DNA of 64,000 nucleotides, taken from the NCBI RefSeq assembly GCF_001720485.1, contig NZ_CP017114.1:3162001-3226000 (forward strand), in the 5' to 3' direction. The stretch comes from Cobetia marina. GTDB taxonomy: Bacteria; Pseudomonadota; Gammaproteobacteria; Pseudomonadales; Halomonadaceae. Below, in pieces: positions 1 to 64,000 of this stretch; the stretch's first letter is position 1; every line of letters begins with the position of its first letter. The notes beneath the pieces are model-generated. The model was not told the DNA's origin. It did no database searches and saw nothing but the letters and a program-made list of their open reading frames with translations. Both the position numbers and the translations under genes were made by a program.

Positions 1-2
1 AT

Positions 3-413
3 CTCGCCCAGTACTACATGCTGATGCGCGAGCCTGGCTCCGGCACGCGTACCGCCTTCGAGGAATTCGCCGCCCGCGAGCGCGTCTCGCTGCGCCATAC
101 GCTGGAGCTGGGCTCCAACGAGGCAATCAAGCAGGGCGTGATGGCGCATCTGGGCGTGGCGATCCTGCCGCGGCTGGCCGTCCAGCTGGAGCTGGCCTCC
201 GGCCTGCTGGCCTCGCCGTCCCTGCCGGGCTTCCCGCTCAGACGCTCCTGGTGCACGGTCTATCCCAAGGATCGCTACCCCACGCCGGTCACCGAGCTGT
301 TCCTGCGTTTCGTGCGCGAGCTGCTGCCGGAGCTCAACGCACACTTCAGCGCGCCGATGGAGCCGATTCCCGGGCACAGCGTCGCCTGCCTGCCGCTGGC
401 CACGGAGCAGTGA
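3..413 (+). CDS. LysR-family transcriptional regulator, C-terminal part (5' end outside window)
   Basis: The reading frame is open from the first bases, so the gene is cut by the window edge and only about 136 residues of the effector-binding domain are visible. Seen: a GSGTR motif followed by ELGSNEAIKQG and LGVAILPR, the typical arrangement of the second half of the LysR substrate-binding fold, closest in style to CbbR-like regulators. The N-terminal helix-turn-helix is not in the window, so the target genes and effector cannot be told. It converges on lipA and the two share a strong hairpin terminator. The family is clear; the specificity is unknown. Confidence 0.85.
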   Translation, partial: LAQYYMLMREPGSGTRTAFEEFAARERVSLRHTLELGSNEAIKQGVMAHLGVAILPRLAVQLELASGLLASPSLPGFPLRRSWCTVYPKDRYPTPVTELFLRFVRELLPELNAHFSAPMEPIPGHSVACLPLATEQ

Positions 414-445
414 CGCTCCACCACACGCCCCTGTGCTCATGAACC

Positions 446-486
446 AAAAAAACCGCCGCGGAGATGATCTCCGCGGCGGTTTTTTT
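446..486. terminator. Bidirectional intrinsic terminator between LysR gene and lipA
   Basis: A GC-rich 13-base stem around 452-478 with a short loop is flanked by an A-run on the left and a T-run on the right, so it can stop transcription from both converging genes. Confidence 0.9.
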
Positions 487-500
487 CGGGCCAGTCCGGC

Positions 501-1493
501 TTATTTCACTTCCACACCATGCGCCTGCTTGTCGGCGTGATAGGAAGAGCGCACCAGCGGACCGGAGGCGACATGCGAGAAGCCCATCTCGCGCGCCTTC
601 TGACCGAGCCAGTCGAAGGTATCCGGGTGGACCCAACGATCGATCGGCAGGTGGCTGCGTGACGGCTGCATGTACTGCCCGAGGGTCAGCATGTCGACGC
701 CGTGATTGCGCAGGTCCTGCATGACCTCGAGCACCTGCTCGTCAGTCTCGCCCACCCCCAGCATCAGACCGGACTTGGTCTTCACTTCCGGGCGGCGCTC
801 CTTGTAGCCCTTGAGCAGATCCAGCGACCACTGATAGTCGGCACCCGGACGCACGCGGCGGTACAGGCTCGGCACGGTCTCCAGATTGTGGTTGAAGACA
901 TCCGGCGGTGTCTGCTCGAGCACGTCCAGCGCGACCTGCATGCGGCCACGGAAGTCCGGTACCAGCACTTCGATCTCGGTACCTTCACACTTCTCGCGGA
1001 TCTCGCGGATGCACTCGGCAATGTGGTTGGAGCCACCGTCACGCAGGTCATCACGGTCAACGGAGGTCACGACGACGTAATTCAGGCGCATCTCGGCGAT
1101 GGCTTCGGCCAGCTCGCGCGGCTCGTCGGCATTCAGCGCATTGGGACGACCGTGGGCCACGTCACAGAACGGGCAGCGACGGGTACAGATATCGCCCATG
1201 ATCATGAAGGTCGCGGTGCCGCCGCTGAAGCACTCGCCCAGGTTCGGGCAGGAGGCTTCTTCACACACCGTGTGCAGGCCGTGCTTGCGCAGGGTCTGCT
1301 TGATGCGGCTCACCTCAGGGGAGGCAGGCATGCGCACGCGCAGCCAGTCCGGCTTCTTCGGCAAGGTCTCGGTGGGAATCACCTTGACCGGAATGCGAGC
1401 GACCTTCTCGGCGCCACGCAGCTTCACGCCACGCTCCTTGCGAGCAGGAGCAGCGGAGGGAGCGGGCTTCGGGGTAGCGGTGGTCTCGGTCAT
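501..1493 (-). CDS. lipA: Lipoyl synthase
   Basis: Radical-SAM enzyme that inserts two sulfurs into protein-bound octanoyl groups to make lipoyl cofactors of 2-oxoacid dehydrogenases. The 330-residue protein shows the auxiliary-cluster cysteines C77, C82 and C88 ([12 protein letters not shown]) and the radical-SAM CxxxCxxC at C103, C107 and C110, plus the C-terminal RSSY motif that ligates the auxiliary cluster. The N-terminal 45 residues are a Pro/Ala/Lys-rich extension. The start codon overlaps the lipB stop by one base, so the two are translationally coupled. Last gene of the ybeD-lipB-lipA run, a conserved gammaproteobacterial order. Confidence 0.97.
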
Positions 1494-2218
1494 CAGTTCT
1501 GTCCTGCTGTTCGAGAAATGTCAGCCAGTGCCGCGGGCAGCCCGCTCACCGGAGTCAGGGTCACGTCCCCTAGGCTTGCGCCCAGACAACGCACCAGGCG
1601 GTCACGCTCAGCGGCAAGATCCACCGGCTCGCGCGTCAGGTCGCGTAGCTGGGTCATCGCCATGCCGGCATAGCCGCAGGGATTGATGCGCCCGAAAGGC
1701 GCAAGGTCCATGTCCAGATTGATCGCCACGCCATGGAAACTGCATCCACGTCGGATGCGCAACCCCAGCGAGGCAATCTTGGCCTCTTCCATCGAGCGGC
1801 GCGGATCATCCATGCGCTGCGCCGATTTCTTCACGTAGACCCCCGGGGCATCGGGGCGTGGATACGCCTCGATGCCGTGCTCGGCCAACGCCGCCACCAC
1901 CGTCTCTTCCAGCGCAGTCACCAGCTGGCGAACACCGATGCCGCCACGCTTGACGTTGAGCAACGGGTAGAGCACCAGCTGGCCGGGGCCGTGATAGGTC
2001 ACCTGGCCACCCCGGTCGGTCTGCACCACCGGGATATCACCCGGCATCAGCAGATGTTCCGGCTTGCCAGCCTGTCCCTGGGTAAAGACGGGGGCGTGCT
2101 CCACTACCCACAGCTCATCCGGGGCCTCCGGCGAGCGGGTATCGGTGAAGTCACGCATCGCCGACCACACTTCCTCATACGGCAGCACGCCGAGGTGGTG
2201 GACGTGAATCGTGTTCAT
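1493..2218 (-). CDS. lipB: Octanoyl-[acyl-carrier-protein]:protein N-octanoyltransferase
   Basis: Transfers octanoate from acyl carrier protein to lipoyl domains, the substrate step before LipA. The 241-residue form starting at [10 protein letters not shown] is chosen because an upstream in-frame start adds nine non-conserved residues. Seen: the [13 protein letters not shown] signature at about 69-81, the catalytic lysine K147 (AKIASLG) and the catalytic cysteine C181 (NPCGYAG). It overlaps lipA by one base and sits downstream of ybeD, so both steps of lipoate synthesis are made from one transcript. Confidence 0.96.
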
Positions 2219-2275
2219 GCATGCGCTCCTGTGCTCATGGCGCAAGCCAGTGAAGTCGCTCGTCTCACGCGAACG

Positions 2276-2563
2276 TCACAATACCATGTGGATGCGACCG
2301 GTGGCCTTGAGGTCACGGTGCAAGGCATCCAGCTGGTCGGTTCCGGTGGCTCGGATCACCACGCGGATGCTGCGATAGTTGCCATTCTTGCTGTCCTGCC
2401 AGGTGATGGCCGTGGCGTCGAAGCCGGGCGCATGCACTTCCAGGACATTGCAGACCACTTCGACGAGATCTTCGGCGGCATTGCCGACGATCTTGAGGGA
2501 GAAATCGCAGGGGAATTCGATCTTGGGGGGTGTCTTCTCACCCGCTTTTGGCGTGTTGGCCAT
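2276..2563 (-). CDS. ybeD: YbeD/DUF493 family protein
   Basis: A 95-residue cytosolic protein of the DUF493 family, a small ACT-like alpha/beta fold. Seen: the IEFPCDFSLKIVG opening, the central GFDATAITWQDSKNG turn and the YRSIRVVIRATG strand, all typical of YbeD. In Escherichia coli the gene lies between dacA and lipB as here, and a link to lipoate metabolism or allostery has been suggested from its fold and position. The molecular role is unproven, so only the family is called. Confidence 0.92.
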   Translation of the reverse strand: MANTPKAGEKTPPKIEFPCDFSLKIVGNAAEDLVEVVCNVLEVHAPGFDATAITWQDSKNGNYRSIRVVIRATGTDQLDALHRDLKATGRIHMVL

Positions 2564-2609
2564 GGGAAAGCCCTTCCAGTGATTCTATTTCCGACCATTC
2601 TACTCAACA

Positions 2610-2638
2610 AAGGGCGATCCGTCAGCCGGATCGCCCTT
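2610..2638 (-). terminator. Hairpin terminator downstream of dacA
   Basis: A perfect 12-base stem with a 5-base loop lies between the dacA stop and ybeD. On the minus strand it is followed only by a mixed T-rich stretch, so termination may be partial, allowing read-through into ybeD-lipB-lipA. Confidence 0.55.
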
Positions 2639-2726
2639 CGTGAAAGACGCATCCCCGGGTTTCAGGGGCGCGTGGCGGGCACCGTCGCATCACCTTGCTC
2701 GCTGGCCAGGGCGGACGGCACCAGCC

Positions 2727-3929
2727 TCAGTTGAACAGGCCGTGGAAGAACAGCATCAGGGCGTCCCACAGACGCTTGAAGAGACCGCCCTGCTCGACTG
2801 ATTCCAGGGCAACCAGCGGCTCTTCCGCCAGCACCTTGTCCTCGAGCTTGATCTGCAGGGTGCCGTACTGCTCGCCGACCTGCACCGGTGCCTTGATGGT
2901 GTCCTTCAGATCAAGACGGGCGGTCAGCTTGTCGGCCTGGCCACTCGGCAGGGTCAGATAGACTTCCTTGGCCATGCCAAGACGCACCTGATCCTTCTCG
3001 CCGCCCCAGACACGGGCCTGATTGAGCACGGCACCCTTGTCATAGAGCTTCTTGCTCTCGAAGTAGCGGAAGCCGTAGGTCAGGAGCTTCTGGGATTCCT
3101 GGGCACGCGCCTCTTCGGAGCTGGTGCCCATCACCACGCTGATCAGACGTGTGTCTTCCTTCTTGGCAGACGCCACCAGGCAGTAACCCGCTTCATCGGT
3201 ATGACCGGTCTTCAGGCCGTCGACGTCCTTGTCACGCCACAGCAGCTTGTTGCGATTGGGCTGCTTGATGCCATTCCAGGTGAAGTACTTCTGGGAATAG
3301 ATCTGATAGTGATCCGGATAGTCGCGGATGATGTGGCGCGCCAGAATCGCGAGATCATGTGCCGTGGAGTAGTGCTCCGCGTGCGGCAGACCGGTGGCGT
3401 TCATGTAATGGGTATTGTTCATGCCCAGACGCTTGGCGTGCTGGTTCATCAGGTCGGCGAAGGAGCCCTCGCTGCCGCCGATGTGCTCGGCAAGCGCGAC
3501 GCTGGCGTCATTGCCTGACTGGATGATCACGCCGTGCAGCAGATCATCGACCGAGACACTGGTGCCCTCGCGGATGAACATGCGCGAGCCGCCGGTCTTC
3601 CAGGCGTTGACGCTGATACGCACGTTCTCGTCCGGCGTCAGCTTGCCGTCATCGATTTCATTCTCGACCAGATAGGCCGTCATCATCTTGGTCAGACTTG
3701 CCGGCGGCAGACGCTTGTCGGCATTGTGCTCGACCAGGATGCGACCGGAATTGGCATCCATCAGAATCCAGGAGGACGCGGCCAGTTGCGGCGCCGCCGG
3801 AATCAGGGTGTCGGCCTCGATGGCCCGGGCCGGCGTGGAGGTGACGCTGGTCAGCAGCGCGATACCGCTGGCCGCCATCAGCCCGGCAAGACGGCGCCGC
3901 AATGGAAGAAGTCTGGCTTTCAGGGACAT
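2727..3929 (-). CDS. dacA: D-alanyl-D-alanine carboxypeptidase (PBP5/6 type)
   Basis: Trims the terminal D-alanine from peptidoglycan stem peptides in the periplasm. The start at MSLKARLLP gives a 400-residue precursor with a cleavable signal peptide ending near ARA (residues 34-36). An upstream in-frame extension of 32 residues is rejected because it has no family support. Catalytic motifs are intact: SxxK at S78-K81, SGN at 138-140 and KTG at 240-242. The C-terminal region ends in an amphipathic hydrophobic stretch (FKRLWDALMLFFHGLFN) that in PBP5 anchors the enzyme to the membrane. Located just after rlpA in the elongation cluster. Confidence 0.95.
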   Translation of the reverse strand: MSLKARLLPLRRRLAGLMAASGIALLTSVTSTPARAIEADTLIPAAPQLAASSWILMDANSGRILVEHNADKRLPPASLTKMMTAYLVENEIDDGKLTPDENVRISVNAWKTGGSRMFIREGTSVSVDDLLHGVIIQSGNDASVALAEHIGGSEGSFADLMNQHAKRLGMNNTHYMNATGLPHAEHYSTAHDLAILARHIIRDYPDHYQIYSQKYFTWNGIKQPNRNKLLWRDKDVDGLKTGHTDEAGYCLVASAKKEDTRLISVVMGTSSEEARAQESQKLLTYGFRYFESKKLYDKGAVLNQARVWGGEKDQVRLGMAKEVYLTLPSGQADKLTARLDLKDTIKAPVQVGEQYGTLQIKLEDKVLAEEPLVALESVEQGGLFKRLWDALMLFFHGLFN

Positions 3930-3958
3930 GTTGAAATCTCTTTGACACTCATGCGTTA

Positions 3959-3978
3959 GCCGGGGCACAAGCCCCGGC
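3959..3978 (-). terminator. Short GC-rich hairpin between rlpA and dacA
   Basis: Perfect 8-base stem with a 4-base loop and no following T-run. It may attenuate transcription or be only a weak terminator. Confidence 0.35.
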
Positions 3979-4027
3979 CATGTTGCACCCTCGTGGGATG
4001 CATGATGGATGCGCCAGATCACCACCG

Positions 4028-5056
4028 CTAGCGCGGTGCCTGTACGCTGAAGGCGCCGGAGAAGCCGGCATCGGCGATCGCGGACTTGAGCGACTCGATA
4101 CGCACGCTTTCTTCAAGCGGGCCCACCTGCACCTTGTAAAGATTGCCACTGCCCAGCACTCGGACCGGGCGATCAAGCGCCGCGCTGACGCGCTTGCTGA
4201 TGCGGTCTGCCGTTTGCAGGTCACTGACCGCCGCCACCTGCAGGAAGCTGGCATCAGCGCCGCTGGCCGTGGTGTCGGTCGCGCGCGCCGCAGAGGCTAC
4301 CACGGGCTTGGCGGCAACGCTCGTGCTGGACGTCTTCGCCGCCACGGAATCGCCGGTTGCGCCCATTTCCTCAAGCCCTGCGATGCCCTGCTCGCGACGC
4401 ACCGCCTGACTGCGGGCCAGCAGACGCTCGGACTCGACCGTGCCCTGGGTCGGGCTCGGCCCCGGCCGCCAGGTGCTGGCGTCCAGCGTCTCGACGCGCA
4501 CATGACCGGTACCATGGCCAAGCATGTCGAGACGCCACGCCGCACTGTAGGACAGGTCAATCAGGCGATCATCATGGAAGGGCCCACGATCGTTGACCTT
4601 GACGATGACCTGCTTGCCGTTGTCCAGATTGGTGATTCGCGCGTAGGTCGGCAGCGGCAGCGACTTGTGGGCCGCCGTCATGGTGTACATGTCATAGATC
4701 TCGCCGCTGGCGGTGGCGTAGCCATGGAACTTCTTGCCATACCAGGAGGCGGTACCTTCCGCCACGTAGCCGCGCGGGTCATCCATCACATGATAGGTCT
4801 TGCCCCACACCTCATACTCGCTGCGGTTGCCGCTGCGCGTATAGGGCTCGGGCTTCGGCACGGCATCCGGCACCGCGGAGACGTCCGGCGCGTCGTCGGG
4901 ATAGGCATCCGAATCCATCTCGTAACGCCCATTCTTGCCCGCCTTCTTGCCCGTGCTCGGCGAAGCACCGTCGCTGACCGTGGTGCCACCACTGCTGGCA
5001 CAACCGGCCAGCAGGGCAAGCGCCAACGTCAACGGCAGCGCGCGTGACCAGCTCAT
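4028..5056 (-). CDS. rlpA: RlpA family septal ring lytic transglycosylase (lipoprotein)
   Basis: Outer-membrane-type lipoprotein: the signal peptide ends in a lipobox LLAGC with C19 as the lipidated residue. The middle (about 95-200) is a double-psi beta-barrel with GTASWYGKKFHG and VKVNDRGPFHDDR, the RlpA catalytic-site motifs. The C-terminal 75 residues form a SPOR domain (FLQVAAVSDLQTADRISKRV, then VQVGPLEE) that binds denuded septal glycan. Family members cleave naked glycan strands during daughter-cell separation. The start overlaps the end of mltB by four bases (ATGA), so the two glycan-cleaving enzymes are coupled. Confidence 0.94.
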   Translation of the reverse strand: MSWSRALPLTLALALLAGCASSGGTTVSDGASPSTGKKAGKNGRYEMDSDAYPDDAPDVSAVPDAVPKPEPYTRSGNRSEYEVWGKTYHVMDDPRGYVAEGTASWYGKKFHGYATASGEIYDMYTMTAAHKSLPLPTYARITNLDNGKQVIVKVNDRGPFHDDRLIDLSYSAAWRLDMLGHGTGHVRVETLDASTWRPGPSPTQGTVESERLLARSQAVRREQGIAGLEEMGATGDSVAAKTSSTSVAAKPVVASAARATDTTASGADASFLQVAAVSDLQTADRISKRVSAALDRPVRVLGSGNLYKVQVGPLEESVRIESLKSAIADAGFSGAFSVQAPR

Positions 5057-6093
5057 CCGGCACCCCCATCCTCGAGACGGCGCTTGATCGCCTGGGACAG
5101 CTCATTCACGGCCATCGCATACAGATGGCTGTGGTTGTAGCGAGTGATGACGTAGAAGTTGTCATAGCCCACGGCGTAGCGATACCCCTGCTTGAGGTCC
5201 AGCGCCAGCGGGATGATCTGGGTATTGCCTGCCACGCCACCCGCGACCTCGACCCCTGCCGCCTCAAGTGCCGAGACGCTCATGTAGGGTTTCTTGGTCT
5301 TGTTGAAGGTGACGGAAGACGGCGGAGTACCGGGGCCATCGGCTGCGCTGACGACCGGTGCACCGGCCTTCCAGCCGTGACGGGCGAAATAGTTGCCGAC
5401 ACTGCCGATGGCATCGACGGGGTTGTGCCACAGGTCCCGCACGCCATCGCCATCGAAATCGACGGCATAGGCCTGATAGCTGGTAGGGATGAACTGTGGG
5501 TAGCCCATCGCACCGGCATAGGATCCCTTGATGGAGAGCGGGTCGATGCCCTGCTCCAACGTCAGCTGCAGGAAGGCGGACAGCTCACCACGGAAGAACT
5601 TGCCACGACGCGGATGATCGAAGGCCAGCGTGGAGAGTGAGTCGATCACGCGGTGGGTGCCGGTGTGCTTGCCGAAGAAGGTCTCGACGCCAATGATGGC
5701 GGCGATGACTTCCGGCGGCACGCCATATTCGGCCTGGGCGCGATCGAAGGTCTCGCGATGCTCGGCGATGAACTTCACGCCGGCCTCGATGCGAGATTCC
5801 TTCATGAAGATGGCGCGGTACTGGTCCCAGCGCAGGTGCCCTTCCGCCGGGCGCGACATGGCATCCAGCACTTTCTGGCTGTAATCGGCCTGATTCATCA
5901 GCTCGGTCACGCGAGCGCGATCCAGCCCCTTGGCCACCAGCTCATCCACCAGCTTGGCCGTCTCCGGGTGAGTTGCGGGAGCAAAGCCATCCGGCGCCGC
6001 CATGGCCGCCCCTGACATGCCCAGCAACGGCGCGATCATCAGGGCTGCGCCCCAGTGCTTCAGACGCCGCCCACGTGCGTTAATCACCGTCAT
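5053..6093 (-). CDS. mltB: Lytic murein transglycosylase B
   Basis: Cleaves the glycan backbone of peptidoglycan between MurNAc and GlcNAc with formation of anhydroMurNAc. The 346-residue protein has a signal peptide ending near AMA (30-32) without a lipobox cysteine, so it looks soluble-periplasmic rather than lipid-anchored. The catalytic glutamate is E137 in IIGVETFFGK, followed by the family motifs SLSTLAFDHPRRGKFF and GSYAGAMGYPQFIPTSY. A strong AAGGAGA ribosome site precedes the start. Lies between rodA and rlpA. Confidence 0.94.
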   Translation of the reverse strand: MTVINARGRRLKHWGAALMIAPLLGMSGAAMAAPDGFAPATHPETAKLVDELVAKGLDRARVTELMNQADYSQKVLDAMSRPAEGHLRWDQYRAIFMKESRIEAGVKFIAEHRETFDRAQAEYGVPPEVIAAIIGVETFFGKHTGTHRVIDSLSTLAFDHPRRGKFFRGELSAFLQLTLEQGIDPLSIKGSYAGAMGYPQFIPTSYQAYAVDFDGDGVRDLWHNPVDAIGSVGNYFARHGWKAGAPVVSAADGPGTPPSSVTFNKTKKPYMSVSALEAAGVEVAGGVAGNTQIIPLALDLKQGYRYAVGYDNFYVITRYNHSHLYAMAVNELSQAIKRRLEDGGAG

Positions 6094-6166
6094 CGACTCT
6101 CTCCTTGCCTGTCTGCGGGCGTCGGCCCGCGAATGTCCTTGCCATCCGGTAGCTGCAAAGGCCGCG

Positions 6167-7318
6167 TCAACGCGACAGCAGGCGCCGGTGGGTATGAATG
6201 CTCATGAGAATACCGAAGCCCGCCAGCAAGGTCACGCTGGAGGTCCCACCATAACTGACCAGCGGCAGCGGAACGCCCACCACCGGGAGAATGCCTGACA
6301 CCATGCCGATGTTGACGAACACATAGACGAAGAAGGTCAGGATGATGGCTCCCCCTGTCAGGCGCGCGAAGCTGTCCTGACCATGGTTGGCCATCACCAG
6401 CCCGCGCAGCACGATCAACACGTAGAGGGCGAGGAAGAAACTCATGCCCAGCAGCCCGAGTTCCTCCCCGATCACCGCGACGATGAAGTCGGTATGCCGC
6501 TCAGGCAGAAATTCCAGCTGCGATTGGGTCCCCAGGGTATAGCCCTTGCCCAGCAAGCCTCCGGAGCCGATGGCGGTCTTGGACTGGATGATGTTCCAGC
6601 CGGCTCCCAGCGGGTCGGACTCCGGATTCAGGAAGGTCAGCACACGCCGGCGTTGATAGTCATGCATCACCATCCACAGAAGCGGCAGCGCCGAGGCGAT
6701 CAACGCCCCGAAGAAGGCGATCAGTTTCCAGGAGAGTCCCGCCAGCAGGATGACGAAGACCCCGGCCGCCGCGACCAGCAGCGAGGTTCCCAGATCCGGC
6801 TGCCGGGCGATCAGCAGCACCGGCGTGACGATGATCACCCCACAGATGACCAGATCGCGCCAGCGTGGCGGCAGCGGCCGCTGCCCCAGCCAGCAGGCGA
6901 CCATCATCGGCATCGCCAGCTTCATGAGCTCCGACGGCTGGAAGCGCACGACGCCGGGAATCACCAGCCAGCGCTGGGCCCCCATGCCGACATCCCCCAG
7001 TACCTCCACCGCCACCAGCATCAGGAAACCGCCGCCGTAGGCGACAGGTGCCCAGCGGTACAGCGTGCTCGGAGAGAGCTGCGCCAGGCCGATCATGACC
7101 CCCAGCGCCAACGCCTGACGTGACGCCTGGCGCAGCGTGAAATCGATATCCTGACCGCTGGCGCTGTAGAGCACGATCAGACCGCACCCCAGCACGATCA
7201 GCAGCAACAGCAGCAGCCAGGGGTCCAGATGGATCCGCTCCCACAGACTGGTGCGACGCCGGCGATTGAGCTCGCCTCCCACGCTGCGCATCGAGCGCTG
7301 ATAATCAGTCGGCATCAT
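6167..7318 (-). CDS. rodA: Peptidoglycan glycosyltransferase RodA
   Basis: SEDS-family polymerase that builds glycan strands for cell elongation with PBP2. The 383-residue protein has about ten membrane segments and the SEDS features FQPSELMKLAMP, QPDLGTS and the long periplasmic loop region with NPESDPLGAGWNIIQSKTAIGSGGLLGKG split by loop residues. Two adjacent ATG codons (7318 and 7315) fit; the second is better spaced from the AGGAG site. The gene overlaps mrdA by 14 bases, matching the coupled mrdA-rodA pair of other gammaproteobacteria. Confidence 0.96.
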   Translation of the reverse strand: MMPTDYQRSMRSVGGELNRRRRTSLWERIHLDPWLLLLLLIVLGCGLIVLYSASGQDIDFTLRQASRQALALGVMIGLAQLSPSTLYRWAPVAYGGGFLMLVAVEVLGDVGMGAQRWLVIPGVVRFQPSELMKLAMPMMVACWLGQRPLPPRWRDLVICGVIIVTPVLLIARQPDLGTSLLVAAAGVFVILLAGLSWKLIAFFGALIASALPLLWMVMHDYQRRRVLTFLNPESDPLGAGWNIIQSKTAIGSGGLLGKGYTLGTQSQLEFLPERHTDFIVAVIGEELGLLGMSFFLALYVLIVLRGLVMANHGQDSFARLTGGAIILTFFVYVFVNIGMVSGILPVVGVPLPLVSYGGTSSVTLLAGFGILMSIHTHRRLLSR

Positions 7319-9257
7319 TGACTCCTGCAGGGGTTTCGCTCTGCTCGGCCTGCGCCGCCGTCTCTTCCAGGGCCGCCGCCAGCGTCAGGGCGGCATCACG
7401 GGCGACAGGATCAATGCGCGGCAACAACCAGTAATCCGTGATGGCACGTGCCATGGGGCCGGCCACCGAGCTTCCGCCCTGACCGTTCTCCACCACCACG
7501 GACACGGCGATCTCGGGATTCTCGACCGGCGCGAACGCCGCAAACAGGGCATGGTCGCGCAGACGTTCCGCCAGCTCGTGACCGTTGTACTTCTGGTCCT
7601 GCCCCAGGGTGAAGACCTGCGCCGTACCGGACTTGCCGGCCATGCGATACTTGAGCCCGGGACCGACGTACTTGCGCGCCGTGCCCTCGCGGCCATTGAC
7701 CACGTCCTCAAGCGCGCCGATGACCTCGTCCCACCAGGCCGGATTCTCAACCACCACGTCAGGCTTCTCTTCGCTGCGCGGCAACAGCACCGTCTCATCG
7801 CCGATGCGCTTGGCCAGATGAGGCGTCACATGCCGGCCACGATTGGCCAGCACCGCCTCGGCGGAGGCGAGCTGCAGGGGCGTCGTCAACCAGTAGCCCT
7901 GGCCGATCCCGATGGAGATGGTCTCGCCGGGATACCAGGGCTTGTCGTAGCGATTGCGCTTCCATTCCTTGGACGGCATCAACCCCGGCAAGGCACCCTG
8001 CACGTCCAGCGCGGTCTGCTCACCGAACCCGAACTTGTGCATGTACTCGCTGATGCGATCGATGCCCAGTCGATAGGCGACATTGTAGAAGTAGGTGTCA
8101 TTGGAGACGGCGATACCGCGCCGCATGTTGACCCGTCCATGCCCCCAGCGCAGCCAGTTGCGATACTTGTGGCTGTCATTGGGCAGCTGGAAATACCCCG
8201 GGTCGAAGAAGGTGGTCTGCGGCGTGATGACACCATTGTCCAGCCCCGCCAGCGACATGAAGGGCTTGACCGTCGAGGCAGGCGGATACTGTCCCCGTAT
8301 CGCCCGATTGAACAGCGGCAGGTCGATGTCGGACTGCAACGCACGGTAACTCTTGACGCTGATGCCGGTGACGAACTCGTTGGAATCAAAGCCCGGCACC
8401 GAGGCCATGGCGAGGATCTCGCCGCTCTCCGGCTCGATGGCCACGATCGCCCCACGGCGCCCCTTGAGCAGTCGATAGGCCAGATCCTGCAGGCCACGGT
8501 CGATGGTCAGCGTCAAGTCCTTGCCGGGCTGCGGGTCGATACGCGACAGCTCACGCAGCACGCGGCCGCGCGCATTGGTTTCCACCTTGCGCAGCCCGGC
8601 CTGACCATGCAGCGCCTCTTCATAGAAGCGCTCGATCCCGGTCTTGCCGATGAAGTGCGTTCCCGAATAGTTGCCCTTGTCGAGGGTCTTGAGCTCCGCC
8701 TGATTGATGCGCCCGACATAGCCCAGCGTATGCGAGAGCGGCTTGGCATCCGGGTAGTAACGCAGCAGCTGGGCCTCGACCTCGACACCTGGCAGGCGAT
8801 AGCGATTGACCGCCAGACGCGCGATCTGCTCTTGGCTCAGCTCACTCATCAACAGGGCTGGCTGATAGGGGCGCTGTCGCTGACGCGAGCGTTCCTTGAA
8901 GTCTTCGATTTCATCAGGGGGGAGATCGAGAATCTCGACCAGACGCTCAAGCGTCGTCTCCAGATCACCGGCGCGTTCGCGCACGATGGTCAGGTTGTAA
9001 TTGGGACGATTCTCGGCAAGCAGGCGACCGTTGCGGTCATAGATCAGGCCGCGCGTCGGCGGCAGGGGTTCGACACGCACACGGTTCTTGTCCGAGCGCG
9101 TGGTATAGATATCGTGTTCCACGACCTGAAGAAAGACCAGCCGTGCCAGCAGGCAACCGGCCAGCACCAGCACCAGGCCGGCGGCCACGATACTGCGAAG
9201 GCGAAAGATCCGCACTTCCTGTTGGGGATTCTTGATCGTCGCCCGGCGTTGGCGCAT
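7305..9257 (-). CDS. mrdA: Penicillin-binding protein 2 (peptidoglycan DD-transpeptidase)
   Basis: Class B penicillin-binding protein that cross-links new peptidoglycan in the elongasome with RodA. Seen in 650 residues: one N-terminal membrane segment at about 22-45, the PBP dimerisation region (PPTRGLIYDRNG at 67-77), and the transpeptidase motifs S328-T-V-K331, S385-N-D and K542-S-G-T. The length and motif spacing are typical. The C-terminal tail is Glu/Ala-rich. Transcribed after rlmH and overlapping rodA. Confidence 0.97.
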   Translation of the reverse strand: MRQRRATIKNPQQEVRIFRLRSIVAAGLVLVLAGCLLARLVFLQVVEHDIYTTRSDKNRVRVEPLPPTRGLIYDRNGRLLAENRPNYNLTIVRERAGDLETTLERLVEILDLPPDEIEDFKERSRQRQRPYQPALLMSELSQEQIARLAVNRYRLPGVEVEAQLLRYYPDAKPLSHTLGYVGRINQAELKTLDKGNYSGTHFIGKTGIERFYEEALHGQAGLRKVETNARGRVLRELSRIDPQPGKDLTLTIDRGLQDLAYRLLKGRRGAIVAIEPESGEILAMASVPGFDSNEFVTGISVKSYRALQSDIDLPLFNRAIRGQYPPASTVKPFMSLAGLDNGVITPQTTFFDPGYFQLPNDSHKYRNWLRWGHGRVNMRRGIAVSNDTYFYNVAYRLGIDRISEYMHKFGFGEQTALDVQGALPGLMPSKEWKRNRYDKPWYPGETISIGIGQGYWLTTPLQLASAEAVLANRGRHVTPHLAKRIGDETVLLPRSEEKPDVVVENPAWWDEVIGALEDVVNGREGTARKYVGPGLKYRMAGKSGTAQVFTLGQDQKYNGHELAERLRDHALFAAFAPVENPEIAVSVVVENGQGGSSVAGPMARAITDYWLLPRIDPVARDAALTLAAALEETAAQAEQSETPAGVNDAD

Positions 9258-9299
9258 GGCGGGTCTCGCAACTCGTGTCTTGTCGCAAGCGGCAGGCGC

Positions 9300-9767
9300 T
9301 TAACGGTGATAAGGATGCCCGACCAGCAGTGTCCAGGCGCGGTAGAGCTGCTCCGCCAATACGATGCGCACCAGCGGGTGCGGCAGGGTCAGCGCGGAGA
9401 GCGACCAGCGCTGATCCGCGCGGGCCAGCAGGCGTGGATCGAGCCCGTCAGGACCGCCGATCAGGATGGCCACATCGCGACCGCCCAGGCGCCAGTCATC
9501 GGCGTGCTGAGCCAGCTGCTCCGTGCTCCACGACTTCCCTAGGACATCAAGGGCGACAACATGTTCATTTCCCTTGAGTTTTTCGAGCATCCGATCACCT
9601 TCACTGGCCATGGCACGGGCAATGTCCGCGTTCTTGCCACGGTTTCCGGGCGCCAGTTCGATGAATTCGAGGGAAAAGTCTCTTGGCATGCGCTTGAGAT
9701 ATTCCCGGCTACCCTTCTCCACCCAGTCAGGCATCTTCTGCCCGACCGCCAGTACTCGGATCTTCAT
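9300..9767 (-). CDS. rlmH: 23S rRNA (pseudouridine1915-N3)-methyltransferase RlmH
   Basis: SPOUT-class methyltransferase that modifies a pseudouridine in helix 69 of 23S rRNA in assembled ribosomes. The start at [12 protein letters not shown] gives 155 residues, the usual family length. An in-frame 38-residue upstream extension is rejected. Seen: the knot region LIGGPDGLD and the C-terminal HPLVR...EQLYRAW...HPYHR motif. Lies between rsfS and mrdA as in Escherichia coli. Confidence 0.95.
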
Positions 9768-9926
9768 GTCCTGTCCCGTGTCGTCAGTGGCCAACGGGCA
9801 TGCCCGCTGACCCTCTCCTTCCGTCCAACCACCACGGGCCCGCCCTGTCAGCATGCTGGCCGCAACCGGCGCCGGTGGCACCGCCGTGCCGCATCACTCC
9901 GCCTCTTGAGGCAGGCAAGAGCGGAA

Positions 9927-10286
9927 TCAGCTGCGCTGTTCGAACTCTTCGCTCGTCTCGCGGGGCAGATCGCTCCACAGGCGCTCGAGGTCATACAGGG
10001 CACGGGTTTCGGCCAGCATGACGTGGACGACGACATCGCCCAGATCCAGCAACACCCAGTCGGAACCGTTGTCGCCTTCGCAACCCAGCGGCTTGACGCC
10101 GGCTTCTTTCACCGTGACCTGCACATTGTTGGCCAGAGCGGCGATATGACGGCTGGAAGTCCCCGTCGCGATCACCATGACATCGGTGACGCTGGTCAGC
10201 TTGGAGACATCGATCTCGCTGATTTCCTGGGCCTTGAGGTCGTCAAGGGCGTCGATCACCAGGTTTTTAAGAGCTTCGGTCTGCAT
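9927..10286 (-). CDS. rsfS: Ribosome silencing factor RsfS
   Basis: Binds ribosomal protein uL14 and blocks joining of the subunits during starvation. The 119-residue protein carries the family core [16 protein letters not shown], then [17 protein letters not shown]. The start is preceded by a GAGGA site. The neighbours nadD (upstream) and rlmH (downstream) match the conserved gene order. Confidence 0.95.
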
Positions 10287-10378
10287 GATTCCTCGGAAGT
10301 TTGTTCGGCAGGGGGCGCATTCTACCCGTTGGTGATGCGCTCGCCTATGGGCATCGTCAATCTACGCGTCACGAACCC

Positions 10379-11212
10379 TCACTCACAGGGCGGGCAGTAA
10401 AGCGACCGGGCCTCGATATGGCGGATGACCGTCTCGGGCAGCAGGTAGCGCACGCTATCCCCCAGCGCGAGCCGCTCGCGCACGAAGGTCGCGCTGATCG
10501 CCATGCGGGTCGGCAATGACAACCGCAGCAACAGGCCGCCGGGACGCGCCATCAGCTCGGCCACCGTCTGCACTTCCCGCCCCTCGATCAAGGCCTTCAA
10601 CGCCTCTGGCAGAGGAGCATCATGATCAGGGCGCTCGATCACCACGACATGGGCATCATCGAACAGTCGCTCGGCGGCATGCCATTCGCCAAGCTTGAGA
10701 AAGGCATCATGGCCGATGGCCATCACCAGCCGCGCCTGAGGGCCATATTCGCCGCGCAGGCTCGCCAGGGTGTCGGCACTGTAGGACGGCCCATCCCGGA
10801 AAAGCTCGCGGGCATCCGCCTTGAGCCCCGGCTCACCGGCAATCGCAGCCTCCAGCATGGCCAGACGCTCCTCGCTGCTCACCCCGGGTGCGGCACGATG
10901 TGGCGGCTGATGGCAGGGAATCATCAACACATGATCCAGGCCCAGCGCCTCACGCAGTTCGATGGCGCTGCGAAGGTGCCCGTGGTGTACCGGGTCGAAG
11001 GTGCCCCCGAGCATCGCCACCCGGGGGACCGGCCCGAGACAGCCCTCGAAACCGGGCTGTGGCTTCTCGTCAGGCAGAGTGTCGCAGGCCTCCCCACCCG
11101 GCTGTGCGGCGGGTTCGCGCTGCGCGGCGTCGCCGTCGACATTCAGCGGGCGCTGGCTATCGTCCAGCGCCCGTGGCGATGCGCTGACCGAGGAAGGGTC
11201 TGGAGATCTCAC
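10379..11212 (-). CDS. nadD: Nicotinate-nucleotide adenylyltransferase with possible N-terminal extension
   Basis: Makes deamido-NAD from nicotinate mononucleotide and ATP. The conserved enzyme begins near residue 64 ([16 protein letters not shown], the nucleotidyltransferase motif) and ends with [12 protein letters not shown], a standard length of about 214 residues. The long form begins at a GTG that overlaps the proA stop as GTGA, adding 63 residues rich in Pro, Ala, Ser and acidic residues with no recognisable fold. The first plausible start nearer the conserved part is the GTG at 11020; neither start has a clear ribosome site. The enzyme call is secure, the start is not. Confidence 0.9.
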
Positions 11213-12492
11213 TGACGAATCTGCCCATCGCCGAACACGACATACTTGCGTGTGGTGAGCCCTTCCAGCCCCACGGGCCCGCGAGCGTGCAGCTTGTCGG
11301 TGGAAATGCCGATCTCGGCACCCAATCCGTATTCGAAGCCATCGGCAAAGCGGGTGGAGGCATTGACCATCACGGAGCTGGAATCCACTTCGGCCATGAA
11401 CCGGCGCGCCAGCGCATAGTTGTCGGTGATGATGGCTTCGGTATGTCCGGAGCTGTGACGCTCGATATGCGCCATCGCCGCTTCCACGCCCTCGACGACC
11501 CGAATCGCCAGAATCGGTGCCAGATACTCGGTATCCCAGTCCTGATCCGTGGCGGCCATGGCCTCGGACAGGATGTCACAGGTGCGTTCACAGCCACGAA
11601 TCTCGACCTCATGGACCGCCAGACGCTCGGCGATGCGCGGCAGCACCTCGGCCGCGACAGCCGCATCCACCAGCAGGGTCTCCATGGTGTTGCAGGTACC
11701 GTAACGGTGCGTCTTGGCGTTCTCGGCGATGCTCACCGCCATGTCGAGATCTGCCGTGGCGTCGATATAGACGTGGCAGATACCGTCGAGATGCTTGATG
11801 ACCGGCACGCGCGCCTCATTGGTGATGCGCTCGACCAGACTCTTGCCCCCACGCGGGATGATGACATCGACGTACTCGGGCATCGCGATCAGACGGCCCA
11901 CCGCGGCACGGTCCGTGGTGGCCACCACCTGCACCGCCGTCGCCGGCAGCCCGGCCGCCACCAGCGCCTCGCGGATGATCTCACCCAGCGCACGGTTGCT
12001 GGACGCCGCTTCGGAACCACCACGCAGGATGCAGGCATTGCCGGACTTGAGGCACAGGCTGGCGGCTTCGATGGTGACGTTGGGCCGTGATTCGAAGATG
12101 ATGCCGATCACGCCCAGTGGCACACGCATGTGACCGACCTGGATGCCGCTGGGACGATATTTCAGGCCATCGATCTCACCGACCGGGTCCGGCAGGGCCG
12201 CGACCTGCTCGAGCCCCTCGATCATGGCGTCGATACGCGCCGGCGTGAGGGCGAGGCGGTCGACCATCGCCTCCGACAGGCCATTGTCACGCGCTCGCGT
12301 CAGGTCATCGGCATTGGCGGCGGTCAGCGACTCGCGGCGCTCGTCGATCAGTCGTGCCATGATCTGCAGCGCCCGGTTCTTGAGGCCGCTGTCGACACGA
12401 CGCATCACCACGCTCGCTGCGCGGGCATCGCCGCCCAGACCGTTCATGTAAGCCACGACGTCCGTGGTGTCGTGCTTGCCCAGCTCGCTCAT
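11209..12492 (-). CDS. proA: Glutamate-5-semialdehyde dehydrogenase (gamma-glutamyl phosphate reductase)
   Basis: Second step of proline synthesis: reduces gamma-glutamyl phosphate to the semialdehyde with NADPH. The start at [13 protein letters not shown] gives 427 residues, close to the usual 417. Seen: the cofactor region [14 protein letters not shown] at about 127-140 and the catalytic cysteine C267 in [11 protein letters not shown]. proB is not in the window. Four-base overlap with nadD. Confidence 0.96.
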
Positions 12493-12783
12493 GTGCCTTG
12501 TCTCATTCGTAGAAAGATGTAGGAAAATGCCTTCCGCCCGCTCTGGCGCCTGTGGATCAGCCGAGGGAGGGGTGAAGCGAAAGCGCCGGATCACCTCGAC
12601 ACTTCGGAAAATCATGGTTTGGGGTATGCTGGCCCGTATCAGCGCCTGGCAGAGCCGGGACAGGCAGGCGGCATCACGCTCGCACATCCTGTCATGGCAT
12701 GGCTCAATGCGCTGCGCCCCATCCGACCGGGGAGTCTGGTCGGATTCATGTCATCCACGGGAAAGGTGCCAATATAAGTCACC

Positions 12784-13725
12784 ATGGAGATCAAGTTCAA
12801 AGTCCGGGTCAGTCAGTTCATCTGTCTGCTCGGCTCTGTGCTGTTGCTGCTGGAAGCGGCGCGCCAGATCAGCCTCGCCCTGACCATCACCGGACTGCTG
12901 CTGGCCATCGGCGGCACCTTGCTGCTGGTGGTCTCCCTGGCACACGAACTCTTCACGCTGGGCTGGTTCCGGACCACGGCCATGCTCAGCGTGGCGGTGA
13001 TCATGGCGCTGCTGGTGCTGCTGGCACCCGAGCAGCACATGATGTGGCTATGGGGGTTTGCCGTGCTGCTGCTCTATCCGCGCCCCTCGTGGCTGGCGCC
13101 GGCCTGCGCCATCATCGGGCTGATCACCACCTGGCTGGCACTCACGCCGCTGGGCAGTGACTGGCTGAGCCTTGGCATCGGCATCACGGCCACCTTGATG
13201 GCGCTGGGCGCCATCGCCGGGCAGCGTCAGCAGGAGGTCTGGCGTCAGCTGGAGCGGCGCGGTCGCCGTGACGCGAATCGTGCCATCTGGTCACAATACC
13301 AGCTGCTCCGGGATCTGCCGCGGGAAATTTCCCGGGCAGATCGTGAAGGCATCCACATCGAGCTGATCCTGCTGGAGCCAGCCACCCCCACCCGCCTCAC
13401 GCGTCGCCGTCTGCTGAATACGCTGGACAGCGCGGCGCTGCCCCATGAGACACGCTATCAGCTTGACGACGGCTGCCTGGCGTTGCTGTTGGTGGCACGC
13501 AGCGAACACGCCGCCAACCTGCGGCGTCGGCAGCTCATGGAGCATCTTGCCATGCCAGTGCGGGCGCGGGTCCAGCCGCTGAACGATACCGAGGCCGACC
13601 ATCTCGACCTGCAGGCGGCGAGCGCCAACCTCAGCGAGGAGCGCGAGCCGATCACTCACCTGCCCGCGCTCCCCTCCCGAAAGGCGACACTCGCCGACAC
13701 CCCCCAGGCGGAGGCTGAAGACTGA
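12784..13725 (+). CDS. Polytopic membrane protein with a GGDEF-like degenerate C-terminal domain
   Basis: The 313-residue protein has about six hydrophobic segments in residues 10-140, then a basic linker and a cytosolic domain from about 170. That domain resembles the tail of a GGDEF fold (YQLDDGCLALLLV lies where the signature hairpin would be), but none of the GGDEF, metal or nucleotide residues is present. It has the same architecture as the next gene, with which it shares one base (TGATG), suggesting an old duplication and a heteromeric pair. The C-terminal 40 residues are low-complexity. Not recognised as a named family; no enzymatic function is claimed. Confidence 0.8.
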   Translation: MEIKFKVRVSQFICLLGSVLLLLEAARQISLALTITGLLLAIGGTLLLVVSLAHELFTLGWFRTTAMLSVAVIMALLVLLAPEQHMMWLWGFAVLLLYPRPSWLAPACAIIGLITTWLALTPLGSDWLSLGIGITATLMALGAIAGQRQQEVWRQLERRGRRDANRAIWSQYQLLRDLPREISRADREGIHIELILLEPATPTRLTRRRLLNTLDSAALPHETRYQLDDGCLALLLVARSEHAANLRRRQLMEHLAMPVRARVQPLNDTEADHLDLQAASANLSEEREPITHLPALPSRKATLADTPQAEAED

Positions 13726-14687
13726 TGTCCTCGTCAACGACGGCCACGCGCGCCAGAGAGCGCCGCCGGCTGGCCAATCGCAAGACCCTGATCATGCTGC
13801 TGGCGACCCTGGTGCTGGCCACCTACGCGCTCTGGCGTTATCTGGTCGGGGACTACTCCCACATCCTGACACCGGTGCTGGCCACCTTGCTGATGGGGAT
13901 CGCGACCGCTCTGCACCTCCTGGATGAAGAGCAGCCGCTTCCCGCCTATCTGGCGCTGATCGGCGGTTATCTGATGCTGGCGCTGGAGGCCCCCAGCGCG
14001 CACATCGGAATGTCGCTGTGGCTGGGATTGCCGAGCATCCTGACGCTGCTGCTGCTGCCATTGGCGCCGGCGATGCTCTTGAACGTGGTACTGGCCCCGC
14101 TGTGGCTATGGCTGCTGGGTCAGCCGGATGACAACTTCGGCGAGGTACTGCGCTATGTCTGCCTGCTGCTGGTCGCCAGCCAGCCCTTCGTGATCAACAA
14201 CCTGCAGTCAGGTGTCATGCGCATGACCGCCAGCGAGGAAGTCGAGTGCAATGCCTACAATGCGCGCACCGGCCAGCAGCGGCTGACCAGCGAGGCCGCA
14301 CGCGCCAGTGCGCTGGAGCAGCCGTTGAGCATCCTGGTCATCTACCTGCCGCAGCTGGAGATGCTCGGTGAGCAATTCGGGGAAGACCGCCGCATCGAGT
14401 GTCTCTCCTCGGCCTGCGATGTCATGCAGGGCATCTCGCGTCAGGGCGATCTGCTGTGTCGCAGTGACAAGGCCACGTTCTGGCTGATGCTCCCCAATAC
14501 CGGCGAGGCCGGCGCTCTGATCATGCGTGAACGCCTGACGGCCGCCCTGGCGGCGACGACACAGCCCGAGACCGGCTCGATCATCGCTCACGCTCGTCTC
14601 GTCAACTACAAGGCGGGCGACACGGTACAGAAACTCGAACAACGCCTGCTGGCCGCCCAACTCACCCTGATGGACCTCAATGAATGA
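13725..14687 (+). CDS. Membrane protein with catalytically dead GGDEF domain
   Basis: The 320-residue protein has about six membrane segments (residues 20-165) followed by a recognisable GGDEF fold at about 185-315: NARTGQQRLTSEAAR matches the domain opening, QPLSILVIYLPQLE the first strand, and QGDLLCRSDKATFWLMLPNT the signature hairpin. The metal-binding aspartate of strand 1 is Tyr, and the GGDEF signature reads SDKATF, so cyclic-di-GMP synthesis is not expected. It overlaps the previous gene by one base and the DedA-PAP2 gene by four (ATGA). Inference: a sensory or scaffolding subunit tied to the DedA-PAP2 protein. Confidence 0.82.
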   Translation: MSSSTTATRARERRRLANRKTLIMLLATLVLATYALWRYLVGDYSHILTPVLATLLMGIATALHLLDEEQPLPAYLALIGGYLMLALEAPSAHIGMSLWLGLPSILTLLLLPLAPAMLLNVVLAPLWLWLLGQPDDNFGEVLRYVCLLLVASQPFVINNLQSGVMRMTASEEVECNAYNARTGQQRLTSEAARASALEQPLSILVIYLPQLEMLGEQFGEDRRIECLSSACDVMQGISRQGDLLCRSDKATFWLMLPNTGEAGALIMRERLTAALAATTQPETGSIIAHARLVNYKAGDTVQKLEQRLLAAQLTLMDLNE

Positions 14688-16138
14688 GCAACACCCTTGC
14701 CACACTGACTCACTGGCTGGACCCCACCTCCCTGATGGCCACGCTGAGCGAGCACCCCGTGGCGCTGATTGTCATCATCGGCTTCACCTCCCTGCTCGAA
14801 TCCCTCGCCATCGTCGGACTGCTGGTCCCCGGCGTGGTCATGCTGACGGCCGGCGCCTCGCTGGCGGGGCACCTTGAGCTTTCCCTGCCACTGGTGCTGC
14901 TTTCCGGTGCGCTGGGGGCCGTGATCGGCGATGGCGTGAGCTTCTGGCTCGGCGTCCATCATCGGGATCAGTTACCGCAACGCTGGCCCTTCTCGCGCCA
15001 CCCCGAATGGATCGAACACGGTCAGCGCTTCTTCCATCGTCACGGCAGCTGGTCGATCGCCTTCGGGCGTTTCGTCGGCCCGGTACGCCCGATCATCCCG
15101 CTGGTCGCGGGCATGCTGGACATGCCGGCCTCGCGCTTCTTCATGGTCAATGGTCTCTCGGCACTGGCGTGGTCTCCCGCCTATCTGTTGCCGGGCTACC
15201 TGCTGGGCCAGACCTGGCAATCGCTGTTCACGCTGCCACCGGGCGCCAACGGCCTGCTGATCGGCCTGGCCAGCGGCCTGATCGCCTGCGCCTTTGCCTT
15301 CTCCTTTCTGCGCCGCCAGCTGGGCCGCGAAGGCCGCCTCTATCACTGGCTGGCGCGCCGCATGCGTCGCTCGGCATCCGGCCGTCGCCTGTGGTGGCAG
15401 CTGCGCCACCCCGACCCGGAAGGCGAGTTCCCGCTGGCCTCGATGGCACTGCTGGTCTTTGCCGTCATCAGCGTGCCCGCGATGAGTCTGGCGGCACTCG
15501 CTCACCCCGGGCCCTGGCAGATCGACGTCGTCGCGGCCTCGCTCGCCGACAGACTCCACACCCTGCTGCCCGAGAACCTTCTGCACCAGGCCAGCCTGTG
15601 GCTGTCGCAGCTCGGCGATGGCACGGGGCTAGCGGCACTCGTGGCGCCCTGGCTCGTGTGGCTGGCACTCACGCGCCGCCATGCGATATGGATCCATCTG
15701 AGCGCCGCCTGGGTCGGCATCGCCTGCGCCAATACCGTGCTCAAGTATCTGATCCAGCGCCCCCGTCCGGACACTCCCGCCTTCCTCGAGGGCTCGATGT
15801 CGTTCCCCAGTGCCCACACGGCCGGTGCCGTCGCGGTATTCGGCCTGGCAGCCGCCTTCATCGCCGAACGGCAACCCTCTCCACGCCGACGCTGGATCTA
15901 CTGGAGCGCCATCATCGCCTGTAGCGTGATCGGGCTGTCTCGCATCTTCCTCGGCGTGCACTATCTGAGCGATATCCTGGGCGGCGCCTGTCTGGGACTG
16001 CTGGCGTGTGCTCTGGTGCGCATCAGCTACCCTGCCTTCGTCCAGCAACCCTGCCCCTCGCCGACCGCCCCCGTGGTGTGGTTGAGCCTGGCGAGTCTGG
16101 GTCTGCTGACGGCGCGCCTGCTGTGGCTGCCGCTCTAG
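14684..16138 (+). CDS. DedA-PAP2 fusion (undecaprenyl-phosphate/lipid carrier membrane protein)
   Basis: The 484-residue polytopic protein joins two families. Residues 1-200 are a DedA/VTT domain (SLAIVGLLVPGVVML, then FGRFVGPVRPIIPLVAG with the conserved arginines). Residues from about 240 form a PAP2 phosphatase with all three motifs: KYLIQRPRPD, PSAH (in SFPSAHTAG) and SRIFLGVHYLSD. DedA proteins are known undecaprenyl-phosphate translocases and PAP2 proteins dephosphorylate lipid pyrophosphates, so the fusion would couple dephosphorylation and recycling of a lipid carrier. This substrate is inference. Third gene of an operon with two degenerate-GGDEF membrane proteins. Confidence 0.92.
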   Translation: MSNTLATLTHWLDPTSLMATLSEHPVALIVIIGFTSLLESLAIVGLLVPGVVMLTAGASLAGHLELSLPLVLLSGALGAVIGDGVSFWLGVHHRDQLPQRWPFSRHPEWIEHGQRFFHRHGSWSIAFGRFVGPVRPIIPLVAGMLDMPASRFFMVNGLSALAWSPAYLLPGYLLGQTWQSLFTLPPGANGLLIGLASGLIACAFAFSFLRRQLGREGRLYHWLARRMRRSASGRRLWWQLRHPDPEGEFPLASMALLVFAVISVPAMSLAALAHPGPWQIDVVAASLADRLHTLLPENLLHQASLWLSQLGDGTGLAALVAPWLVWLALTRRHAIWIHLSAAWVGIACANTVLKYLIQRPRPDTPAFLEGSMSFPSAHTAGAVAVFGLAAAFIAERQPSPRRRWIYWSAIIACSVIGLSRIFLGVHYLSDILGGACLGLLACALVRISYPAFVQQPCPSPTAPVVWLSLASLGLLTARLLWLPL

Positions 16139-16221
16139 ACCGTCATTCACGATCGACCCTCAAGGTGATCGCTGCACGTCATCACCGCCACCACCTTCGC
16201 CTTCTGCCCAAGAGGATACCC

Positions 16222-17100
16222 ATGCCCGGTCCTGCCGCTCCCCCTGCCAACCAGCCCCAGGCGCTCATGTCGATTCATCTCGGCATCGCGCTGCTCGGCG
16301 GCACGGCGCTGTTCTCGAAGGGCCTGCCACTCTCGGCGCTCGACATCACCACCTGGCGCAGCCTGCTGGCCGGCCTGTTCCTTCTGTGGATCGCACGGCT
16401 GAAGTGGCAGGTCTCGCTGCGCCTGAGCGGCCGCGACTGGGCGCTGGTGGGCGTGGCCGCGGCGTTGATGGCCGCTCACTGGGTCAGCTACTTCCACGCG
16501 ATGCAGGTCTCGTCCGTGGCCACCGGCATGCTGGCACTGTTCACCTATCCCATCTTCATCGTGCTGCTGGAACCCTGGGTGGAGGGCACGCGCCTGAAAG
16601 CCGGGGATCTGGCGGCGGCAGGGCTGGTGTGCATCGGCGTCTGGCTGCTGGTTCCCGGCGGCGACAGCAGCGCGCAGGGCGATAGCCTGGCGGGAGTGTT
16701 GTGGGGCGTGTTCTCGGGCCTGCTGTTCGCGGCGCGCAATCTGCTGGTGCGCTACCGTCTCAGCCACCTCAACCCGGTGCTGTCGATGAGCCTGCAGGCG
16801 CTGGGCGTGGTGGTGCTGACATTGCCGTTCGCCTCCGGCGAGATCATGGACGCAAGCCCGGGAACAGGCATCGCCATGCTGGTACTGGCCGTCGTGTTCA
16901 CGGCCACCCCCCATGCCCTGATGACCTTCGCCCTGGGCGGCCTCAGGGCCAAGACCGTCGGCATGATCGGCTGTCTGCAGCCGGTGTATGGGGTGCTGCT
17001 TGCCTGGTTGATTCTCGGCGAGGCCCCCACCTGGATGACGCTGGTGGGCGGCAGTTTCATCGTGGCGGCGGCGGCACTGGAGACCCTGCGACGCAATTGA
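16222..17100 (+). CDS. EamA family (drug/metabolite superfamily) transporter
   Basis: The 292-residue inner-membrane protein has two EamA repeats, each of about five membrane segments: the first opens with HLGIALLGGTALFSKGLP, the second with GVLWGVFSGLLFAARNLLVRYR. The start is fixed by an AAGAGGA ribosome site seven bases upstream. Family members export amino acids or other small metabolites; the substrate cannot be read from sequence. It follows the DedA-PAP2 gene by 83 bases and converges on the LysE-type exporter. Confidence 0.9.
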   Translation: MPGPAAPPANQPQALMSIHLGIALLGGTALFSKGLPLSALDITTWRSLLAGLFLLWIARLKWQVSLRLSGRDWALVGVAAALMAAHWVSYFHAMQVSSVATGMLALFTYPIFIVLLEPWVEGTRLKAGDLAAAGLVCIGVWLLVPGGDSSAQGDSLAGVLWGVFSGLLFAARNLLVRYRLSHLNPVLSMSLQALGVVVLTLPFASGEIMDASPGTGIAMLVLAVVFTATPHALMTFALGGLRAKTVGMIGCLQPVYGVLLAWLILGEAPTWMTLVGGSFIVAAAALETLRRN

Positions 17101-17181
17101 CTCGCACACCACCGTTGAGACAGCTGCCGGCGTTGCGCCAGCCGCCCCGATAGTCCCCGTCGTCGCGGTTGCTCCAGCCGG

Positions 17182-17224
17182 CGAACACACGAAGGCCCGC
17201 CATTGGCGGGCCTTCGTGTGTTCG
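17182..17224. terminator. Perfect 21-base inverted repeat between convergent exporter genes
   Basis: Two 21-base arms are exact reverse complements separated by a single base, giving a very stable hairpin without flanking T-runs. Its position between two convergent genes fits a bidirectional terminator. Confidence 0.75.
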
Positions 17225-17257
17225 GGGGGTGTCGGTCAGCGCCTTGGCATGCCGAGG

Positions 17258-17887
17258 TCAGCCGGTGGCGAGCCAGATGCCCACGCCGACCATCAGGGTC
17301 CCCGCGACCCGGTTCATGAGCCGCACGCGCGAACCACGACCGAGCCAGCGCGCCAGTCCACTGCCGCCACCGGCATACAGCATCAGACAGCTGAATTCGA
17401 GCGTGAGAATGATGCCCACCAGCGCCACCAGCTGTGGCGTCATCGGCAGGCTCGCGTCCAGAAACGGTGGCAGCAGCGCGATGAAGAACGCCCAGCCCTT
17501 GGGATTGGCGATGGCGGTGACGAAGCCCTGTGCCGCCAATGTCCGCCGCGAGGCGCGTGGTGCAGCACTGGCCTCGCCCACGGCCCCCAGCGCCAGGCGC
17601 CCCCGCGAGCGCCACATCTGGATGCCGAGCCACACCAGATAGGCGCCCCCAGCCAGCTTGAAGGCCGAGAACACCAGCGGATAGCGCAGCATGATGGTCG
17701 CGACCCCGATCACGGCCGAGACCGCCACCAGCCCGACCCCCAGCAGCTCGCCCACCATCATCCACAGGGTGCGGCGCACCCCTTGCGTCATCCCCAGGGT
17801 CATGGCCAGCGTCATGCACATGCCCGGTGTCAGCGACACCAGAAAGAAGGTCGGCACGAACACCGACAACAATGACCAATTCAGCAT
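17258..17887 (-). CDS. LysE/RhtB family amino-acid exporter
   Basis: The 209-residue membrane protein has about six membrane segments and the family N-terminus FLVSLTPGMCMTLAM, where the PG motif is characteristic, and a later ANPKGWAFF motif. The start at MLNWSLLSVF is chosen over an upstream GTG because GGGAG lies eight bases before it. Family members export lysine, homoserine, threonine or similar compounds; the substrate is not determinable here. Divergently placed next to ubiX with only a 42-base gap on the same strand. Confidence 0.9.
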   Translation of the reverse strand: MLNWSLLSVFVPTFFLVSLTPGMCMTLAMTLGMTQGVRRTLWMMVGELLGVGLVAVSAVIGVATIMLRYPLVFSAFKLAGGAYLVWLGIQMWRSRGRLALGAVGEASAAPRASRRTLAAQGFVTAIANPKGWAFFIALLPPFLDASLPMTPQLVALVGIILTLEFSCLMLYAGGGSGLARWLGRGSRVRLMNRVAGTLMVGVGIWLATG

Positions 17888-17929
17888 TCCCTGCTCTCCC
17901 TGCACAATCCGATGATCAAGATGACGACA

Positions 17930-18583
17930 CTAGTCACCACTGACATGCCCTTCGCCCCAGCGCGGCATCAGCGCATGCGCGATTCCCAGCTGATTGAGAA
18001 TGCGCGCGACGATGAAGTCGATCATGTCATCGAGTGTCTGCGGGCGGTGATAGAAGCCGGGGGCGGCGGGCAGGATGACGGCCCCCATGCGCGTCAGGCT
18101 CAGCATGTGTTCGAGATGGATCGCCGAGAACGGCGTCTCGCGCGGCACCAGAATCAGCGTGCGACGCTCCTTGAGGGCGACGTCGGCGGCGCGTTCGATC
18201 AGATTGTTGCTGGCGCCGGTCGCGATGGACGAGAGCGAGCCGGTGGAACATGGACATACCACCATGGCACTCGGCGCGCCGGAGCCGGACGCCACGGGCG
18301 CCATCCAGTCCTCGCGGCCGAAGCAGCGAATCTGACCGGGCCTGGCGGCGTAGCGCTGGGTGAGCACCTCGGTGAGGCGAACCGGGCGCGCCGGCAGTTC
18401 TTCATCGGTCTCGGTGGCGATCACCATGTGGGCGGCCTTGGAGACCATCACCATCACCTCATGACCCGCCGCGACCAGGCATTCGATCAGCCGCAGGCCA
18501 TACTGGGCACCCGAGGCCCCGGTCAGCGCGACGGTGACCGCTGACTTGAACTCCCCTTCGGGGGCTTTCGCTTGCTGGCTCAT
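17930..18583 (-). CDS. ubiX: Flavin prenyltransferase UbiX
   Basis: Attaches dimethylallyl to FMN to make the prenylated flavin cofactor of UbiD decarboxylase, needed for ubiquinone synthesis. The 217-residue protein shows the FMN-binding opening VALTGASGAQYGLRL, the CPCSTGSLSSIATG loop and the C-terminal LVPRETPFS...HLEHMLSL motif. It overlaps mpl by four bases. ubiD is not in the window. Confidence 0.95.
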   Translation of the reverse strand: MSQQAKAPEGEFKSAVTVALTGASGAQYGLRLIECLVAAGHEVMVMVSKAAHMVIATETDEELPARPVRLTEVLTQRYAARPGQIRCFGREDWMAPVASGSGAPSAMVVCPCSTGSLSSIATGASNNLIERAADVALKERRTLILVPRETPFSAIHLEHMLSLTRMGAVILPAAPGFYHRPQTLDDMIDFIVARILNQLGIAHALMPRWGEGHVSGD

Positions 18584-20022
18584 GCCTCACCTTCCCGTGC
18601 TGCCAGTGCACTCAACAGACGTTCGTGGATACCGCCGAAGCCACCATTGGACATCACCACCACCCAGTCGCCGGCGCGGGAGTCATTGGCGATCTTGGCG
18701 ATCAGGGCGTCGAGGTCCTGCTCGACATCGGCTTCAACGCCGAGGGCACGACACTCGCTGACCGTCTCGTCCAGTGACCAGCCCAGTGTCGGGCCCGCGA
18801 ACCAGCTGACCCGATCCGCTGCGGTGACCGCTGCCGGCAGGCGCGCCTTCATGGTGCCAAGCTTCATGGTGTTGGAACGCGGCTCGATCACCGCCCACAG
18901 ACGACCGCCCTGCCCTTCGGCTGCCACGCCCGGCGCCAGGCCCTCAAGCGTGGTGGCGATGGCGGTCGGGTGGTGCGCGAAGTCATCGATGACCTTGACG
19001 CCGGCCACCTCACCGCGCAGCTCCTGGCGGCGCCTGGGCGGCGCGAAGCGCGCGAGCGCCTGCAGCGCCGCCTCGACACTCACGCCGCACTCGACGGCAG
19101 CGGCCACCGCGGCACAGGCATTGGCCACGTTGTGGCGTCCGCGCATCGCCCACTGGCACTCGACGAAGCGGTCCGCCTCGCCGGACACGGCGGCCGGCGC
19201 CGCCAGCGCGAAGTGGCTGCCATCGGCACTGATCAGACGATAGCGCCAGTCGCCACCGGCGTTCTCGATGCCACCTTCATCGCCGAAGCGTGTCACCGGC
19301 GTCCAGCAGCCTTGATCCAGCACGCGCTCCAGCGCCTCGGCACCGGCGACGGCGTCCGCCGCGACCACCAGCTTGCCGCCAGCCGGCACGGTACGCACCA
19401 GGTGATGGAACTGCCGTTCAATGGCCGCGAGATCCGGGAAGATGTCGGCGTGGTCGAATTCGAGATTGTTGAGCACGGCGATGCGCGGACGGTAATGCAC
19501 GAACTTGGAGCGCTTGTCGAAGAAGGCCGTGTCGTACTCATCGGCCTCGACCACGAAGGGTGCCTGCGGGTCGCCGATACGCGCGGAATCGCCCAGCTGC
19601 GGCGGCACGCCCCCGATCAGATAGCCCGGCGTGAGGCCCGCGCATTCGAGAATCCAGGCGGTCATGGTCGCGGTGGTGGTCTTGCCGTGGGTGCCGGCGA
19701 TGGCGATCACCGGTCGTCCCGTCAGCACCTCGTCACACAGCCATTGCGGGCCGGAGGTGTAGGCCAGGCCGCGCTCGAGCAGCGCCTCGACTTCAGGATT
19801 GCCGCGCGAGACGGCATTGCCGACCACCGTGAGCTCTGGCGCGGGCTCGAGATTGTCGGCGGCATACCCTTCCATCAGGGTGATACCGGCCTCGGCCAGC
19901 TGTGTGCTCATGGGCGGATAGACATTGGCATCGCTGCCGGTGACGCGATGGCCGCGCGCACGCGCAAGCAGTGCCAGAGAGCCCATGAAGGTACCGCAAA
20001 TACCGATGACGTGAAGGTGCAT
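18580..20022 (-). CDS. mpl: UDP-N-acetylmuramate:L-alanyl-gamma-D-glutamyl-meso-diaminopimelate ligase
   Basis: Mur-ligase family enzyme that joins recycled tripeptide directly to UDP-MurNAc, reusing cell-wall fragments. Seen: N-terminal HVIGICGTFMGSLALLAR, the ATP loop GTHGKTTTATM near residue 110, and the EADEYDTAFFDKRSKF motif typical of Mpl rather than MurC. The start at 20022 (ATG, GGAG eight bases upstream) is preferred to a TTG four codons earlier. About 480 residues. Together with mltB, rlpA and dacA in this window it links wall turnover and recycling. Confidence 0.95.
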   Translation of the reverse strand: MHLHVIGICGTFMGSLALLARARGHRVTGSDANVYPPMSTQLAEAGITLMEGYAADNLEPAPELTVVGNAVSRGNPEVEALLERGLAYTSGPQWLCDEVLTGRPVIAIAGTHGKTTTATMTAWILECAGLTPGYLIGGVPPQLGDSARIGDPQAPFVVEADEYDTAFFDKRSKFVHYRPRIAVLNNLEFDHADIFPDLAAIERQFHHLVRTVPAGGKLVVAADAVAGAEALERVLDQGCWTPVTRFGDEGGIENAGGDWRYRLISADGSHFALAAPAAVSGEADRFVECQWAMRGRHNVANACAAVAAAVECGVSVEAALQALARFAPPRRRQELRGEVAGVKVIDDFAHHPTAIATTLEGLAPGVAAEGQGGRLWAVIEPRSNTMKLGTMKARLPAAVTAADRVSWFAGPTLGWSLDETVSECRALGVEADVEQDLDALIAKIANDSRAGDWVVVMSNGGFGGIHERLLSALAAREGEA

Positions 20023-20214
20023 CTGTTTCTCCAATCCGGAAGCCCGAGCAGCCTAGCATGCCCGCCAGGCGGCGAGTAGCACGGGCGTGTCGGGGCAGAA
20101 CGACAGACACGTGGCATCCGGGCGTCGTGCAGGGGTCATGTCTTTCGGATATGATGCGGCGGGTAAGCGCCAGCCCGTTCAAGACCATGACAAGGAAGCA
20201 GAGACGAGAAGCCC

Positions 20215-21477
20215 ATGCCCCAGCACAATGCCTTCTACGCCCAGTCCGGTGGCGTTACCGCCGTCATCAATGCCAGCGCCTGTGGCGTGATCGAAGCCGT
20301 GCGTGAACACGGCGACCAGATCGGCAAGCTCTACGCCGGTCACAACGGCATCATCGGCGCCCTGACCGAAGATCTGATCGATGTCAGCCAGGAAAGCGAC
20401 GAGAACATCGCCGCCTTGCGCCACACCCCGGGCGGTGCCTTCGGCTCCTGCCGTTACAAGCTCAAGAGCATCGAGGATCACCGTACCCAGTACGAGCGTC
20501 TGATCGAGGTGTTCAAGGCCCACGATATCCGCTACTTCTTCTACAACGGTGGCGGCGACAGCGCCGATACCTGCCTGAAGGTCTCCCAGCTGGCCGAGAC
20601 CATGGGCTACCCGATCCAGGCCATCCACGTGCCCAAGACCGTGGACAACGACCTGCCGATCACCGACAACTCGCCGGGCTTCGGCAGCGTGGCCAAGTAC
20701 ATCGCCACCTCCACCCGCGAGGCCGGCCTCGACATCGCCTCCATGTGCGCCACTTCCACCAAGGTGTTCATCCTTGAGGTCATGGGACGTCACGCTGGCT
20801 GGATCGCCGCCGCCGGTGCCCTGGCTGGCGAAGATGCCACCCAGCCGCCGCACATCGTGGTCTTCCCGGAAGTCGCCTTCCACCGCAAGGACTTCATGGC
20901 GCGTGTCGACCAGTGCGTCAAGGACCACGGCTACTGCGTGGTGGTGGTCTCCGAGGGTGCCCGCTATGAAGACGGCACCTTCCTGGCCGATGCCGGCAAC
21001 ACCGATGCCTTCGGCCACCGTCAGCTGGGCGGCGTGGCGCCGACGCTGGCCGGCATGGTCAAGCAGGATCTCGGCTACAAGTATCACTGGGCCGTGGCCG
21101 ATTATCTGCAGCGCGCGGCACGCCACATCGCCTCGAAGACCGACGTCGAGCAGGCGTACGCCACGGGTCGTGCTGCCGTGGAAATGGCCCTGGCCGGCAA
21201 GAACGCCGTGATGCCGGCGATCCGTCGCCTCGGCGATGGCGCTGACTACGCCTGGGACATCATCGAGGCACCGCTGGAGCAGATCGCCAACCATGAGAAG
21301 TTCATGCCGCTGGAGTTCATCAGCGAAGACGGCTTCTACATCACTGACGCCTGCCGCCAGTACCTGTCACCGCTGATCCAGGGCGAGGACTTCCCGCCCT
21401 TCGTCAATGGTCTGCCGGCGGTCGCCCGCCTCACGCTGGCCAAGGTCGAGAAGAAGCTCACGCCGTTCTCGATCTGA
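20215..21477 (+). CDS. Pyrophosphate-dependent 6-phosphofructokinase
   Basis: Reversibly converts fructose-6-phosphate and PPi to fructose-1,6-bisphosphate and Pi. Of 420 residues, two spots assign the phosphoryl donor: the sequence NGGGDSADT at 111-119, where an Asp sits in the position that is Gly in ATP enzymes, and PKTVDND at 140-146, where Lys replaces the Gly of the ATP-type PGTIDND. The MGRHAGW motif is present. It lies 2.2 kb from the gene for inorganic pyrophosphatase, which competes for the same PPi. Halomonads mainly use the Entner-Doudoroff route, so a reversible enzyme would suit gluconeogenesis (inference). Confidence 0.93.
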   Translation: MPQHNAFYAQSGGVTAVINASACGVIEAVREHGDQIGKLYAGHNGIIGALTEDLIDVSQESDENIAALRHTPGGAFGSCRYKLKSIEDHRTQYERLIEVFKAHDIRYFFYNGGGDSADTCLKVSQLAETMGYPIQAIHVPKTVDNDLPITDNSPGFGSVAKYIATSTREAGLDIASMCATSTKVFILEVMGRHAGWIAAAGALAGEDATQPPHIVVFPEVAFHRKDFMARVDQCVKDHGYCVVVVSEGARYEDGTFLADAGNTDAFGHRQLGGVAPTLAGMVKQDLGYKYHWAVADYLQRAARHIASKTDVEQAYATGRAAVEMALAGKNAVMPAIRRLGDGADYAWDIIEAPLEQIANHEKFMPLEFISEDGFYITDACRQYLSPLIQGEDFPPFVNGLPAVARLTLAKVEKKLTPFSI

Positions 21478-21534
21478 TCGATCGCGCTGCCCATTTCCCG
21501 GGCAGCGCTGTGCCAACGCCGTTGCGGCACCCAT

Positions 21535-21572
21535 GAGAAAGCCCCGCACAGATCACTGTGCGGGGCTTTCTC
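21535..21572. terminator. Bidirectional terminator after phosphofructokinase gene
   Basis: A perfect 17-base stem with a 4-base loop whose arms include A- and T-runs lies between convergent genes. Confidence 0.9.
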
Positions 21573-21625
21573 GTTCATGACGCGAGGCTGCTCTCGACAA
21601 CCGCACGCCACCGACACACGCAGGG

Positions 21626-23353
21626 CTATTTGAGCAACCAGGACAGCACCAGCAGCAACAGCAGGATGCCGGCGACGCCCTGCCAGAAATTGGCTGGTTC
21701 GCGCATGGCCTCGGATGGCGTGATGGCCTTGCCGGGGTCCTGCTGTGGCAGGCGCAGTGCATAGAGCAGCTCCGACAGACGTCGGAAGCGCAAGGTGCGC
21801 TGAGGGTCCAGCGCACGCCTCAGGGCATCGTCCAGCATCTGGGGAACCTGCGGGTTGCGCATGCGTGCCGGCTGATACTCCAGCAGCTCGAGGTCCGTCT
21901 GGGTGCGCAGCTGATCCATCGACTGAGCGTAGGGCTGCATGCCGGTCAGCAGCCAGTAGATCACCGACGCCAGCCCGTACTGATCGCTGCGGCGACTGAC
22001 CTCGGCCCCCAGCGCATATTCCGGCGCACTGTGCTCGGTCAGCCCGACCTGGCGCACCAGGGGACCGGCACTCTCGTGCCCATCCCCTTCGCGCAGATGA
22101 CAGGCCCCGAAGTCCACCAGCACTACCTTGCCGTGACGGTCGATCATCACGTTGTCGGGGTGGATCAACTGATGCAGCACTTCACGCCGATTGAGTGCGT
22201 GGACCGCCTTGCCCAGCTGGCGGGCGATATCCAGGCGCTGCTCGAGATTGGCCTGGGGATGCTGGCGCGCCCAGTCGGTCAGCGTCTGCGCCTCCAGATG
22301 CTCGAGCAGATAGTAGAGGTGATCCCGCGGGCGCGAGGGTTCCACCACCTTGACGACGAAGGGCGAGTTGACGCGATCCACCACCCACTGCTGGAGCAGG
22401 AAGTGCTCGAGATAGGCGTTCTTGAGCGAGAGTTCCGGACTCGGCGCCTTCATCACCATCACGCGCCGGCTCTTGAGATCGCGGACCTTGTAGACGCGCA
22501 CCCGCGCACTGCGTGACATCACCTCCAGCACTTCCAGCCCATCGATGCGATCCCCCGGCTCCAGCTCGCGCGGCACCGGCAGATCCCCATAGATGCGCCC
22601 CGGCGTGTCCTCGCTGGCACTGGCCAGGCGATCGATACGCACCAGCTGGAAGCAGAACTGATCCGCGGTATAGCCACGTTCGTCGGCACGGTCCGCCGCG
22701 GCATGCGCGAGACGCTCGCTGGCGGCGTCCAGATCCGAGACATCGTCACGAATCAGTGACACGAAGTCCGAGGGCAGCAAGGTGCCGCGCACCGCCTGGG
22801 TGGTCAGCAGGAAGATGTCGCCCTGCTTGAGCGGCAATTCGATGTAATCGATGTCGAGACTGACATCCATGCCCAGAGCCCGTGAGGGATAGCGATAACC
22901 GCCCAGGTCCGTGACATGATCACGCGAGATCTGTTCGAACTCGCCACCACGCAGACGGAACACCACGGTATCGCCGGCATGGAACAGATGCGCCGACTGG
23001 CCACGGAAGATGACCGCGGAAATCGAGGTGACGTAACTGCCGCCACGCACGAAGCGACTCTGGCTGTAGCACCAGCTGTTCAGCGCTCGCAGCACACGAG
23101 TCGCGGAATACTTGACACTCCAGTTGTCGGGCGTGGCGAAGTAGTCGGCCAGAAAGCCACGCACGGCCAGATCGCCCGCCTGCTTGGCGATGGCGTTCTT
23201 GCTGGTGGTATCCGCGATCAACGCACAGCCGCCCTTGGTCGCCAGCGGGCCACGCTCGACAGGAATTTCCAGCGACATCGAGCTGCGGTGGCGCTTGCGG
23301 TCCGGTGCCACGAAGGCCTGACCATAACTGAGTGAAAGCTCTGCATCCGCCAA
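21626..23353 (-). CDS. PP2C-like phosphatase/protein kinase fusion with degenerate active sites
   Basis: The 575-residue protein has a PP2C fold at 1-240, a protein-kinase fold at about 270-540 and a C-terminal membrane anchor at 558-575. It aligns by eye with bifunctional Ser/Thr kinase-phosphatase proteins of gammaproteobacteria, but key residues are gone. In PP2C the NQD metal motif reads HRS (22-24), the DG motif reads DT (48-49) and the late TDG reads TQA (185-187). In the kinase the HRDxKPxN loop reads HQLIHPDN (394-401), so the catalytic Asp is Leu. K302 and DFG (414-416) remain. The start is TTG with a strong AAGGAG site six bases upstream. Probably a signalling scaffold rather than an enzyme (inference). 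Confidence 0.85.
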   Translation of the reverse strand: MADAELSLSYGQAFVAPDRKRHRSSMSLEIPVERGPLATKGGCALIADTTSKNAIAKQAGDLAVRGFLADYFATPDNWSVKYSATRVLRALNSWCYSQSRFVRGGSYVTSISAVIFRGQSAHLFHAGDTVVFRLRGGEFEQISRDHVTDLGGYRYPSRALGMDVSLDIDYIELPLKQGDIFLLTTQAVRGTLLPSDFVSLIRDDVSDLDAASERLAHAAADRADERGYTADQFCFQLVRIDRLASASEDTPGRIYGDLPVPRELEPGDRIDGLEVLEVMSRSARVRVYKVRDLKSRRVMVMKAPSPELSLKNAYLEHFLLQQWVVDRVNSPFVVKVVEPSRPRDHLYYLLEHLEAQTLTDWARQHPQANLEQRLDIARQLGKAVHALNRREVLHQLIHPDNVMIDRHGKVVLVDFGACHLREGDGHESAGPLVRQVGLTEHSAPEYALGAEVSRRSDQYGLASVIYWLLTGMQPYAQSMDQLRTQTDLELLEYQPARMRNPQVPQMLDDALRRALDPQRTLRFRRLSELLYALRLPQQDPGKAITPSEAMREPANFWQGVAGILLLLLVLSWLLK

Positions 23354-23682
23354 GGCGGTCTCCTTGCATGTCTGTCCTGCGGTGACGACCCTGCTGGTGC
23401 ATGCCGGCCATAACAGGCCTCGTCACAGTGTCTGCACGGCACCGCGAGTCGCGCGGCGATCCTTGAACAACGGGCACACCATCGGCCAGAGTATCGAGGG
23501 ATGGCCTCCACATGGGCTCGCGCGCTGCCAAGTGTTACCCGAGTCAGCCTGCAGTGCCACCACTCGTTGGTGCAACGCAAGGCGATCGAGCGTGGCATAA
23601 TGGCAAAACGGTCTGCCAGTTCGTATAATTCAGCGGAATTTTGACCCGCAGGCCTTCAACCCGCAAACCCAAGGACTCGACA
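23354..23682. other. Gene-free interval with the ppa promoter
   Basis: Divergent spacer of 329 bases between the kinase-phosphatase gene and ppa. Apart from the ribosome site of the former and the promoter and leader of ppa, nothing recognisable is seen. Confidence 0.7.
23601..23629 (+). promoter_or_regulatory. Predicted sigma-70 promoter of ppa
   Basis: A perfect -10 box TATAAT at 23624-23629 lies 17 bases after a weak -35 TGGCAA at 23601-23606. Transcription would start near 23636, giving a leader of about 47 bases before ppa. Confidence 0.65.
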
Positions 23683-24213
23683 ATGAGTTTCGACAAGATC
23701 CCCGCTGGCAAGGAATTGCCGAACGACGTCTACGTAGCGATCGAGATTCCGGCCAATCACGCGCCGATCAAGTACGAGATCGACAAGGACATCGATGCAC
23801 TCATGGTGGATCGTTTCATGGCCACTCCGATGTTCTACCCGGCCAACTACGGTTACATCCCGAACACCCTGGCTGACGATGGCGATGCCCTCGACGCGCT
23901 GGTCGTGACTCCGTATCCGGTCGCGCCGGGCAGCGTCATCCGTGCGCGTCCGGTCGGCGTGCTCAACATGAGCGACGAAGCTGGCGAAGACGCCAAGCTG
24001 GTCTGCGTGCCGCACCAGAAGCTGACCTCCCTGTACGACGACGTCCAGGAAGTCACTGATCTGCCGGAACTGCTGCGTCAGCAGATCGCGCACTTCTTCG
24101 AGAACTACAAGGATCTCGAGAAGGGCAAGTGGGTCAAGATCGATTCCTGGGACGGCGCTGATGCCGCGCGTGCCGCGATCGAGAAGGCAGCAGCTGCCTA
24201 CCAGAAGGACTGA
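23683..24213 (+). CDS. ppa: Inorganic pyrophosphatase (family I)
   Basis: Hydrolyses PPi in the cytosol and so drives biosynthetic reactions. The start at [13 protein letters not shown] gives 176 residues, the standard length of the hexameric enzyme. Seen: substrate and metal motifs [16 protein letters not shown] and the signature [10 protein letters not shown]. An AAGGA site precedes the start and a TATAAT promoter lies 55 bases upstream. In this organism the same PPi pool may feed the nearby PPi-dependent phosphofructokinase. Confidence 0.97.
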
Positions 24214-24263
24214 TCCTTCCCGTGACGGTCGCCAACTGACCCTCATTTGCTGACCGCTCATGA

Positions 24264-24292
24264 AAAAGCCCCCGTCATTGACGGGGGCTTTT
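24264..24292. terminator. Terminator after ppa
   Basis: A perfect 13-base stem (arms begin AAAAGCC and end GGCTTTT) with a 3-base loop, lying between convergent ppa and the DUF2333 gene. Confidence 0.9.
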
Positions 24293-24382
24293 CGTTTTCT
24301 GGGCTCAGCCCGATCCAGCTCAGGCTGACGAGGCTGGCGGGACATGACCTCAGTCAGGGTCCGCCAGCCTCGCTGTCAGACT

Positions 24383-25486
24383 TCAGCCCTTCTCGAGCAG
24401 GCTGCGCAGGTCACTGATCGCGGAATTGGCGCGTGCGATGTAGTTGGCCATGACCAGCGAGTGATTGGCGAAGAAACCGAAGCCGGAACCGTTGAGGATC
24501 ACCGGGCTGCCGATATCGGTCTGGGTCGACTCCAGCTCACGGATGATCTGGTCGATGGAGGTCAGCGCGTTCTTGTCTTCCAGAACGCCCTGGAAGTCAT
24601 GACGCACCGCCTTGAGCAGATGGATCAACGCCCAGGAGGTGCCGCGCGCCTGATAGAAGACATCGTCGATCTCGAGCCACGGCGTCTTGATCTCTTCTTC
24701 CGTCTGGGTGCTCTTGGCCGAGGTCGCGTTCTTGTCACCGGCCAGACTCAGATTGAGCTGAGACTTGCCGACGCTCGCGGACAGTCGCTGTGACAGGGAA
24801 CCGAGACGATTCTCGACATCCGACAGCCAGGCCACCAGATTGTCGGCGCGCGCATAGAACTGGCCGTTGTTCTGGGTATCATCGCTCAGACGCTTGAGGT
24901 AGTCCCCCAGCTGGCGGTTGGCATCGGCATATTCATGCTCGGCTTCCGGCAGCATCCAGGCATTGGCGTCGATGAACAGCAGCGATTCCGCCTTGCCCAG
25001 CGCCTTGTCATCACTGGACTGGGACTGTGAACGACTGAATTCCTTGCGCAGCTCGCGCGTCATGTCGCGCACCTGCACCAGCACGCCATATTCCCAGTTG
25101 GGCATGTTGTCCAGCCACAGCCCCGGGGGTGCCACGTCATTCTTCAGATAGCCGCCGGGCTTGTGCAGCAGGGTATCGTTGAGTTTCATCAGGGTCGCGA
25201 CAGTCGCCGTGCCCGTCGGCAGCACCTCGAAGGCCGGTGCCGGCTGCTCGCCATCGACACTGGCAACGGGTGCCGCCAGCCCATGTACGCGGGCCAGTTC
25301 GGTGCGCGTGGCCTGGTCGACATTGAATTCGTCCGGCTCGCTGCTCCAGTAGATCCCAAGGCCAACGCAGACCAGCAGGTAAATGACGAACAGCCCGACC
25401 AGTGGTTTCCAGATCCAGCCATACTGAGGTGTTTCCAGCACGTCGCGACCCGCGCCACGCTTGCTGCCTTTACCGAATAGGGCCAT
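24383..25486 (-). CDS. DUF2333 family membrane-anchored protein
   Basis: The 367-residue protein has one membrane segment at about 27-48 (WKPLVGLFVIYLLVCVGLG) and a long, mostly helical domain presumably in the periplasm. Family features seen: HKPGGYLKNDVAPPGLWLDNMPNWEYG split over residues 108-135 and RARGTSWALIHLL-type text near 280. No enzymatic motif is visible and no function is established for the family. It is monocistronic, with ppa convergent on one side. A set of 12-base tandem repeats lies in its leader. Confidence 0.88.
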   Translation of the reverse strand: MALFGKGSKRGAGRDVLETPQYGWIWKPLVGLFVIYLLVCVGLGIYWSSEPDEFNVDQATRTELARVHGLAAPVASVDGEQPAPAFEVLPTGTATVATLMKLNDTLLHKPGGYLKNDVAPPGLWLDNMPNWEYGVLVQVRDMTRELRKEFSRSQSQSSDDKALGKAESLLFIDANAWMLPEAEHEYADANRQLGDYLKRLSDDTQNNGQFYARADNLVAWLSDVENRLGSLSQRLSASVGKSQLNLSLAGDKNATSAKSTQTEEEIKTPWLEIDDVFYQARGTSWALIHLLKAVRHDFQGVLEDKNALTSIDQIIRELESTQTDIGSPVILNGSGFGFFANHSLVMANYIARANSAISDLRSLLEKG

Positions 25487-25840
25487 GCGTTCTTCCTTGT
25501 ATGAAGCCTTGTAAAAAGCCGTGTGAAAAAAGACGAGTCAGAAGACCGTGAACCGGTGTCGATACCCGCGTTGCCTCCAGCGCCGGTACTCATGACGTAC
25601 GTCCTATCCTATCATGCGTCCCTGCGTGTGCCAGTCGCGCTCATCGCGACGTCAGAACCGGGGGAGATCATCGCTACATGGTGGCGCATTCATCCTGGTG
25701 CAAGTCGCGACCCGTGATCATCGTGGGCATCATTGCCGGCCCTCTTTCCGTGACGAACACCTCAAGCGAGCTGATCGCGCAGAGGGCACAGGCACTCGCA
25801 AGATCGGCTTCTTCTCCCGGCACTGCAAAAGGATGCCTTC
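25487..25840. other. Gene-free divergent interval upstream of dsbD
   Basis: 354 bases between the DUF2333 gene and dsbD. It contains the tandem repeat at 25497-25532 and the dsbD ribosome site (AAAAGGA, seven bases before the GTG). No convincing small gene is seen. Confidence 0.6.
25497..25532. repeat. Three imperfect 12-base tandem repeats
   Basis: Units TTGTATGAAGCC, TTGTAAAAAGCC and GTGTGAAAAAAG follow each other directly. On the minus strand they form the leader just upstream of the DUF2333 ribosome site. Confidence 0.6.
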
Positions 25841-27871
25841 GTGCTTCGTCCGTTTCCCGCAAATGACGCGATCTCCCGCCAGATTCGCGCCAGTCTCGCC
25901 CTCGCCCGACCGATGCGCCCCGGGGTGCTGCTGGTCATTGTGCTGCTCCTCAGCCTGACCACTTTCGCCCTGCCAGCCCATGCCGGGCTGTTCGGCAGCA
26001 GTCCGGCCGCCTCCTCCAGCAGCGAATCGTCTACCGGGCTGTTCACGAGACAGGCATCCAGCAGCGACTTCCTGCCGGTCAACGAGGCCTTTACGCCCCG
26101 CGCATGGCGTGAAGGCGACACCCTCTATGTCGGCTTCACCAGTGCCGAGGGCTATTACCTCTATCGCCATCAATTCGACTTCGCGACCTCCCGTGACGAC
26201 CTCCGGCTCGGTGCCGCGGACCTGCCCCCCGGCGAATTCAAGCAGGACCCCTATCTGGGCGACGTGCACGTCTTCCATGACCCACTGGTCATTCGCCTGC
26301 CTCTGACAGCCGCAGACCGTCAGAATGCCCCGGACGAGGCGTCATCGATCAGTGGTCCGGTACCGATATCCATCACCTTCCAGGGGTGTGCCGACGCCGG
26401 CCTCTGCTATCCCCCCGAGACCGTCACGCTCGAGGCCGGTGAGCAGAGTGCGCCCGACGCCTTTGCCCACCTGATGCCTGATGCCGCCACCCTGGAGAGC
26501 GGCGCTGCCGACGACACTGGCGCACATCGTGCCGGCGAGCCCACTGCCATCCCGGGGACGGATGGCAGCTTTCGGGCATTGTTCACGGACGCCGGCCTCG
26601 TCACCTTGCTCGGGCTGTTCTTCCTGGCAGGCCTCGGGCTGACCTTCACGCCCTGCGTGCTGCCGATGATCCCGATTCTCAGCTCGATCATCGTCGGCCA
26701 GCGCCCCAGCCGCCCGCGCGCCTTGCTGCTGTCGTCAAGCTACGCCCTGGGCATGGCGCTCACCTACGCCGCGGCCGGCACGCTGATGGGTCTGTTCGGC
26801 GCCGGCCTCAACCTGCAGGCCCAACTGCAATCTCCCGTCGTGCTGATTCCCTTTGCCGCCCTGTTCGTGCTGTTCGCGCTGGCCATGTTCGGCACCTTCA
26901 ATCTGCGCCTGCCCGGCCGCCTGCATTCGCGCCTCGACACGCTGCAGGGGCGCCTGATGAATACCGGCCCGGGGGGATTGGCGCTGGCAGGCGCGTTATC
27001 GGTACTCGTGGTATCGCCCTGCGTGTCGGCACCTCTGGCCGGAGCGCTGGTCTATCTCTCCGCCAGTGGCGATGCCACCAGTGGCGGGTTGGCGCTGTTC
27101 GCGCTCGGGCTCGGCATGGGGGTGCCGCTGGTACTGGTCGGCACCTTCGGCGCCAGTCTCCTGCCCAGGGCCGGCGGCTGGATGGAAGGCATCAAGCAGG
27201 CCTTCGGCATTCTGCTGCTGGGCGTGGCGCTGTGGCTGGTAGAGCGCTTGCTGCCGGCCTCGCTGGCGGTGCTGGGCTGGGCGGCATTGGCCATCGGCAC
27301 CGGGGTGGCGCTCGGCGCGATCAGCTCCTCAAACCACGGCTGGGCCCGCGCCCGTCAGGCACTGGGGCTGCTGGCACTCGGCTGGGGGATGATCAGCCTG
27401 CTGGGCGTGGCCGGCGGCGCAAGCGATCCGCTACGCCCATTGGCCCCCTTCACCGGAGGCGGAACTGCCTCGGGACAGGCAACCGAGCAGACGCTGGACT
27501 TCACCACCGTCACTGACATGGCTGCCCTCAAGCGCGAGCTGGCACTGGCTGACCGTCGTGGGCAGCCGGTCTTCGTCGATTACTACGCCGACTGGTGCAT
27601 CTCCTGCAAGGTGATGGAGCGCGAGGTCTTTCCGCGCGTCGCGAGCCAGCTGCGCCAGTTTCATCTGATTCGCGCCGATGTCACTCAGACGGATGCCACC
27701 ACCCGTGAGCTGCTGTCATCGTTCGGCCTCTTCGGACCGCCCAGTCTGCTGTTCTTCGCAGGACAACAGGAAATGACCGAAGCGCGGATTCAGGGAGAGG
27801 TCGATGCCGAGCAGCTGGGCGAGCATCTCGACAAGGTGCTGCGTCACCATCGCACTGCCGCGGGTGCATGA
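25841..27871 (+). CDS. dsbD: Thiol:disulfide interchange protein DsbD
   Basis: Carries electrons from cytosolic thioredoxin across the inner membrane to periplasmic isomerases and cytochrome-c maturation proteins. All three domains are present in 676 residues: a signal peptide and periplasmic alpha domain with the pair in GCADAGLCYPP; a membrane core of about eight segments with FTPCVLPM and VVSPCVSAP; and a C-terminal thioredoxin-like domain with WCISCK (C586, C589). The GTG start is chosen because AAAAGGA lies seven bases upstream; an ATG 24 codons later has no ribosome site. Confidence 0.95.
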   Translation: MLRPFPANDAISRQIRASLALARPMRPGVLLVIVLLLSLTTFALPAHAGLFGSSPAASSSSESSTGLFTRQASSSDFLPVNEAFTPRAWREGDTLYVGFTSAEGYYLYRHQFDFATSRDDLRLGAADLPPGEFKQDPYLGDVHVFHDPLVIRLPLTAADRQNAPDEASSISGPVPISITFQGCADAGLCYPPETVTLEAGEQSAPDAFAHLMPDAATLESGAADDTGAHRAGEPTAIPGTDGSFRALFTDAGLVTLLGLFFLAGLGLTFTPCVLPMIPILSSIIVGQRPSRPRALLLSSSYALGMALTYAAAGTLMGLFGAGLNLQAQLQSPVVLIPFAALFVLFALAMFGTFNLRLPGRLHSRLDTLQGRLMNTGPGGLALAGALSVLVVSPCVSAPLAGALVYLSASGDATSGGLALFALGLGMGVPLVLVGTFGASLLPRAGGWMEGIKQAFGILLLGVALWLVERLLPASLAVLGWAALAIGTGVALGAISSSNHGWARARQALGLLALGWGMISLLGVAGGASDPLRPLAPFTGGGTASGQATEQTLDFTTVTDMAALKRELALADRRGQPVFVDYYADWCISCKVMEREVFPRVASQLRQFHLIRADVTQTDATTRELLSSFGLFGPPSLLFFAGQQEMTEARIQGEVDAEQLGEHLDKVLRHHRTAAGA

Positions 27872-28155
27872 TCTGTCGGGAGTCAGCCATGCCGGACACC
27901 GGTAGATGACGTCGCGATGTTGACGGGATGGCAGCGCGGGAGAGTCGGCGTGGCAATCAGGATAAAAGCGGCAGGAAATCCGGTTCGGTGCCAAACTGGA
28001 CAGCGTTCGAGAATTTCGGCAGAATCCGCGTCACTGCGACAACAGTCTAGGCTCAATAGGTAAACGTCGCGGATAGTGACGGTATCTTTGCATTTTCACC
28101 CAGGGTTAACAGCTCAGCGAGTCACGCACTTGCTTCCGCTGACAAGAGGACTTTC

Positions 28156-28593
28156 ATGGCGCGCATCCTGGTACTCAACGGCCCCAACCTCAATCTGCTG
28201 GGCACCCGCGAGCCCGAGGTGTACGGCACGACCACCCTGGAAGATATCCGCTCACGTCTGGAGACACGGGCCAGCCAGGCTGGCCACCAGCTGGACTGGC
28301 TGCAATCGAATGCCGAGCATGTGCTGGTAGATCGCGTGCATGCGGCCCGTGAGGATGGCACCGCCATCATCCTGATCAATCCCGCGGCCTTTACCCATAC
28401 CAGCGTAGCGCTGCGCGATGCCCTGCTGGGGGTCGCACTGCCCTTCATCGAGCTGCACCTGTCCAATACCCATGCCCGCGAGGCGTTCCGCCATCATTCC
28501 TATCTTTCCGATGTGGCACGCGGCGTGATCATGGGGTTTGGCGCTCGAAGTTACGACATGGCGCTTGATGCCGCCCTGGCCGATCTTGCCTAG
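28156..28593 (+). CDS. aroQ: 3-dehydroquinate dehydratase, type II
   Basis: Third step of the shikimate pathway. The 145-residue protein has the type II signatures [16 protein letters not shown] at the N-terminus (with the lid arginine and, further on, the catalytic tyrosine in PEVYG), [17 protein letters not shown] and [17 protein letters not shown]. The GAGG ribosome site is well placed. Lies directly upstream of accBC, a common arrangement in gammaproteobacteria. Confidence 0.97.
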
Positions 28594-28759
28594 CAGGAAC
28601 GTCCCGGCGCGGCCTTCAGGCACGGCAGGCCTCATAGCTGCCTGAGACAAGGATTGACCGGCCCATCGGTCGGGACAGCCAATATCGCTGTCACCCGCAA
28701 CCAGTGACGTCTCGGTTGCACACCCCATTTCCAGCCACCTTTATATCGGGATGAATTTC

Positions 28760-29230
28760 ATGGATATCCGCAAGGTCAAGAAGCTGATCGAGCTGCTCGA
28801 AGAGTCCAACATCAGCGAAATCGAGATCCAGGAAGGCGAAGAGTCCGTTCGCATCAGCCGCCATCCGCAGGGCTTCGCCCAGCAGCCGATGATGCAGGCC
28901 CCGATGATGATGCAGCAGCAACCGATGCAGCAGCAGGCCGCACCGGCAGCCGGCAGCGTCGAGGCACCGGCAGCCGCCGCTCCGGCAGCGCCGCAGGGCC
29001 ACACCATCAATTCGCCGATGGTCGGCTCCTTCTATCGCTCTCCGGCACCGGGCTCCAAGGCCTTCATCGAAGTCGGCCAGAGCGTCAAGAAAGGTGATAC
29101 CGTCTGCATCGTCGAAGCCATGAAGATGATGAACCAGATCGAAGCCGACAAGGATGGTGTGGTGGAAGCCATTCTGATCGAAGACGGCGAGCCGGTTGAA
29201 TTCGACCAGCCCATGATCGTCATTTCCTGA
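28760..29230 (+). CDS. accB: Biotin carboxyl carrier protein of acetyl-CoA carboxylase
   Basis: Carries the biotin that AccC carboxylates. The start at [13 protein letters not shown] is favoured (GGGA eight bases upstream) over an ATG three codons earlier. The 156-residue protein has the N-terminal assembly segment, a flexible linker rich in Gln, Met, Ala and Pro (about 45-80), and the C-terminal biotinyl domain with the modified lysine in EAMKMMN. The accB-accC spacing is 19 bases. Biotin for it can be made by the bio operon at 43.6-48.6 kb. Confidence 0.96.
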
Positions 29231-29249
29231 TCCCAACGGACACGTCACC

Positions 29250-30590
29250 ATGCTCGACAAGGTACTGATTGCCAACCGCGGCGAGATTGCACTTCGCATC
29301 CTTCGCGCCTGCAAGGAACTGGGCATCAAGACGGTAGCGGTGCACTCCAAGGCCGACCGCGATCTGATGCACGTCCGCCTGGCCGACGAAGCTGTCTGCA
29401 TCGGCCCGGCCTCCTCTGCCAAATCCTATCTGCACATCCCGGCGCTGATCGCAGCCGCCGAGGTGACGGACGCCGACGCCATCCATCCGGGCTACGGCTT
29501 CCTGTCGGAAAACGCCAACTTCGCCGAGCAGGTCGAACGCTCAGGCTTCGCCTTCATCGGCCCGCGCGCTGACACCATCCGCATGATGGGTGACAAGGTC
29601 GCGGCCATCGAAGCGATGAAGCTGGCCGGCGTCCCGACCGTACCGGGCTCCGATGGTCCGGTGCCGCAGGATGAAGACGAGATGTTCGCCATCGCCGAGC
29701 GTATCGGCTACCCGGTGATCATCAAGGCCGCCGCTGGCGGTGGTGGTCGCGGCATGCGCGTGGTGCACTCCAAGGCCAGCCTGCTGTCCTCGGTGAGCAT
29801 CACCCAGGGTGAAGCCGCCGCGGCCTTCGGCGACGGCACGGTGTACATGGAGAAATTCCTCCAGAACCCGCGTCACGTCGAAGTCCAGGTGCTGGCCGAT
29901 GGCCAGGGCAACGCCATTCACCTGTATGACCGCGACTGCTCCCTGCAGCGTCGTCACCAGAAGGTGCTGGAAGAAGCGCCGGCACCGCAGCTGGATGAGG
30001 AAGCCCGTGCCAAGGTCCTCAAGTCGTGCACCGATGCCTGCATCGAGATCGGCTATCGTGGCGCCGGCACCTTCGAATTCCTGTACGAGAACGGCGGGTT
30101 CTACTTCATCGAGATGAACACCCGCGTTCAGGTCGAGCACCCGGTGACCGAGATGGTCACGGGCGTCGACATCGTCAAGGAGCAGCTGCGCATCGCCTCC
30201 GGCCTGCCGCTATCCATCAAGCAGGAAGACGTCAAGCTGCGTGGCCACGCCTTCGAATGCCGCATCAATGCCGAAGACTCGCGCACCTTCATGCCGTCTC
30301 CGGGCAAGGTCGAGCTCTATCACGCGCCGGGCGGTCTGGGCGTGCGCATGGACTCGCACCTGTACTCCGGCTACACCGTGCCGCCGCACTACGATTCCCT
30401 GATCGGCAAGCTGATCACCTGGGGCGAGAGCCGCGAGATCGCATTGACGCGCATGCGCAATGCCCTCGATGAGCTGCTGGTGGAAGGCATCAAGACCAAC
30501 ACTGACCTGCAGAAGGATCTGGTGCGTGATGCCGGCTTCCAGGAAGGTGGCGTCAACATCCATTATCTGGAGAAGAAGCTGGGCCTGTAA
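29250..30590 (+). CDS. accC: Biotin carboxylase subunit of acetyl-CoA carboxylase
   Basis: ATP-dependent carboxylation of biotin on AccB, the first half of the committing step of fatty-acid synthesis. 446 residues, typical length. Seen: N-terminal [20 protein letters not shown], the glycine-rich ATP loop [12 protein letters not shown] near 160-170, and the catalytic-site motifs [13 protein letters not shown] and FECRINAED. Follows accB in a two-gene operon ended by a hairpin at 30629-30660. Confidence 0.97.
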
Positions 30591-30628
30591 TCTGCCCTGC
30601 TTGAGACTGGCAGCATCGGTCGACACAT

Positions 30629-30660
30629 GACAGAAGGGTGGCCTCGGCCGCCCTTCTGTC
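30629..30660 (+). terminator. Terminator after accC
   Basis: Perfect 10-base stem (GACAGAAGGG and its complement) enclosing a GC-rich inner part, followed by GTTTG only, so the T-run is weak. Confidence 0.65.
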
Positions 30661-30774
30661 GTTTGCGCAGGGGCCCTTGAGTGCGCTCAGGGCCATGCCG
30701 GCATCCGAGCGCCCCTGCCCCCACTGCCGCTTCGTCTATTCTCTTCACTCCCTACCTATTCGACAGGAGCCACC

Positions 30775-31689
30775 ATGTCCTGGCTGCAACTCAAGACGCG
30801 TATCGCCCCCGACCACGCCGAGATTCTCGAGCATCTGCTGATGGAAGAAGGTGCCTGCGCCATCACCCTGCAGGACGCCGAGGATCAGCCACTGTTCGAG
30901 CCGGATCTCGGCAGCACGCCGCTGTGGAGCGAGACAGTGCTTACCGGCCTGTGGGATGGCACCGAAGGCATCGAGACCATGCGCGAGCGGGTCAAGGCCG
31001 GCTGGGCGGCACTGATTCCCGATGAGCCCTGCCCGGAGATCGAGGTCGAGATTCTCGAGGACCGCGACTGGACACGTGAGTGGATGGACGGCTTCGAGCC
31101 ACTCAAGATGGGCCAGCGGCTGTGGATCGTGCCCAGCTGGCATGACGCGCCGGAACAGGACGCCGTCAACCTGATGCTCGACCCGGGCCTGGCCTTCGGC
31201 ACCGGCACTCACCCGACCACCGCCCTGTGCCTGGAATGGCTCGATGGCCTGGCCGTGGAGGGCAAGCTCGCCCGGCACAGCGTGCTGGACTTCGGCTGCG
31301 GCTCCGGCATCCTGGCCATCGCCGCACTCAAGCTCGGCGCGGTGGATGCCATGGGCACCGATATCGATCCCCAGGCCCTGCAGGCCTCCCGCGACAACGC
31401 CCAGCGCAACGAGGTCAGCGACAGGCTGACACTGTGCTACCCGGACCGCCTGCCGGACGCGGGCTATCAGATCGTGGTCGCCAACATCCTGGCCGGCCCG
31501 CTGGTCGAGCTGGCCCCGCAGATCGCGGGCAGTGTGGCCCCGGGTGGCCTCCTGGCGCTTTCCGGCATTCTCGCGCCCCAGGCGGGAGACGTGCTCGAGG
31601 CCTATCGTGAGGCCGGCCTGATCATGGAAGAGCCCACCGAGCGCGATGGCTGGGTGCGCCTCAACGGCCAGCGCCCGCTCGAGGGCTGA
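30775..31689 (+). CDS. prmA: Ribosomal protein L11 methyltransferase
   Basis: Trimethylates ribosomal protein L11 using S-adenosylmethionine. The 304-residue protein has the N-terminal substrate-binding domain ([15 protein letters not shown]) and the class I methyltransferase domain with [31 protein letters not shown] and [10 protein letters not shown] (the NxxxxPL-like catalytic loop). Start preceded by ACAGGAG. Followed by dusB and fis, a familiar gene neighbourhood. Confidence 0.96.
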
Positions 31690-31857
31690 GCCACGCGATA
31701 CCATGAGTGCCGCAGCGCAGGGAATCCACGGCGCAAAGGAAGACCTCCGGAACGCGCCACGGATGAAATAGCCCTTCAAACCCTGCGGCGCTCTAGGTAT
31801 CATGACGCCCCCGTGATGCCTGCATCGCGCGCCACCCCACTGCATGACACGAGCCCC

Positions 31858-32892
31858 ATGACCGAGACATCCCTTCACGCCGAGCTCCCGCGCATCGGTG
31901 TGCACCAGTTGCCCAATCGCGTGATTCTGGCCCCGATGGCCGGCGTCACCGATCGCCCGTTCCGACAGCAATGTCGTGAGCTGGGCGCGGGGCTCGTGGT
32001 CTCGGAGATGGTGACCAGTGACAAGCGCCTGTGGAACACCGTCAAGTCGCGCACGCGCATGAATCATGCCGGTGAACCCGGCCCGCGTGCCGTGCAGATC
32101 GCCGGGGGCGATGCCGCGATGCTGGCCGAGGCCGCCGCGCTGAATGCCGAGATGGGTGCCGAGATCATCGACATCAACATGGGCTGCCCGGCCAAGAAGG
32201 TCTGCAACAAGGCCGCCGGGTCTGCCCTGATGCGCGATGAGCGTCTGGTCGGCGAGATTCTCGAGGCCGTGGTGCGTGCCGTGAAGGTGCCGGTCACGCT
32301 GAAGATGCGCACCGGCTGGTGCGAGGAAACACGCAACGCCATCACCATCGCGCGCATGGCCGAGAGTGCCGGCATCCAGGCGCTCTCCGTGCATGGTCGC
32401 ACCCGTCAGCAGAAATATACCGGTGAGGCCGAATACGACACCATCGCTGCGGTGAAGGCGGCAGTCTCGATTCCGGTCTTCGCCAATGGCGATATCGACA
32501 GCGGCGAGAAAGCGCGACATGTGCTTGACTATACGGGCGCCGATGCCGTGATGGTCGGCCGTGCGGCCCAGGGCAACCCCTGGATCTTCCGCGAGATCAA
32601 TCACTATCTGGCCACTGGCCAGGTAGCTTCCGGCCCGAGCGATGCGGAGCGTGCCCAGGTGATGCGCACCCATCTCGAGGCCCTGTATGAATTCTACGGT
32701 GACTACATGGGCGTGCGCATCGCGCGCAAGCATGTGGGCTGGTACCTGGCGACCCGCGAGGATGGCAGTGAGTTGAAGCGCAGCTTCAATCCTCTCGAGG
32801 AGCCCGATGAACAGCGCCAGTTCCTGACCCGCCTGTTCGGCGAGCCGGAAGGCATCGCCCGCACCGAGACGCAAGGAAGTCACGCAGCATGA
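31858..32892 (+). CDS. dusB: tRNA-dihydrouridine synthase B
   Basis: FMN-dependent reduction of uridine to dihydrouridine in tRNA. Seen: RVILAPMAGVTDRPFR, the catalytic cysteine in DINMGCPAKKVCNKAAGS-type text, and the FMN site VHGRTRQQKYTG. From the ATG at 31858 the protein has 344 residues; earlier in-frame starts (31813 GTG, 31816 ATG) add only non-conserved residues and no start has a strong ribosome site. It overlaps fis by four bases, reproducing the dusB-fis operon of enteric bacteria, in which DusB translation supports fis expression. Confidence 0.95.
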   Translation: MTETSLHAELPRIGVHQLPNRVILAPMAGVTDRPFRQQCRELGAGLVVSEMVTSDKRLWNTVKSRTRMNHAGEPGPRAVQIAGGDAAMLAEAAALNAEMGAEIIDINMGCPAKKVCNKAAGSALMRDERLVGEILEAVVRAVKVPVTLKMRTGWCEETRNAITIARMAESAGIQALSVHGRTRQQKYTGEAEYDTIAAVKAAVSIPVFANGDIDSGEKARHVLDYTGADAVMVGRAAQGNPWIFREINHYLATGQVASGPSDAERAQVMRTHLEALYEFYGDYMGVRIARKHVGWYLATREDGSELKRSFNPLEEPDEQRQFLTRLFGEPEGIARTETQGSHAA

Positions 32893-33185
32893 CCAGCAGG
32901 CACCCTCTATCCCCTGACGACGCAAGCCAGGCCACGCTGATGACGCCCGTTCGGCACCATCAGACCCTGCGCGAAGCCGTCGAGCATTCCATGGCGCGCT
33001 ACTTCGCCCACCTGGATGGCGAGCAGGTCACCGACCTGCATGCCATGGTGATGGCCGAGGTCGAGGCGCCGCTGCTGGAAGCGGTGATGGCCCACGCCCA
33101 GGGCAACCAGACCCGCGCCGCCGATATGCTGGGCCTCAATCGAGGCACGCTGCGCAAGAAGCTCAAGCAGTTTGATCTGATCTGA
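32889..33185 (+). CDS. fis: DNA-binding protein Fis
   Basis: Nucleoid protein that bends DNA and activates rRNA and tRNA promoters in fast growth. The 98 residues end in the nearly invariant helix-turn-helix ([21 protein letters not shown]). The N-terminal 25 residues are variable. Coupled to dusB by ATGA overlap and followed by a strong terminator. Confidence 0.97.
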
Positions 33186-33188
33186 CCC

Positions 33189-33225
33189 CGCCGGGGCATC
33201 CTCACAGGTGCCCCGGCGTCTTTTT
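33189..33225 (+). terminator. Intrinsic terminator after fis
   Basis: Perfect 10-base GC-rich stem with a 10-base loop followed by TCTTTTT, only about 20 bases before the purH start, so purH must use a promoter in or after the fis gene or rely on read-through. Confidence 0.88.
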
Positions 33226-33247
33226 GTTGATCCACGAGTGGAGCATC

Positions 33248-34825
33248 ATGCAAGCCAAGCCCCAAGCCATCCGTCGCGCCCTCCTGAGCGTTTCCGACAA
33301 GACCGGCATCGTCGAATTCGCCCGTGCCCTCGACGCCCGTGGCGTCGCCCTGCTGTCTACCGGCGGCACCTTCCGTCTGCTCAAGGACAACGGCCTGGCC
33401 GTGACCGAAGTCTCCGAGCACACCGGCTTCCCGGAAATGATGGATGGCCGGGTCAAGACCCTGCATCCCAAGATCCACGGCGGTATTCTCGGTCGACGCG
33501 GTCAGGATGATGCGGTGATGGCCGAGCACGGCATCGACCCCATCGACATGGTCATCGTCAACCTGTATCCGTTTGCCGCCACCGTGGCCAACCCGGATTG
33601 CTCGCTGGAAGACGCCATCGAGAACATCGATATCGGCGGCCCGACCATGGTACGTTCTTGCGCCAAGAACCACGCGCACACCACCATCGTCGTCAACGCG
33701 GCCGACTACGACCGCGTGATCGCCGAGATGGACGCCAATGACAATGCCGTCAGCGACGAGGCGCGCTTCGACCTGGCCGTGGCAGCCTTCGAGCACACCG
33801 CCGCCTACGACGGCGCCATCGCCAACTGGCTGGGTCAGCGGGTCGAGGGTGGCAGTGAAGGTCTGCCGCGTCAGTACAACGTCAGCCTGAGCAAGAAGCA
33901 GGACATGCGTTACGGCGAGAACCCGCATCAGCAAGCGGCCTTCTACGTCGAGGACGGTGCCACCGAGGCCAGCGTCGCCACGGCCGTGCAGGTCCAGGGC
34001 AAGGCGTTGTCCTACAACAACGTCGCCGATACCGATGCCGCCTTCGAGTGCGTCAAGGCCTTCGACGAGACCGCCTGTGTCATCGTCAAGCACGCCAACC
34101 CGTGTGGTGTCGCCATCGGCGAGTCTGCCCTGGCCGCCTACGAGCGCGCCTATCAGACCGACCCGACCAGCGCCTTCGGCGGCATCATCGCCTTCAACGT
34201 GCCGCTGGACGCCGAGACTGCGCAGGCCATCGTCTCGCGCCAGTTCGTCGAGGTGATCATCGCCCCGGGAATCAGCGACGAAGCCGCTGCCATCGTCGCC
34301 ACCAAGGCCAACGTGCGTCTGCTCGACGTCGCGGAGGCCTGGGCGGCCGAGCGTACCGGCGGTCACGACTTCAAGCGCGTCACCGGCGGTCTGCTGGTGC
34401 AGGACCGCGATCAGGGCATGGTCGGCCGTGATGAACTCAAGATCGTCACCGAGCGCGCGCCGAGCGAGCAGGAACTCAACGACCTGACCTTCGCCTGGAA
34501 AGTGGCCAAGTTCGTCAAGTCCAACGCCATCGTCTACATCAAGGATGGCCAGACCATCGGTGTGGGCGCCGGTCAGATGAGCCGCGTCTATTCGGCCAAG
34601 ATCGCCGGCATCAAGGCCGCCGATGAAGGGCTGGAAGTGCCGGGCTCCGTGATGGCCTCCGATGCCTTCTTCCCGTTCCGTGACGGCATCGACGCCGCGG
34701 CGGCGGCCGGTATCACGGCCGTCATCCAGCCGGGTGGCTCCATGCGTGATCAGGAAGTCATCGATGCGGCCAACGAAGCCGGCATCGCCATGGTCTTCAC
34801 CGGCATGCGTCACTTCCGTCACTGA
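33248..34825 (+). CDS. purH: Bifunctional AICAR transformylase/IMP cyclohydrolase
   Basis: Last two steps of purine synthesis to IMP. The start at [18 protein letters not shown] (GGAG seven bases upstream) gives 525 residues. Seen: the cyclohydrolase domain ([28 protein letters not shown]) and the transformylase domain with [18 protein letters not shown] (the catalytic lysine-histidine) and [12 protein letters not shown]. Ends MRHFRH as in other gammaproteobacteria. Followed by a strong terminator; purD is not adjacent in this window. Confidence 0.97.
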
Positions 34826-34871
34826 TCGACGGCTCTGACACATGATGTGTGAGCCTCTCTGACGCTCACGA

Positions 34872-34908
34872 AAAAGCCCCCGCCAGCGAATCGCTGACGG
34901 GGGCTTTT
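34872..34908. terminator. Bidirectional terminator after purH
   Basis: 11-base outer stem with A-run and T-run arms plus an inner 5-base stem, between convergent purH and the amidohydrolase gene. Confidence 0.9.
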
Positions 34909-34935
34909 CGTATGCCGGGGCATCAACGCCTGCCC

Positions 34936-36027
34936 CTATTCGACAGGCAGTCTGACCAGGCGCAGGAAGTTGTCACGGGCGACATTGTGCGCCGTCTGTG
35001 GCGACAGGGCATCGAGGAATGGCGTGTAACTTGCCAGGATATCGCCCACCGAGCCGAAGCGCCCGACCACGTCACTGCCAAGCACGAAGCGCTGTGGGAA
35101 GCGCTCGACCAGCTTGACCCAGCGCGCACGCGGCTGGCCCTTGTCATCCAGCAGATACGGCTCCAGCACTGACCAGGACAGGTCGATATTCAGGTTGGGA
35201 TAGGTTTCCAGCATGCGCTCGATCTCGCCGTGCAGCCATGTCATGCGCCCCAGGCGACGATTGAGCTCGGCACTGGTACCCGCGTGTGCCCAGATGAAGG
35301 TCGTGTCCGGATTGTCGCGCACCGCACTCTCGAATTCCTCGAGATACAGCCCCTCATGCCCCTCACGCTTGCTGGTGACATTGGAATGCACCATCACCGG
35401 CAGGCCCTTCTCCGCCGCCAGCGCATAGACCTTTCTCAAGGCGGGATGATTGGCTCGTGGCGTCTCGCCCTCGGTCAGGCGCGTCAGGTCATCATGACGC
35501 GTGAAGACCTCGCCGATGCCTTTCCAGAAGCCGGGATAGATCGCCATCAACTGGCGAATCTCATCGGCAGCATTCAGATCAGTGGGGTTGAAGCCGGTGA
35601 TGAACGGCGAGAAACGCGCCTGGACCGGCTCGGGAGCGCGAGTCAACGCCTCGGCCAGAATGTAATCGGTACCGGAGTACCAGTAGACCGGCCCATCATC
35701 ACCCATGTAGTAACGCGGCTTCTTGGGCGCGTCCTGCTGCCATTTCTTGGCGACACCGATGCCCGTGATCAGGGCATGATCCACCTGCGCCTCATCCATG
35801 ACATCCAGCAAGGCCCCCAAGCCATCGCCCTGCTGGAAGAAGTCGACGAAGTGCAGGTGGGCGTCGCTGTAGTGATAATCGCGTGTCTCATCGGCAGCCA
35901 CGGGCTCGGCGACAGCCATGCTGCCGGCAAGCCCCAACAGCAACGCCAGCGCCCCCTGGAGGAGAGGACGCTGGCGCAGACAGGACAGGCGAGAGAAACG
36001 GACGGGGCGAGAGGCAAGCTTCAGCAT
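34936..36027 (-). CDS. Exported amidohydrolase-2 family metal-dependent hydrolase
   Basis: The 363-residue precursor starts at MLKLASRPVR (GGAG seven bases upstream). A basic N-terminus and hydrophobic segment (about 28-42) ending near AVA predict export to the periplasm. The mature part is a TIM-barrel amidohydrolase with metal ligands in place: SDAHLHF (HxH), MVHSNVT, FIWAHAGTS and GSDVVG. Members act on lactones, decarboxylations or phosphoesters; the substrate is unknown. It is monocistronic and ends at the purH terminator. Export of this family is uncommon but not unique. Confidence 0.87.
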   Translation of the reverse strand: MLKLASRPVRFSRLSCLRQRPLLQGALALLLGLAGSMAVAEPVAADETRDYHYSDAHLHFVDFFQQGDGLGALLDVMDEAQVDHALITGIGVAKKWQQDAPKKPRYYMGDDGPVYWYSGTDYILAEALTRAPEPVQARFSPFITGFNPTDLNAADEIRQLMAIYPGFWKGIGEVFTRHDDLTRLTEGETPRANHPALRKVYALAAEKGLPVMVHSNVTSKREGHEGLYLEEFESAVRDNPDTTFIWAHAGTSAELNRRLGRMTWLHGEIERMLETYPNLNIDLSWSVLEPYLLDDKGQPRARWVKLVERFPQRFVLGSDVVGRFGSVGDILASYTPFLDALSPQTAHNVARDNFLRLVRLPVE

Positions 36028-36089
36028 GGGTGGCTCCGAGGAAAGATCGCTCGATTCTGCGGTGCCCACCCTTGCCGGCGCAAGTGTCC

Positions 36090-36329
36090 TCAGCTCGCCA
36101 ATACCGCACCATTCATGCCGGAGGGGCGGCTGGCCTGTTGTTCAGCTGCCTGCTGACGACGGGCAGTCACACGATTCCAGACCTTCTCGTGGAAGAAGAA
36201 GGCGACGGTGTTGACCGCAGGCTCGACGATGGCGACCAGACCGCCGACCACGATGTCACCGGTCAGCAGGTAGGTGACACCGAAGGCGATGGAGAAGTGC
36301 ATGCTGGCAAAGGTCAATGTCTTGATCAT
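36090..36329 (-). CDS. DUF2061 family small membrane protein
   Basis: The 79-residue protein has two membrane segments (about 8-24 and 26-46) with the family text KTLTFASMHFSIAFGVTYLLTGD and EPAVNTVAFFFHEKVWNR spread over them, and a polar C-tail rich in Gln and Ala. Function unknown. A Fur-like box lies about 100 bases upstream, between it and divergent glsA. Confidence 0.88.
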   Translation of the reverse strand: MIKTLTFASMHFSIAFGVTYLLTGDIVVGGLVAIVEPAVNTVAFFFHEKVWNRVTARRQQAAEQQASRPSGMNGAVLAS

Positions 36330-36430
36330 GTTGGCTGCCCTCCGGGCGGTCTGTGCTCAGCGAGACGCTGAACCCCAGCGCGTCGCGTGTCTCTTGGTGG
36401 GCAACCTGTTGTTGCCTCGATGTAATGAAT

Positions 36431-36449
36431 GATAGTGAGTCTCATCTGC
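36431..36449. promoter_or_regulatory. Candidate Fur box
   Basis: The 19-base site reads GATAGTGAGTCTCATCTGC. By hand it matches the Escherichia coli consensus at about 12 of 19 positions, with the GA-TCAT core intact. It lies between divergent genes (DUF2061 and glsA). Not tested with a matrix. Confidence 0.35.
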
Positions 36450-36597
36450 AACTTGAAATCACTTTGCCCTACCCCGCTGATAAGGGCTGGCTATCAAGCG
36501 CTCGGATCGCCACGCGCCACAGCCCACAGGATTGGGTAGAATGCGCAGCCGTACCATGCAATTGCATTCCCATCCACTCTGTCTCCTCAAGGTCGCC

Positions 36598-37539
36598 ATG
36601 ACGCCGCCACTCGACTCTGATGCCCTCCAGACGCTGCTTGAACGCCTGTCCAATGATGCCAGCCGCTGCTTCAACGAGGGCAAGGTCGCGGATTACATCC
36701 CGGCCCTGGCGCAGGTGGACCCGGATCAGTTCGGGATTGCCGTCTGTCATGTCGATGGCCGCGTCCAGTATGCCGGGGATGCACACACGCGCTTCTCGAT
36801 CCAGTCGATCTCCAAGGTCCACGCGCTGGTACTGGCGATGCAGCGTCTGGAAAGCGACGAGATATGGTCACGCGTGGGACGTGAACCCTCTGGCCAGGCG
36901 TTCAATTCGATCATGCAGCTGGAGGTCGAGAACGGCATTCCACGCAACCCGTTCATCAATGCCGGGGCACTGCTGATCACGGACCTGCTGGTCTCGCGCA
37001 TCGTCTCGATCCAGAACACGCTGCGTGAACAACTCAGACGCCTGTCCGGCAGCCCCGACATCGGCTTCGACGAGAAGGTGGCGCGCTCCGAGATGGACCA
37101 CAAGGCACGCAATGCCTCGCTCGCCTACCTGATGCAGGCCTATGGCAACGTGCACTCCGATGTGGATGACCTGCTGGACACCTACTTCCACAGCTGTTCG
37201 GTATCGATGAACTGCGTGGAGCTGGCCCGCAGCTTCGCCTTCCTGGCCAATCGTGGCGTCAATCCGCTGGATGGCAAGGAAGTGGTCTCACCCTTGGAGA
37301 CACGCCAGCTCAATGCGCTATTGCTGACCTGTGGGCTCTATGACGCGGCGGGAGACTTCGCCTGGCGCGTGGGCCTGCCGGGCAAGAGTGGTGTCGGCGG
37401 CGGCATCATCGCCATCCTGCCGGGACAGATGAGCATCTGTGTGTGGTCGCCGCGCCTGGACGGCTATGGCAACTCGATTGCCGGCCGGCATGCATTGGAA
37501 GGATTGGTGGCGGGAATGGGGCTGTCACCGCTGGGCTGA
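36598..37539 (+). CDS. glsA: Glutaminase
   Basis: Hydrolyses glutamine to glutamate and ammonia. The start at MTPPLDSDALQ (AAGG nearby) gives 313 residues, like other bacterial glutaminases; an upstream 22-residue extension is rejected. Seen: the beta-lactamase-like catalytic SISK (FSIQSISKVHALVLA), NPFINAGALL, and KSGVGGGIIAILPG near the C-terminus. Glutamate supply could matter for osmoadaptation in a halophile (inference). Confidence 0.96.
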   Translation: MTPPLDSDALQTLLERLSNDASRCFNEGKVADYIPALAQVDPDQFGIAVCHVDGRVQYAGDAHTRFSIQSISKVHALVLAMQRLESDEIWSRVGREPSGQAFNSIMQLEVENGIPRNPFINAGALLITDLLVSRIVSIQNTLREQLRRLSGSPDIGFDEKVARSEMDHKARNASLAYLMQAYGNVHSDVDDLLDTYFHSCSVSMNCVELARSFAFLANRGVNPLDGKEVVSPLETRQLNALLLTCGLYDAAGDFAWRVGLPGKSGVGGGIIAILPGQMSICVWSPRLDGYGNSIAGRHALEGLVAGMGLSPLG

Positions 37540-37562
37540 GGAGTGAGGAGTGAGGAGTGAGG
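37538..37562. repeat. GAGGAGT heptamer repeat in the glsA 3' flank
   Basis: Three exact tandem copies of GAGGAGT starting in the glsA stop codon, followed by GAGGG and further GA-rich text to about 37590. The plus-strand transcript would carry several GGA triplets. Confidence 0.8.
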
Positions 37563-37620
37563 GCTGAGAAGGGAGAACTGAGAAGTGCGGGCTGACAATA
37601 CTGAGCTGGGAACCGGCCAT

Positions 37621-37697
37621 AAAAAAGGGCAAGTCGCGTCCGCCACGCCACTCGCCCTGTCTTCAATCCTTGAAGACTATCACCACAGGTCCCGCTC
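37621..37697 (-). ncRNA. Candidate Rsm/Csr-type small RNA (GGA-motif RNA)
   Basis: On the minus strand a -10-like TACAGT (37707-37702), 16 bases after a weak TTGTGG, precedes a predicted transcript of about 77 bases. It has three GGA motifs: one near the 5' end (complement of 37690-37692); one in the apical loop of a perfect hairpin at 37659-37677 (AAGGAUU between GUCUUC and GAAGAC); and one in the loop of the terminator hairpin. The terminator is an 8-base stem (37627-37634 with 37650-37657, one G-U) followed by six T. GGA in hairpin loops is the binding signature of CsrA/RsmA. Candidate only; expression is untested. Confidence 0.45.
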
Positions 37698-37728
37698 TTT
37701 GACTGTAGCGTAAATAAGCATATCCACA

Positions 37729-37746
37729 AGTAAGAGAATGCCGACA
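37729..37746 (-). promoter_or_regulatory. Possible GacA/UvrY-type upstream activating box
   Basis: On the minus strand the 18 bases TGTCGGCATTCTCTTACT match the known pattern TGTAAG-N6-CTTACA at 9 of 12 fixed positions with correct spacing. It lies just upstream of the candidate small RNA promoter. Confidence 0.35.
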
Positions 37747-38002
37747 AAGCACACCTGTCTTTGTCCCTGATCTGCGGTAAACGACAGCGGCATACCGCTT
37801 TGGTCTGACACACGCAGCGCGATCAATGCCCGAGACACCTCACCTCTACGACCAATGACGCATGGGCCTCTTGTCGCGAGATTGCTCCCTCTCGCGCATG
37901 CCGCTCTCTTATCAGCAGCGAAAGATCGCTCTCAGCAGCAGCGAAAATTCCATAGGTTGCAGACACGCTTGGCGGCAACAGGCCGAATGACTGAATGACA
38001 TG

Positions 38003-38036
38003 AAAAAGCCCGCCCGGTGTCCCGGGCGGGCTTTTT
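38003..38036. terminator. Bidirectional terminator downstream of gabD
   Basis: Perfect 15-base stem with A-run and T-run ends and a 4-base loop. It ends the gabD transcript on the minus strand. Confidence 0.9.
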
Positions 38037-38152
38037 GGCATCTGATGTCATGTCCGGTCATTGCCTTGAGCGCTGGCCATCCATCGACGATGCCACGTTC
38101 AAGGATGCAGGCTCATGCAGGGATCGACGGCGCAGACCCGATGACGAACGGC

Positions 38153-39610
38153 TCAGCCAAGTGAGAGACACAGATACTTGGTTTCCATGTACTCCTCGAG
38201 GCCATACTTGGAGCCCTCACGGCCCAGCCCCGATGCCTTGGTGCCGCCGAAGGGCGCGGCGGCGTTGGAGATCAGTCCGGTGTTGATACCGACCATGCCG
38301 TAATCCAGACCTTCCGAGACGCGCCAGACACGCTTGAGATCCGTGCTATAGAAATAGCTGGCCAACCCGAACTCGGTATCGTTGGCCATCTCGATGGCCT
38401 CTTCCTCGCTCTCGAAGGGGAAGATGGCTGCCAGCGGCCCGAAGGTTTCCTCACGGGCCACCTTCATCTCCGGCGTCACCTGCGAGATCAACGTCGGGGT
38501 GAAGAAACTGCCACCCAGCGGATGCGGATGGCCGCCCAGCAACAGCTCGGCCCCCTTGTCGAGCGCATCCTGCACGTGATCCGTGACCTTCTCGACGGCG
38601 TCACCATCAATCAGTGGGCCGACCTTGACGCCCTCTTCCATGCCGTTGCCCACGGTCAACTCGGCATTCATCGCCGCTGCCAGCTTCTCGCTGAAGGCAT
38701 TGACCACGCTGGACTGCACCAGGAAACGGTTGGTGCAGACGCAGGTCTGGCCGGCGTTGCGGAATTTGGCTGCCATCGCGCCTTCCACCGCCGCATCGAG
38801 ATCGGCGTCTTCGAACACCAGGAAGGGCGCATTGCCGCCAAGCTCGAGCGAGATCTTCTGGATATGCTGTGAGGCATTGGCCATCAGTCCGCGGCCAACT
38901 TCGGTGGAGCCGGTGAAGGTGACCTTGCGCACGAGACGCGAATCGGTCATCGCCTTGGCGATATCCCTGGCCGAGCCCGGCACCACGTTGAAGACACCAC
39001 GCGGCACACCAGCGCGCTCCGCCAGCACCGCCAGCGCCAGCGCCGAGAAGGGAGTCTGACTGGCAGGCTTGACCACGATGGGGCAGCCCGCCGCCAATGC
39101 GGCACCCGCCTTGCGGGTGATCATCGATGACGGGAAGTTCCACGGCGTGATCGCCCCCACGACACCCACGGGTTGCTTGAGCACCATGATGCGCTGATCA
39201 CGCTTGGCTGCCGGAATGGTGTCACCGTAGACTCGCTGCCCTTCCTCGGCGAACCAGCGCAGGAAGCTGGCGGCATACTGGATCTCACCGGCGGATTCGG
39301 CGAGTGGCTTGCCCTGCTCCAGGGTCATGATCTGCGCCAGGTCATCCTTGTGCTCCTGCATCAGGGCGTACCACTTCATCAGGATGTCGGCACGTTCCAG
39401 CGCGGGGGTTTCCTTCCAGTCAGCGAAGGCATTCTGGGCCGCCTCGATGGCACGCTCGGTTTCCGCATAGCCCAGACGAGGCACTCGGCCGATGATCTCG
39501 CCGGTGGCCGGATTGTCGACCTCTATCTGCTCACCGGAATCCGCGGCGACCCAACCACCATCGATATAGGCAAAGGGGCGAAAGAGACTGGTATCGTTGA
39601 GATGTTCCAT
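38153..39610 (-). CDS. gabD: NAD(P)-dependent succinate-semialdehyde dehydrogenase
   Basis: Oxidises succinate semialdehyde to succinate in 4-aminobutyrate breakdown. 485 residues. Seen: PWNFPSSMITRKAGAALAAGC, the glycine motif FTGSTEVGRGLM, the catalytic glutamate in SLELGGNAPF and the catalytic cysteine in NAGQTCVCTNRF, as in GabD; the adjacent second cysteine is the redox-switch residue of some family members. The aminotransferase gabT is not in the window. GGAG is six bases before the start. Confidence 0.93.
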   Translation of the reverse strand: MEHLNDTSLFRPFAYIDGGWVAADSGEQIEVDNPATGEIIGRVPRLGYAETERAIEAAQNAFADWKETPALERADILMKWYALMQEHKDDLAQIMTLEQGKPLAESAGEIQYAASFLRWFAEEGQRVYGDTIPAAKRDQRIMVLKQPVGVVGAITPWNFPSSMITRKAGAALAAGCPIVVKPASQTPFSALALAVLAERAGVPRGVFNVVPGSARDIAKAMTDSRLVRKVTFTGSTEVGRGLMANASQHIQKISLELGGNAPFLVFEDADLDAAVEGAMAAKFRNAGQTCVCTNRFLVQSSVVNAFSEKLAAAMNAELTVGNGMEEGVKVGPLIDGDAVEKVTDHVQDALDKGAELLLGGHPHPLGGSFFTPTLISQVTPEMKVAREETFGPLAAIFPFESEEEAIEMANDTEFGLASYFYSTDLKRVWRVSEGLDYGMVGINTGLISNAAAPFGGTKASGLGREGSKYGLEEYMETKYLCLSLG

Positions 39611-39701
39611 GAAGACTCCAGAGGCATGCAGGTGGATCGAGGCGGCGTTGAGCGCTAGCCGAGACTATTCAAGACTAGCCTAATAGAACCTAGATGCGGG
39701 T

Positions 39702-40067
39702 TCAGTGCCAGAACCACAACCCTGCCAGCACCAGTGCTGCCATGGCCAGCCCCGTGATCACACGCCCCATGGGCCACTCGCGTCGGCCGGATGGCTGCTT
39801 GCCGGCCTCGACAGACGACGGCGGTACCTCACCGAGCTCGCACTCCGGCGGCATCGACACGACACGCCGCGCCTTCTGCTGCTTGACCCGCGCATTGAAC
39901 ACCTGGCTCGCACGCCCGTCACGCACCTCGAAATCCACCGCCAGTCCCGGCCCCGGGAGACCGCGGCCGCGCCAACCGACAAGATCGAACACGTACTCGG
40001 CGCCCCTGTCATCCGTGATGACACCCTCCTGGGTGGCATCATCGAACCGAGTGATCTCTCCGATCAT
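39702..40067 (-). CDS. Small OB-fold (cold-shock-like) protein with C-terminal membrane anchor
   Basis: The 121-residue protein starts after a strong AGGAGGGG site. Residues 1-60 resemble a cold-shock/OB domain (GEITRFDDATQEGVITDDRG then VDFEVRDGRASQVFNARV) but lack the aromatic RNA-binding motif KGFGFI. Residues 60-97 form a polar linker and 98-121 a single membrane segment (VITGLAMAALVLAGLWFW). Similar layouts occur in cold-shock-DUF1294 proteins, but the DUF1294 part is absent here. Function unknown. It lies 35 bases downstream of folX on the same strand. Confidence 0.8.
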   Translation of the reverse strand: MIGEITRFDDATQEGVITDDRGAEYVFDLVGWRGRGLPGPGLAVDFEVRDGRASQVFNARVKQQKARRVVSMPPECELGEVPPSSVEAGKQPSGRREWPMGRVITGLAMAALVLAGLWFWH

Positions 40068-40102
40068 GCTGCCCCTCCTGACATCCCGTCTCTCCTGACT
40101 GT

Positions 40103-40528
40103 CTAGCGTCCGACACTTGCCGTCTGGATATGGTCTTCCCGGCTGTCCGACAGGGTGATGGACACCGAATCGGAGAAGCGCAGCGCATGCGGCTTGTCGA
40201 TCTCGACCTGAGCCGTCAGCACCTGCTCATGCTGCATCACGATATCCAGCACTTCCCGCGTCATGCGCTCGAGCAATGCGAAACGCCCGTCCTCGACATG
40301 CGCGATCAGCTGCTTGGTGATGGTGCGATAGTTGAGGGCTTCGCTGATGTGGTTGAACTGTACCGCACGCGCGGCGCGGTAACGGATCACCACATTGATC
40401 ACGACGTCCTGACGATTCTGGATCTCGTCATCGTTGATCCCGATATAGGTGCGCAGACGCAGGTTCTTGATGCGAATGGTGGCGAGATCATGATCGAGAT
40501 GTTCATCGTGCAAGGCATGCATCGGCAT
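40103..40528 (-). CDS. folX: Dihydroneopterin triphosphate 2'-epimerase (FolX)
   Basis: Pterin epimerase of the FolB/FolX fold leading toward tetrahydromonapterin. The text [47 protein letters not shown] and [15 protein letters not shown] matches FolX closely and better than FolB. 141 residues, including about 16 extra at the N-terminus. It follows folE, which makes its substrate, dihydroneopterin triphosphate. Monapterin is the cofactor of phenylalanine hydroxylase in some gammaproteobacteria. Confidence 0.93.
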
Positions 40529-40576
40529 CGACGGGGACTCCTGAACAAGAGATGTCAGACAAACGACTCACAGACG

Positions 40577-40604
40577 ACGACGCCGCCTCGAGAGGCGGCG
40601 TCGT
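40577..40604 (-). terminator. Strong hairpin between folE and folX
   Basis: Perfect 13-base GC-rich stem with a 2-base centre and no T-run. It may reduce folX expression or protect RNA ends. Confidence 0.5.
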
Positions 40605-40614
40605 GGCTATCGGA

Positions 40615-41166
40615 TCAGCTGATCAGGGTCAGGAATTCCTGACGGGTCGGCTGATTCTCGCGGAAGGCCCCCAGCATCACGGAGGTCTTCATGCTGGAAT
40701 TCTGCTTTTCCACGCCACGCATCATCATGCACATGTGGCGCGCCTCGACCACCACCGCCACACCCCGTGCGCCGGTCACCTGCTGGACCGCCTCAGCGAT
40801 CTGCTTGGTGAGGTTTTCCTGGATCTGCATGCGGCGCGAGTACATGTCGGTGATGCGCGCGAACTTGGACAGCCCCAGCACCTTGCCCGCCGGCAGATAG
40901 GCGATATGGCACTTGCCGATGAACGGCAGCATGTGATGCTCGCACATCGAGTAAAGCTCGATGTCCTTGACCAGTACCATCTCGTCGGTGTCCGAGGTGA
41001 AGACGGCGCCGTTGACGATCTCCTCCAGCGACTGATGATAGCCATGGGTCAGGAACTGCATGGCCTTGGCAGCACGCATGGGCGTGTCCTGCAGGCCCTC
41101 GCGCTGCGGATCCTCACCCAATGCAGTGATGATCTGGCGGTAATGGTTGGCAATCTCTTCGGTCAT
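40615..41166 (-). CDS. folE: GTP cyclohydrolase I
   Basis: Converts GTP to dihydroneopterin triphosphate, entry to folate and pterin synthesis. The start at [12 protein letters not shown] gives 183 residues. Seen: the zinc and active-site motif [34 protein letters not shown] and the second ligand region [11 protein letters not shown]. Paired with folX. An AT-rich promoter region with a palindromic TTGTACAA lies about 100 bases upstream. Confidence 0.96.
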
Positions 41167-41229
41167 CCGTCTGCCTATGGTATCGGTCAGGGGCGCGCAT
41201 GAGCGCACGCATAGCAGGGGTAAAGCACA

Positions 41230-41275
41230 TAACTTATACAATATCTTAACGTTGAATTGATCTTGTACAAGTTAG
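41230..41275 (-). promoter_or_regulatory. Predicted folE promoter with TGTACA palindrome
   Basis: In an otherwise GC-rich window this stretch is AT-rich. On the minus strand a -35-like TTGTAC lies inside the perfect palindrome CTTGTACAAG (41261-41270), followed 16-19 bases later by TAAGAT/GATATT, with a second partial box TGTATA. Such TGTACA boxes are known for MerR-type light regulators of folE in Pseudomonas, but the spacing differs from that pattern. Confidence 0.45.
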
Positions 41276-41356
41276 TGTTCAATGTCAGCGCAGATTCTAC
41301 CTCAGGCCTGCCTCCAACGCAGGCCTGATCACGTCTTTCCCGCAAGGCCGCAACGA

Positions 41357-41389
41357 CGACGCCCTCAACGCAAGGCGTCGAGGGCGTCG
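41357..41389 (-). terminator. Hairpin downstream of srkA
   Basis: Perfect 10-base stem (CGACGCCCTC and its complement) with a 13-base loop, just past the srkA stop on the minus strand. No T-run. Confidence 0.45.
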
Positions 41390-41435
41390 GGTCATGGGAC
41401 TCAAGAATGGCCCACCGGTCTCCGGCGCGGGCGGC

Positions 41436-42533
41436 TCACGCCAGCCAGCGAGGAGCATCAAGCACGACTCGCTGCTGCTCAAGACTGCGGATGTGGTCAT
41501 CCCAGTACCCCAGGCTCGCGACATGCGAGAAGGCCTGCGGGAAGGCGGGATCCGTCCAGCGCCGTACCACCCAGGCACTGTGACGCACCATGCGCAGCGT
41601 ACGCAGTGTCTCGATCCACTTCAGCTCCCCGCGATTGAAGTCGCAGTGCTGCTCATATCCTTCCAGCACCTCGGACAACTGCATGTGGAGCTCGGGGTCA
41701 CTCTCTCCCGTCAACAGCATCCACAGATCCTGAATGGCAGGCGCATTGAGACAATCATCGAAATCCACCAGCGCGAAGCTGTCATCCCGCCCCAGCATGT
41801 TGCCGATATGGCAGTCACCATGCGCACGCAGCAAGCCACTCTGCGGCCAGCTCTGCTCCGCCACCAGGGGGCGCAACGCCTCGATGACACGCTGATAGCT
41901 TTCACTCTGACGCTCACTCAGCCAGTCGGAGGCCAGCACGCTGTCACGACTCTCGTCGAGGATGCGCAGTGGCGTGAGCGTTTCACGCTCCTGGAAGAGG
42001 CCTTGACGTCCGACGGCGTGCACGCGACCGATCAGCTCTCCCAGATGGTAGAGGTGCTCGGGAGATTCGAGTTCGGGAGCCCGCCCGACCACATGGGGAA
42101 ACAGCGCGAAGTCGAAGCCTTCGTGATGATGCAGGGTCTCCCCCTTGGCATCCGCCCAGGCGGGCGCACCGGGAACGCCCTCGGCTTCCAGCTCGGCCAG
42201 AAAGGCGTGTTCCTCGAGGATCTGGGCGCGGCTCCAGCGATCCGGACGATAGAACTTGGCGACCCAGCGCCGCCGGTCATCATCGGCCAGGTGATAGACC
42301 CGATTCTCATAACTGTTGAGCGCGAAGGGCTCGCCGGGCAACCAGAAACCAAGCGACTCGACGGCGGCCACGACACGATCCGGCGCAAGCGCATCAAAGG
42401 GATGTGAACGCTTGTCCAGTTCGCCTTCCCGGGATGACGCAGCCTCCCAGGTGTTGCCGTTGGCGCGCTCATCAAGCTCGCGCGAGGTGCCGGATGATTG
42501 CGAATCAGCAGGTGTAACAGGATCAATAGGCAT
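41436..42533 (-). CDS. srkA: Stress response kinase A (YihE/RdoA family)
   Basis: Ser/Thr kinase of the aminoglycoside-phosphotransferase fold that protects against stress-induced killing in Escherichia coli. Seen: LNSYENRVYHL, VAKFYRPDRWSRAQILEEH, the catalytic loop LRAHGDCHIGNML and the metal aspartate in VDFDDCLN; both are intact. The start at MPIDPVTPADS (AGGA seven bases upstream) gives 365 residues, about 35-40 more than the enteric protein because of a polar N-terminal tail. No dsbA follows it, unlike in Escherichia coli. Confidence 0.93.
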   Translation of the reverse strand: MPIDPVTPADSQSSGTSRELDERANGNTWEAASSREGELDKRSHPFDALAPDRVVAAVESLGFWLPGEPFALNSYENRVYHLADDDRRRWVAKFYRPDRWSRAQILEEHAFLAELEAEGVPGAPAWADAKGETLHHHEGFDFALFPHVVGRAPELESPEHLYHLGELIGRVHAVGRQGLFQERETLTPLRILDESRDSVLASDWLSERQSESYQRVIEALRPLVAEQSWPQSGLLRAHGDCHIGNMLGRDDSFALVDFDDCLNAPAIQDLWMLLTGESDPELHMQLSEVLEGYEQHCDFNRGELKWIETLRTLRMVRHSAWVVRRWTDPAFPQAFSHVASLGYWDDHIRSLEQQRVVLDAPRWLA

Positions 42534-42634
42534 GGCAATTCCTCGGGCATGGACCAGCAAACGGCTGCCGGACCTTGCATGCTATGAGATTAGACCCTCA
42601 CACCGCCAGTCCCGCAGGCCATAGACCAATAGCA

Positions 42635-43420
42635 TCATGGCGAACCAGGCGGCGTACGCGCTAGCACACAGGCGACGACCTCTCGAGCCCCCGCCCGCTG
42701 ACAGGCCTGCGCCAGGCTGTCGAGGGTCGCGCCACTGGTCATGACATCATCGATCAACAGCACGCTTTCCGGCAGAGGAGCGCTGATGTCATAACGTCCG
42801 CGTTGCGCCTTCAGACGTCCGCGCCGCCCCCGCAGACGCTGATCCTCATCGGCCGCATGTCCCGAGCGAATCCGCACCACGTCACCGCGTTGTCGTTCAC
42901 GCACCCGCAGACCACGCGTCAGCTCCACCAGCACCTCATGCCCCCGCATTCGTCGCCGTCGCGAATCCCCCGGCACCAGGATGACCCATGCCTCGGGACG
43001 TGCTGCCAGCCACTCCCGGCAGAACGGGGCCAGCTCTCGCGTCATCAATTGACGCAGCAGGAGCCCGGCACGCCTCTGATGCTGGTCCTTGTAACGCTGG
43101 AAGAGACCCGCGATCAGCCCCTCATAGCGCAATGGAGCGTACACGTGCTGATAGGCCGGTGGCGTCCGCAGACACCGTGCACAGGCCACCTGACTCAATG
43201 CCTCGGAGGCCACCGGCTCGGCACAGCACGGGCAGGCATGACGATTGCGCACGATCCGCTCTTCACAGGCCTCGCACCAGTCGCCATGGCCCCACCTCGG
43301 GTGCCTGCCATGCTCATGCCCTCGTTGCTGCTGCAGGCAGAAGGCACAGGGGCGTGACACACGCCTCCTGTCAACCAGCAGACCTTCCAGCGTTGACAGA
43401 ACTCGCGAAAACTCTATCAT
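42635..43420 (-). CDS. comF: ComF family protein (phosphoribosyltransferase fold)
   Basis: The 261-residue protein has an N-terminal double zinc-finger-like region (CAFC, CEAC, CPCC and CARC pairs within the first 85 residues) and a C-terminal phosphoribosyltransferase motif VLLIDDVMTSGATL. ComF proteins are needed for DNA uptake in naturally competent bacteria; the biochemical role is unsettled. The ATG at 43420 is preferred over a TTG three codons earlier. Divergent from the biotin operon with 160 bases between, the usual position (comF/gntX next to bioB or bioH). Confidence 0.92.
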   Translation of the reverse strand: MIEFSRVLSTLEGLLVDRRRVSRPCAFCLQQQRGHEHGRHPRWGHGDWCEACEERIVRNRHACPCCAEPVASEALSQVACARCLRTPPAYQHVYAPLRYEGLIAGLFQRYKDQHQRRAGLLLRQLMTRELAPFCREWLAARPEAWVILVPGDSRRRRMRGHEVLVELTRGLRVRERQRGDVVRIRSGHAADEDQRLRGRRGRLKAQRGRYDISAPLPESVLLIDDVMTSGATLDSLAQACQRAGAREVVACVLARTPPGSP

Positions 43421-43580
43421 TTCAGTCAACCCTCATTCATGAATCGCGTTGACTGACCGACAGCCGTCGCTCGCGGGACTGGATGGCGGCGTGCGCCTGA
43501 CCCGAAGACACTGGCGATCGTCCGGCGCTGACTGCCACCTGACGCGTCTCACTGCCTGCCTGAAGAAGGATCTCACTCCC

Positions 43581-44759
43581 ATGACCGTAGAAGCCCCGAG
43601 CGTGACCACGCAAACCTCGCACGACGAACGGACCAACGCAGATGGCGAGGTACGTCACGACTGGCGCGTCGAGGAAATCGAAGCGTTGTTCGCCCTGCCC
43701 TTCAATGACCTGCTGTTCCGGGCCCAGCAGATCCACCGCCAGCACTTCGATCCGAATGCCGTCCAGGTCTCGACCCTGCTGTCGATCAAGACCGGCGCCT
43801 GCCCGGAGGACTGCAAGTACTGCCCGCAGTCAGGCCACTACAACACTGGCCTGGGTAAGGAAAAGCTGATGGAGATCCAGAAGGTGGTCGAGCAGGCCCG
43901 CGCCGCCAAGGATGCCGGTGCCAGCCGTTTCTGCATGGGCGCCGCCTGGAAGAGCCCGCGGGAGCGCGATCTCGAGGTGGTCACCGAGATGGTGCGTCAG
44001 GTGAAATCACTGGGACTGGAAACCTGCATGACGCTGGGAATGGTCGATACCGATCAGGCCAGAAAGCTCGCGGATGCCGGCCTCGACTACTACAACCACA
44101 ATCTGGACACCTCACCGGAGTACTACGGCGAGATCATCACCACGCGCAGCTACAGCGAGCGCCTGGACACCCTGGCCAGCGTGCGCGAAGCCGGCATGAA
44201 GGTATGCTCCGGCGGCATTCTCGGCATGGGGGAAACCACCACGGATCGTGCCGGCCTGCTGCGCCAGCTGGCCAATCTGCAACCACAGCCGGAATCGGTG
44301 CCGATCAACATGCTGGTCAAGGTGGCGGGCACACCGCTGGAAAATGTCGAGGATCTCGATCCCATCGAGTTCATCCGTGCCATCGCCGTGGCGCGCATCA
44401 TGATGCCGAAGAGTCACGTGCGCCTGTCCGCCGGTCGCGAGCAGATGGACGATTCCACCCAGGCATTGGCCTTCCTCGCCGGCGCCAACTCCATCTTCTA
44501 TGGCGAGCGTCTGCTGACCACCGGCAATCCGCAGGCCAACCGTGACCGCGAGCTGTTCGAGCGCCTCGGCCTGCACCCGGAAACCCGCCAGGAAGTCGCC
44601 AGTGACGATGTGCGGGAAGCGGCGCTCAAGGCGGCCATGGAAGAACAGGCGCGCGCCAACGTCGAAGGCAGCCTGTTCTACGATGCCACCCGCGAGGCGA
44701 CGCCCGCCAGCAGTGAAGGCCAGGTGCGTGAACGCAAGCCCTGCGGTCTGGTGGTCTGA
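43581..44759 (+). CDS. bioB: Biotin synthase
   Basis: Radical-SAM enzyme that inserts sulfur into dethiobiotin. The start at [10 protein letters not shown] gives 392 residues; a 44-residue upstream extension is rejected. Seen: the radical-SAM motif C74-PED-C78-KY-C81, the family text [24 protein letters not shown] core, [12 protein letters not shown] and [11 protein letters not shown]. The N-terminal 25 residues and the Ala/Glu-rich C-tail are longer than usual. First gene of bioB-F-H-C-D; bioF follows after six bases. Confidence 0.96.
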
Positions 44760-44765
44760 TCTCAC

Positions 44766-46103
44766 GTGGCCACCCGCTCACGCTCACGCACGCGCTCCAG
44801 TACCGGCGCAAGCTTCGCCCACCTGGACGATCTGCTCGCCAGACGCGAGCAGGTCGGGCGCTATCGCCGGCGCCTGACACTGGACTCCCCACAGGGGCCC
44901 AACGTCAGCCTCTCCGGGCAGGCGGCAGATGAAGAGGCACGTCCGCTGCTCAACTTCGCCGCCAATGATTATCTGGGACTGGCCAATCATCCCTCGCTGA
45001 TCGAGGCCGGCTGTCGTGCAGCCCGGGAATTCGGTGTCGGCAGCGGCAGTGCCCATCTGGTCAATGGTCACCAGACGCTTCATCACCGACTGGAAGCCCG
45101 TCTGGCCGAATTGACCGGACGCCCGCGTGCGCTGTTGTTCTCCACCGGCTTCATGGCCAATCTCGGCGTGATCGATGCGCTCGCGAGCGCCTCGCGCGAG
45201 GCCGGGCGCACTCTCGAGATCTTTCATGACCGTCTCAACCACGCCAGCCTCCTCGATGGCGCGCGGCTGGCATCCTCCGGCAACTCAGCCGTGCGCTCGC
45301 GCCGCTTCCATCATCGCGACCTCGAGGATCTCGAGCGCCAGCTGGCACGCTCCCGGGCCGATGACAGGCTGGTGATCAGCGATGGCGTGTTCAGCATGGA
45401 TGGCGACTGTGCCGATATCACGGGCCTGGCTCGGGCATGTGCTCGCCATGGCGCCTGGCTGATGATCGACGATGCGCATGGGGTGGGCGTGCTGGGCGAG
45501 CACGGCGAAGGACTGGTCGGACGGGACACTCCGCTGGCCGAAGTGCCGGTATTGGTGGGCACGCTGGGCAAGGCCCTGGGCAGCGCTGGCGCCTTCGTCG
45601 CCGGCAGCGAGGCGTTGATCGAAAGCCTGATCCAGCTGGCCCGCCCATATATCTACACCACGGCGCAACCCCCGCACGTCGCTGCCGCCACCCTGGCAGC
45701 GCTGGATATCGTCGAGCAGGAACCACAGCGACGCGAGCACCTGGCGGCGCGCGTACGACAGTTTCGCGAGGGGTGTGCAGCTCTGCTGGCAGGCAGTGGT
45801 CTGGCGCTCGGCCTGCCCCTGGTGATGGCAGGCGCCCCCTCGCCCCTCACTGACCCGATGACACCGATCCAGCCACTGGTACTCGGTAGCGAGACTCGTG
45901 CCCTTGCCTGGAGCGCGGCACTGCGCGAGCGCGGCATTCTGGTATCTGCCATTCGCCCCCCGACGGTCCCAGCCGGCAGTTCACGTCTGCGCTTCACCTT
46001 CAGTGCCGCGCACAGCGAGAACGATGTCGAGACTCTGCTGGCCGCCCTCAGGGAGGTGCTGGAATCGAGCACTACCAGACCCACCACGGGGGCCGAGACA
46101 TGA
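44766..46103 (+). CDS. bioF: 8-amino-7-oxononanoate synthase
   Basis: PLP enzyme that condenses pimeloyl-ACP with alanine. 445 residues from a GTG start, longer than the usual 385 owing to a basic N-terminus (residues 1-15) and an insertion around 350-370. Seen: NFAANDYLGLANHP, GSGSAHLVNGHQTLHHRLE, DDAHGVGVLGEHG and the PLP lysine in GTLGKALGSAG. Overlaps bioH by four bases. Confidence 0.95.
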   Translation: MATRSRSRTRSSTGASFAHLDDLLARREQVGRYRRRLTLDSPQGPNVSLSGQAADEEARPLLNFAANDYLGLANHPSLIEAGCRAAREFGVGSGSAHLVNGHQTLHHRLEARLAELTGRPRALLFSTGFMANLGVIDALASASREAGRTLEIFHDRLNHASLLDGARLASSGNSAVRSRRFHHRDLEDLERQLARSRADDRLVISDGVFSMDGDCADITGLARACARHGAWLMIDDAHGVGVLGEHGEGLVGRDTPLAEVPVLVGTLGKALGSAGAFVAGSEALIESLIQLARPYIYTTAQPPHVAAATLAALDIVEQEPQRREHLAARVRQFREGCAALLAGSGLALGLPLVMAGAPSPLTDPMTPIQPLVLGSETRALAWSAALRERGILVSAIRPPTVPAGSSRLRFTFSAAHSENDVETLLAALREVLESSTTRPTTGAET

Positions 46104-46921
46104 CGCGATTGACACGTCTGGTGCTGTTCAACGGCTGGGGTATCGATGCCCGCATCTGGCAACCCTTGAAGACGCGACTGGCCGAGCGACAGCAAGCTGC
46201 CGAACGAGAGCGGACTGCCGGACCTGCGACACGCCCGATCGAGATCGTGACGGCAGACTGGCCCCTTGCGGCGCCTGACGATCCCGAAGCAGCTCCTTCG
46301 CACCTCGGCGGAGCGGACACGCTGTGGCTGGGCTGGTCATTGGGTGCGCTACGCGCCGAGGCACTCGCGACTGCGCTGCCGATGGACCAACGGCCCGCGG
46401 CACTCATCGCGTTGGCCATGGGGCCGGCGTTCATCACGCCGGATCACGCGACTCCCGAGACGACTCTTGCTCATCGCAGGTCCCCGGCGCCCCTTCCGGC
46501 ACTGCCCAGCACCACGCTCACCACTTTCCAGACAGCCTTTGCCCGCTCTCCGCTCGCCAGCTGGCAGCATTTCCTGCGCTGGCAGGCCAGTGGCGAGCCT
46601 GACCCGCGCGACTGCCTGCGGCAGTTGCGTGAATTGATCGGCACTCGCCCTGAAAGCTCTGTCGATGCACTCTCGGCAGGGCTCGAGGAGCTGGCCACGC
46701 GGCGAATGTCACTGACACGAGCAGGTCCGAATCTCGAGTTCTGGCTGGGCCGGGATGATCCATTGCTGGCACCGGGACTTGCCGAGGCACTGCGTGATCA
46801 CGGCCATCAGGTGGTGGAATATTGCGGCGGACATTGTCTGCCACTGAGTCACCATGATGACCTGGCCGATGCCCTGCTGACTCGCATGGGCCATGTCGTC
46901 GTTGCAAGGGAAGAAGACTGA
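46100..46921 (+). CDS. bioH: Pimeloyl-ACP methyl ester esterase (BioH-like alpha/beta hydrolase)
   Basis: Releases pimeloyl-ACP from its methyl ester after BioC-dependent chain building. 273 residues with LVLFNGWGIDARIW, the nucleophile motif GWSLG, an acid residue in LGRDDPLL and a histidine in GGHCLPLSHHDD. The NGWG opening is shared with both BioH and BioG types and overall similarity is loose, so BioH versus BioG is not certain. Position between bioF and bioC makes the role secure. Overlaps bioF by ATGA. Confidence 0.82.
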   Translation: MTRLTRLVLFNGWGIDARIWQPLKTRLAERQQAAERERTAGPATRPIEIVTADWPLAAPDDPEAAPSHLGGADTLWLGWSLGALRAEALATALPMDQRPAALIALAMGPAFITPDHATPETTLAHRRSPAPLPALPSTTLTTFQTAFARSPLASWQHFLRWQASGEPDPRDCLRQLRELIGTRPESSVDALSAGLEELATRRMSLTRAGPNLEFWLGRDDPLLAPGLAEALRDHGHQVVEYCGGHCLPLSHHDDLADALLTRMGHVVVAREED

Positions 46922-46922
46922 G

Positions 46923-47750
46923 ATGCAGATGGTGACCCTGCCCCACGCGTCGTCGCGCCAGCGTATCGCTCAGGCCTTCGATCGCGGCGCGAGCGAATAC
47001 CTCACCCTGGCACGCGCCCAGCATGTCATGGCCAGCCGATTGTTCGAGACCTTGCCGACAACGCTTCCGGATGCTGCGGTGGTGCTGGATCTGGGGTGCG
47101 GCCCCGGCCAATGGACACGCGAGCTGGCGTGCCACTACTCCACCGCACGTTGCCTGGGGCTGGATCTGTCGATGGCCATGCTCAGAGAGGCCTCGAGATC
47201 CCCCGACACGCCGCCTCGGCACATGACACCAGGCAACGCGAAACCTCCTATCCACTGGTTGCGCGGCGATGCCGAGCGCCTGCCAGTGGCCGACAACAGT
47301 CTGGACCTGGTGTTCTCGAGCCTGGCAGTGCAATGGTGCCCCACCCCCCGCCACTGGCTGGGGGAGCTTGCGCGTGCACTGAAGCCGGGTGGCAGGGCGC
47401 ACATCAATACGCTCGGACCAGGCACATTGGCAGAGATCCGCCATGCCTGGCAGCGACAGGATGACTCGGTCCGACACTTTCCCTCCCGAGAGCAGCTGAT
47501 CGACTGGGCACGGCGCACTGGCCTCAAGGTGCATTGCCAGACACATCGTCATGTCTTCCATTATCCTGACGTCTCGGCCGTCATGCGCTCCATCAAGGGA
47601 ATAGGCGCCCAGACAGCGAGCGGGTATCGCCTGACACGTGCGGATCTGGCCCAGGCGTCCGCCCGACACGAGGCGCTTCGCACATCGCAAGGATTGCCTG
47701 TAAGCTATCAAGTCATTGAACTTGTCATGGAAAAATCAGTCACAGACTGA
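46923..47750 (+). CDS. bioC: Malonyl-ACP O-methyltransferase
   Basis: Methylates malonyl-ACP to disguise it for fatty-acid elongation, the first committed step of biotin synthesis. The start at 46923 lies directly after the bioH stop (GAAGAAG upstream) and gives 275 residues. Seen: IAQAFDRGASEY, the SAM motif VLDLGCGPGQWTREL, GDAERLPVADNSLDLVFSSLAVQWC and the late motif RSIKGIGAQT. An in-frame start inside bioH is less likely. Confidence 0.94.
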   Translation: MQMVTLPHASSRQRIAQAFDRGASEYLTLARAQHVMASRLFETLPTTLPDAAVVLDLGCGPGQWTRELACHYSTARCLGLDLSMAMLREASRSPDTPPRHMTPGNAKPPIHWLRGDAERLPVADNSLDLVFSSLAVQWCPTPRHWLGELARALKPGGRAHINTLGPGTLAEIRHAWQRQDDSVRHFPSREQLIDWARRTGLKVHCQTHRHVFHYPDVSAVMRSIKGIGAQTASGYRLTRADLAQASARHEALRTSQGLPVSYQVIELVMEKSVTD

Positions 47751-47788
47751 CAGACATCAACGCGAACACTTTGCAGAAAGATAACGAA

Positions 47789-48580
47789 ATGCCATCAGCG
47801 CACTTGAGCAATACCAGCCAGCCTTCCGCCTCCCATGCCATCCCCCACGGCATCGCGGCCTTCGTGACCGGCACCGACACGGAAATCGGCAAGACCTTCA
47901 TCGCAAGCGCCTTGCTGGCTCGTGCCCGCATGCGGGGCCTGAGCACTCTCGGACTCAAGCCCGTGGCGTCAGATTGTTTCGAGAGTCACGACGGGCTGGT
48001 CAATGCCGATGCCCTGTCGCTGCAGGCACAGTGCGAGCCGCCCGCGGATTACGAGAGCATCAATCCCTGGCGATTCGCTCCGGCCATCGCGCCGCATATC
48101 GCCGCACGCCAGGCAGGCGTGAGTCTCGAAGTGGCCAAAATCTCTCGACACATTCGTCACCAGCGCGAGAGGGCCCCGCGTGACCTGACCTTGATCGAGG
48201 GAGCAGGCGGCTGGCGCGTTCCGCTCAATGACGAGGAAGATTTCTCGGATCTGGCCATCGCCTTGGAGCTACCGGTGATCCTGGTGGTAGGCCTGAGACT
48301 CGGGTGCATCAATCATGCACGTTTGACCCTGGAAGCCATCGAGCGCGATGGGCTTGAGGTGGCAGGCTATGTCATCAACCATCTGGAAGCCGACATGGAA
48401 GTCAGTGAAGACAACATGGCGACGTTGTCGCGCACGCTGAAAGCGCCCTGTCTCGGCGTGGTGCCTTGGGTGCGTGATGATGACCTCACTGACAGCCGCC
48501 ATGCGGCAGAACGCGCCGCGAGCTATCTGCAATTGCCCTGCGGACTCGAGTCACGCAGCCAACATGGCCACTATGACTGA
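47789..48580 (+). CDS. bioD: Dethiobiotin synthetase
   Basis: ATP-dependent ring closure to dethiobiotin. 263 residues from the ATG at 47789 (a TTG six codons earlier is possible). Seen: the P-loop FVTGTDTEIGKT, GLKPVASDC, and LIEGAGGWRVPLND. Residues 1-20 are a variable Ser/His-rich leader. Last gene of the operon. bioA (diaminopelargonate aminotransferase), needed between BioF and BioD, is not in this window. Confidence 0.95.
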   Translation: MPSAHLSNTSQPSASHAIPHGIAAFVTGTDTEIGKTFIASALLARARMRGLSTLGLKPVASDCFESHDGLVNADALSLQAQCEPPADYESINPWRFAPAIAPHIAARQAGVSLEVAKISRHIRHQRERAPRDLTLIEGAGGWRVPLNDEEDFSDLAIALELPVILVVGLRLGCINHARLTLEAIERDGLEVAGYVINHLEADMEVSEDNMATLSRTLKAPCLGVVPWVRDDDLTDSRHAAERAASYLQLPCGLESRSQHGHYD

Positions 48581-48627
48581 CAAGCCGTCGCTGTGGCCTC
48601 CCTCAAGGGATAATTGGCCACAAGCGA

Positions 48628-48655
48628 TTGACTTGAAAGGCATCGCAGGTAAAAT
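48628..48655 (+). promoter_or_regulatory. tRNA-Leu promoter
   Basis: -35 TTGACT (48628-48633) and -10 TAAAAT (48650-48655) with a 16-base spacer; predicted start near 48662, nine bases before the tRNA. Confidence 0.8.
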
Positions 48656-48670
48656 GCACGCCAGCTTCTC

Positions 48671-48753
<83 letters not shown>

Positions 48754-48755
<2 letters not shown>

Positions 48756-48774
48756 TCAGCACATCCTGCTGATG
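48754..48774 (+). terminator. Hairpin directly after tRNA-Leu
   Basis: Perfect 8-base stem (CATCAGCA with TGCTGATG) overlapping the CCA end, followed by a C/T-rich stretch rather than a clean T-run. Confidence 0.5.
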
Positions 48775-49120
48775 CCCTCTCGAAGCATCCTCTCTGTCTT
48801 TCCTGATCTATCCCCTGTTCCATCAGTCCGCTGTCCACATGATGCGACTTGCTGTGTGATGCGACCTTTCATGGGATACGACTTTCCATGTGATTCTCAC
48901 GCGTATCGCGATCTCTCGTCGTGGCTTGCCGCACGCTGCATTCCCATGGCGTCGGGCTTGTGTACTCCGTCATTTCCCCTTGCCGTTCTCGCTAGCCGTT
49001 TCCCCCTGGCTTCTCCCTCTGTCGTCACACTCCAGTCGTTTCCCTGTCGGATTCAGCGCCCCCTTTCAGCGTCCAACCGCTTGCATCGAGGAAACGACAT
49101 CCTCTCTGTTCTTGTCTGGC
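48756..49120. other. Gene-free, pyrimidine-rich interval after tRNA-Leu
   Basis: 365 bases, rich in C and T on the plus strand and visibly less GC-biased than its neighbours. Around 48838-48895 three imperfect copies of a unit like ATGCGACTT-N5-CATG follow each other. No integrase, attachment repeat or credible gene is seen. Confidence 0.55.
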
Positions 49121-49492
49121 TCAACGAGGCCTCAGCCTGTCTTGCAGCGTCGCCAGCGTCAGGCGCGCGTCGTCCAGAAGTGCCTGTTGCTCATGACGAT
49201 CATGATGCGCCTCACCGGCCGCTGCCAGTTGCAGATTCAGATACTCGACACCGCTGGTGAAGCGATAGAACGCCTTGTGCGAGGCCACGGCACGGAATGC
49301 CTCGAGCTGATCTCCGGGCACCTCAAGCGGTCTGCCGGCGATGACCTCGGGCTCAGCCTCGCGAAGTGTCGCAAGCAGTGGCCTCACGGCAGCATTCCAC
49401 TCGTGACGACGCGGTAGATGGCGTGCGAGCAAGAATCCGACGAAGCCGCCAAGCACTATCCCACCAAGGCCCCACAGCAGTTCACTTGTCAT
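49121..49492 (-). CDS. Small single-span membrane protein of unknown function
   Basis: The 123-residue protein starting at MTSELLWGLGG has one glycine-rich membrane segment (residues 4-24) and a cytosolic helical domain with alternating charged residues. The topology recalls YhcB/ZapG-type proteins, but the sequence does not match that family by eye. An ATG six codons upstream is also possible. Monocistronic. Not recognised; no function claimed. Confidence 0.7.
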   Translation of the reverse strand: MTSELLWGLGGIVLGGFVGFLLARHLPRRHEWNAAVRPLLATLREAEPEVIAGRPLEVPGDQLEAFRAVASHKAFYRFTSGVEYLNLQLAAAGEAHHDRHEQQALLDDARLTLATLQDRLRPR

Positions 49493-49718
49493 GTTGGTGT
49501 CTCGGTGCATCCATCAGTGATCCAGCATCCTGGTAATAAAGCATGAGTCCTTCTGATACTAACGCGCTGGTGCGCAAGGGGTGTAGCGCCTTGACGGAAT
49601 CCTCCATTCCCGACATCCGTCATGGGACCTTCGTCCTACAAGATCGGCCTGCTGCAGCGAACGATCGCGCCATCAGCGCCAGGCGTTCAGGGACCGGCTC
49701 AGCGAGCCTGCCCGCGAC

Positions 49719-50045
49719 TCACTGCGCCCGCCCTCCCCACAGAATCAGCGCACTGCCCAGCAGGCAGACCAGCGAGCCGAGCAGATCCCAGCGACCCGGC
49801 ACCTGTTGCTCCACCAGCCAGAGCCAGAGCAGCGAGGTGACGATATATACCCCACCATAGATGGCAAAGGCTCGCCCCGCCTGATCGACATCCACCAGCG
49901 ACAGCAACCAGGCAAACGCACCGAGGCTCATCATGCCCGGGATCAACCATAAAGGGCTGCGATCCAGTTTCCACCAGGCCCAGAAGGCGAAACAGCCGGC
50001 AATTTCCGCCAGTGCCGCCAAGGGATAGATCCATACGATTGCCAT
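49719..50045 (-). CDS. ynfA: YnfA/UPF0060 family small membrane protein
   Basis: The 108-residue protein has four membrane segments with the family text [38 protein letters not shown] and [17 protein letters not shown] ending. The fold resembles small multidrug resistance exporters, and some members are reported to affect drug efflux; the substrate is unknown. Monocistronic, divergent from rnk. Confidence 0.94.
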
Positions 50046-50261
50046 GACGATATCCTTGCAGGGAAAGATGACAGCGCCTCACCACCTGTCGTGATCAGAC
50101 GACTCCCCTGTACGAGAAAAAGCGAATAGGATTGACCTGCGGCTGACAGGAACCTCGGGGCCACCCGGACGCCAACCGCTTCCCACGAAAACAATGCCAG
50201 GATTGGCGACGTCTTGCGGCGCAGCATAGCGCGACGCGACGTGATGACAAGGAACCTGCAG

Positions 50262-50714
50262 ATGACTCGGCCACGTCTGATCATCAACCGTCTGGATGCG
50301 GATCGCATTCAGCGCCTGATCGATAGCCAGCAGCATGATGACGAGCTGGCAACCCGCCTGGAAAGCCGCCTGATTCAGGCGGAGATCGTGCCACCGGATG
50401 ACTTTCCGAACAATCACGTCAGCATGCGCAGTCATCTGCGCCTCACCGGCTCTCGCTCTGGCCATCATGAACTGATGCTGCGTTATCCAGACCCCGCAAG
50501 CGATGAATGCATTCCGTTCGCCTTCGGCTCCACCGCGCCTTCCCTCCAGTCGGCCATAGCCCCGCTGTGCATCATGTCCCCCCTGGGGATCGCCCTGCTG
50601 GGACTGGCTGTCGGCGAGCAGATCACCCTGCCCTGCGAGGATGGCCTGAGCGACATCATCCGTGTCGATGCCATCCTGCATCAGCCAGAGGCCTGTGGTC
50701 AGTTCCACCTCTGA
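50262..50714 (+). CDS. rnk: Regulator of nucleoside diphosphate kinase (Rnk, GreA/B-like)
   Basis: The 150-residue protein has the Rnk layout: a short N-terminal coiled segment (LIINRLDADRIQRLIDS), the linker VPPDDFPNNHVSMRS and a C-terminal GreA/GreB-like FKBP domain with SPLGIALLGLAVGEQI. Rnk binds RNA polymerase but lacks the long coiled-coil tip acids of Gre factors. The start is set by AAGGA eight bases upstream; earlier in-frame ATGs exist. Confidence 0.9.
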   Translation: MTRPRLIINRLDADRIQRLIDSQQHDDELATRLESRLIQAEIVPPDDFPNNHVSMRSHLRLTGSRSGHHELMLRYPDPASDECIPFAFGSTAPSLQSAIAPLCIMSPLGIALLGLAVGEQITLPCEDGLSDIIRVDAILHQPEACGQFHL

Positions 50715-50946
50715 ATTCGCCGCCAGCGCTGTCGCCTTCTCGCCCGCGCTGGCGCGGCAGACCCCAGACCGGCCAGGCTGACAGCCGCCCTGTGCCCTGC
50801 CGGCCGACACGATACGCTATGATGAAAGTCAGCAGGGTTGCCGGACCTTGCTGCATCACGCCAATGCTCTCTGACCTCCCCACGCCACCTATCCCGCTGC
50901 GCACGCGCCAGCCGGGCACTCATCATGTCTGTCAGGAGATCTTCAC

Positions 50947-51492
50947 ATGGGCATCTCATCACACTCGCACATGGGTCTTGGCGCTCAGGCGCGCCTCAAG
51001 GAATCGCTGGCCCACTACTCGGCCAGCCATCGGCACCCCGACAATATTCGTCTGCATCTCATCTGTGTACCGCTCATCTTCACCGCGACGCTGATCCTTG
51101 TCTGGCGGCTGCTGGGGGGCCAGGGGATGTCCAGCGAACCCGGCGCGGGACTGTGGATGCTGCCCGGCGGCCTGCTGACCCTCGCTGCGCTCGGGTTCTA
51201 TGCCCGACTCTCGTGGCGCGCATCGCTGGTGATGCTGGTCTGGAGCCTGATCAGTCTTGCCGCGATGTTCGCGATGCTTGGCCTACGCTGGCCAGTGGTC
51301 CCGTTGATGGTGGCAATCTTCCTGCTTGCCTGGGTCGGTCAGATCATCGGCCACCGTCTCGAGGGGCGAAAACCCGCATTTCTCGATGACCTGCGCCAGC
51401 TTCTCATCGGCCCGCTGTTCGTACTTGTCGAACTGTTTCCCGACCTGCGTGACTGGCTTCTCGCATCCAAATCCTCCTCTGACGACGCCTGA
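50947..51492 (+). CDS. Mpo1-like/DUF962 membrane protein
   Basis: The 181-residue protein has four or so membrane segments and the family histidine motifs HYSASHRHPDNIRLHLIC near the N-terminus and GQIIGHRLEGRKPAFLDDL plus PLFVLVEL near the C-terminus. Yeast Mpo1 is an iron-dependent dioxygenase of 2-hydroxy fatty acids; the bacterial substrate is not established. It converges on the acyl-CoA dehydrogenase gene, a possible fatty-acid link (inference). Confidence 0.88.
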   Translation: MGISSHSHMGLGAQARLKESLAHYSASHRHPDNIRLHLICVPLIFTATLILVWRLLGGQGMSSEPGAGLWMLPGGLLTLAALGFYARLSWRASLVMLVWSLISLAAMFAMLGLRWPVVPLMVAIFLLAWVGQIIGHRLEGRKPAFLDDLRQLLIGPLFVLVELFPDLRDWLLASKSSSDDA

Positions 51493-51531
51493 GTCCGCCC
51501 TCTGCCATGCAAAGATCTGCAATGCAAAGGC

Positions 51532-51585
51532 CTGAAACGCAAACGCCCAGCGATCCGGAAGGATCGCTGGGCGTTTGCGTTTCAG
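51532..51585. terminator. Long bidirectional terminator (25-base perfect stem)
   Basis: Arms 51532-51556 and 51561-51585 are exact reverse complements around a GGAA loop, between convergent genes. Unusually long and perfect. Confidence 0.85.
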
Positions 51586-51642
51586 AGTGTCACGAATGAG
51601 CCGTTGCCCGAATCATCGCATGGCTCGCCGTACCGGCACGGC

Positions 51643-53472
51643 TCACTGCGCCGGATCGAAATCCTCGAGACGGAAGGCCATCAGCGGTGCAGCACCTGCC
51701 GCGATCTGGGCTTCCAGCGCGACGGCGCGCGGCAAGACCCGCTGGACGAAGTAGTTGCCCATGGCCAGCTTGCGACGGTAGAAATCCTCCCCGCTGGCAC
51801 CCGATGTCGCCAATCCCTGTACCGCGGCACGCGCCATGCGCAACCACAGATAGCTGTAGACACACAGCCCGGCCAGGTCGAGGAAATCGCAGGCTGCCGC
51901 CCCCAGCTCCTCGGGATTGTCATCCGCACGGGCCAGCAACTGCTCGGCGACACACTCCAGGCGCGCCAGTTCCTGCTGGCAGGCCTCGGCGAACGGCCGG
52001 GTCCGCTCGTCGTCATCCTGTCCCTCAAGCTCGGCCCTGACCTGCTCGGCAAAGCGTGCCACGTACGCCCCGCGATTGCGGTAGAGCTTGCGTCCGACCA
52101 GATCCATCGCCTGGATCCCATTGGTGCCTTCGTAGATCATCGCGATGCGGGCATCGCGCACGTACTGCTCGGCACCCCACTCCACGCAATAACCATTGCC
52201 GCCATAGAGCTGTTGCGCCATGACGGTGGCATCGAAGCCACGATCCGTCAGCAGCGCCTTGGCGATCGGCGTCAGGAATTGCACCAGTGCATCCGCATCA
52301 GCCTTCACCGCTTCATCGGCGTGATACTTGACGCGATCCAGCTGCTGACCGACGAAGACGGCAAAGGCCCGCCCGGACTCGTTCCAGACACGGGTTTCCA
52401 GCGCCATGCGGCGAACATCAGGATGAACCAGAATCGGATCAGCCGGCTTGTCTGGTGCCTGTGCGCCCGTCGGTGCGCGGCTCTGCAGACGTTCAGCAGC
52501 GAAATCCATCGCACTCTGATAGGCCACTTCCCCCAGTCCCAGCCCTTGCAGGCCGATGGAGAGGCGCTCGTAGTTCATCATGGTGAACATCGCCGCCAGC
52601 CCCTGGTGCGGCTCGCCGATCAACACCCCTTCGGCACCATCGAAGTTCATCACGCAGGTCGCGCTGCCCTTGATGCCCATCTTGTGCTCGATGGACCCAC
52701 AGCTGACCGCATTCGATGCCGCGGGCTGTCCCTCGGCATCGAGCAGTTGCCTGGAGACCAGAAACAGCGAGATGCCGCGGGTGCCGGAAGGCGCATCCGG
52801 CAGCTTGGCCAGCACCAGATGCACGATGTTGTCGACCATGTCGTGCTCGCCACCGGTGATCCAGATCTTGGTGCCGGTAATGCGATAACGTGGCAGCCCC
52901 AGCAGTGGGTCATCACCCTCGAGGGGCTCGGCACGAGTGCGGATCATGCCCAGGTCCGTCCCGCAGTGAGGCTCGGTCAGACACATGGTGCCCAGCCAGT
53001 CGCCGGCGTACATGCGCGGCAGAAAGACCCGCTTGACGGATTCAGGGGCATGACTGTCCATCGCCAGACAGGCCCCGGCATTCAGTGCCGGGTAGAGCGC
53101 GAAGCTGGTATTGGTGGCGTAGAGCATTTCCTCGAAGGCCACGGTGAGCATCTTTGGCATGCCCTGACCGCCGTATTCAGGGTTGCCACCCAACCCCATC
53201 CAGCCACCCTCGGCGAGCACCCGATAGGCTTCCTTGAAGCCCTTGGGCGTGGTGACACGCCCCTCTGCGAAGCGCGCGCCCTCGGCATCACCACTCAGGT
53301 TCAGCGGCAGCAGCTCTGCCTGGGTCACGCGCGCGCCTTCCTCGAGTATCGCCTCGGCCAGTTCCGCATTCACCTCGGAAGTGGCCTCCATGGTCGCCCA
53401 TTCCTGCTCGGCCGCGAATACCTCGTTGAGCACGAAACGTGCATCCTTGAGCGGTGCCTGATACTTGGCCAT
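51643..53472 (-). CDS. Acyl-CoA dehydrogenase, DmdC/long FadE-like type
   Basis: FAD enzyme introducing a double bond into an acyl-CoA. The start at MAKYQAPLKD (AAGGAG seven bases upstream) gives 609 residues, the long class with an extra C-terminal domain. Seen: CLTEPHCGTDLG, KIWITGGEHD, the catalytic glutamate in AMIYEGTNGIQAMDLVGRKL. This subfamily includes 3-methylmercaptopropionyl-CoA dehydrogenase of dimethylsulfoniopropionate breakdown and medium/long-chain enzymes; sequence alone does not decide. Monocistronic with a candidate regulator site upstream. Confidence 0.9.
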   Translation of the reverse strand: MAKYQAPLKDARFVLNEVFAAEQEWATMEATSEVNAELAEAILEEGARVTQAELLPLNLSGDAEGARFAEGRVTTPKGFKEAYRVLAEGGWMGLGGNPEYGGQGMPKMLTVAFEEMLYATNTSFALYPALNAGACLAMDSHAPESVKRVFLPRMYAGDWLGTMCLTEPHCGTDLGMIRTRAEPLEGDDPLLGLPRYRITGTKIWITGGEHDMVDNIVHLVLAKLPDAPSGTRGISLFLVSRQLLDAEGQPAASNAVSCGSIEHKMGIKGSATCVMNFDGAEGVLIGEPHQGLAAMFTMMNYERLSIGLQGLGLGEVAYQSAMDFAAERLQSRAPTGAQAPDKPADPILVHPDVRRMALETRVWNESGRAFAVFVGQQLDRVKYHADEAVKADADALVQFLTPIAKALLTDRGFDATVMAQQLYGGNGYCVEWGAEQYVRDARIAMIYEGTNGIQAMDLVGRKLYRNRGAYVARFAEQVRAELEGQDDDERTRPFAEACQQELARLECVAEQLLARADDNPEELGAAACDFLDLAGLCVYSYLWLRMARAAVQGLATSGASGEDFYRRKLAMGNYFVQRVLPRAVALEAQIAAGAAPLMAFRLEDFDPAQ

Positions 53473-53616
53473 GTGACTCTCCTTGCAGGTCTCTTCCGAC
53501 GACGTCTTGCAACGGCGTGGTTCGTGATGGCGTGCTGTCGGCCGCGAGCCTTCCGTCGTGACACTGCAATACCGTGACACTGCGCCGCTGGAGCGCTGAC
53601 AGGGTCCGACCCGCGA

Positions 53617-53634
53617 TTCAAACGATTGCTTGAA
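53617..53634. promoter_or_regulatory. Candidate PsrA-like operator
   Basis: The 18-base near-palindrome TTCAAACGATTGCTTGAA contains CAAAC-N4-GCTTG, one base from the CAAAC-N(2-4)-GTTTG pattern of the fatty-acid-responsive repressor PsrA of pseudomonads. It lies 145 bases upstream of the dehydrogenase start. Confidence 0.35.
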
Positions 53635-53724
53635 ACAATAGGCGCAATCGCTGTCTGCGTCATCTCGACCTTGGCCCAAGGCGTACCGCGCGACGCTCGC
53701 TGCGAGCCACGAGACCTCATGACG

Positions 53725-53762
53725 CAAGACGCCGCCCCGGCAGGAACCGGGGCGGCGTCTTG
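53725..53762 (-). terminator. Terminator after cysG
   Basis: Perfect 16-base GC-rich stem with a 6-base loop just beyond the cysG stop on the minus strand. T-run weak. Confidence 0.7.
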
Positions 53763-53800
53763 AGTACTTGATTACTTGAATGCTCGAAGCCTCACCTCTC

Positions 53801-55006
53801 TCAGGCAGTGTTCACCTGGGCCAGCGGCGTCGGGTGCTTGCCATCTTCCCAGCCAAGGCTGCTGTCGGCCGTCGGCGAGAACCACTTGAGGGAATCATGC
53901 AGCCTGACGACATCCCCGACGATGATCAACGTCGGCGGCTTGAGCCCCTGCCCCGCCACCTGTGCCGGCATCTCCGCCAGAGTCGCCACATGCACGCGCT
54001 GACGCGCGGTAGTGCCCTGCTCCACCAGAGCGATCGGCGTGCTGGCCGCCAGACCATGGTGGATCAGCTGCTCGCAGATCAGCGCCAGACTGCCCAGCCC
54101 CATGTAGAACACCAGGGTCTGGGCGGGGCGTGCCAGCGCCTCCCAGTCCAGGTCACAGCTGCCATCCTTGAGGTGCCCGGTGACGAAACGCACCGACTGG
54201 GCATGATCGCGGTGGGTCAGCGGAATCCCGGCGTAGGCGGCGCAACCGGAGGCCGCGGTGATACCTGGCACCACCTCGAAACTGATCCCGGCATCCGCCA
54301 GCGTCTCGAGTTCCTCACCACCACGCCCGAAGATGAAGGCATCGCCTCCCTTGAGGCGCACGACGCGATGGCCAGCGCGCGCATAGTCCACCAGTGCCTG
54401 ATTGATGCCTTCCTGGGGCACGCTGTGGTCACTGCGCGCCTTGCCGACATACAGCCGGCGGGCTTCAGGCCTGGCCAGTGCCAGAATCTCGTGACTCACC
54501 AGCCGGTCATGGATGATCACGTCGGCCTGCTGCAGATGACGCAATGCCTTGAGGGTCAGAAGCTCCGGGTCGCCGGGGCCGGCGCTGACCAGCGCCACCT
54601 GACCATGCGTGCCGGTGAAGCGATCCTCCTCCTTCACCGGCAACACCGCCTCGCCCGCGACCAGCCGGGGCGGAAGACGCACGCTGGAGTCCGCCGGATG
54701 ACGCGGCGCAAACACCATGACATGCTGCTCACGCGCGTGGCGCAGGATACCGCGGTCCCGGCCCTCGCTGCCCGTGACGACCAGCCACAGCTGGCCGGGT
54801 GCAGGCACCGGCAACAGCGTATCGGCCACTTCCCAACCCTCTTGACCGCACAGTCTCTCCAGCGCCGGCATTCGGGCATCGCCGTAGACACACAGATCCG
54901 CCCCCAGGCCGGCAAAGCGCTCGGCCAGCGCCAGCGCCTCCTGGCCACCGCCGATCAGGCACAGCTGGAGTCGTGAAGGATCACAAGAGAGATTGAGAAA
55001 TTCCAT
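53801..55006 (-). CDS. cysG: Uroporphyrinogen-III C-methyltransferase with a reduced CysG N-terminal domain
   Basis: The C-terminal 260 residues are a full SAM-dependent uroporphyrinogen methyltransferase: [34 protein letters not shown] and [19 protein letters not shown]. The N-terminal 135 residues correspond to the siroheme dehydrogenase/ferrochelatase part of CysG but are short: the nucleotide loop LIGGGQEAL remains, the usual AATDD segment reads VTGSE, and the dimerisation/catalytic subdomain of about 80 residues is missing. Total 401 residues against about 457 in CysG. Start taken at the ATG at 55006; an ATG (55012) and a GTG (55018) are close by. Confidence 0.88.
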
Positions 55007-55142
55007 GGGCATATCCACAAACGGGGCGAGGCTGGGTAGCAGCCTTCGATGAACGGCATTTTAGAGCATAAGAAACACTCTCTAAAATAACCAATAAGCA
55101 TAACGACCCCGAAGGCACGTTGTAGCAGAGCCGCAGACGAAA

Positions 55143-55172
55143 AACCCCCGCTTCCGGCAGGAAGCGGGGGTT
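55143..55172 (-). terminator. Terminator after serS
   Basis: Perfect 13-base stem with a GGCA loop; on the minus strand it is followed by TTTTCG. Confidence 0.8.
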
Positions 55173-55202
55173 CGGGGCGCGAGCGGAGCTGCGCGGCGGG
55201 CC

Positions 55203-56546
<1,344 letters not shown>

Positions 56547-56615
56547 CTACCTCAGCCACGCCCCGCTTCGCAGCCGCCGCAATGCCGAGGCAGCCACCCG
56601 GGGGCAGGCCGTCGC

Positions 56616-56993
56616 TCACAGCAGGGCGCGGGCGAGCTTCATGCCGAGCGCCACCATGCCCAGACAGGCCACCACGCTCACCGCGACGTAGATCAGCCCT
56701 GCCAGCATGCGCCCGCTGATCATCAGATTGAGCGCTTCGAGGGCGAAGGTGGAAAAGGTGGTGAAGGCGCCGGTGAAGCCGGCCACCATGATCGCCTGCC
56801 AGACAGGCGCAAGCTTGAGCTCCTGGGTGACCCAGATGAACAGGAAGCCCATCAGGCAGCTGCCGAGGAGATTGACCCCGAGCGTCCCCCAGGGGAACCC
56901 TCGACCCGCCGTTCCCGTGATCCAGCCACTGACCAGATAACGTCCAAGAGCGCCGATGGCGCCGCCCGCTGCTACTGCCAACCAGGTTCCCAT
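56616..56993 (-). CDS. crcB: Fluoride ion channel CrcB/Fluc
   Basis: The 125-residue, four-span protein of the dual-topology fluoride channel family. Seen: GGAIGALGRYLVSGW near the N-terminus, GTLGVNLLGSCLMGFL with the conserved asparagine, and GFTGAFTTFSTFALEAL with the phenylalanine box. Three in-frame ATGs lie within 20 bases; the one giving MGTWLAVAAGG is chosen as it matches the family start. No fluoride riboswitch was recognised upstream. Confidence 0.94.
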   Translation of the reverse strand: MGTWLAVAAGGAIGALGRYLVSGWITGTAGRGFPWGTLGVNLLGSCLMGFLFIWVTQELKLAPVWQAIMVAGFTGAFTTFSTFALEALNLMISGRMLAGLIYVAVSVVACLGMVALGMKLARALL

Positions 56994-57199
56994 GTCTCGC
57001 ATCTGCCTCATGTCATGAGCCGCCAGCGGCTCGTCCAGCTGTCGAAATACAAGACCATGCCTCAGGTACGCAGCCGCACCTGAGGCATGTCATTGACTGC
57101 CAGTGTAAGAAAATCGCGGGACGCGGGGAACTCGGGTCACGGGAAAGACGGGTTCAGCAAAGCATGACTCGCCGCCCGTGATGACCGACGGCCATGGAA

Positions 57200-58057
57200 T
57201 CAGTTCAGCTCGCTTCTCAGCCCATCCAGCACTTGCTGCCACCGATGGTGGGCACCGTCCTTGCCGCCCAGTTGCTCAAGCCCGCGTGCCGTCCAGGTGC
57301 CGGGCGTGCCGATGCGCGAGGCAAGCTCGCCCGGCGGGGTATCGGGGTGGGCTTCCATCAGGGCAAGGGCATCACGCATCTGGGTCATCAACAACTGGCG
57401 GGCCTGCGGCCCGGTGATGCCGGGGACGGTCTGGAACCAGTCAAGCAGCGCCTGCTGCTGGGCCAGCTGCCAGGCATTCACGCAGACTGCCAGCATGCTG
57501 GCCTCGAAGGCGGCCTCTTCCTCGAAGGCAATCACCTGCCGGACTGCCGGACTGAGCAGGTCCCGCGTGAGGGGGTCTTCCGGATAGAGCGTGAGCGCGC
57601 TCTGCCCCTCGGACACCGCCAGCCCCGTCATCACGCGCACCACCCTGGCCGGCGCGAACCAGCGCTGCAGGTTGGCGAGTGAGACACCGGCCGCCATCAC
57701 CATCAGATGATGGTCCTTGCTCAGAGCGCGGCTTTCACGCAGTTCCATGGCCAGCGCTTCCAGCTGCTGCGGTCGGACCCCGACCAGCACACAGAGGCTG
57801 GCTTCGCACACCGCGACGTTGCTGGCGTGGCGGACGGCACCGAAACGCCAGCCCAGGCGGTGGCTGCGGACATCATTGCGCGGCGAGAGGTGGAACTCCA
57901 GATCATGCCGCGAGCGCCCATCGCGCAGGCAGCCTCGCGCCAGCGCGACCAGAAGAGACTCCGCCAGTTCTCCCACGCCCAGCACCCCCAATCGCGTAGG
58001 AGGCTGACGGGATTCGCGATGGCAGGTGGAGGTCGAGGGATAGGATGACGATGCCAT
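57200..58057 (-). CDS. NAD(P)-binding protein distantly related to pyrroline-5-carboxylate reductase
   Basis: The 285-residue protein starts at MASSSYPSTST (AGGAG eight bases upstream). A Rossmann opening LGVLGVGELAESLLVAL at about 22-38, the strand LCVLVGVRPQQLEAL, then VMAAGVSLANLQRWF and VVRVMTGLAVSEGQSA follow the ProC plan. The C-terminal half lacks the usual SGPAY segment that binds the substrate and instead reads ASMLAVCVNAWQLAQQ, but keeps an ARQLLMTQMRDAL helix. So proline synthesis is doubtful and another imine or keto substrate is possible. Divergent from ydiJ. Confidence 0.75.
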   Translation of the reverse strand: MASSSYPSTSTCHRESRQPPTRLGVLGVGELAESLLVALARGCLRDGRSRHDLEFHLSPRNDVRSHRLGWRFGAVRHASNVAVCEASLCVLVGVRPQQLEALAMELRESRALSKDHHLMVMAAGVSLANLQRWFAPARVVRVMTGLAVSEGQSALTLYPEDPLTRDLLSPAVRQVIAFEEEAAFEASMLAVCVNAWQLAQQQALLDWFQTVPGITGPQARQLLMTQMRDALALMEAHPDTPPGELASRIGTPGTWTARGLEQLGGKDGAHHRWQQVLDGLRSELN

Positions 58058-58407
58058 GGAACGGCTCCTGCTGAGAGAAAGGAAACGAGCAAACCACAAG
58101 GGTGTCGGTCGATGATGCCTCTGCCGATATCCTGCATCGGTAGCTTCTTCACGGCAGAGGATGCGGCAAGAGGGATTGCCTCGAGAAGCTCCCGCATGAA
58201 GGGGCGTGCCACAACGAGACGTGGCGGGAACTTCCCGGCAATCTAGCCCCTTTCAAGCGTAGTCAGTCCTGACTCGGATGACCGGATTATCCTGACAGGA
58301 CAGCGCAGGATGCCCCTTGAGGCTGGGGCCACGCCTTCAGCTCAGGTAAGCTTAGGCACATCGGCCCACGTGGCCTGCCTGACGCGACTCACTGCCCGAG
58401 CGAGATC
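58058..58407. other. Gene-free divergent interval before ydiJ
   Basis: 350 bases between the ProC-like gene and ydiJ; presumably both promoters lie here. No clear promoter, operator palindrome or small gene was recognised. Confidence 0.6.
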
Positions 58408-61400
58408 ATGACCGAACGCCTGCTGGATACGCCTGCCCCCGTCGATGCCCTCTACCTGGACTTCCTGGCCGCCCTGCGCGATGCAGGCTTTGCCGGTGAC
58501 ATCAGTCCGGACTACGCCAACCGTACCGTGTTGTCGACTGACAACTCACTGTATCAGGTACTGCCTCAGGCCGTGGTCTATCCACGTCATGCCGAGGACA
58601 TCCAGTGCATCGCGCGGCTGTCCAACGACCCCCGCTTCGCGGCGGTCACCCTGGCACCGCGTGGCGGCGGTACCGGCACCAATGGCCAGTCACTCAATGA
58701 TGGTGTGCTGGTGGATGTGTCGCGCCACATGAACCGCATTCTCGAGATCGATGTCGAGAAGCGTCGCGTACGGGTCGAGGCCGGCGTGGTGAAGGATCAG
58801 CTCAATGCCGCGCTCAAGCCGCATGGTCTGTTCTTCGCCCCGGAACTCTCGACCTCCAATCGTGCCACCATCGGCGGCATGATCAATACCGATGCGTCCG
58901 GCCAGGGGAGCTGTGAATACGGCAAGACTCGTGACCACGTGATCACGCTCGACAGCGTCCTGCTCGACGGGACACGCCTGTCGAGCCATGCCATCGACGA
59001 TGCCGAGCTCGAGGCACTGTGCGCACGCGAGGATCGCGTCGGTGAAATCTACCGCACCGCGCGCGCCATCGCCGATGAGCGTGCCGAGGAAATCGCCGAC
59101 ATCTTCCCACCGCTCAATCGCTGCCTGACCGGCTACGATCTCGCCCACCTGCGCGAGGTCGATGGGCGCTTCAACCTCAACAGTCTGCTGTGCGGCGCCG
59201 AGGGCACGCTGGGCTTCGTGGTCGAGGCCGAGCTGAATGCCCTGCCCATCGCGCCTTGCTCGACGCTGATCAACCTGCGCTACGCGAGCTTCATGGACGC
59301 GCTGCGCGACGCCAAGACACTGATGGCGGTCGAGGGCAACCGTCCGACTTCCATCGAGACGGTGGATGACACCGTGCTCAACCTGGCCATGCAGGATTTC
59401 GTGTGGGACAGCGTCGAGGAATTCTTCCCGGCCAGTGCCGAGGGCTCCCCGGCCATCGGCGGCATCAACCTGATCGAATTCAATGCCGACAGCGAAGCGG
59501 CACTGGACGCCAAGGTGGCCGCCTTCAGCGAGCATCTGGCCAGTGACACCAGCGTCGAGCGCCTCGGCTTCACCGAAGCGCGTGGGCGTGCGCAGATCAG
59601 TCGCGTCTATGGCATGCGCAAGCGCTCGGTGGGCTTGCTGGGCAATGTCGAGGGAGAAGCCCGTCCGCTGCCCTTCGTCGAGGACACGGCCGTTCCGCCG
59701 GAGCATCTGGCGGACTACATCGCCGAATTCCGCGCCGCTCTCGATGCCCGCGGCCTGCGTTATGGCATGTTCGGGCATGTCGATGCCGGCGTGCTGCACG
59801 TACGCCCGGCACTCGACATGAAGGACCCCGCCCAGCAGGCGATGATTCGCGAGATCTCCGACGAGGTCGCCGCCCTCACCCACAAGTACGGTGGCCTGCT
59901 GTGGGGCGAACACGGCAAGGGCGTGCGCTCGGAATATGCCCCCCGCTTCTTCGGCAGCCTCTATGGGGCGCTGCAGGACGTGAAGGCGGCCTTCGACCCG
60001 CGCAATCAGCTCAATCCGGGCAAGATCACCTCGCCCCGCCTGCCAGCCACACTGGTCGACGACGCTGGCGCCAGCGAAGGTGAGAGCGAGAGCGAGAGCG
60101 AGAGCGACAAGCGTGATCACGCTGACAGCGCCGTCGAGGCCTTCGACCCCCGCTTGATGCGCATCGATGACGTGACCATGCGCGGCGATCTCGATCGCCA
60201 GATCGATGAGCGCGTGTGGCAGGAATACGCCAGCGCCGTCTACTGCAACGGCAACGGTGCCTGCTACAACTACGACCCCAACGACGCCATGTGCCCGTCC
60301 TGGAAGGCGACGCGTCAGCGCATCCATTCGCCCAAGGGACGCGCCAGCCTGATGCGTGAATGGCTGCGCCTGGAAGGCAATGCCGGACGGGACGTGATCG
60401 CCGAGGCGCAGGCCGCCCGGACGCCGGGCCTCAAGGGGGCCGGCCTGTGGCTGGCGCGTCTGCCGACCCGCATCGGCGCTTCGCTGAAGGCGCGTCGTGG
60501 TGGACAGACGCAGACTGGCGCTCAGGAGGTCGGCTTCGATCAGCAGGTCTATCAGGCGATGGCCGGCTGTCTGGCGTGCAAGTCCTGCGCGGGCCAGTGT
60601 CCGATCAAGGTCAACGTGCCGGATTTCCGCAGCCGCTTCCTCGAGGTCTATCACCATCGCTATCAGCGTCCGCTGCGCGATTACCTGATCGGCAGCCTCG
60701 AGTTCGTGCTGCCGTGGGCCGAGCGCGTCACGCCGCTCTACAACGGCCTGCTGTCCAATCGCCTGGTCAGTCGTCTGCTGGAAGGCCCGATCGGCATGGT
60801 CGATGCCCCACGCCTGTCGCGCGCCAGTCTGCGCAAGCAGCTCAAGAGCTGGGGCGTCTCGGAGGCGACCCCGACCCAGCTCGGCCGCCTGACCGAGTCC
60901 CAGAAGGCCAGAAGCGTGATCCTGGTGCAGGACGCCTTCACCAGCCACTTCGAGGCCCAGCTGGTGATGGACATCATCGAGCTGCTGTCACGACTCGACA
61001 TTCGGGTGTTCGTCGCGCCCTTCGCCCCCAATGGCAAGCCGCTGCAGGTACAGGGCTTCACCGGCGCCTTCCAGCGCACCGCGCGCGCCCAGGCCAAGCG
61101 TCTCAAGGCGATCGCCGATTTCGGCGTGCCGCTGGTCGGCATCGACCCGGCGATGACCCTGACCTATCGTCAGGAGTACGTGAAGACCCTCGGCCCGGAC
61201 GCCGTGCCGGATGTCCTGCTGCTTCAGGAGTGGCTGATCAGCCTGCGCAAGCTGCTGCCGGTGGGTGTCACCAAGACGGTGCTGGGCAAGATGGACCCGG
61301 GCCTGACACTCCTGAGCCACTGTACCGAGAGCACCAATGCGCCGGGGTCCGCCAAGGCCTGGCAGCAGGTGTATGCCGCCTTTGGTCTCAGCCTCGAGAC

Positions 61401-61635
61401 ACTCTCCACCGGCTGCTGCGGCATGTCCGGCACCTATGGTCACGAAGCGCGCAATCTCGAGACCTCACGTGCCATCTATGAGCTGTCGTGGAAGGCGGTG
61501 GTCGAGGACGAGGCCAATCAGGGCAAGCTGGTGGCCAGTGGTTATTCCTGTCGCAGCCAGAGCAAACGCTTCTCCGAACGTCAGCTGCCGCATCCCCTCC
61601 AGGCGCTGCTGCCACTGGTGCGTCGCGCGCAGTGA
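58408..61635 (+). CDS. ydiJ: FAD-linked oxidoreductase with Fe-S and CCG domains (YdiJ type, D-2-hydroxyacid dehydrogenase)
   Basis: The 1075-residue protein has three parts: an FAD-binding PCMH domain (LAPRGGGTGTNGQSL near 90-104), an FAD-oxidase C-terminal domain (YGGLLWGEHGKGVRSEY), and a C-terminal Fe-S and CCG part with CNGNGACYN, CLACKSCAGQCPIKVN and STGCCGMSGTYGHE. YdiJ-type enzymes oxidise D-2-hydroxyacids such as D-2-hydroxyglutarate or D-lactate and pass electrons to the respiratory chain. Slightly longer than the enteric form (1018) because of a Ser/Glu linker near residue 560 encoded by a hexamer repeat. Monocistronic, ending at a terminator. Confidence 0.93.
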   Translation: MTERLLDTPAPVDALYLDFLAALRDAGFAGDISPDYANRTVLSTDNSLYQVLPQAVVYPRHAEDIQCIARLSNDPRFAAVTLAPRGGGTGTNGQSLNDGVLVDVSRHMNRILEIDVEKRRVRVEAGVVKDQLNAALKPHGLFFAPELSTSNRATIGGMINTDASGQGSCEYGKTRDHVITLDSVLLDGTRLSSHAIDDAELEALCAREDRVGEIYRTARAIADERAEEIADIFPPLNRCLTGYDLAHLREVDGRFNLNSLLCGAEGTLGFVVEAELNALPIAPCSTLINLRYASFMDALRDAKTLMAVEGNRPTSIETVDDTVLNLAMQDFVWDSVEEFFPASAEGSPAIGGINLIEFNADSEAALDAKVAAFSEHLASDTSVERLGFTEARGRAQISRVYGMRKRSVGLLGNVEGEARPLPFVEDTAVPPEHLADYIAEFRAALDARGLRYGMFGHVDAGVLHVRPALDMKDPAQQAMIREISDEVAALTHKYGGLLWGEHGKGVRSEYAPRFFGSLYGALQDVKAAFDPRNQLNPGKITSPRLPATLVDDAGASEGESESESESDKRDHADSAVEAFDPRLMRIDDVTMRGDLDRQIDERVWQEYASAVYCNGNGACYNYDPNDAMCPSWKATRQRIHSPKGRASLMREWLRLEGNAGRDVIAEAQAARTPGLKGAGLWLARLPTRIGASLKARRGGQTQTGAQEVGFDQQVYQAMAGCLACKSCAGQCPIKVNVPDFRSRFLEVYHHRYQRPLRDYLIGSLEFVLPWAERVTPLYNGLLSNRLVSRLLEGPIGMVDAPRLSRASLRKQLKSWGVSEATPTQLGRLTESQKARSVILVQDAFTSHFEAQLVMDIIELLSRLDIRVFVAPFAPNGKPLQVQGFTGAFQRTARAQAKRLKAIADFGVPLVGIDPAMTLTYRQEYVKTLGPDAVPDVLLLQEWLISLRKLLPVGVTKTVLGKMDPGLTLLSHCTESTNAPGSAKAWQQVYAAFGLSLETLSTGCCGMSGTYGHEARNLETSRAIYELSWKAVVEDEANQGKLVASGYSCRSQSKRFSERQLPHPLQALLPLVRRAQ
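60082..60105. repeat. Four tandem copies of GAGAGC inside ydiJ
   Basis: In-frame hexamer repeat encoding alternating Glu-Ser in the linker between the FAD and Fe-S halves. Copy changes would keep the frame. Confidence 0.9.
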
Positions 61636-61784
61636 CAGCCAGAAGGCCCAGTGGCCGTTCAGGAGGAATGACATGAGGGGAGCGCGATAAGGCAACGCGA
61701 CGTTGCATACCACGGAATCAATCGCTAGTCTGCGCCCTTCCGGCCAGCCGTGATGTTGGCACCTGGCCGAGACAAGACGATTCG

Positions 61785-61820
61785 ATGAGCGGTGACCGCG
61801 TCAGTGGCACCGCTCATTTT
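61785..61820 (+). terminator. Terminator after ydiJ
   Basis: 10-base perfect stem (ATGAGCGGTG with its complement, 61808-61817) with a 13-base loop followed by TTT, 150 bases past the ydiJ stop. Confidence 0.7.
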
Positions 61821-61844
61821 CGCTGACTCCAAGGAAGCTTCCCG

Positions 61845-63812
61845 ATGACGGAACCCGCACTGGCCCTGACCCTGATCGGTCTGATGGCTCTCGGCTGTCA
61901 ATGGCTGGCCTGGCGCATGCGTCTGCCCGCCATCCTGCCGCTGCTGATCGTTGGCATCCTTGCCGGCCCCGTCACGGGCTGGCTCAAGCCGGATGAGCTG
62001 CTGGGAGACCTGCTGTTCCCGCTGGTCTCGCTGGCAGTGGCGGTGATCCTGTTCGAGGGCAGTCTGACGCTGGACTTCAAGGACCTGCGGGGACACGGGC
62101 ACATCGTCAGACGACTGGTGACCACCGGGGTGGTGATCACCGGCGTGATCGGTACCGTGGCGGCGCATTATCTGCTCGACATGCGCTGGGAGATGGCCGC
62201 CGTGCTCGGGGCCCTGCTGGTGGTGACAGGCCCGACCGTGGTGATGCCATTGCTGCAGACCCTGCGCGCGCGCGGCAACCTGACCCAGATCCTGCGCTGG
62301 GAAGGCATCATGATCGACCCGGTGGGCGCGCTGCTGGCGGTACTTGTCTATGAGTACGTCGCACTGGGCATGACCGGCAATGCGGTGTCACATACCCTGG
62401 TGCTGTTCGCCCAGACCGTGGGCCTCGGCCTTGGCATGGGCGCGCTGGGCGGCTGGTGCTGGGGGCTGGTGCTGCGCCACTTCTGGCTGCCCCAGAAGCT
62501 GCACAACTTCGGCACCCTGATGGTGATGCTGGGACTCTTCGCCATCTCCAATACCCTGTTCCACGAATCCGGACTCCTGACCGTGACCGTCATGGGGGTA
62601 TGGCTGGCCAACATGCGCGGCGTGCCTACCCAGCAGATCATCGAGTTCAAGGAGACGCTCACCGTCCTGCTGATTTCCGGGCTATTTCTGCTGCTGGCGG
62701 GGCGCCTGACCGTCGAGCAGCTTTCGCTGCTGTCCTGGCCGGCATGGGTCTTCCTGGCCGTGTTGATGTGGGTCGCGCGCCCGCTGACTGTCTGGCTGTG
62801 CACCCTGGGCAGCGAATTGACGCTGCGCGAGAAGGCGCTGCTGGCCTGGCTGTCTCCTCGCGGTATCGTCGCGGCCGCCGTGGCCTCGCTGTTCGCGCTC
62901 AAGCTCGAATCCCAGGGCATCGAAGGCGCCGAGATGCTGGTCCCGATGACCTTCCTGGTCATCATCGGCACGGTGGTGATCCAGAGCTTGCTGTCGCGCC
63001 CCATCGTCAAGGTGCTGGGTGTCGGTGAGCCACCGCCCTCGGGCTTCCTGATTCTCGGGGCCAACTCGGTGTCGCGCCTGGTCGCCCGCGAGCTGGTGGA
63101 TGCCGGCTTCTCGGTACGCCTGACCGATACCAACTGGGACGCGGTACAGGAAGCCCGCATGGCAGGCCTGCCGGTCTATTACGGCAACCCGCTGTCCGAG
63201 CATGCCTCACAGCATCTCGAGTTGACGGGCATCGGCCATCTCATGCCCCTGTCGCCCTATCGCGAGCTCAACAGCCTCGCGGCGCTGCATTTCGAGCACA
63301 TTCTCGGCCACGGCCGGGTCTTCCGGCTCGCCGAGGACAATGGCAAGAATGCCAAGCGCCAGCAGGACCAGGCGCTCGGCCACCTGCCACTGTTGTTCGA
63401 TGGTCAGGTCACCTACGCCAAGCTGGCCAGCCTGCTGTCACAGGGGGCGGAGTTCCGGCGTGCCCGCATCAGCGAGAACTTCAGTCTCGAGGACTATCGC
63501 CGGATTCATGATGACCGCCTGCTGACCCTGTTCTGCATCAGCAGCCAGGGCCGGATTCGCATCGCCAATTCCGCCGTCGCACTGGAACCCAAGGCCGGTG
63601 AGACGCTGATCAGCCTGATCTATGCCGACTCGCCTGAGCTGACCCGACCGGCACAATCGAAGGCGGACAAGGCCGAATCGAGCAAGTCATCCCAGGCCGC
63701 AGAAGGGGCAGGCTCTGACGCGAGTTCCTCCACCCGCTCCACCGCGAATCCCGGCACCGCCACGGGCTCCGGCCCCCTGCCCGCCAGCCGTCTCCCCGGT
63801 GGCCGAGCCTGA
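61845..63812 (+). CDS. Monovalent cation:proton antiporter with C-terminal TrkA-N-like domain
   Basis: The 655-residue protein has about twelve membrane segments of the Na+/H+ exchanger superfamily (LAVAVILFEGSLTLDFKDLR, the VTGPTVVMPLLQTLR motif and EGIMIDPVGALLAVL with the buried Asp-Pro, then WLSPRGIVAAAVASLF). Residues from about 400 form a Rossmann domain like TrkA-N (GFLILGANSVSRLVARELVDAG) that could gate the carrier by NAD(H). The tail is Ser/Ala-rich and unstructured. Start set by AAGGAAG eight bases upstream. Sodium or potassium export suits a marine organism; ion specificity is inferred. Confidence 0.9.
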   Translation: MTEPALALTLIGLMALGCQWLAWRMRLPAILPLLIVGILAGPVTGWLKPDELLGDLLFPLVSLAVAVILFEGSLTLDFKDLRGHGHIVRRLVTTGVVITGVIGTVAAHYLLDMRWEMAAVLGALLVVTGPTVVMPLLQTLRARGNLTQILRWEGIMIDPVGALLAVLVYEYVALGMTGNAVSHTLVLFAQTVGLGLGMGALGGWCWGLVLRHFWLPQKLHNFGTLMVMLGLFAISNTLFHESGLLTVTVMGVWLANMRGVPTQQIIEFKETLTVLLISGLFLLLAGRLTVEQLSLLSWPAWVFLAVLMWVARPLTVWLCTLGSELTLREKALLAWLSPRGIVAAAVASLFALKLESQGIEGAEMLVPMTFLVIIGTVVIQSLLSRPIVKVLGVGEPPPSGFLILGANSVSRLVARELVDAGFSVRLTDTNWDAVQEARMAGLPVYYGNPLSEHASQHLELTGIGHLMPLSPYRELNSLAALHFEHILGHGRVFRLAEDNGKNAKRQQDQALGHLPLLFDGQVTYAKLASLLSQGAEFRRARISENFSLEDYRRIHDDRLLTLFCISSQGRIRIANSAVALEPKAGETLISLIYADSPELTRPAQSKADKAESSKSSQAAEGAGSDASSSTRSTANPGTATGSGPLPASRLPGGRA

Positions 63813-63887
63813 TGACGGCTTGAATGCATCCCGAAAACGGCATGCGCGCAGACAGCACGGCGCCCGGAGATGATGCCAACCCCCTGA

Positions 63888-63918
63888 CCACGAGGCCCGC
63901 TTCCTGCAGGCCTCGTGG
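63888..63918 (+). terminator. Hairpin downstream of the antiporter gene
   Basis: Perfect 10-base stem (CCACGAGGCC and its complement) with an 11-base loop and no T-run. The last 80 bases of the window hold no recognisable gene. Confidence 0.5.
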
Positions 63919-64000
63919 CGAATGGCGCACAGCCGCGAAGCGGGATTCACAAAAAATGCCTAAAACGTTAGTGGCAGACTCCGACAGCCGCCCAAAATGC

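Follow-up and report, generated by a model that had tools for sequence, protein, structure and literature searches.

Paired degenerate GGDEF membrane proteins beside a DedA-PAP2 gene in Cobetia marina: a predicted c-di-GMP receptor with a possible link to envelope lipids

The question raised by this locus is what two consecutive membrane proteins with apparently inactive GGDEF domains may do immediately upstream of a DedA-PAP2 gene. The window (the whole 64,000-nucleotide stretch of Cobetia marina DNA analysed here) holds the three open reading frames, A, B and C, on the + strand, and ORF calling bears out the initial sequence-only reading that A and B overlap by 1 base (TGATG) and B and C by 4 bases (ATGA). 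The features discussed below are the following (positions of the window):

11209..12687, - strand: proA, divergent neighbour of A, identified from its translation
12784..13725, + strand: gene A (313 aa), about six membrane helices and a degenerate GGDEF-fold domain, the putative partner protein
12787..13263, + strand: membrane part and linker helix of A, residues 2-160 (predicted helices, pLDDT about 50-60)
13285..13638, + strand: pseudo-GGDEF domain of A, residues 168-285
13725..14687, + strand: gene B (320 aa), about six membrane helices and a dead GGDEF domain with an intact I-site, the predicted c-di-GMP receptor
13740..14228, + strand: membrane part and signalling helix of B, residues 6-168
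14232..14678, + strand: pseudo-GGDEF domain of B, residues 170-318
14301..14303, + strand: R193 of B, at the position of PleD R313
14439..14450, + strand: R239-x-x-D242 of B, the RxxD primary I-site (PleD R359, D362)
14466..14480, + strand: residues 248-252 of B, DKATF in place of GGDEF (dead active site)
14532..14534, + strand: R270 of B, the third primary I-site residue (PleD R390)
14684..16138, + strand: gene C (484 aa), DedA fused to a PAP2 phosphatase, a likely but unproven output
about 14825-15199, + strand: VTT/DedA domain of C, motifs intact
about 15713-16030, + strand: PAP2 domain of C, motifs intact

Protein B matches the Pfam GGDEF model (E 4.1e-10, residues 178-285), and the structure model also has a GGDEF fold, which follows the last membrane helix directly. 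The usual motif pattern of active GGDEF sites is lost: the signature position reads DKATF with RS just before it, and the first metal Asp is replaced by Tyr, much as first noticed (SDKATF, Tyr). Among 48 aligned B proteins (28 from the own family and 20 from other families), a GGDEF-type signature and the first metal Asp are both absent throughout (0/48 each); these counts leave out L003 and L004, which nearly duplicate L002, and the L025 B, which is frameshifted in its draft genome. In 120 listed Marinobacter-type relatives, the first Gly of the motif is never present, and the first metal Asp is kept in four.

The feature that the sequence-only reading missed is the complete inhibitory site for c-di-GMP (I-site). 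R193, R239, D242 and R270 of B are spaced as R313, R359, D362 and R390 of PleD, with a constant offset of 120 (PleD numbering from the excerpted text of PMC7288161). The columns corresponding to R359, D362 and R313 are invariant in the aligned B proteins (48/48 each), and the R390 column holds Arg in 46 and Lys in two. All four residues occur in 120/120 of the Marinobacter-type relatives, and they are among the invariant columns in an alignment of the window B with 29 database proteins.

Protein A, earlier described as even more eroded, is indeed so. The window copy alone gives no match above the Pfam cut-off; its relationship to GGDEF is revealed by profile-profile comparison with B (probability 98, E 2.8e-13, 239 columns including the membrane part), by Pfam GGDEF matches in 17/19 orthologues of A outside the own family, and by the GGDEF-like fold of the modelled domain. 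The predicted helices are compatible with some six membrane spans in each protein, in agreement with the common plan proposed for them. None of 49 A proteins (L003 and L004 again left out) has a GGDEF-type signature, and 48 of them have the R313-type Arg. RxxD was not found in the window copy and is missing from 27/29 own-family A proteins, this copy included; it is kept in 20/20 A proteins of other families. E181, R184, R187 and Y225 are invariant in 28 own-family A proteins.

In the phylogenetic tree, A forms one clade (98), B forms one clade (89), and A and B group together (98) apart from 10 chosen cyclases; on this sequence evidence, A and B are products of one old duplication. Neither was found alone in the loci read as A-B. 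The pair lies beside proA in 30 of the 37 own-family sample genomes, so that this layout exceeds chance. The neighbours on this side, named from their translations, are presumably proA, nadD, rsfS and rlmH; DedA-PAP2 and EamA are further neighbours. A wider search gave 53 matches, some of them generic, in 40/293 genomes; the 20 regions fetched comprised 18 with the proA and A-B arrangement outside the own family, one own-family locus (L127) and a stand-alone active GGDEF (L126). A-B was found next to proA in four families of the order (the Halomonas group, the Marinobacter group, the Thalassolituus/Oleispira group and one further family). proA marks the locus in each of them, and a restriction of the pair to the genus of the window is rejected. 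Own-family genomes lacking A-B (7) have fewer GGDEF matches than those possessing it (30; Mann-Whitney P 0.003), a weak association uncorrected for ancestry that we do not take as proof.

We suggest that A-B is most probably a paired c-di-GMP receptor and not a cyclase, judging from the residues kept and lost. A and B would be the two halves of a membrane receptor derived from duplicated, dead diguanylate cyclases, in which the complete primary I-site of B (R239, D242, R270) would bind a stacked c-di-GMP dimer. In PleD, the fourth I-site Arg (R313) comes from an adjacent GGDEF domain, according to the excerpted text of PMC7288161. Since this Arg is conserved both in B (R193) and in A (R184), c-di-GMP would cross-link either a heteromer of A and B or a homodimer of B. 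The cross-linking may change the membrane part, the adjacent DedA(-PAP2) protein C may receive this change, and lipid turnover or translocation by C would thereby be tuned to the c-di-GMP level. The nucleotide itself should be made in Cobetia marina, since 20 of the 26 aligned GGDEF domains of its genome (27 matches) have an intact signature. The gene layout, the lost active site, the conserved I-site, the shared origin and linkage of A and B and the GGDEF folds of the models are observed; ligand binding and pairing of the A and B proteins are inferred from them, and the action on C even more so. To the explanation as a whole, a c-di-GMP receptor acting on C, we would give an even chance.

The closest parallel is PelD of P. 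aeruginosa and B. cereus, which has a degenerate GGDEF domain and serves the Pel polysaccharide complex as its c-di-GMP receptor. The available parts of PMC7112168 and PMC8461298 report experimental evidence that its dead GGDEF domain binds c-di-GMP via RxxD and a third Arg (R402, equivalent to R270 of B and R390 of PleD), and the likeness extends to the inner-membrane location and to work within a membrane complex. PelD differs by its four predicted membrane helices, its GAF domain and its place in the pel operon: A-B has about six helices per protein, a paralogous dead partner and a DedA-PAP2 neighbour. The Pfam search gave no GAF match, and in the model of B no GAF domain separates the membrane part from GGDEF. 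With no GAF and no pel genes at the locus, identification of B as PelD itself is rejected. BcsE of cellulose synthase also binds c-di-GMP at the I-site of a catalysis-free GGDEF-like domain (accessible text of PMC8461298), but it is soluble and has other partners. Membrane diguanylate cyclases (ImcA, 8wcn; MASE6-GGDEF) have the same plan of membrane helices followed by GGDEF, but they are cyclases, whereas A and B are dead. ImcA aligns over residues 10-320 of B with an rmsd of 18.6, so that only the arrangement is alike. Pfam MASE6 matches occur in 5/19 A (best E 4e-7) and 3/21 B proteins (best E 3e-4) of the two far sets, a further likeness.

The identity of C as a DedA-PAP2 fusion, proposed from its translation, is confirmed by Pfam matches to VTT/DedA (1.5e-18) and PAP2 (5.2e-20). 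The RFxGPxR motif typical of DedA is present in 58/58 C-like ORFs, and the usual PAP2 phosphatase pattern (Kx6RP, P[SA][GA]H, SRx5Hx3D) is found in all 26 own-family C proteins following B. Synteny with A-B is conserved: C follows B in 26/30 own-family loci and in 12/12 loci of two other families, in many cases with a possible overlap of 4 bases.

Control of C by A-B is nevertheless a tentative proposal, to which we give slightly less than an even chance. The main rival is that A-B is a c-di-GMP receptor with another envelope, motility or polysaccharide target, C being an old neighbour of proA; we regard this as a minority possibility of some weight, roughly one in three. It is favoured by the 4/30 own-family loci that have A-B without C; in these four genomes, C was not found at E 1e-20, and each has 2-3 other DedA-family matches. 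Conversely, C lies beside proA in all seven own-family genomes without A-B (7/37 of the sample), so C does not require A-B and their linkage could be shared old synteny. Among eight loci read in the Thalassolituus-like family, DedA directly follows B in only one; in four it is about 1 kb away with an opposite-strand gene between (read in three), and in three no DedA is nearby. Against this rival stand the possible 4-base B-C overlap, seen in the own family and in 8/10 Marinobacter-family loci, and a DedA gene downstream at most of the loci across the four families.

The sequence-only reading had suggested that a sensory or regulatory membrane pair, perhaps nucleotide-binding, could control recycling of the wall lipid carrier. 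The pair beside DedA stands, since neither of the two outcomes named there as refuting it was observed: synteny is conserved, and both domains show similarity to GGDEF profiles. Its nucleotide is predicted to be c-di-GMP, at the I-site of B. The carrier-recycling part is weakened by A-B without C, C without A-B, Thalassolituus-group loci with DedA lacking PAP2 or with no DedA nearby, and data on PA4011. PA4011, a DedA-PAP2 protein of P. aeruginosa (COG0586 with PF01569), has the domain plan of C (PMC10127716, PMC12893004), a likeness that concerns architecture. Its authors judged it likely not involved in C55-P flip-back (available text of PMC12893004), which by analogy argues against COG0586-type undecaprenyl phosphate flipping by C.

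A second rival is that A-B forms a structural or scaffold membrane pair binding no nucleotide, its I-site residues serving for packing or dimerisation. RxxD and the R390 Arg are also widespread among active GGDEF domains (RxxD in 11/20 own-genome domains with intact signature; L107, unrecognised by the local GGDEF model, is excluded), so that their presence is partly family heritage, and own-family A proteins have mostly lost RxxD and are yet retained. However, RxxD is absent from 20/20 weak GGDEF domains of four own-family genomes, which indicates that the fold itself does not require it. This control comprised 20 of the weakest non-B matches, four short partial ones being left out; a GGDEF-like signature (GGDEF, GSDEF, GGDQF) survives in five of them. 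With 1/5 in the other own-genome domains lacking GG[DE]EF, RxxD occurs in 1/25 weak or degenerate domains from five genomes versus 48/48 B proteins (Fisher P 2e-18, relatedness ignored). As the ligand residues also persist together in 48 and 120 relatives, we consider the scaffold reading improbable.

Two further readings have very little chance. That B has remained a diguanylate cyclase, using a variant active site and feedback-inhibited via the I-site, fits its database naming, the GSGEF of one copy (f20) and the reported activity of an AGDEF site (excerpt of PMC3974145), but we reject it because the catalytic residues are lost: the first metal Asp is kept in 0/48 and 4/120 proteins, the first motif Gly in 0/120, and no canonical signature occurs in the 48. 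That the I-site region binds or senses (p)ppGpp or a different cyclic nucleotide is hinted at by PleD structures with (p)ppGpp and c-di-GMP, to judge by their titles, among the fold matches, whereas the residues kept are exactly the c-di-GMP I-site set.

The A/B-type proteins are labelled in databases, for example, as "diguanylate cyclase" or "GGDEF domain-containing protein"; this applies to Cobetia, Halomonas, Modicisalibacter and many Marinobacter. Our literature search, with preprints outside its scope, found no report of c-di-GMP control of envelope lipid handling; a link via A-B and DedA would be undescribed. In the accessible parts of PMC12212991, PMC6355987 and PMC8314537, DedA and c-di-GMP or diguanylate cyclase are mentioned separately; phosphatase activity of two DedA-domain proteins from metagenomes is reported in one of these papers. 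The text of PMC12893004 contains neither GGDEF nor diguanylate, and that of PMC10127716 does not contain GGDEF. Searches by genus name gave ecology and genome papers among the best matches listed, and the MASE6 literature gave nothing relevant.

The most specific form of our proposal, that a c-di-GMP dimer held between the dead GGDEF domains of A and B directly gates the DedA-PAP2 protein and so sets the turnover or sidedness of envelope lipids in Halomonas-, Marinobacter- and Thalassolituus-like bacteria, we consider less likely than not. Predicting receptors of c-di-GMP from their sequences is difficult, and A-B would represent a natural example of how a duplicated enzyme gave rise to a paired receptor. 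If A and B are receptors paired with a DedA lipid protein, the locus would offer a direct and genetically simple way to examine a control of envelope lipid handling by c-di-GMP.

The operon comprises three overlapping open reading frames, with one base shared by A and B and four by B and C:

11209-12687, minus strand: proA, divergent from the A-B-C operon
12784-13725, plus strand: gene A, first of the three operon ORFs
13725-14687, plus strand: gene B, second operon ORF
14684-16138, plus strand: gene C, third operon ORF

Pfam places B in the GGDEF family and finds both DedA (VTT) and PAP2 in C; the A protein of the window alone gave no match above the cut-off. Pfam GGDEF was found in 17/19 A orthologues from other families and in 3/28 from the window's family (all weak matches), and profile-profile comparison aligned A with B (probability 98, E 2.8e-13). 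The B protein of a same-genus Cobetia genome is 83% identical to that of the window.

Judged by its residues, the active site of B is dead and its c-di-GMP inhibitory site (I-site) is not. Among 48 B proteins (28 from the window's family and 20 from three other families), neither the first metal Asp nor a GGDEF-type signature was found in any, while RxxD and the R313-equivalent are present in 48/48 and the R390-equivalent is Arg in 46 and Lys in the other two. The I-site described for PleD comprises R359, D362, and R390 on one GGDEF domain and R313 on the adjacent domain (PMC7288161), and these numbers equal R193, R239, D242, and R270 of B plus 120, exactly for all four. The four residues are invariant in the window B aligned with 29 database proteins and are among the nine invariant columns of alignment A1 (27 sequences of the window's family). 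Among the 120 Marinobacter-type matches listed (of 306), all carry the four residues and four the first metal Asp. In the DgcR cyclase, the R313 role is reported to be filled by a non-homologous arginine (PMC8041772).

The genome of the window has 27 GGDEF matches, 26 of them alignable. RxxD occurs in 11 of 20 domains with an intact signature (with R390 in 10); among the six without one, RxxD and R390 are combined in two, namely B and a 524-aa protein. Weak GGDEF domains from four other genomes of the family have RxxD in 0/20 and a GGDEF-like signature still in 5/20. RxxD is therefore usually lost from decaying GGDEF domains of this family, and its persistence in B looks selective. The 524-aa protein, a soluble-looking open frame outside the window, has a dead GGDEF domain (G000:C1:1059784-1060221, signature EDNSL) with equivalents of RxxD, R390, and R313 all present and an N-terminal part that is GAF/PAS-like by eye; it is another candidate c-di-GMP receptor.

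A tree was built from 26 A and 26 B proteins plus 10 chosen membrane cyclases; in it, A and B each form one clade (support 98 and 89) and together stand apart from the cyclases (98). On this phylogeny, therefore, a single old duplication produced A and B, followed by parallel descent. RxxD is present in 20/20 A proteins from other families versus 2/29 from the window's family; the R313-type arginine occurs in 48/49 A proteins, and the R390-type is missing from 47/49. Earlier forms of both proteins therefore probably carried a fuller I-site. Since A of the window's family has kept the R313-type arginine and mostly lacks RxxD and the R390-type, it now looks like a donor of the neighbour arginine only, and we infer an A-B heteromer bridged by c-di-GMP. 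A stand-alone membrane GGDEF protein with intact GGEEF (locus L126, G042:C11) scores with both A and B profiles and is possibly a living relative of the active ancestor. In one draft genome (L025, G012:C28), the B frame is broken near residue 125, by sequencing error or as a pseudogene.

A-B occurs in 30 of 37 sampled genomes of the family, adjoining proA in 30/30 and followed by C in 26. In the other four genomes C is absent at E 1e-20, other DedA-family proteins are present, and in two an EamA gene follows A-B; among relatives lacking C, L045 and L046 also have a UbiX-like gene after A-B. In the genomes without A-B, C adjoins proA in 7/7, leaving no room for the pair. By translation, the neighbourhood of the operon (7305-20034) includes cell-wall genes: PBP2-like, RlmH, RsfS, NadD, and ProA lie on the proA side, and the C side has UbiX and Mpl-like (18580-20034). 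Further on (21626-23353, minus strand), a gene encodes a protein of 575 aa in which residues 286-522 form a Ser/Thr protein kinase domain. By eye, a PP2C-like stretch lies ahead of this domain and a membrane helix at the C terminus; the protein is possibly a phosphatase-kinase fusion.

Across the order, the A profile matched in 40/293 genomes at E 1e-6, with some generic matches included. We read 20 proA|A-B loci outside the family: two in f7, ten in f20 (Marinobacter, assigned by database names), and eight in f38. DedA-PAP2 follows A-B in 2/2 and 10/10 of the f7 and f20 loci, and the B stop is ATGA in 8/10 Marinobacter-family loci, permitting the 4-base overlap of the window. At the f38 loci, DedA without PAP2 directly follows B in one, a short DedA lies ~1 kb on in four (in three of which an intervening gene on the opposite strand was read), and no DedA was found nearby in three. 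At all 18 named loci of the f38 kind (Thalassolituus, Oleispira, Bacterioplanes, and others; some coincide with the contigs above), A-B adjoins proA and B carries RxxD; a DedA-like gene lies downstream in 14.

C itself looks active, because its PAP2 motifs are intact (26/26 family C proteins located after B), as is the DedA motif RFxGPxR (58/58 C-like ORFs examined); both motif patterns are usual for their families. PA4011 of P. aeruginosa has the same architecture; its deletion lowers the frequency of colistin-resistant mutants, and according to its authors it likely has no role in C55-P flip-back (PMC12893004). For this reason, the lipid carrier recycling proposed as a possible output by the sequence-only reading is better worded, provisionally, as “an envelope lipid”. 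DedA-PAP2 fusions have been reported, with dephosphorylation ahead of flipping suggested (PMC10127716).

The most likely mechanism is as follows. Other cyclases of the cell (candidates are the 20 intact-signature GGDEF domains) would make c-di-GMP, a stacked dimer of which would occupy the B I-site and lock B to the arginine of an adjoining A or B. A change in the membrane parts would then act on a membrane partner. The DedA(-PAP2) protein would be the likeliest partner, since its gene recurs next to A-B and often overlaps B. This final step is the weakest, because C and A-B each also occur without the other and PA4011 likely does not take part in C55-P flip-back. PelD is a working precedent for B: both have a dead GGDEF domain with RxxD and a third arginine, and in PelD c-di-GMP binding was measured and is needed for output (PMC7112168, PMC8461298).

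An I-site receptor derived from a dead GGDEF domain is of an already known kind. The open-licence literature on c-di-GMP/GGDEF with DedA/undecaprenyl, as far as its accessible text goes, yielded no such system, which is not proof of absence. What is new is the paired, co-inherited membrane form, conserved under labels like “diguanylate cyclase”, together with its link to DedA.
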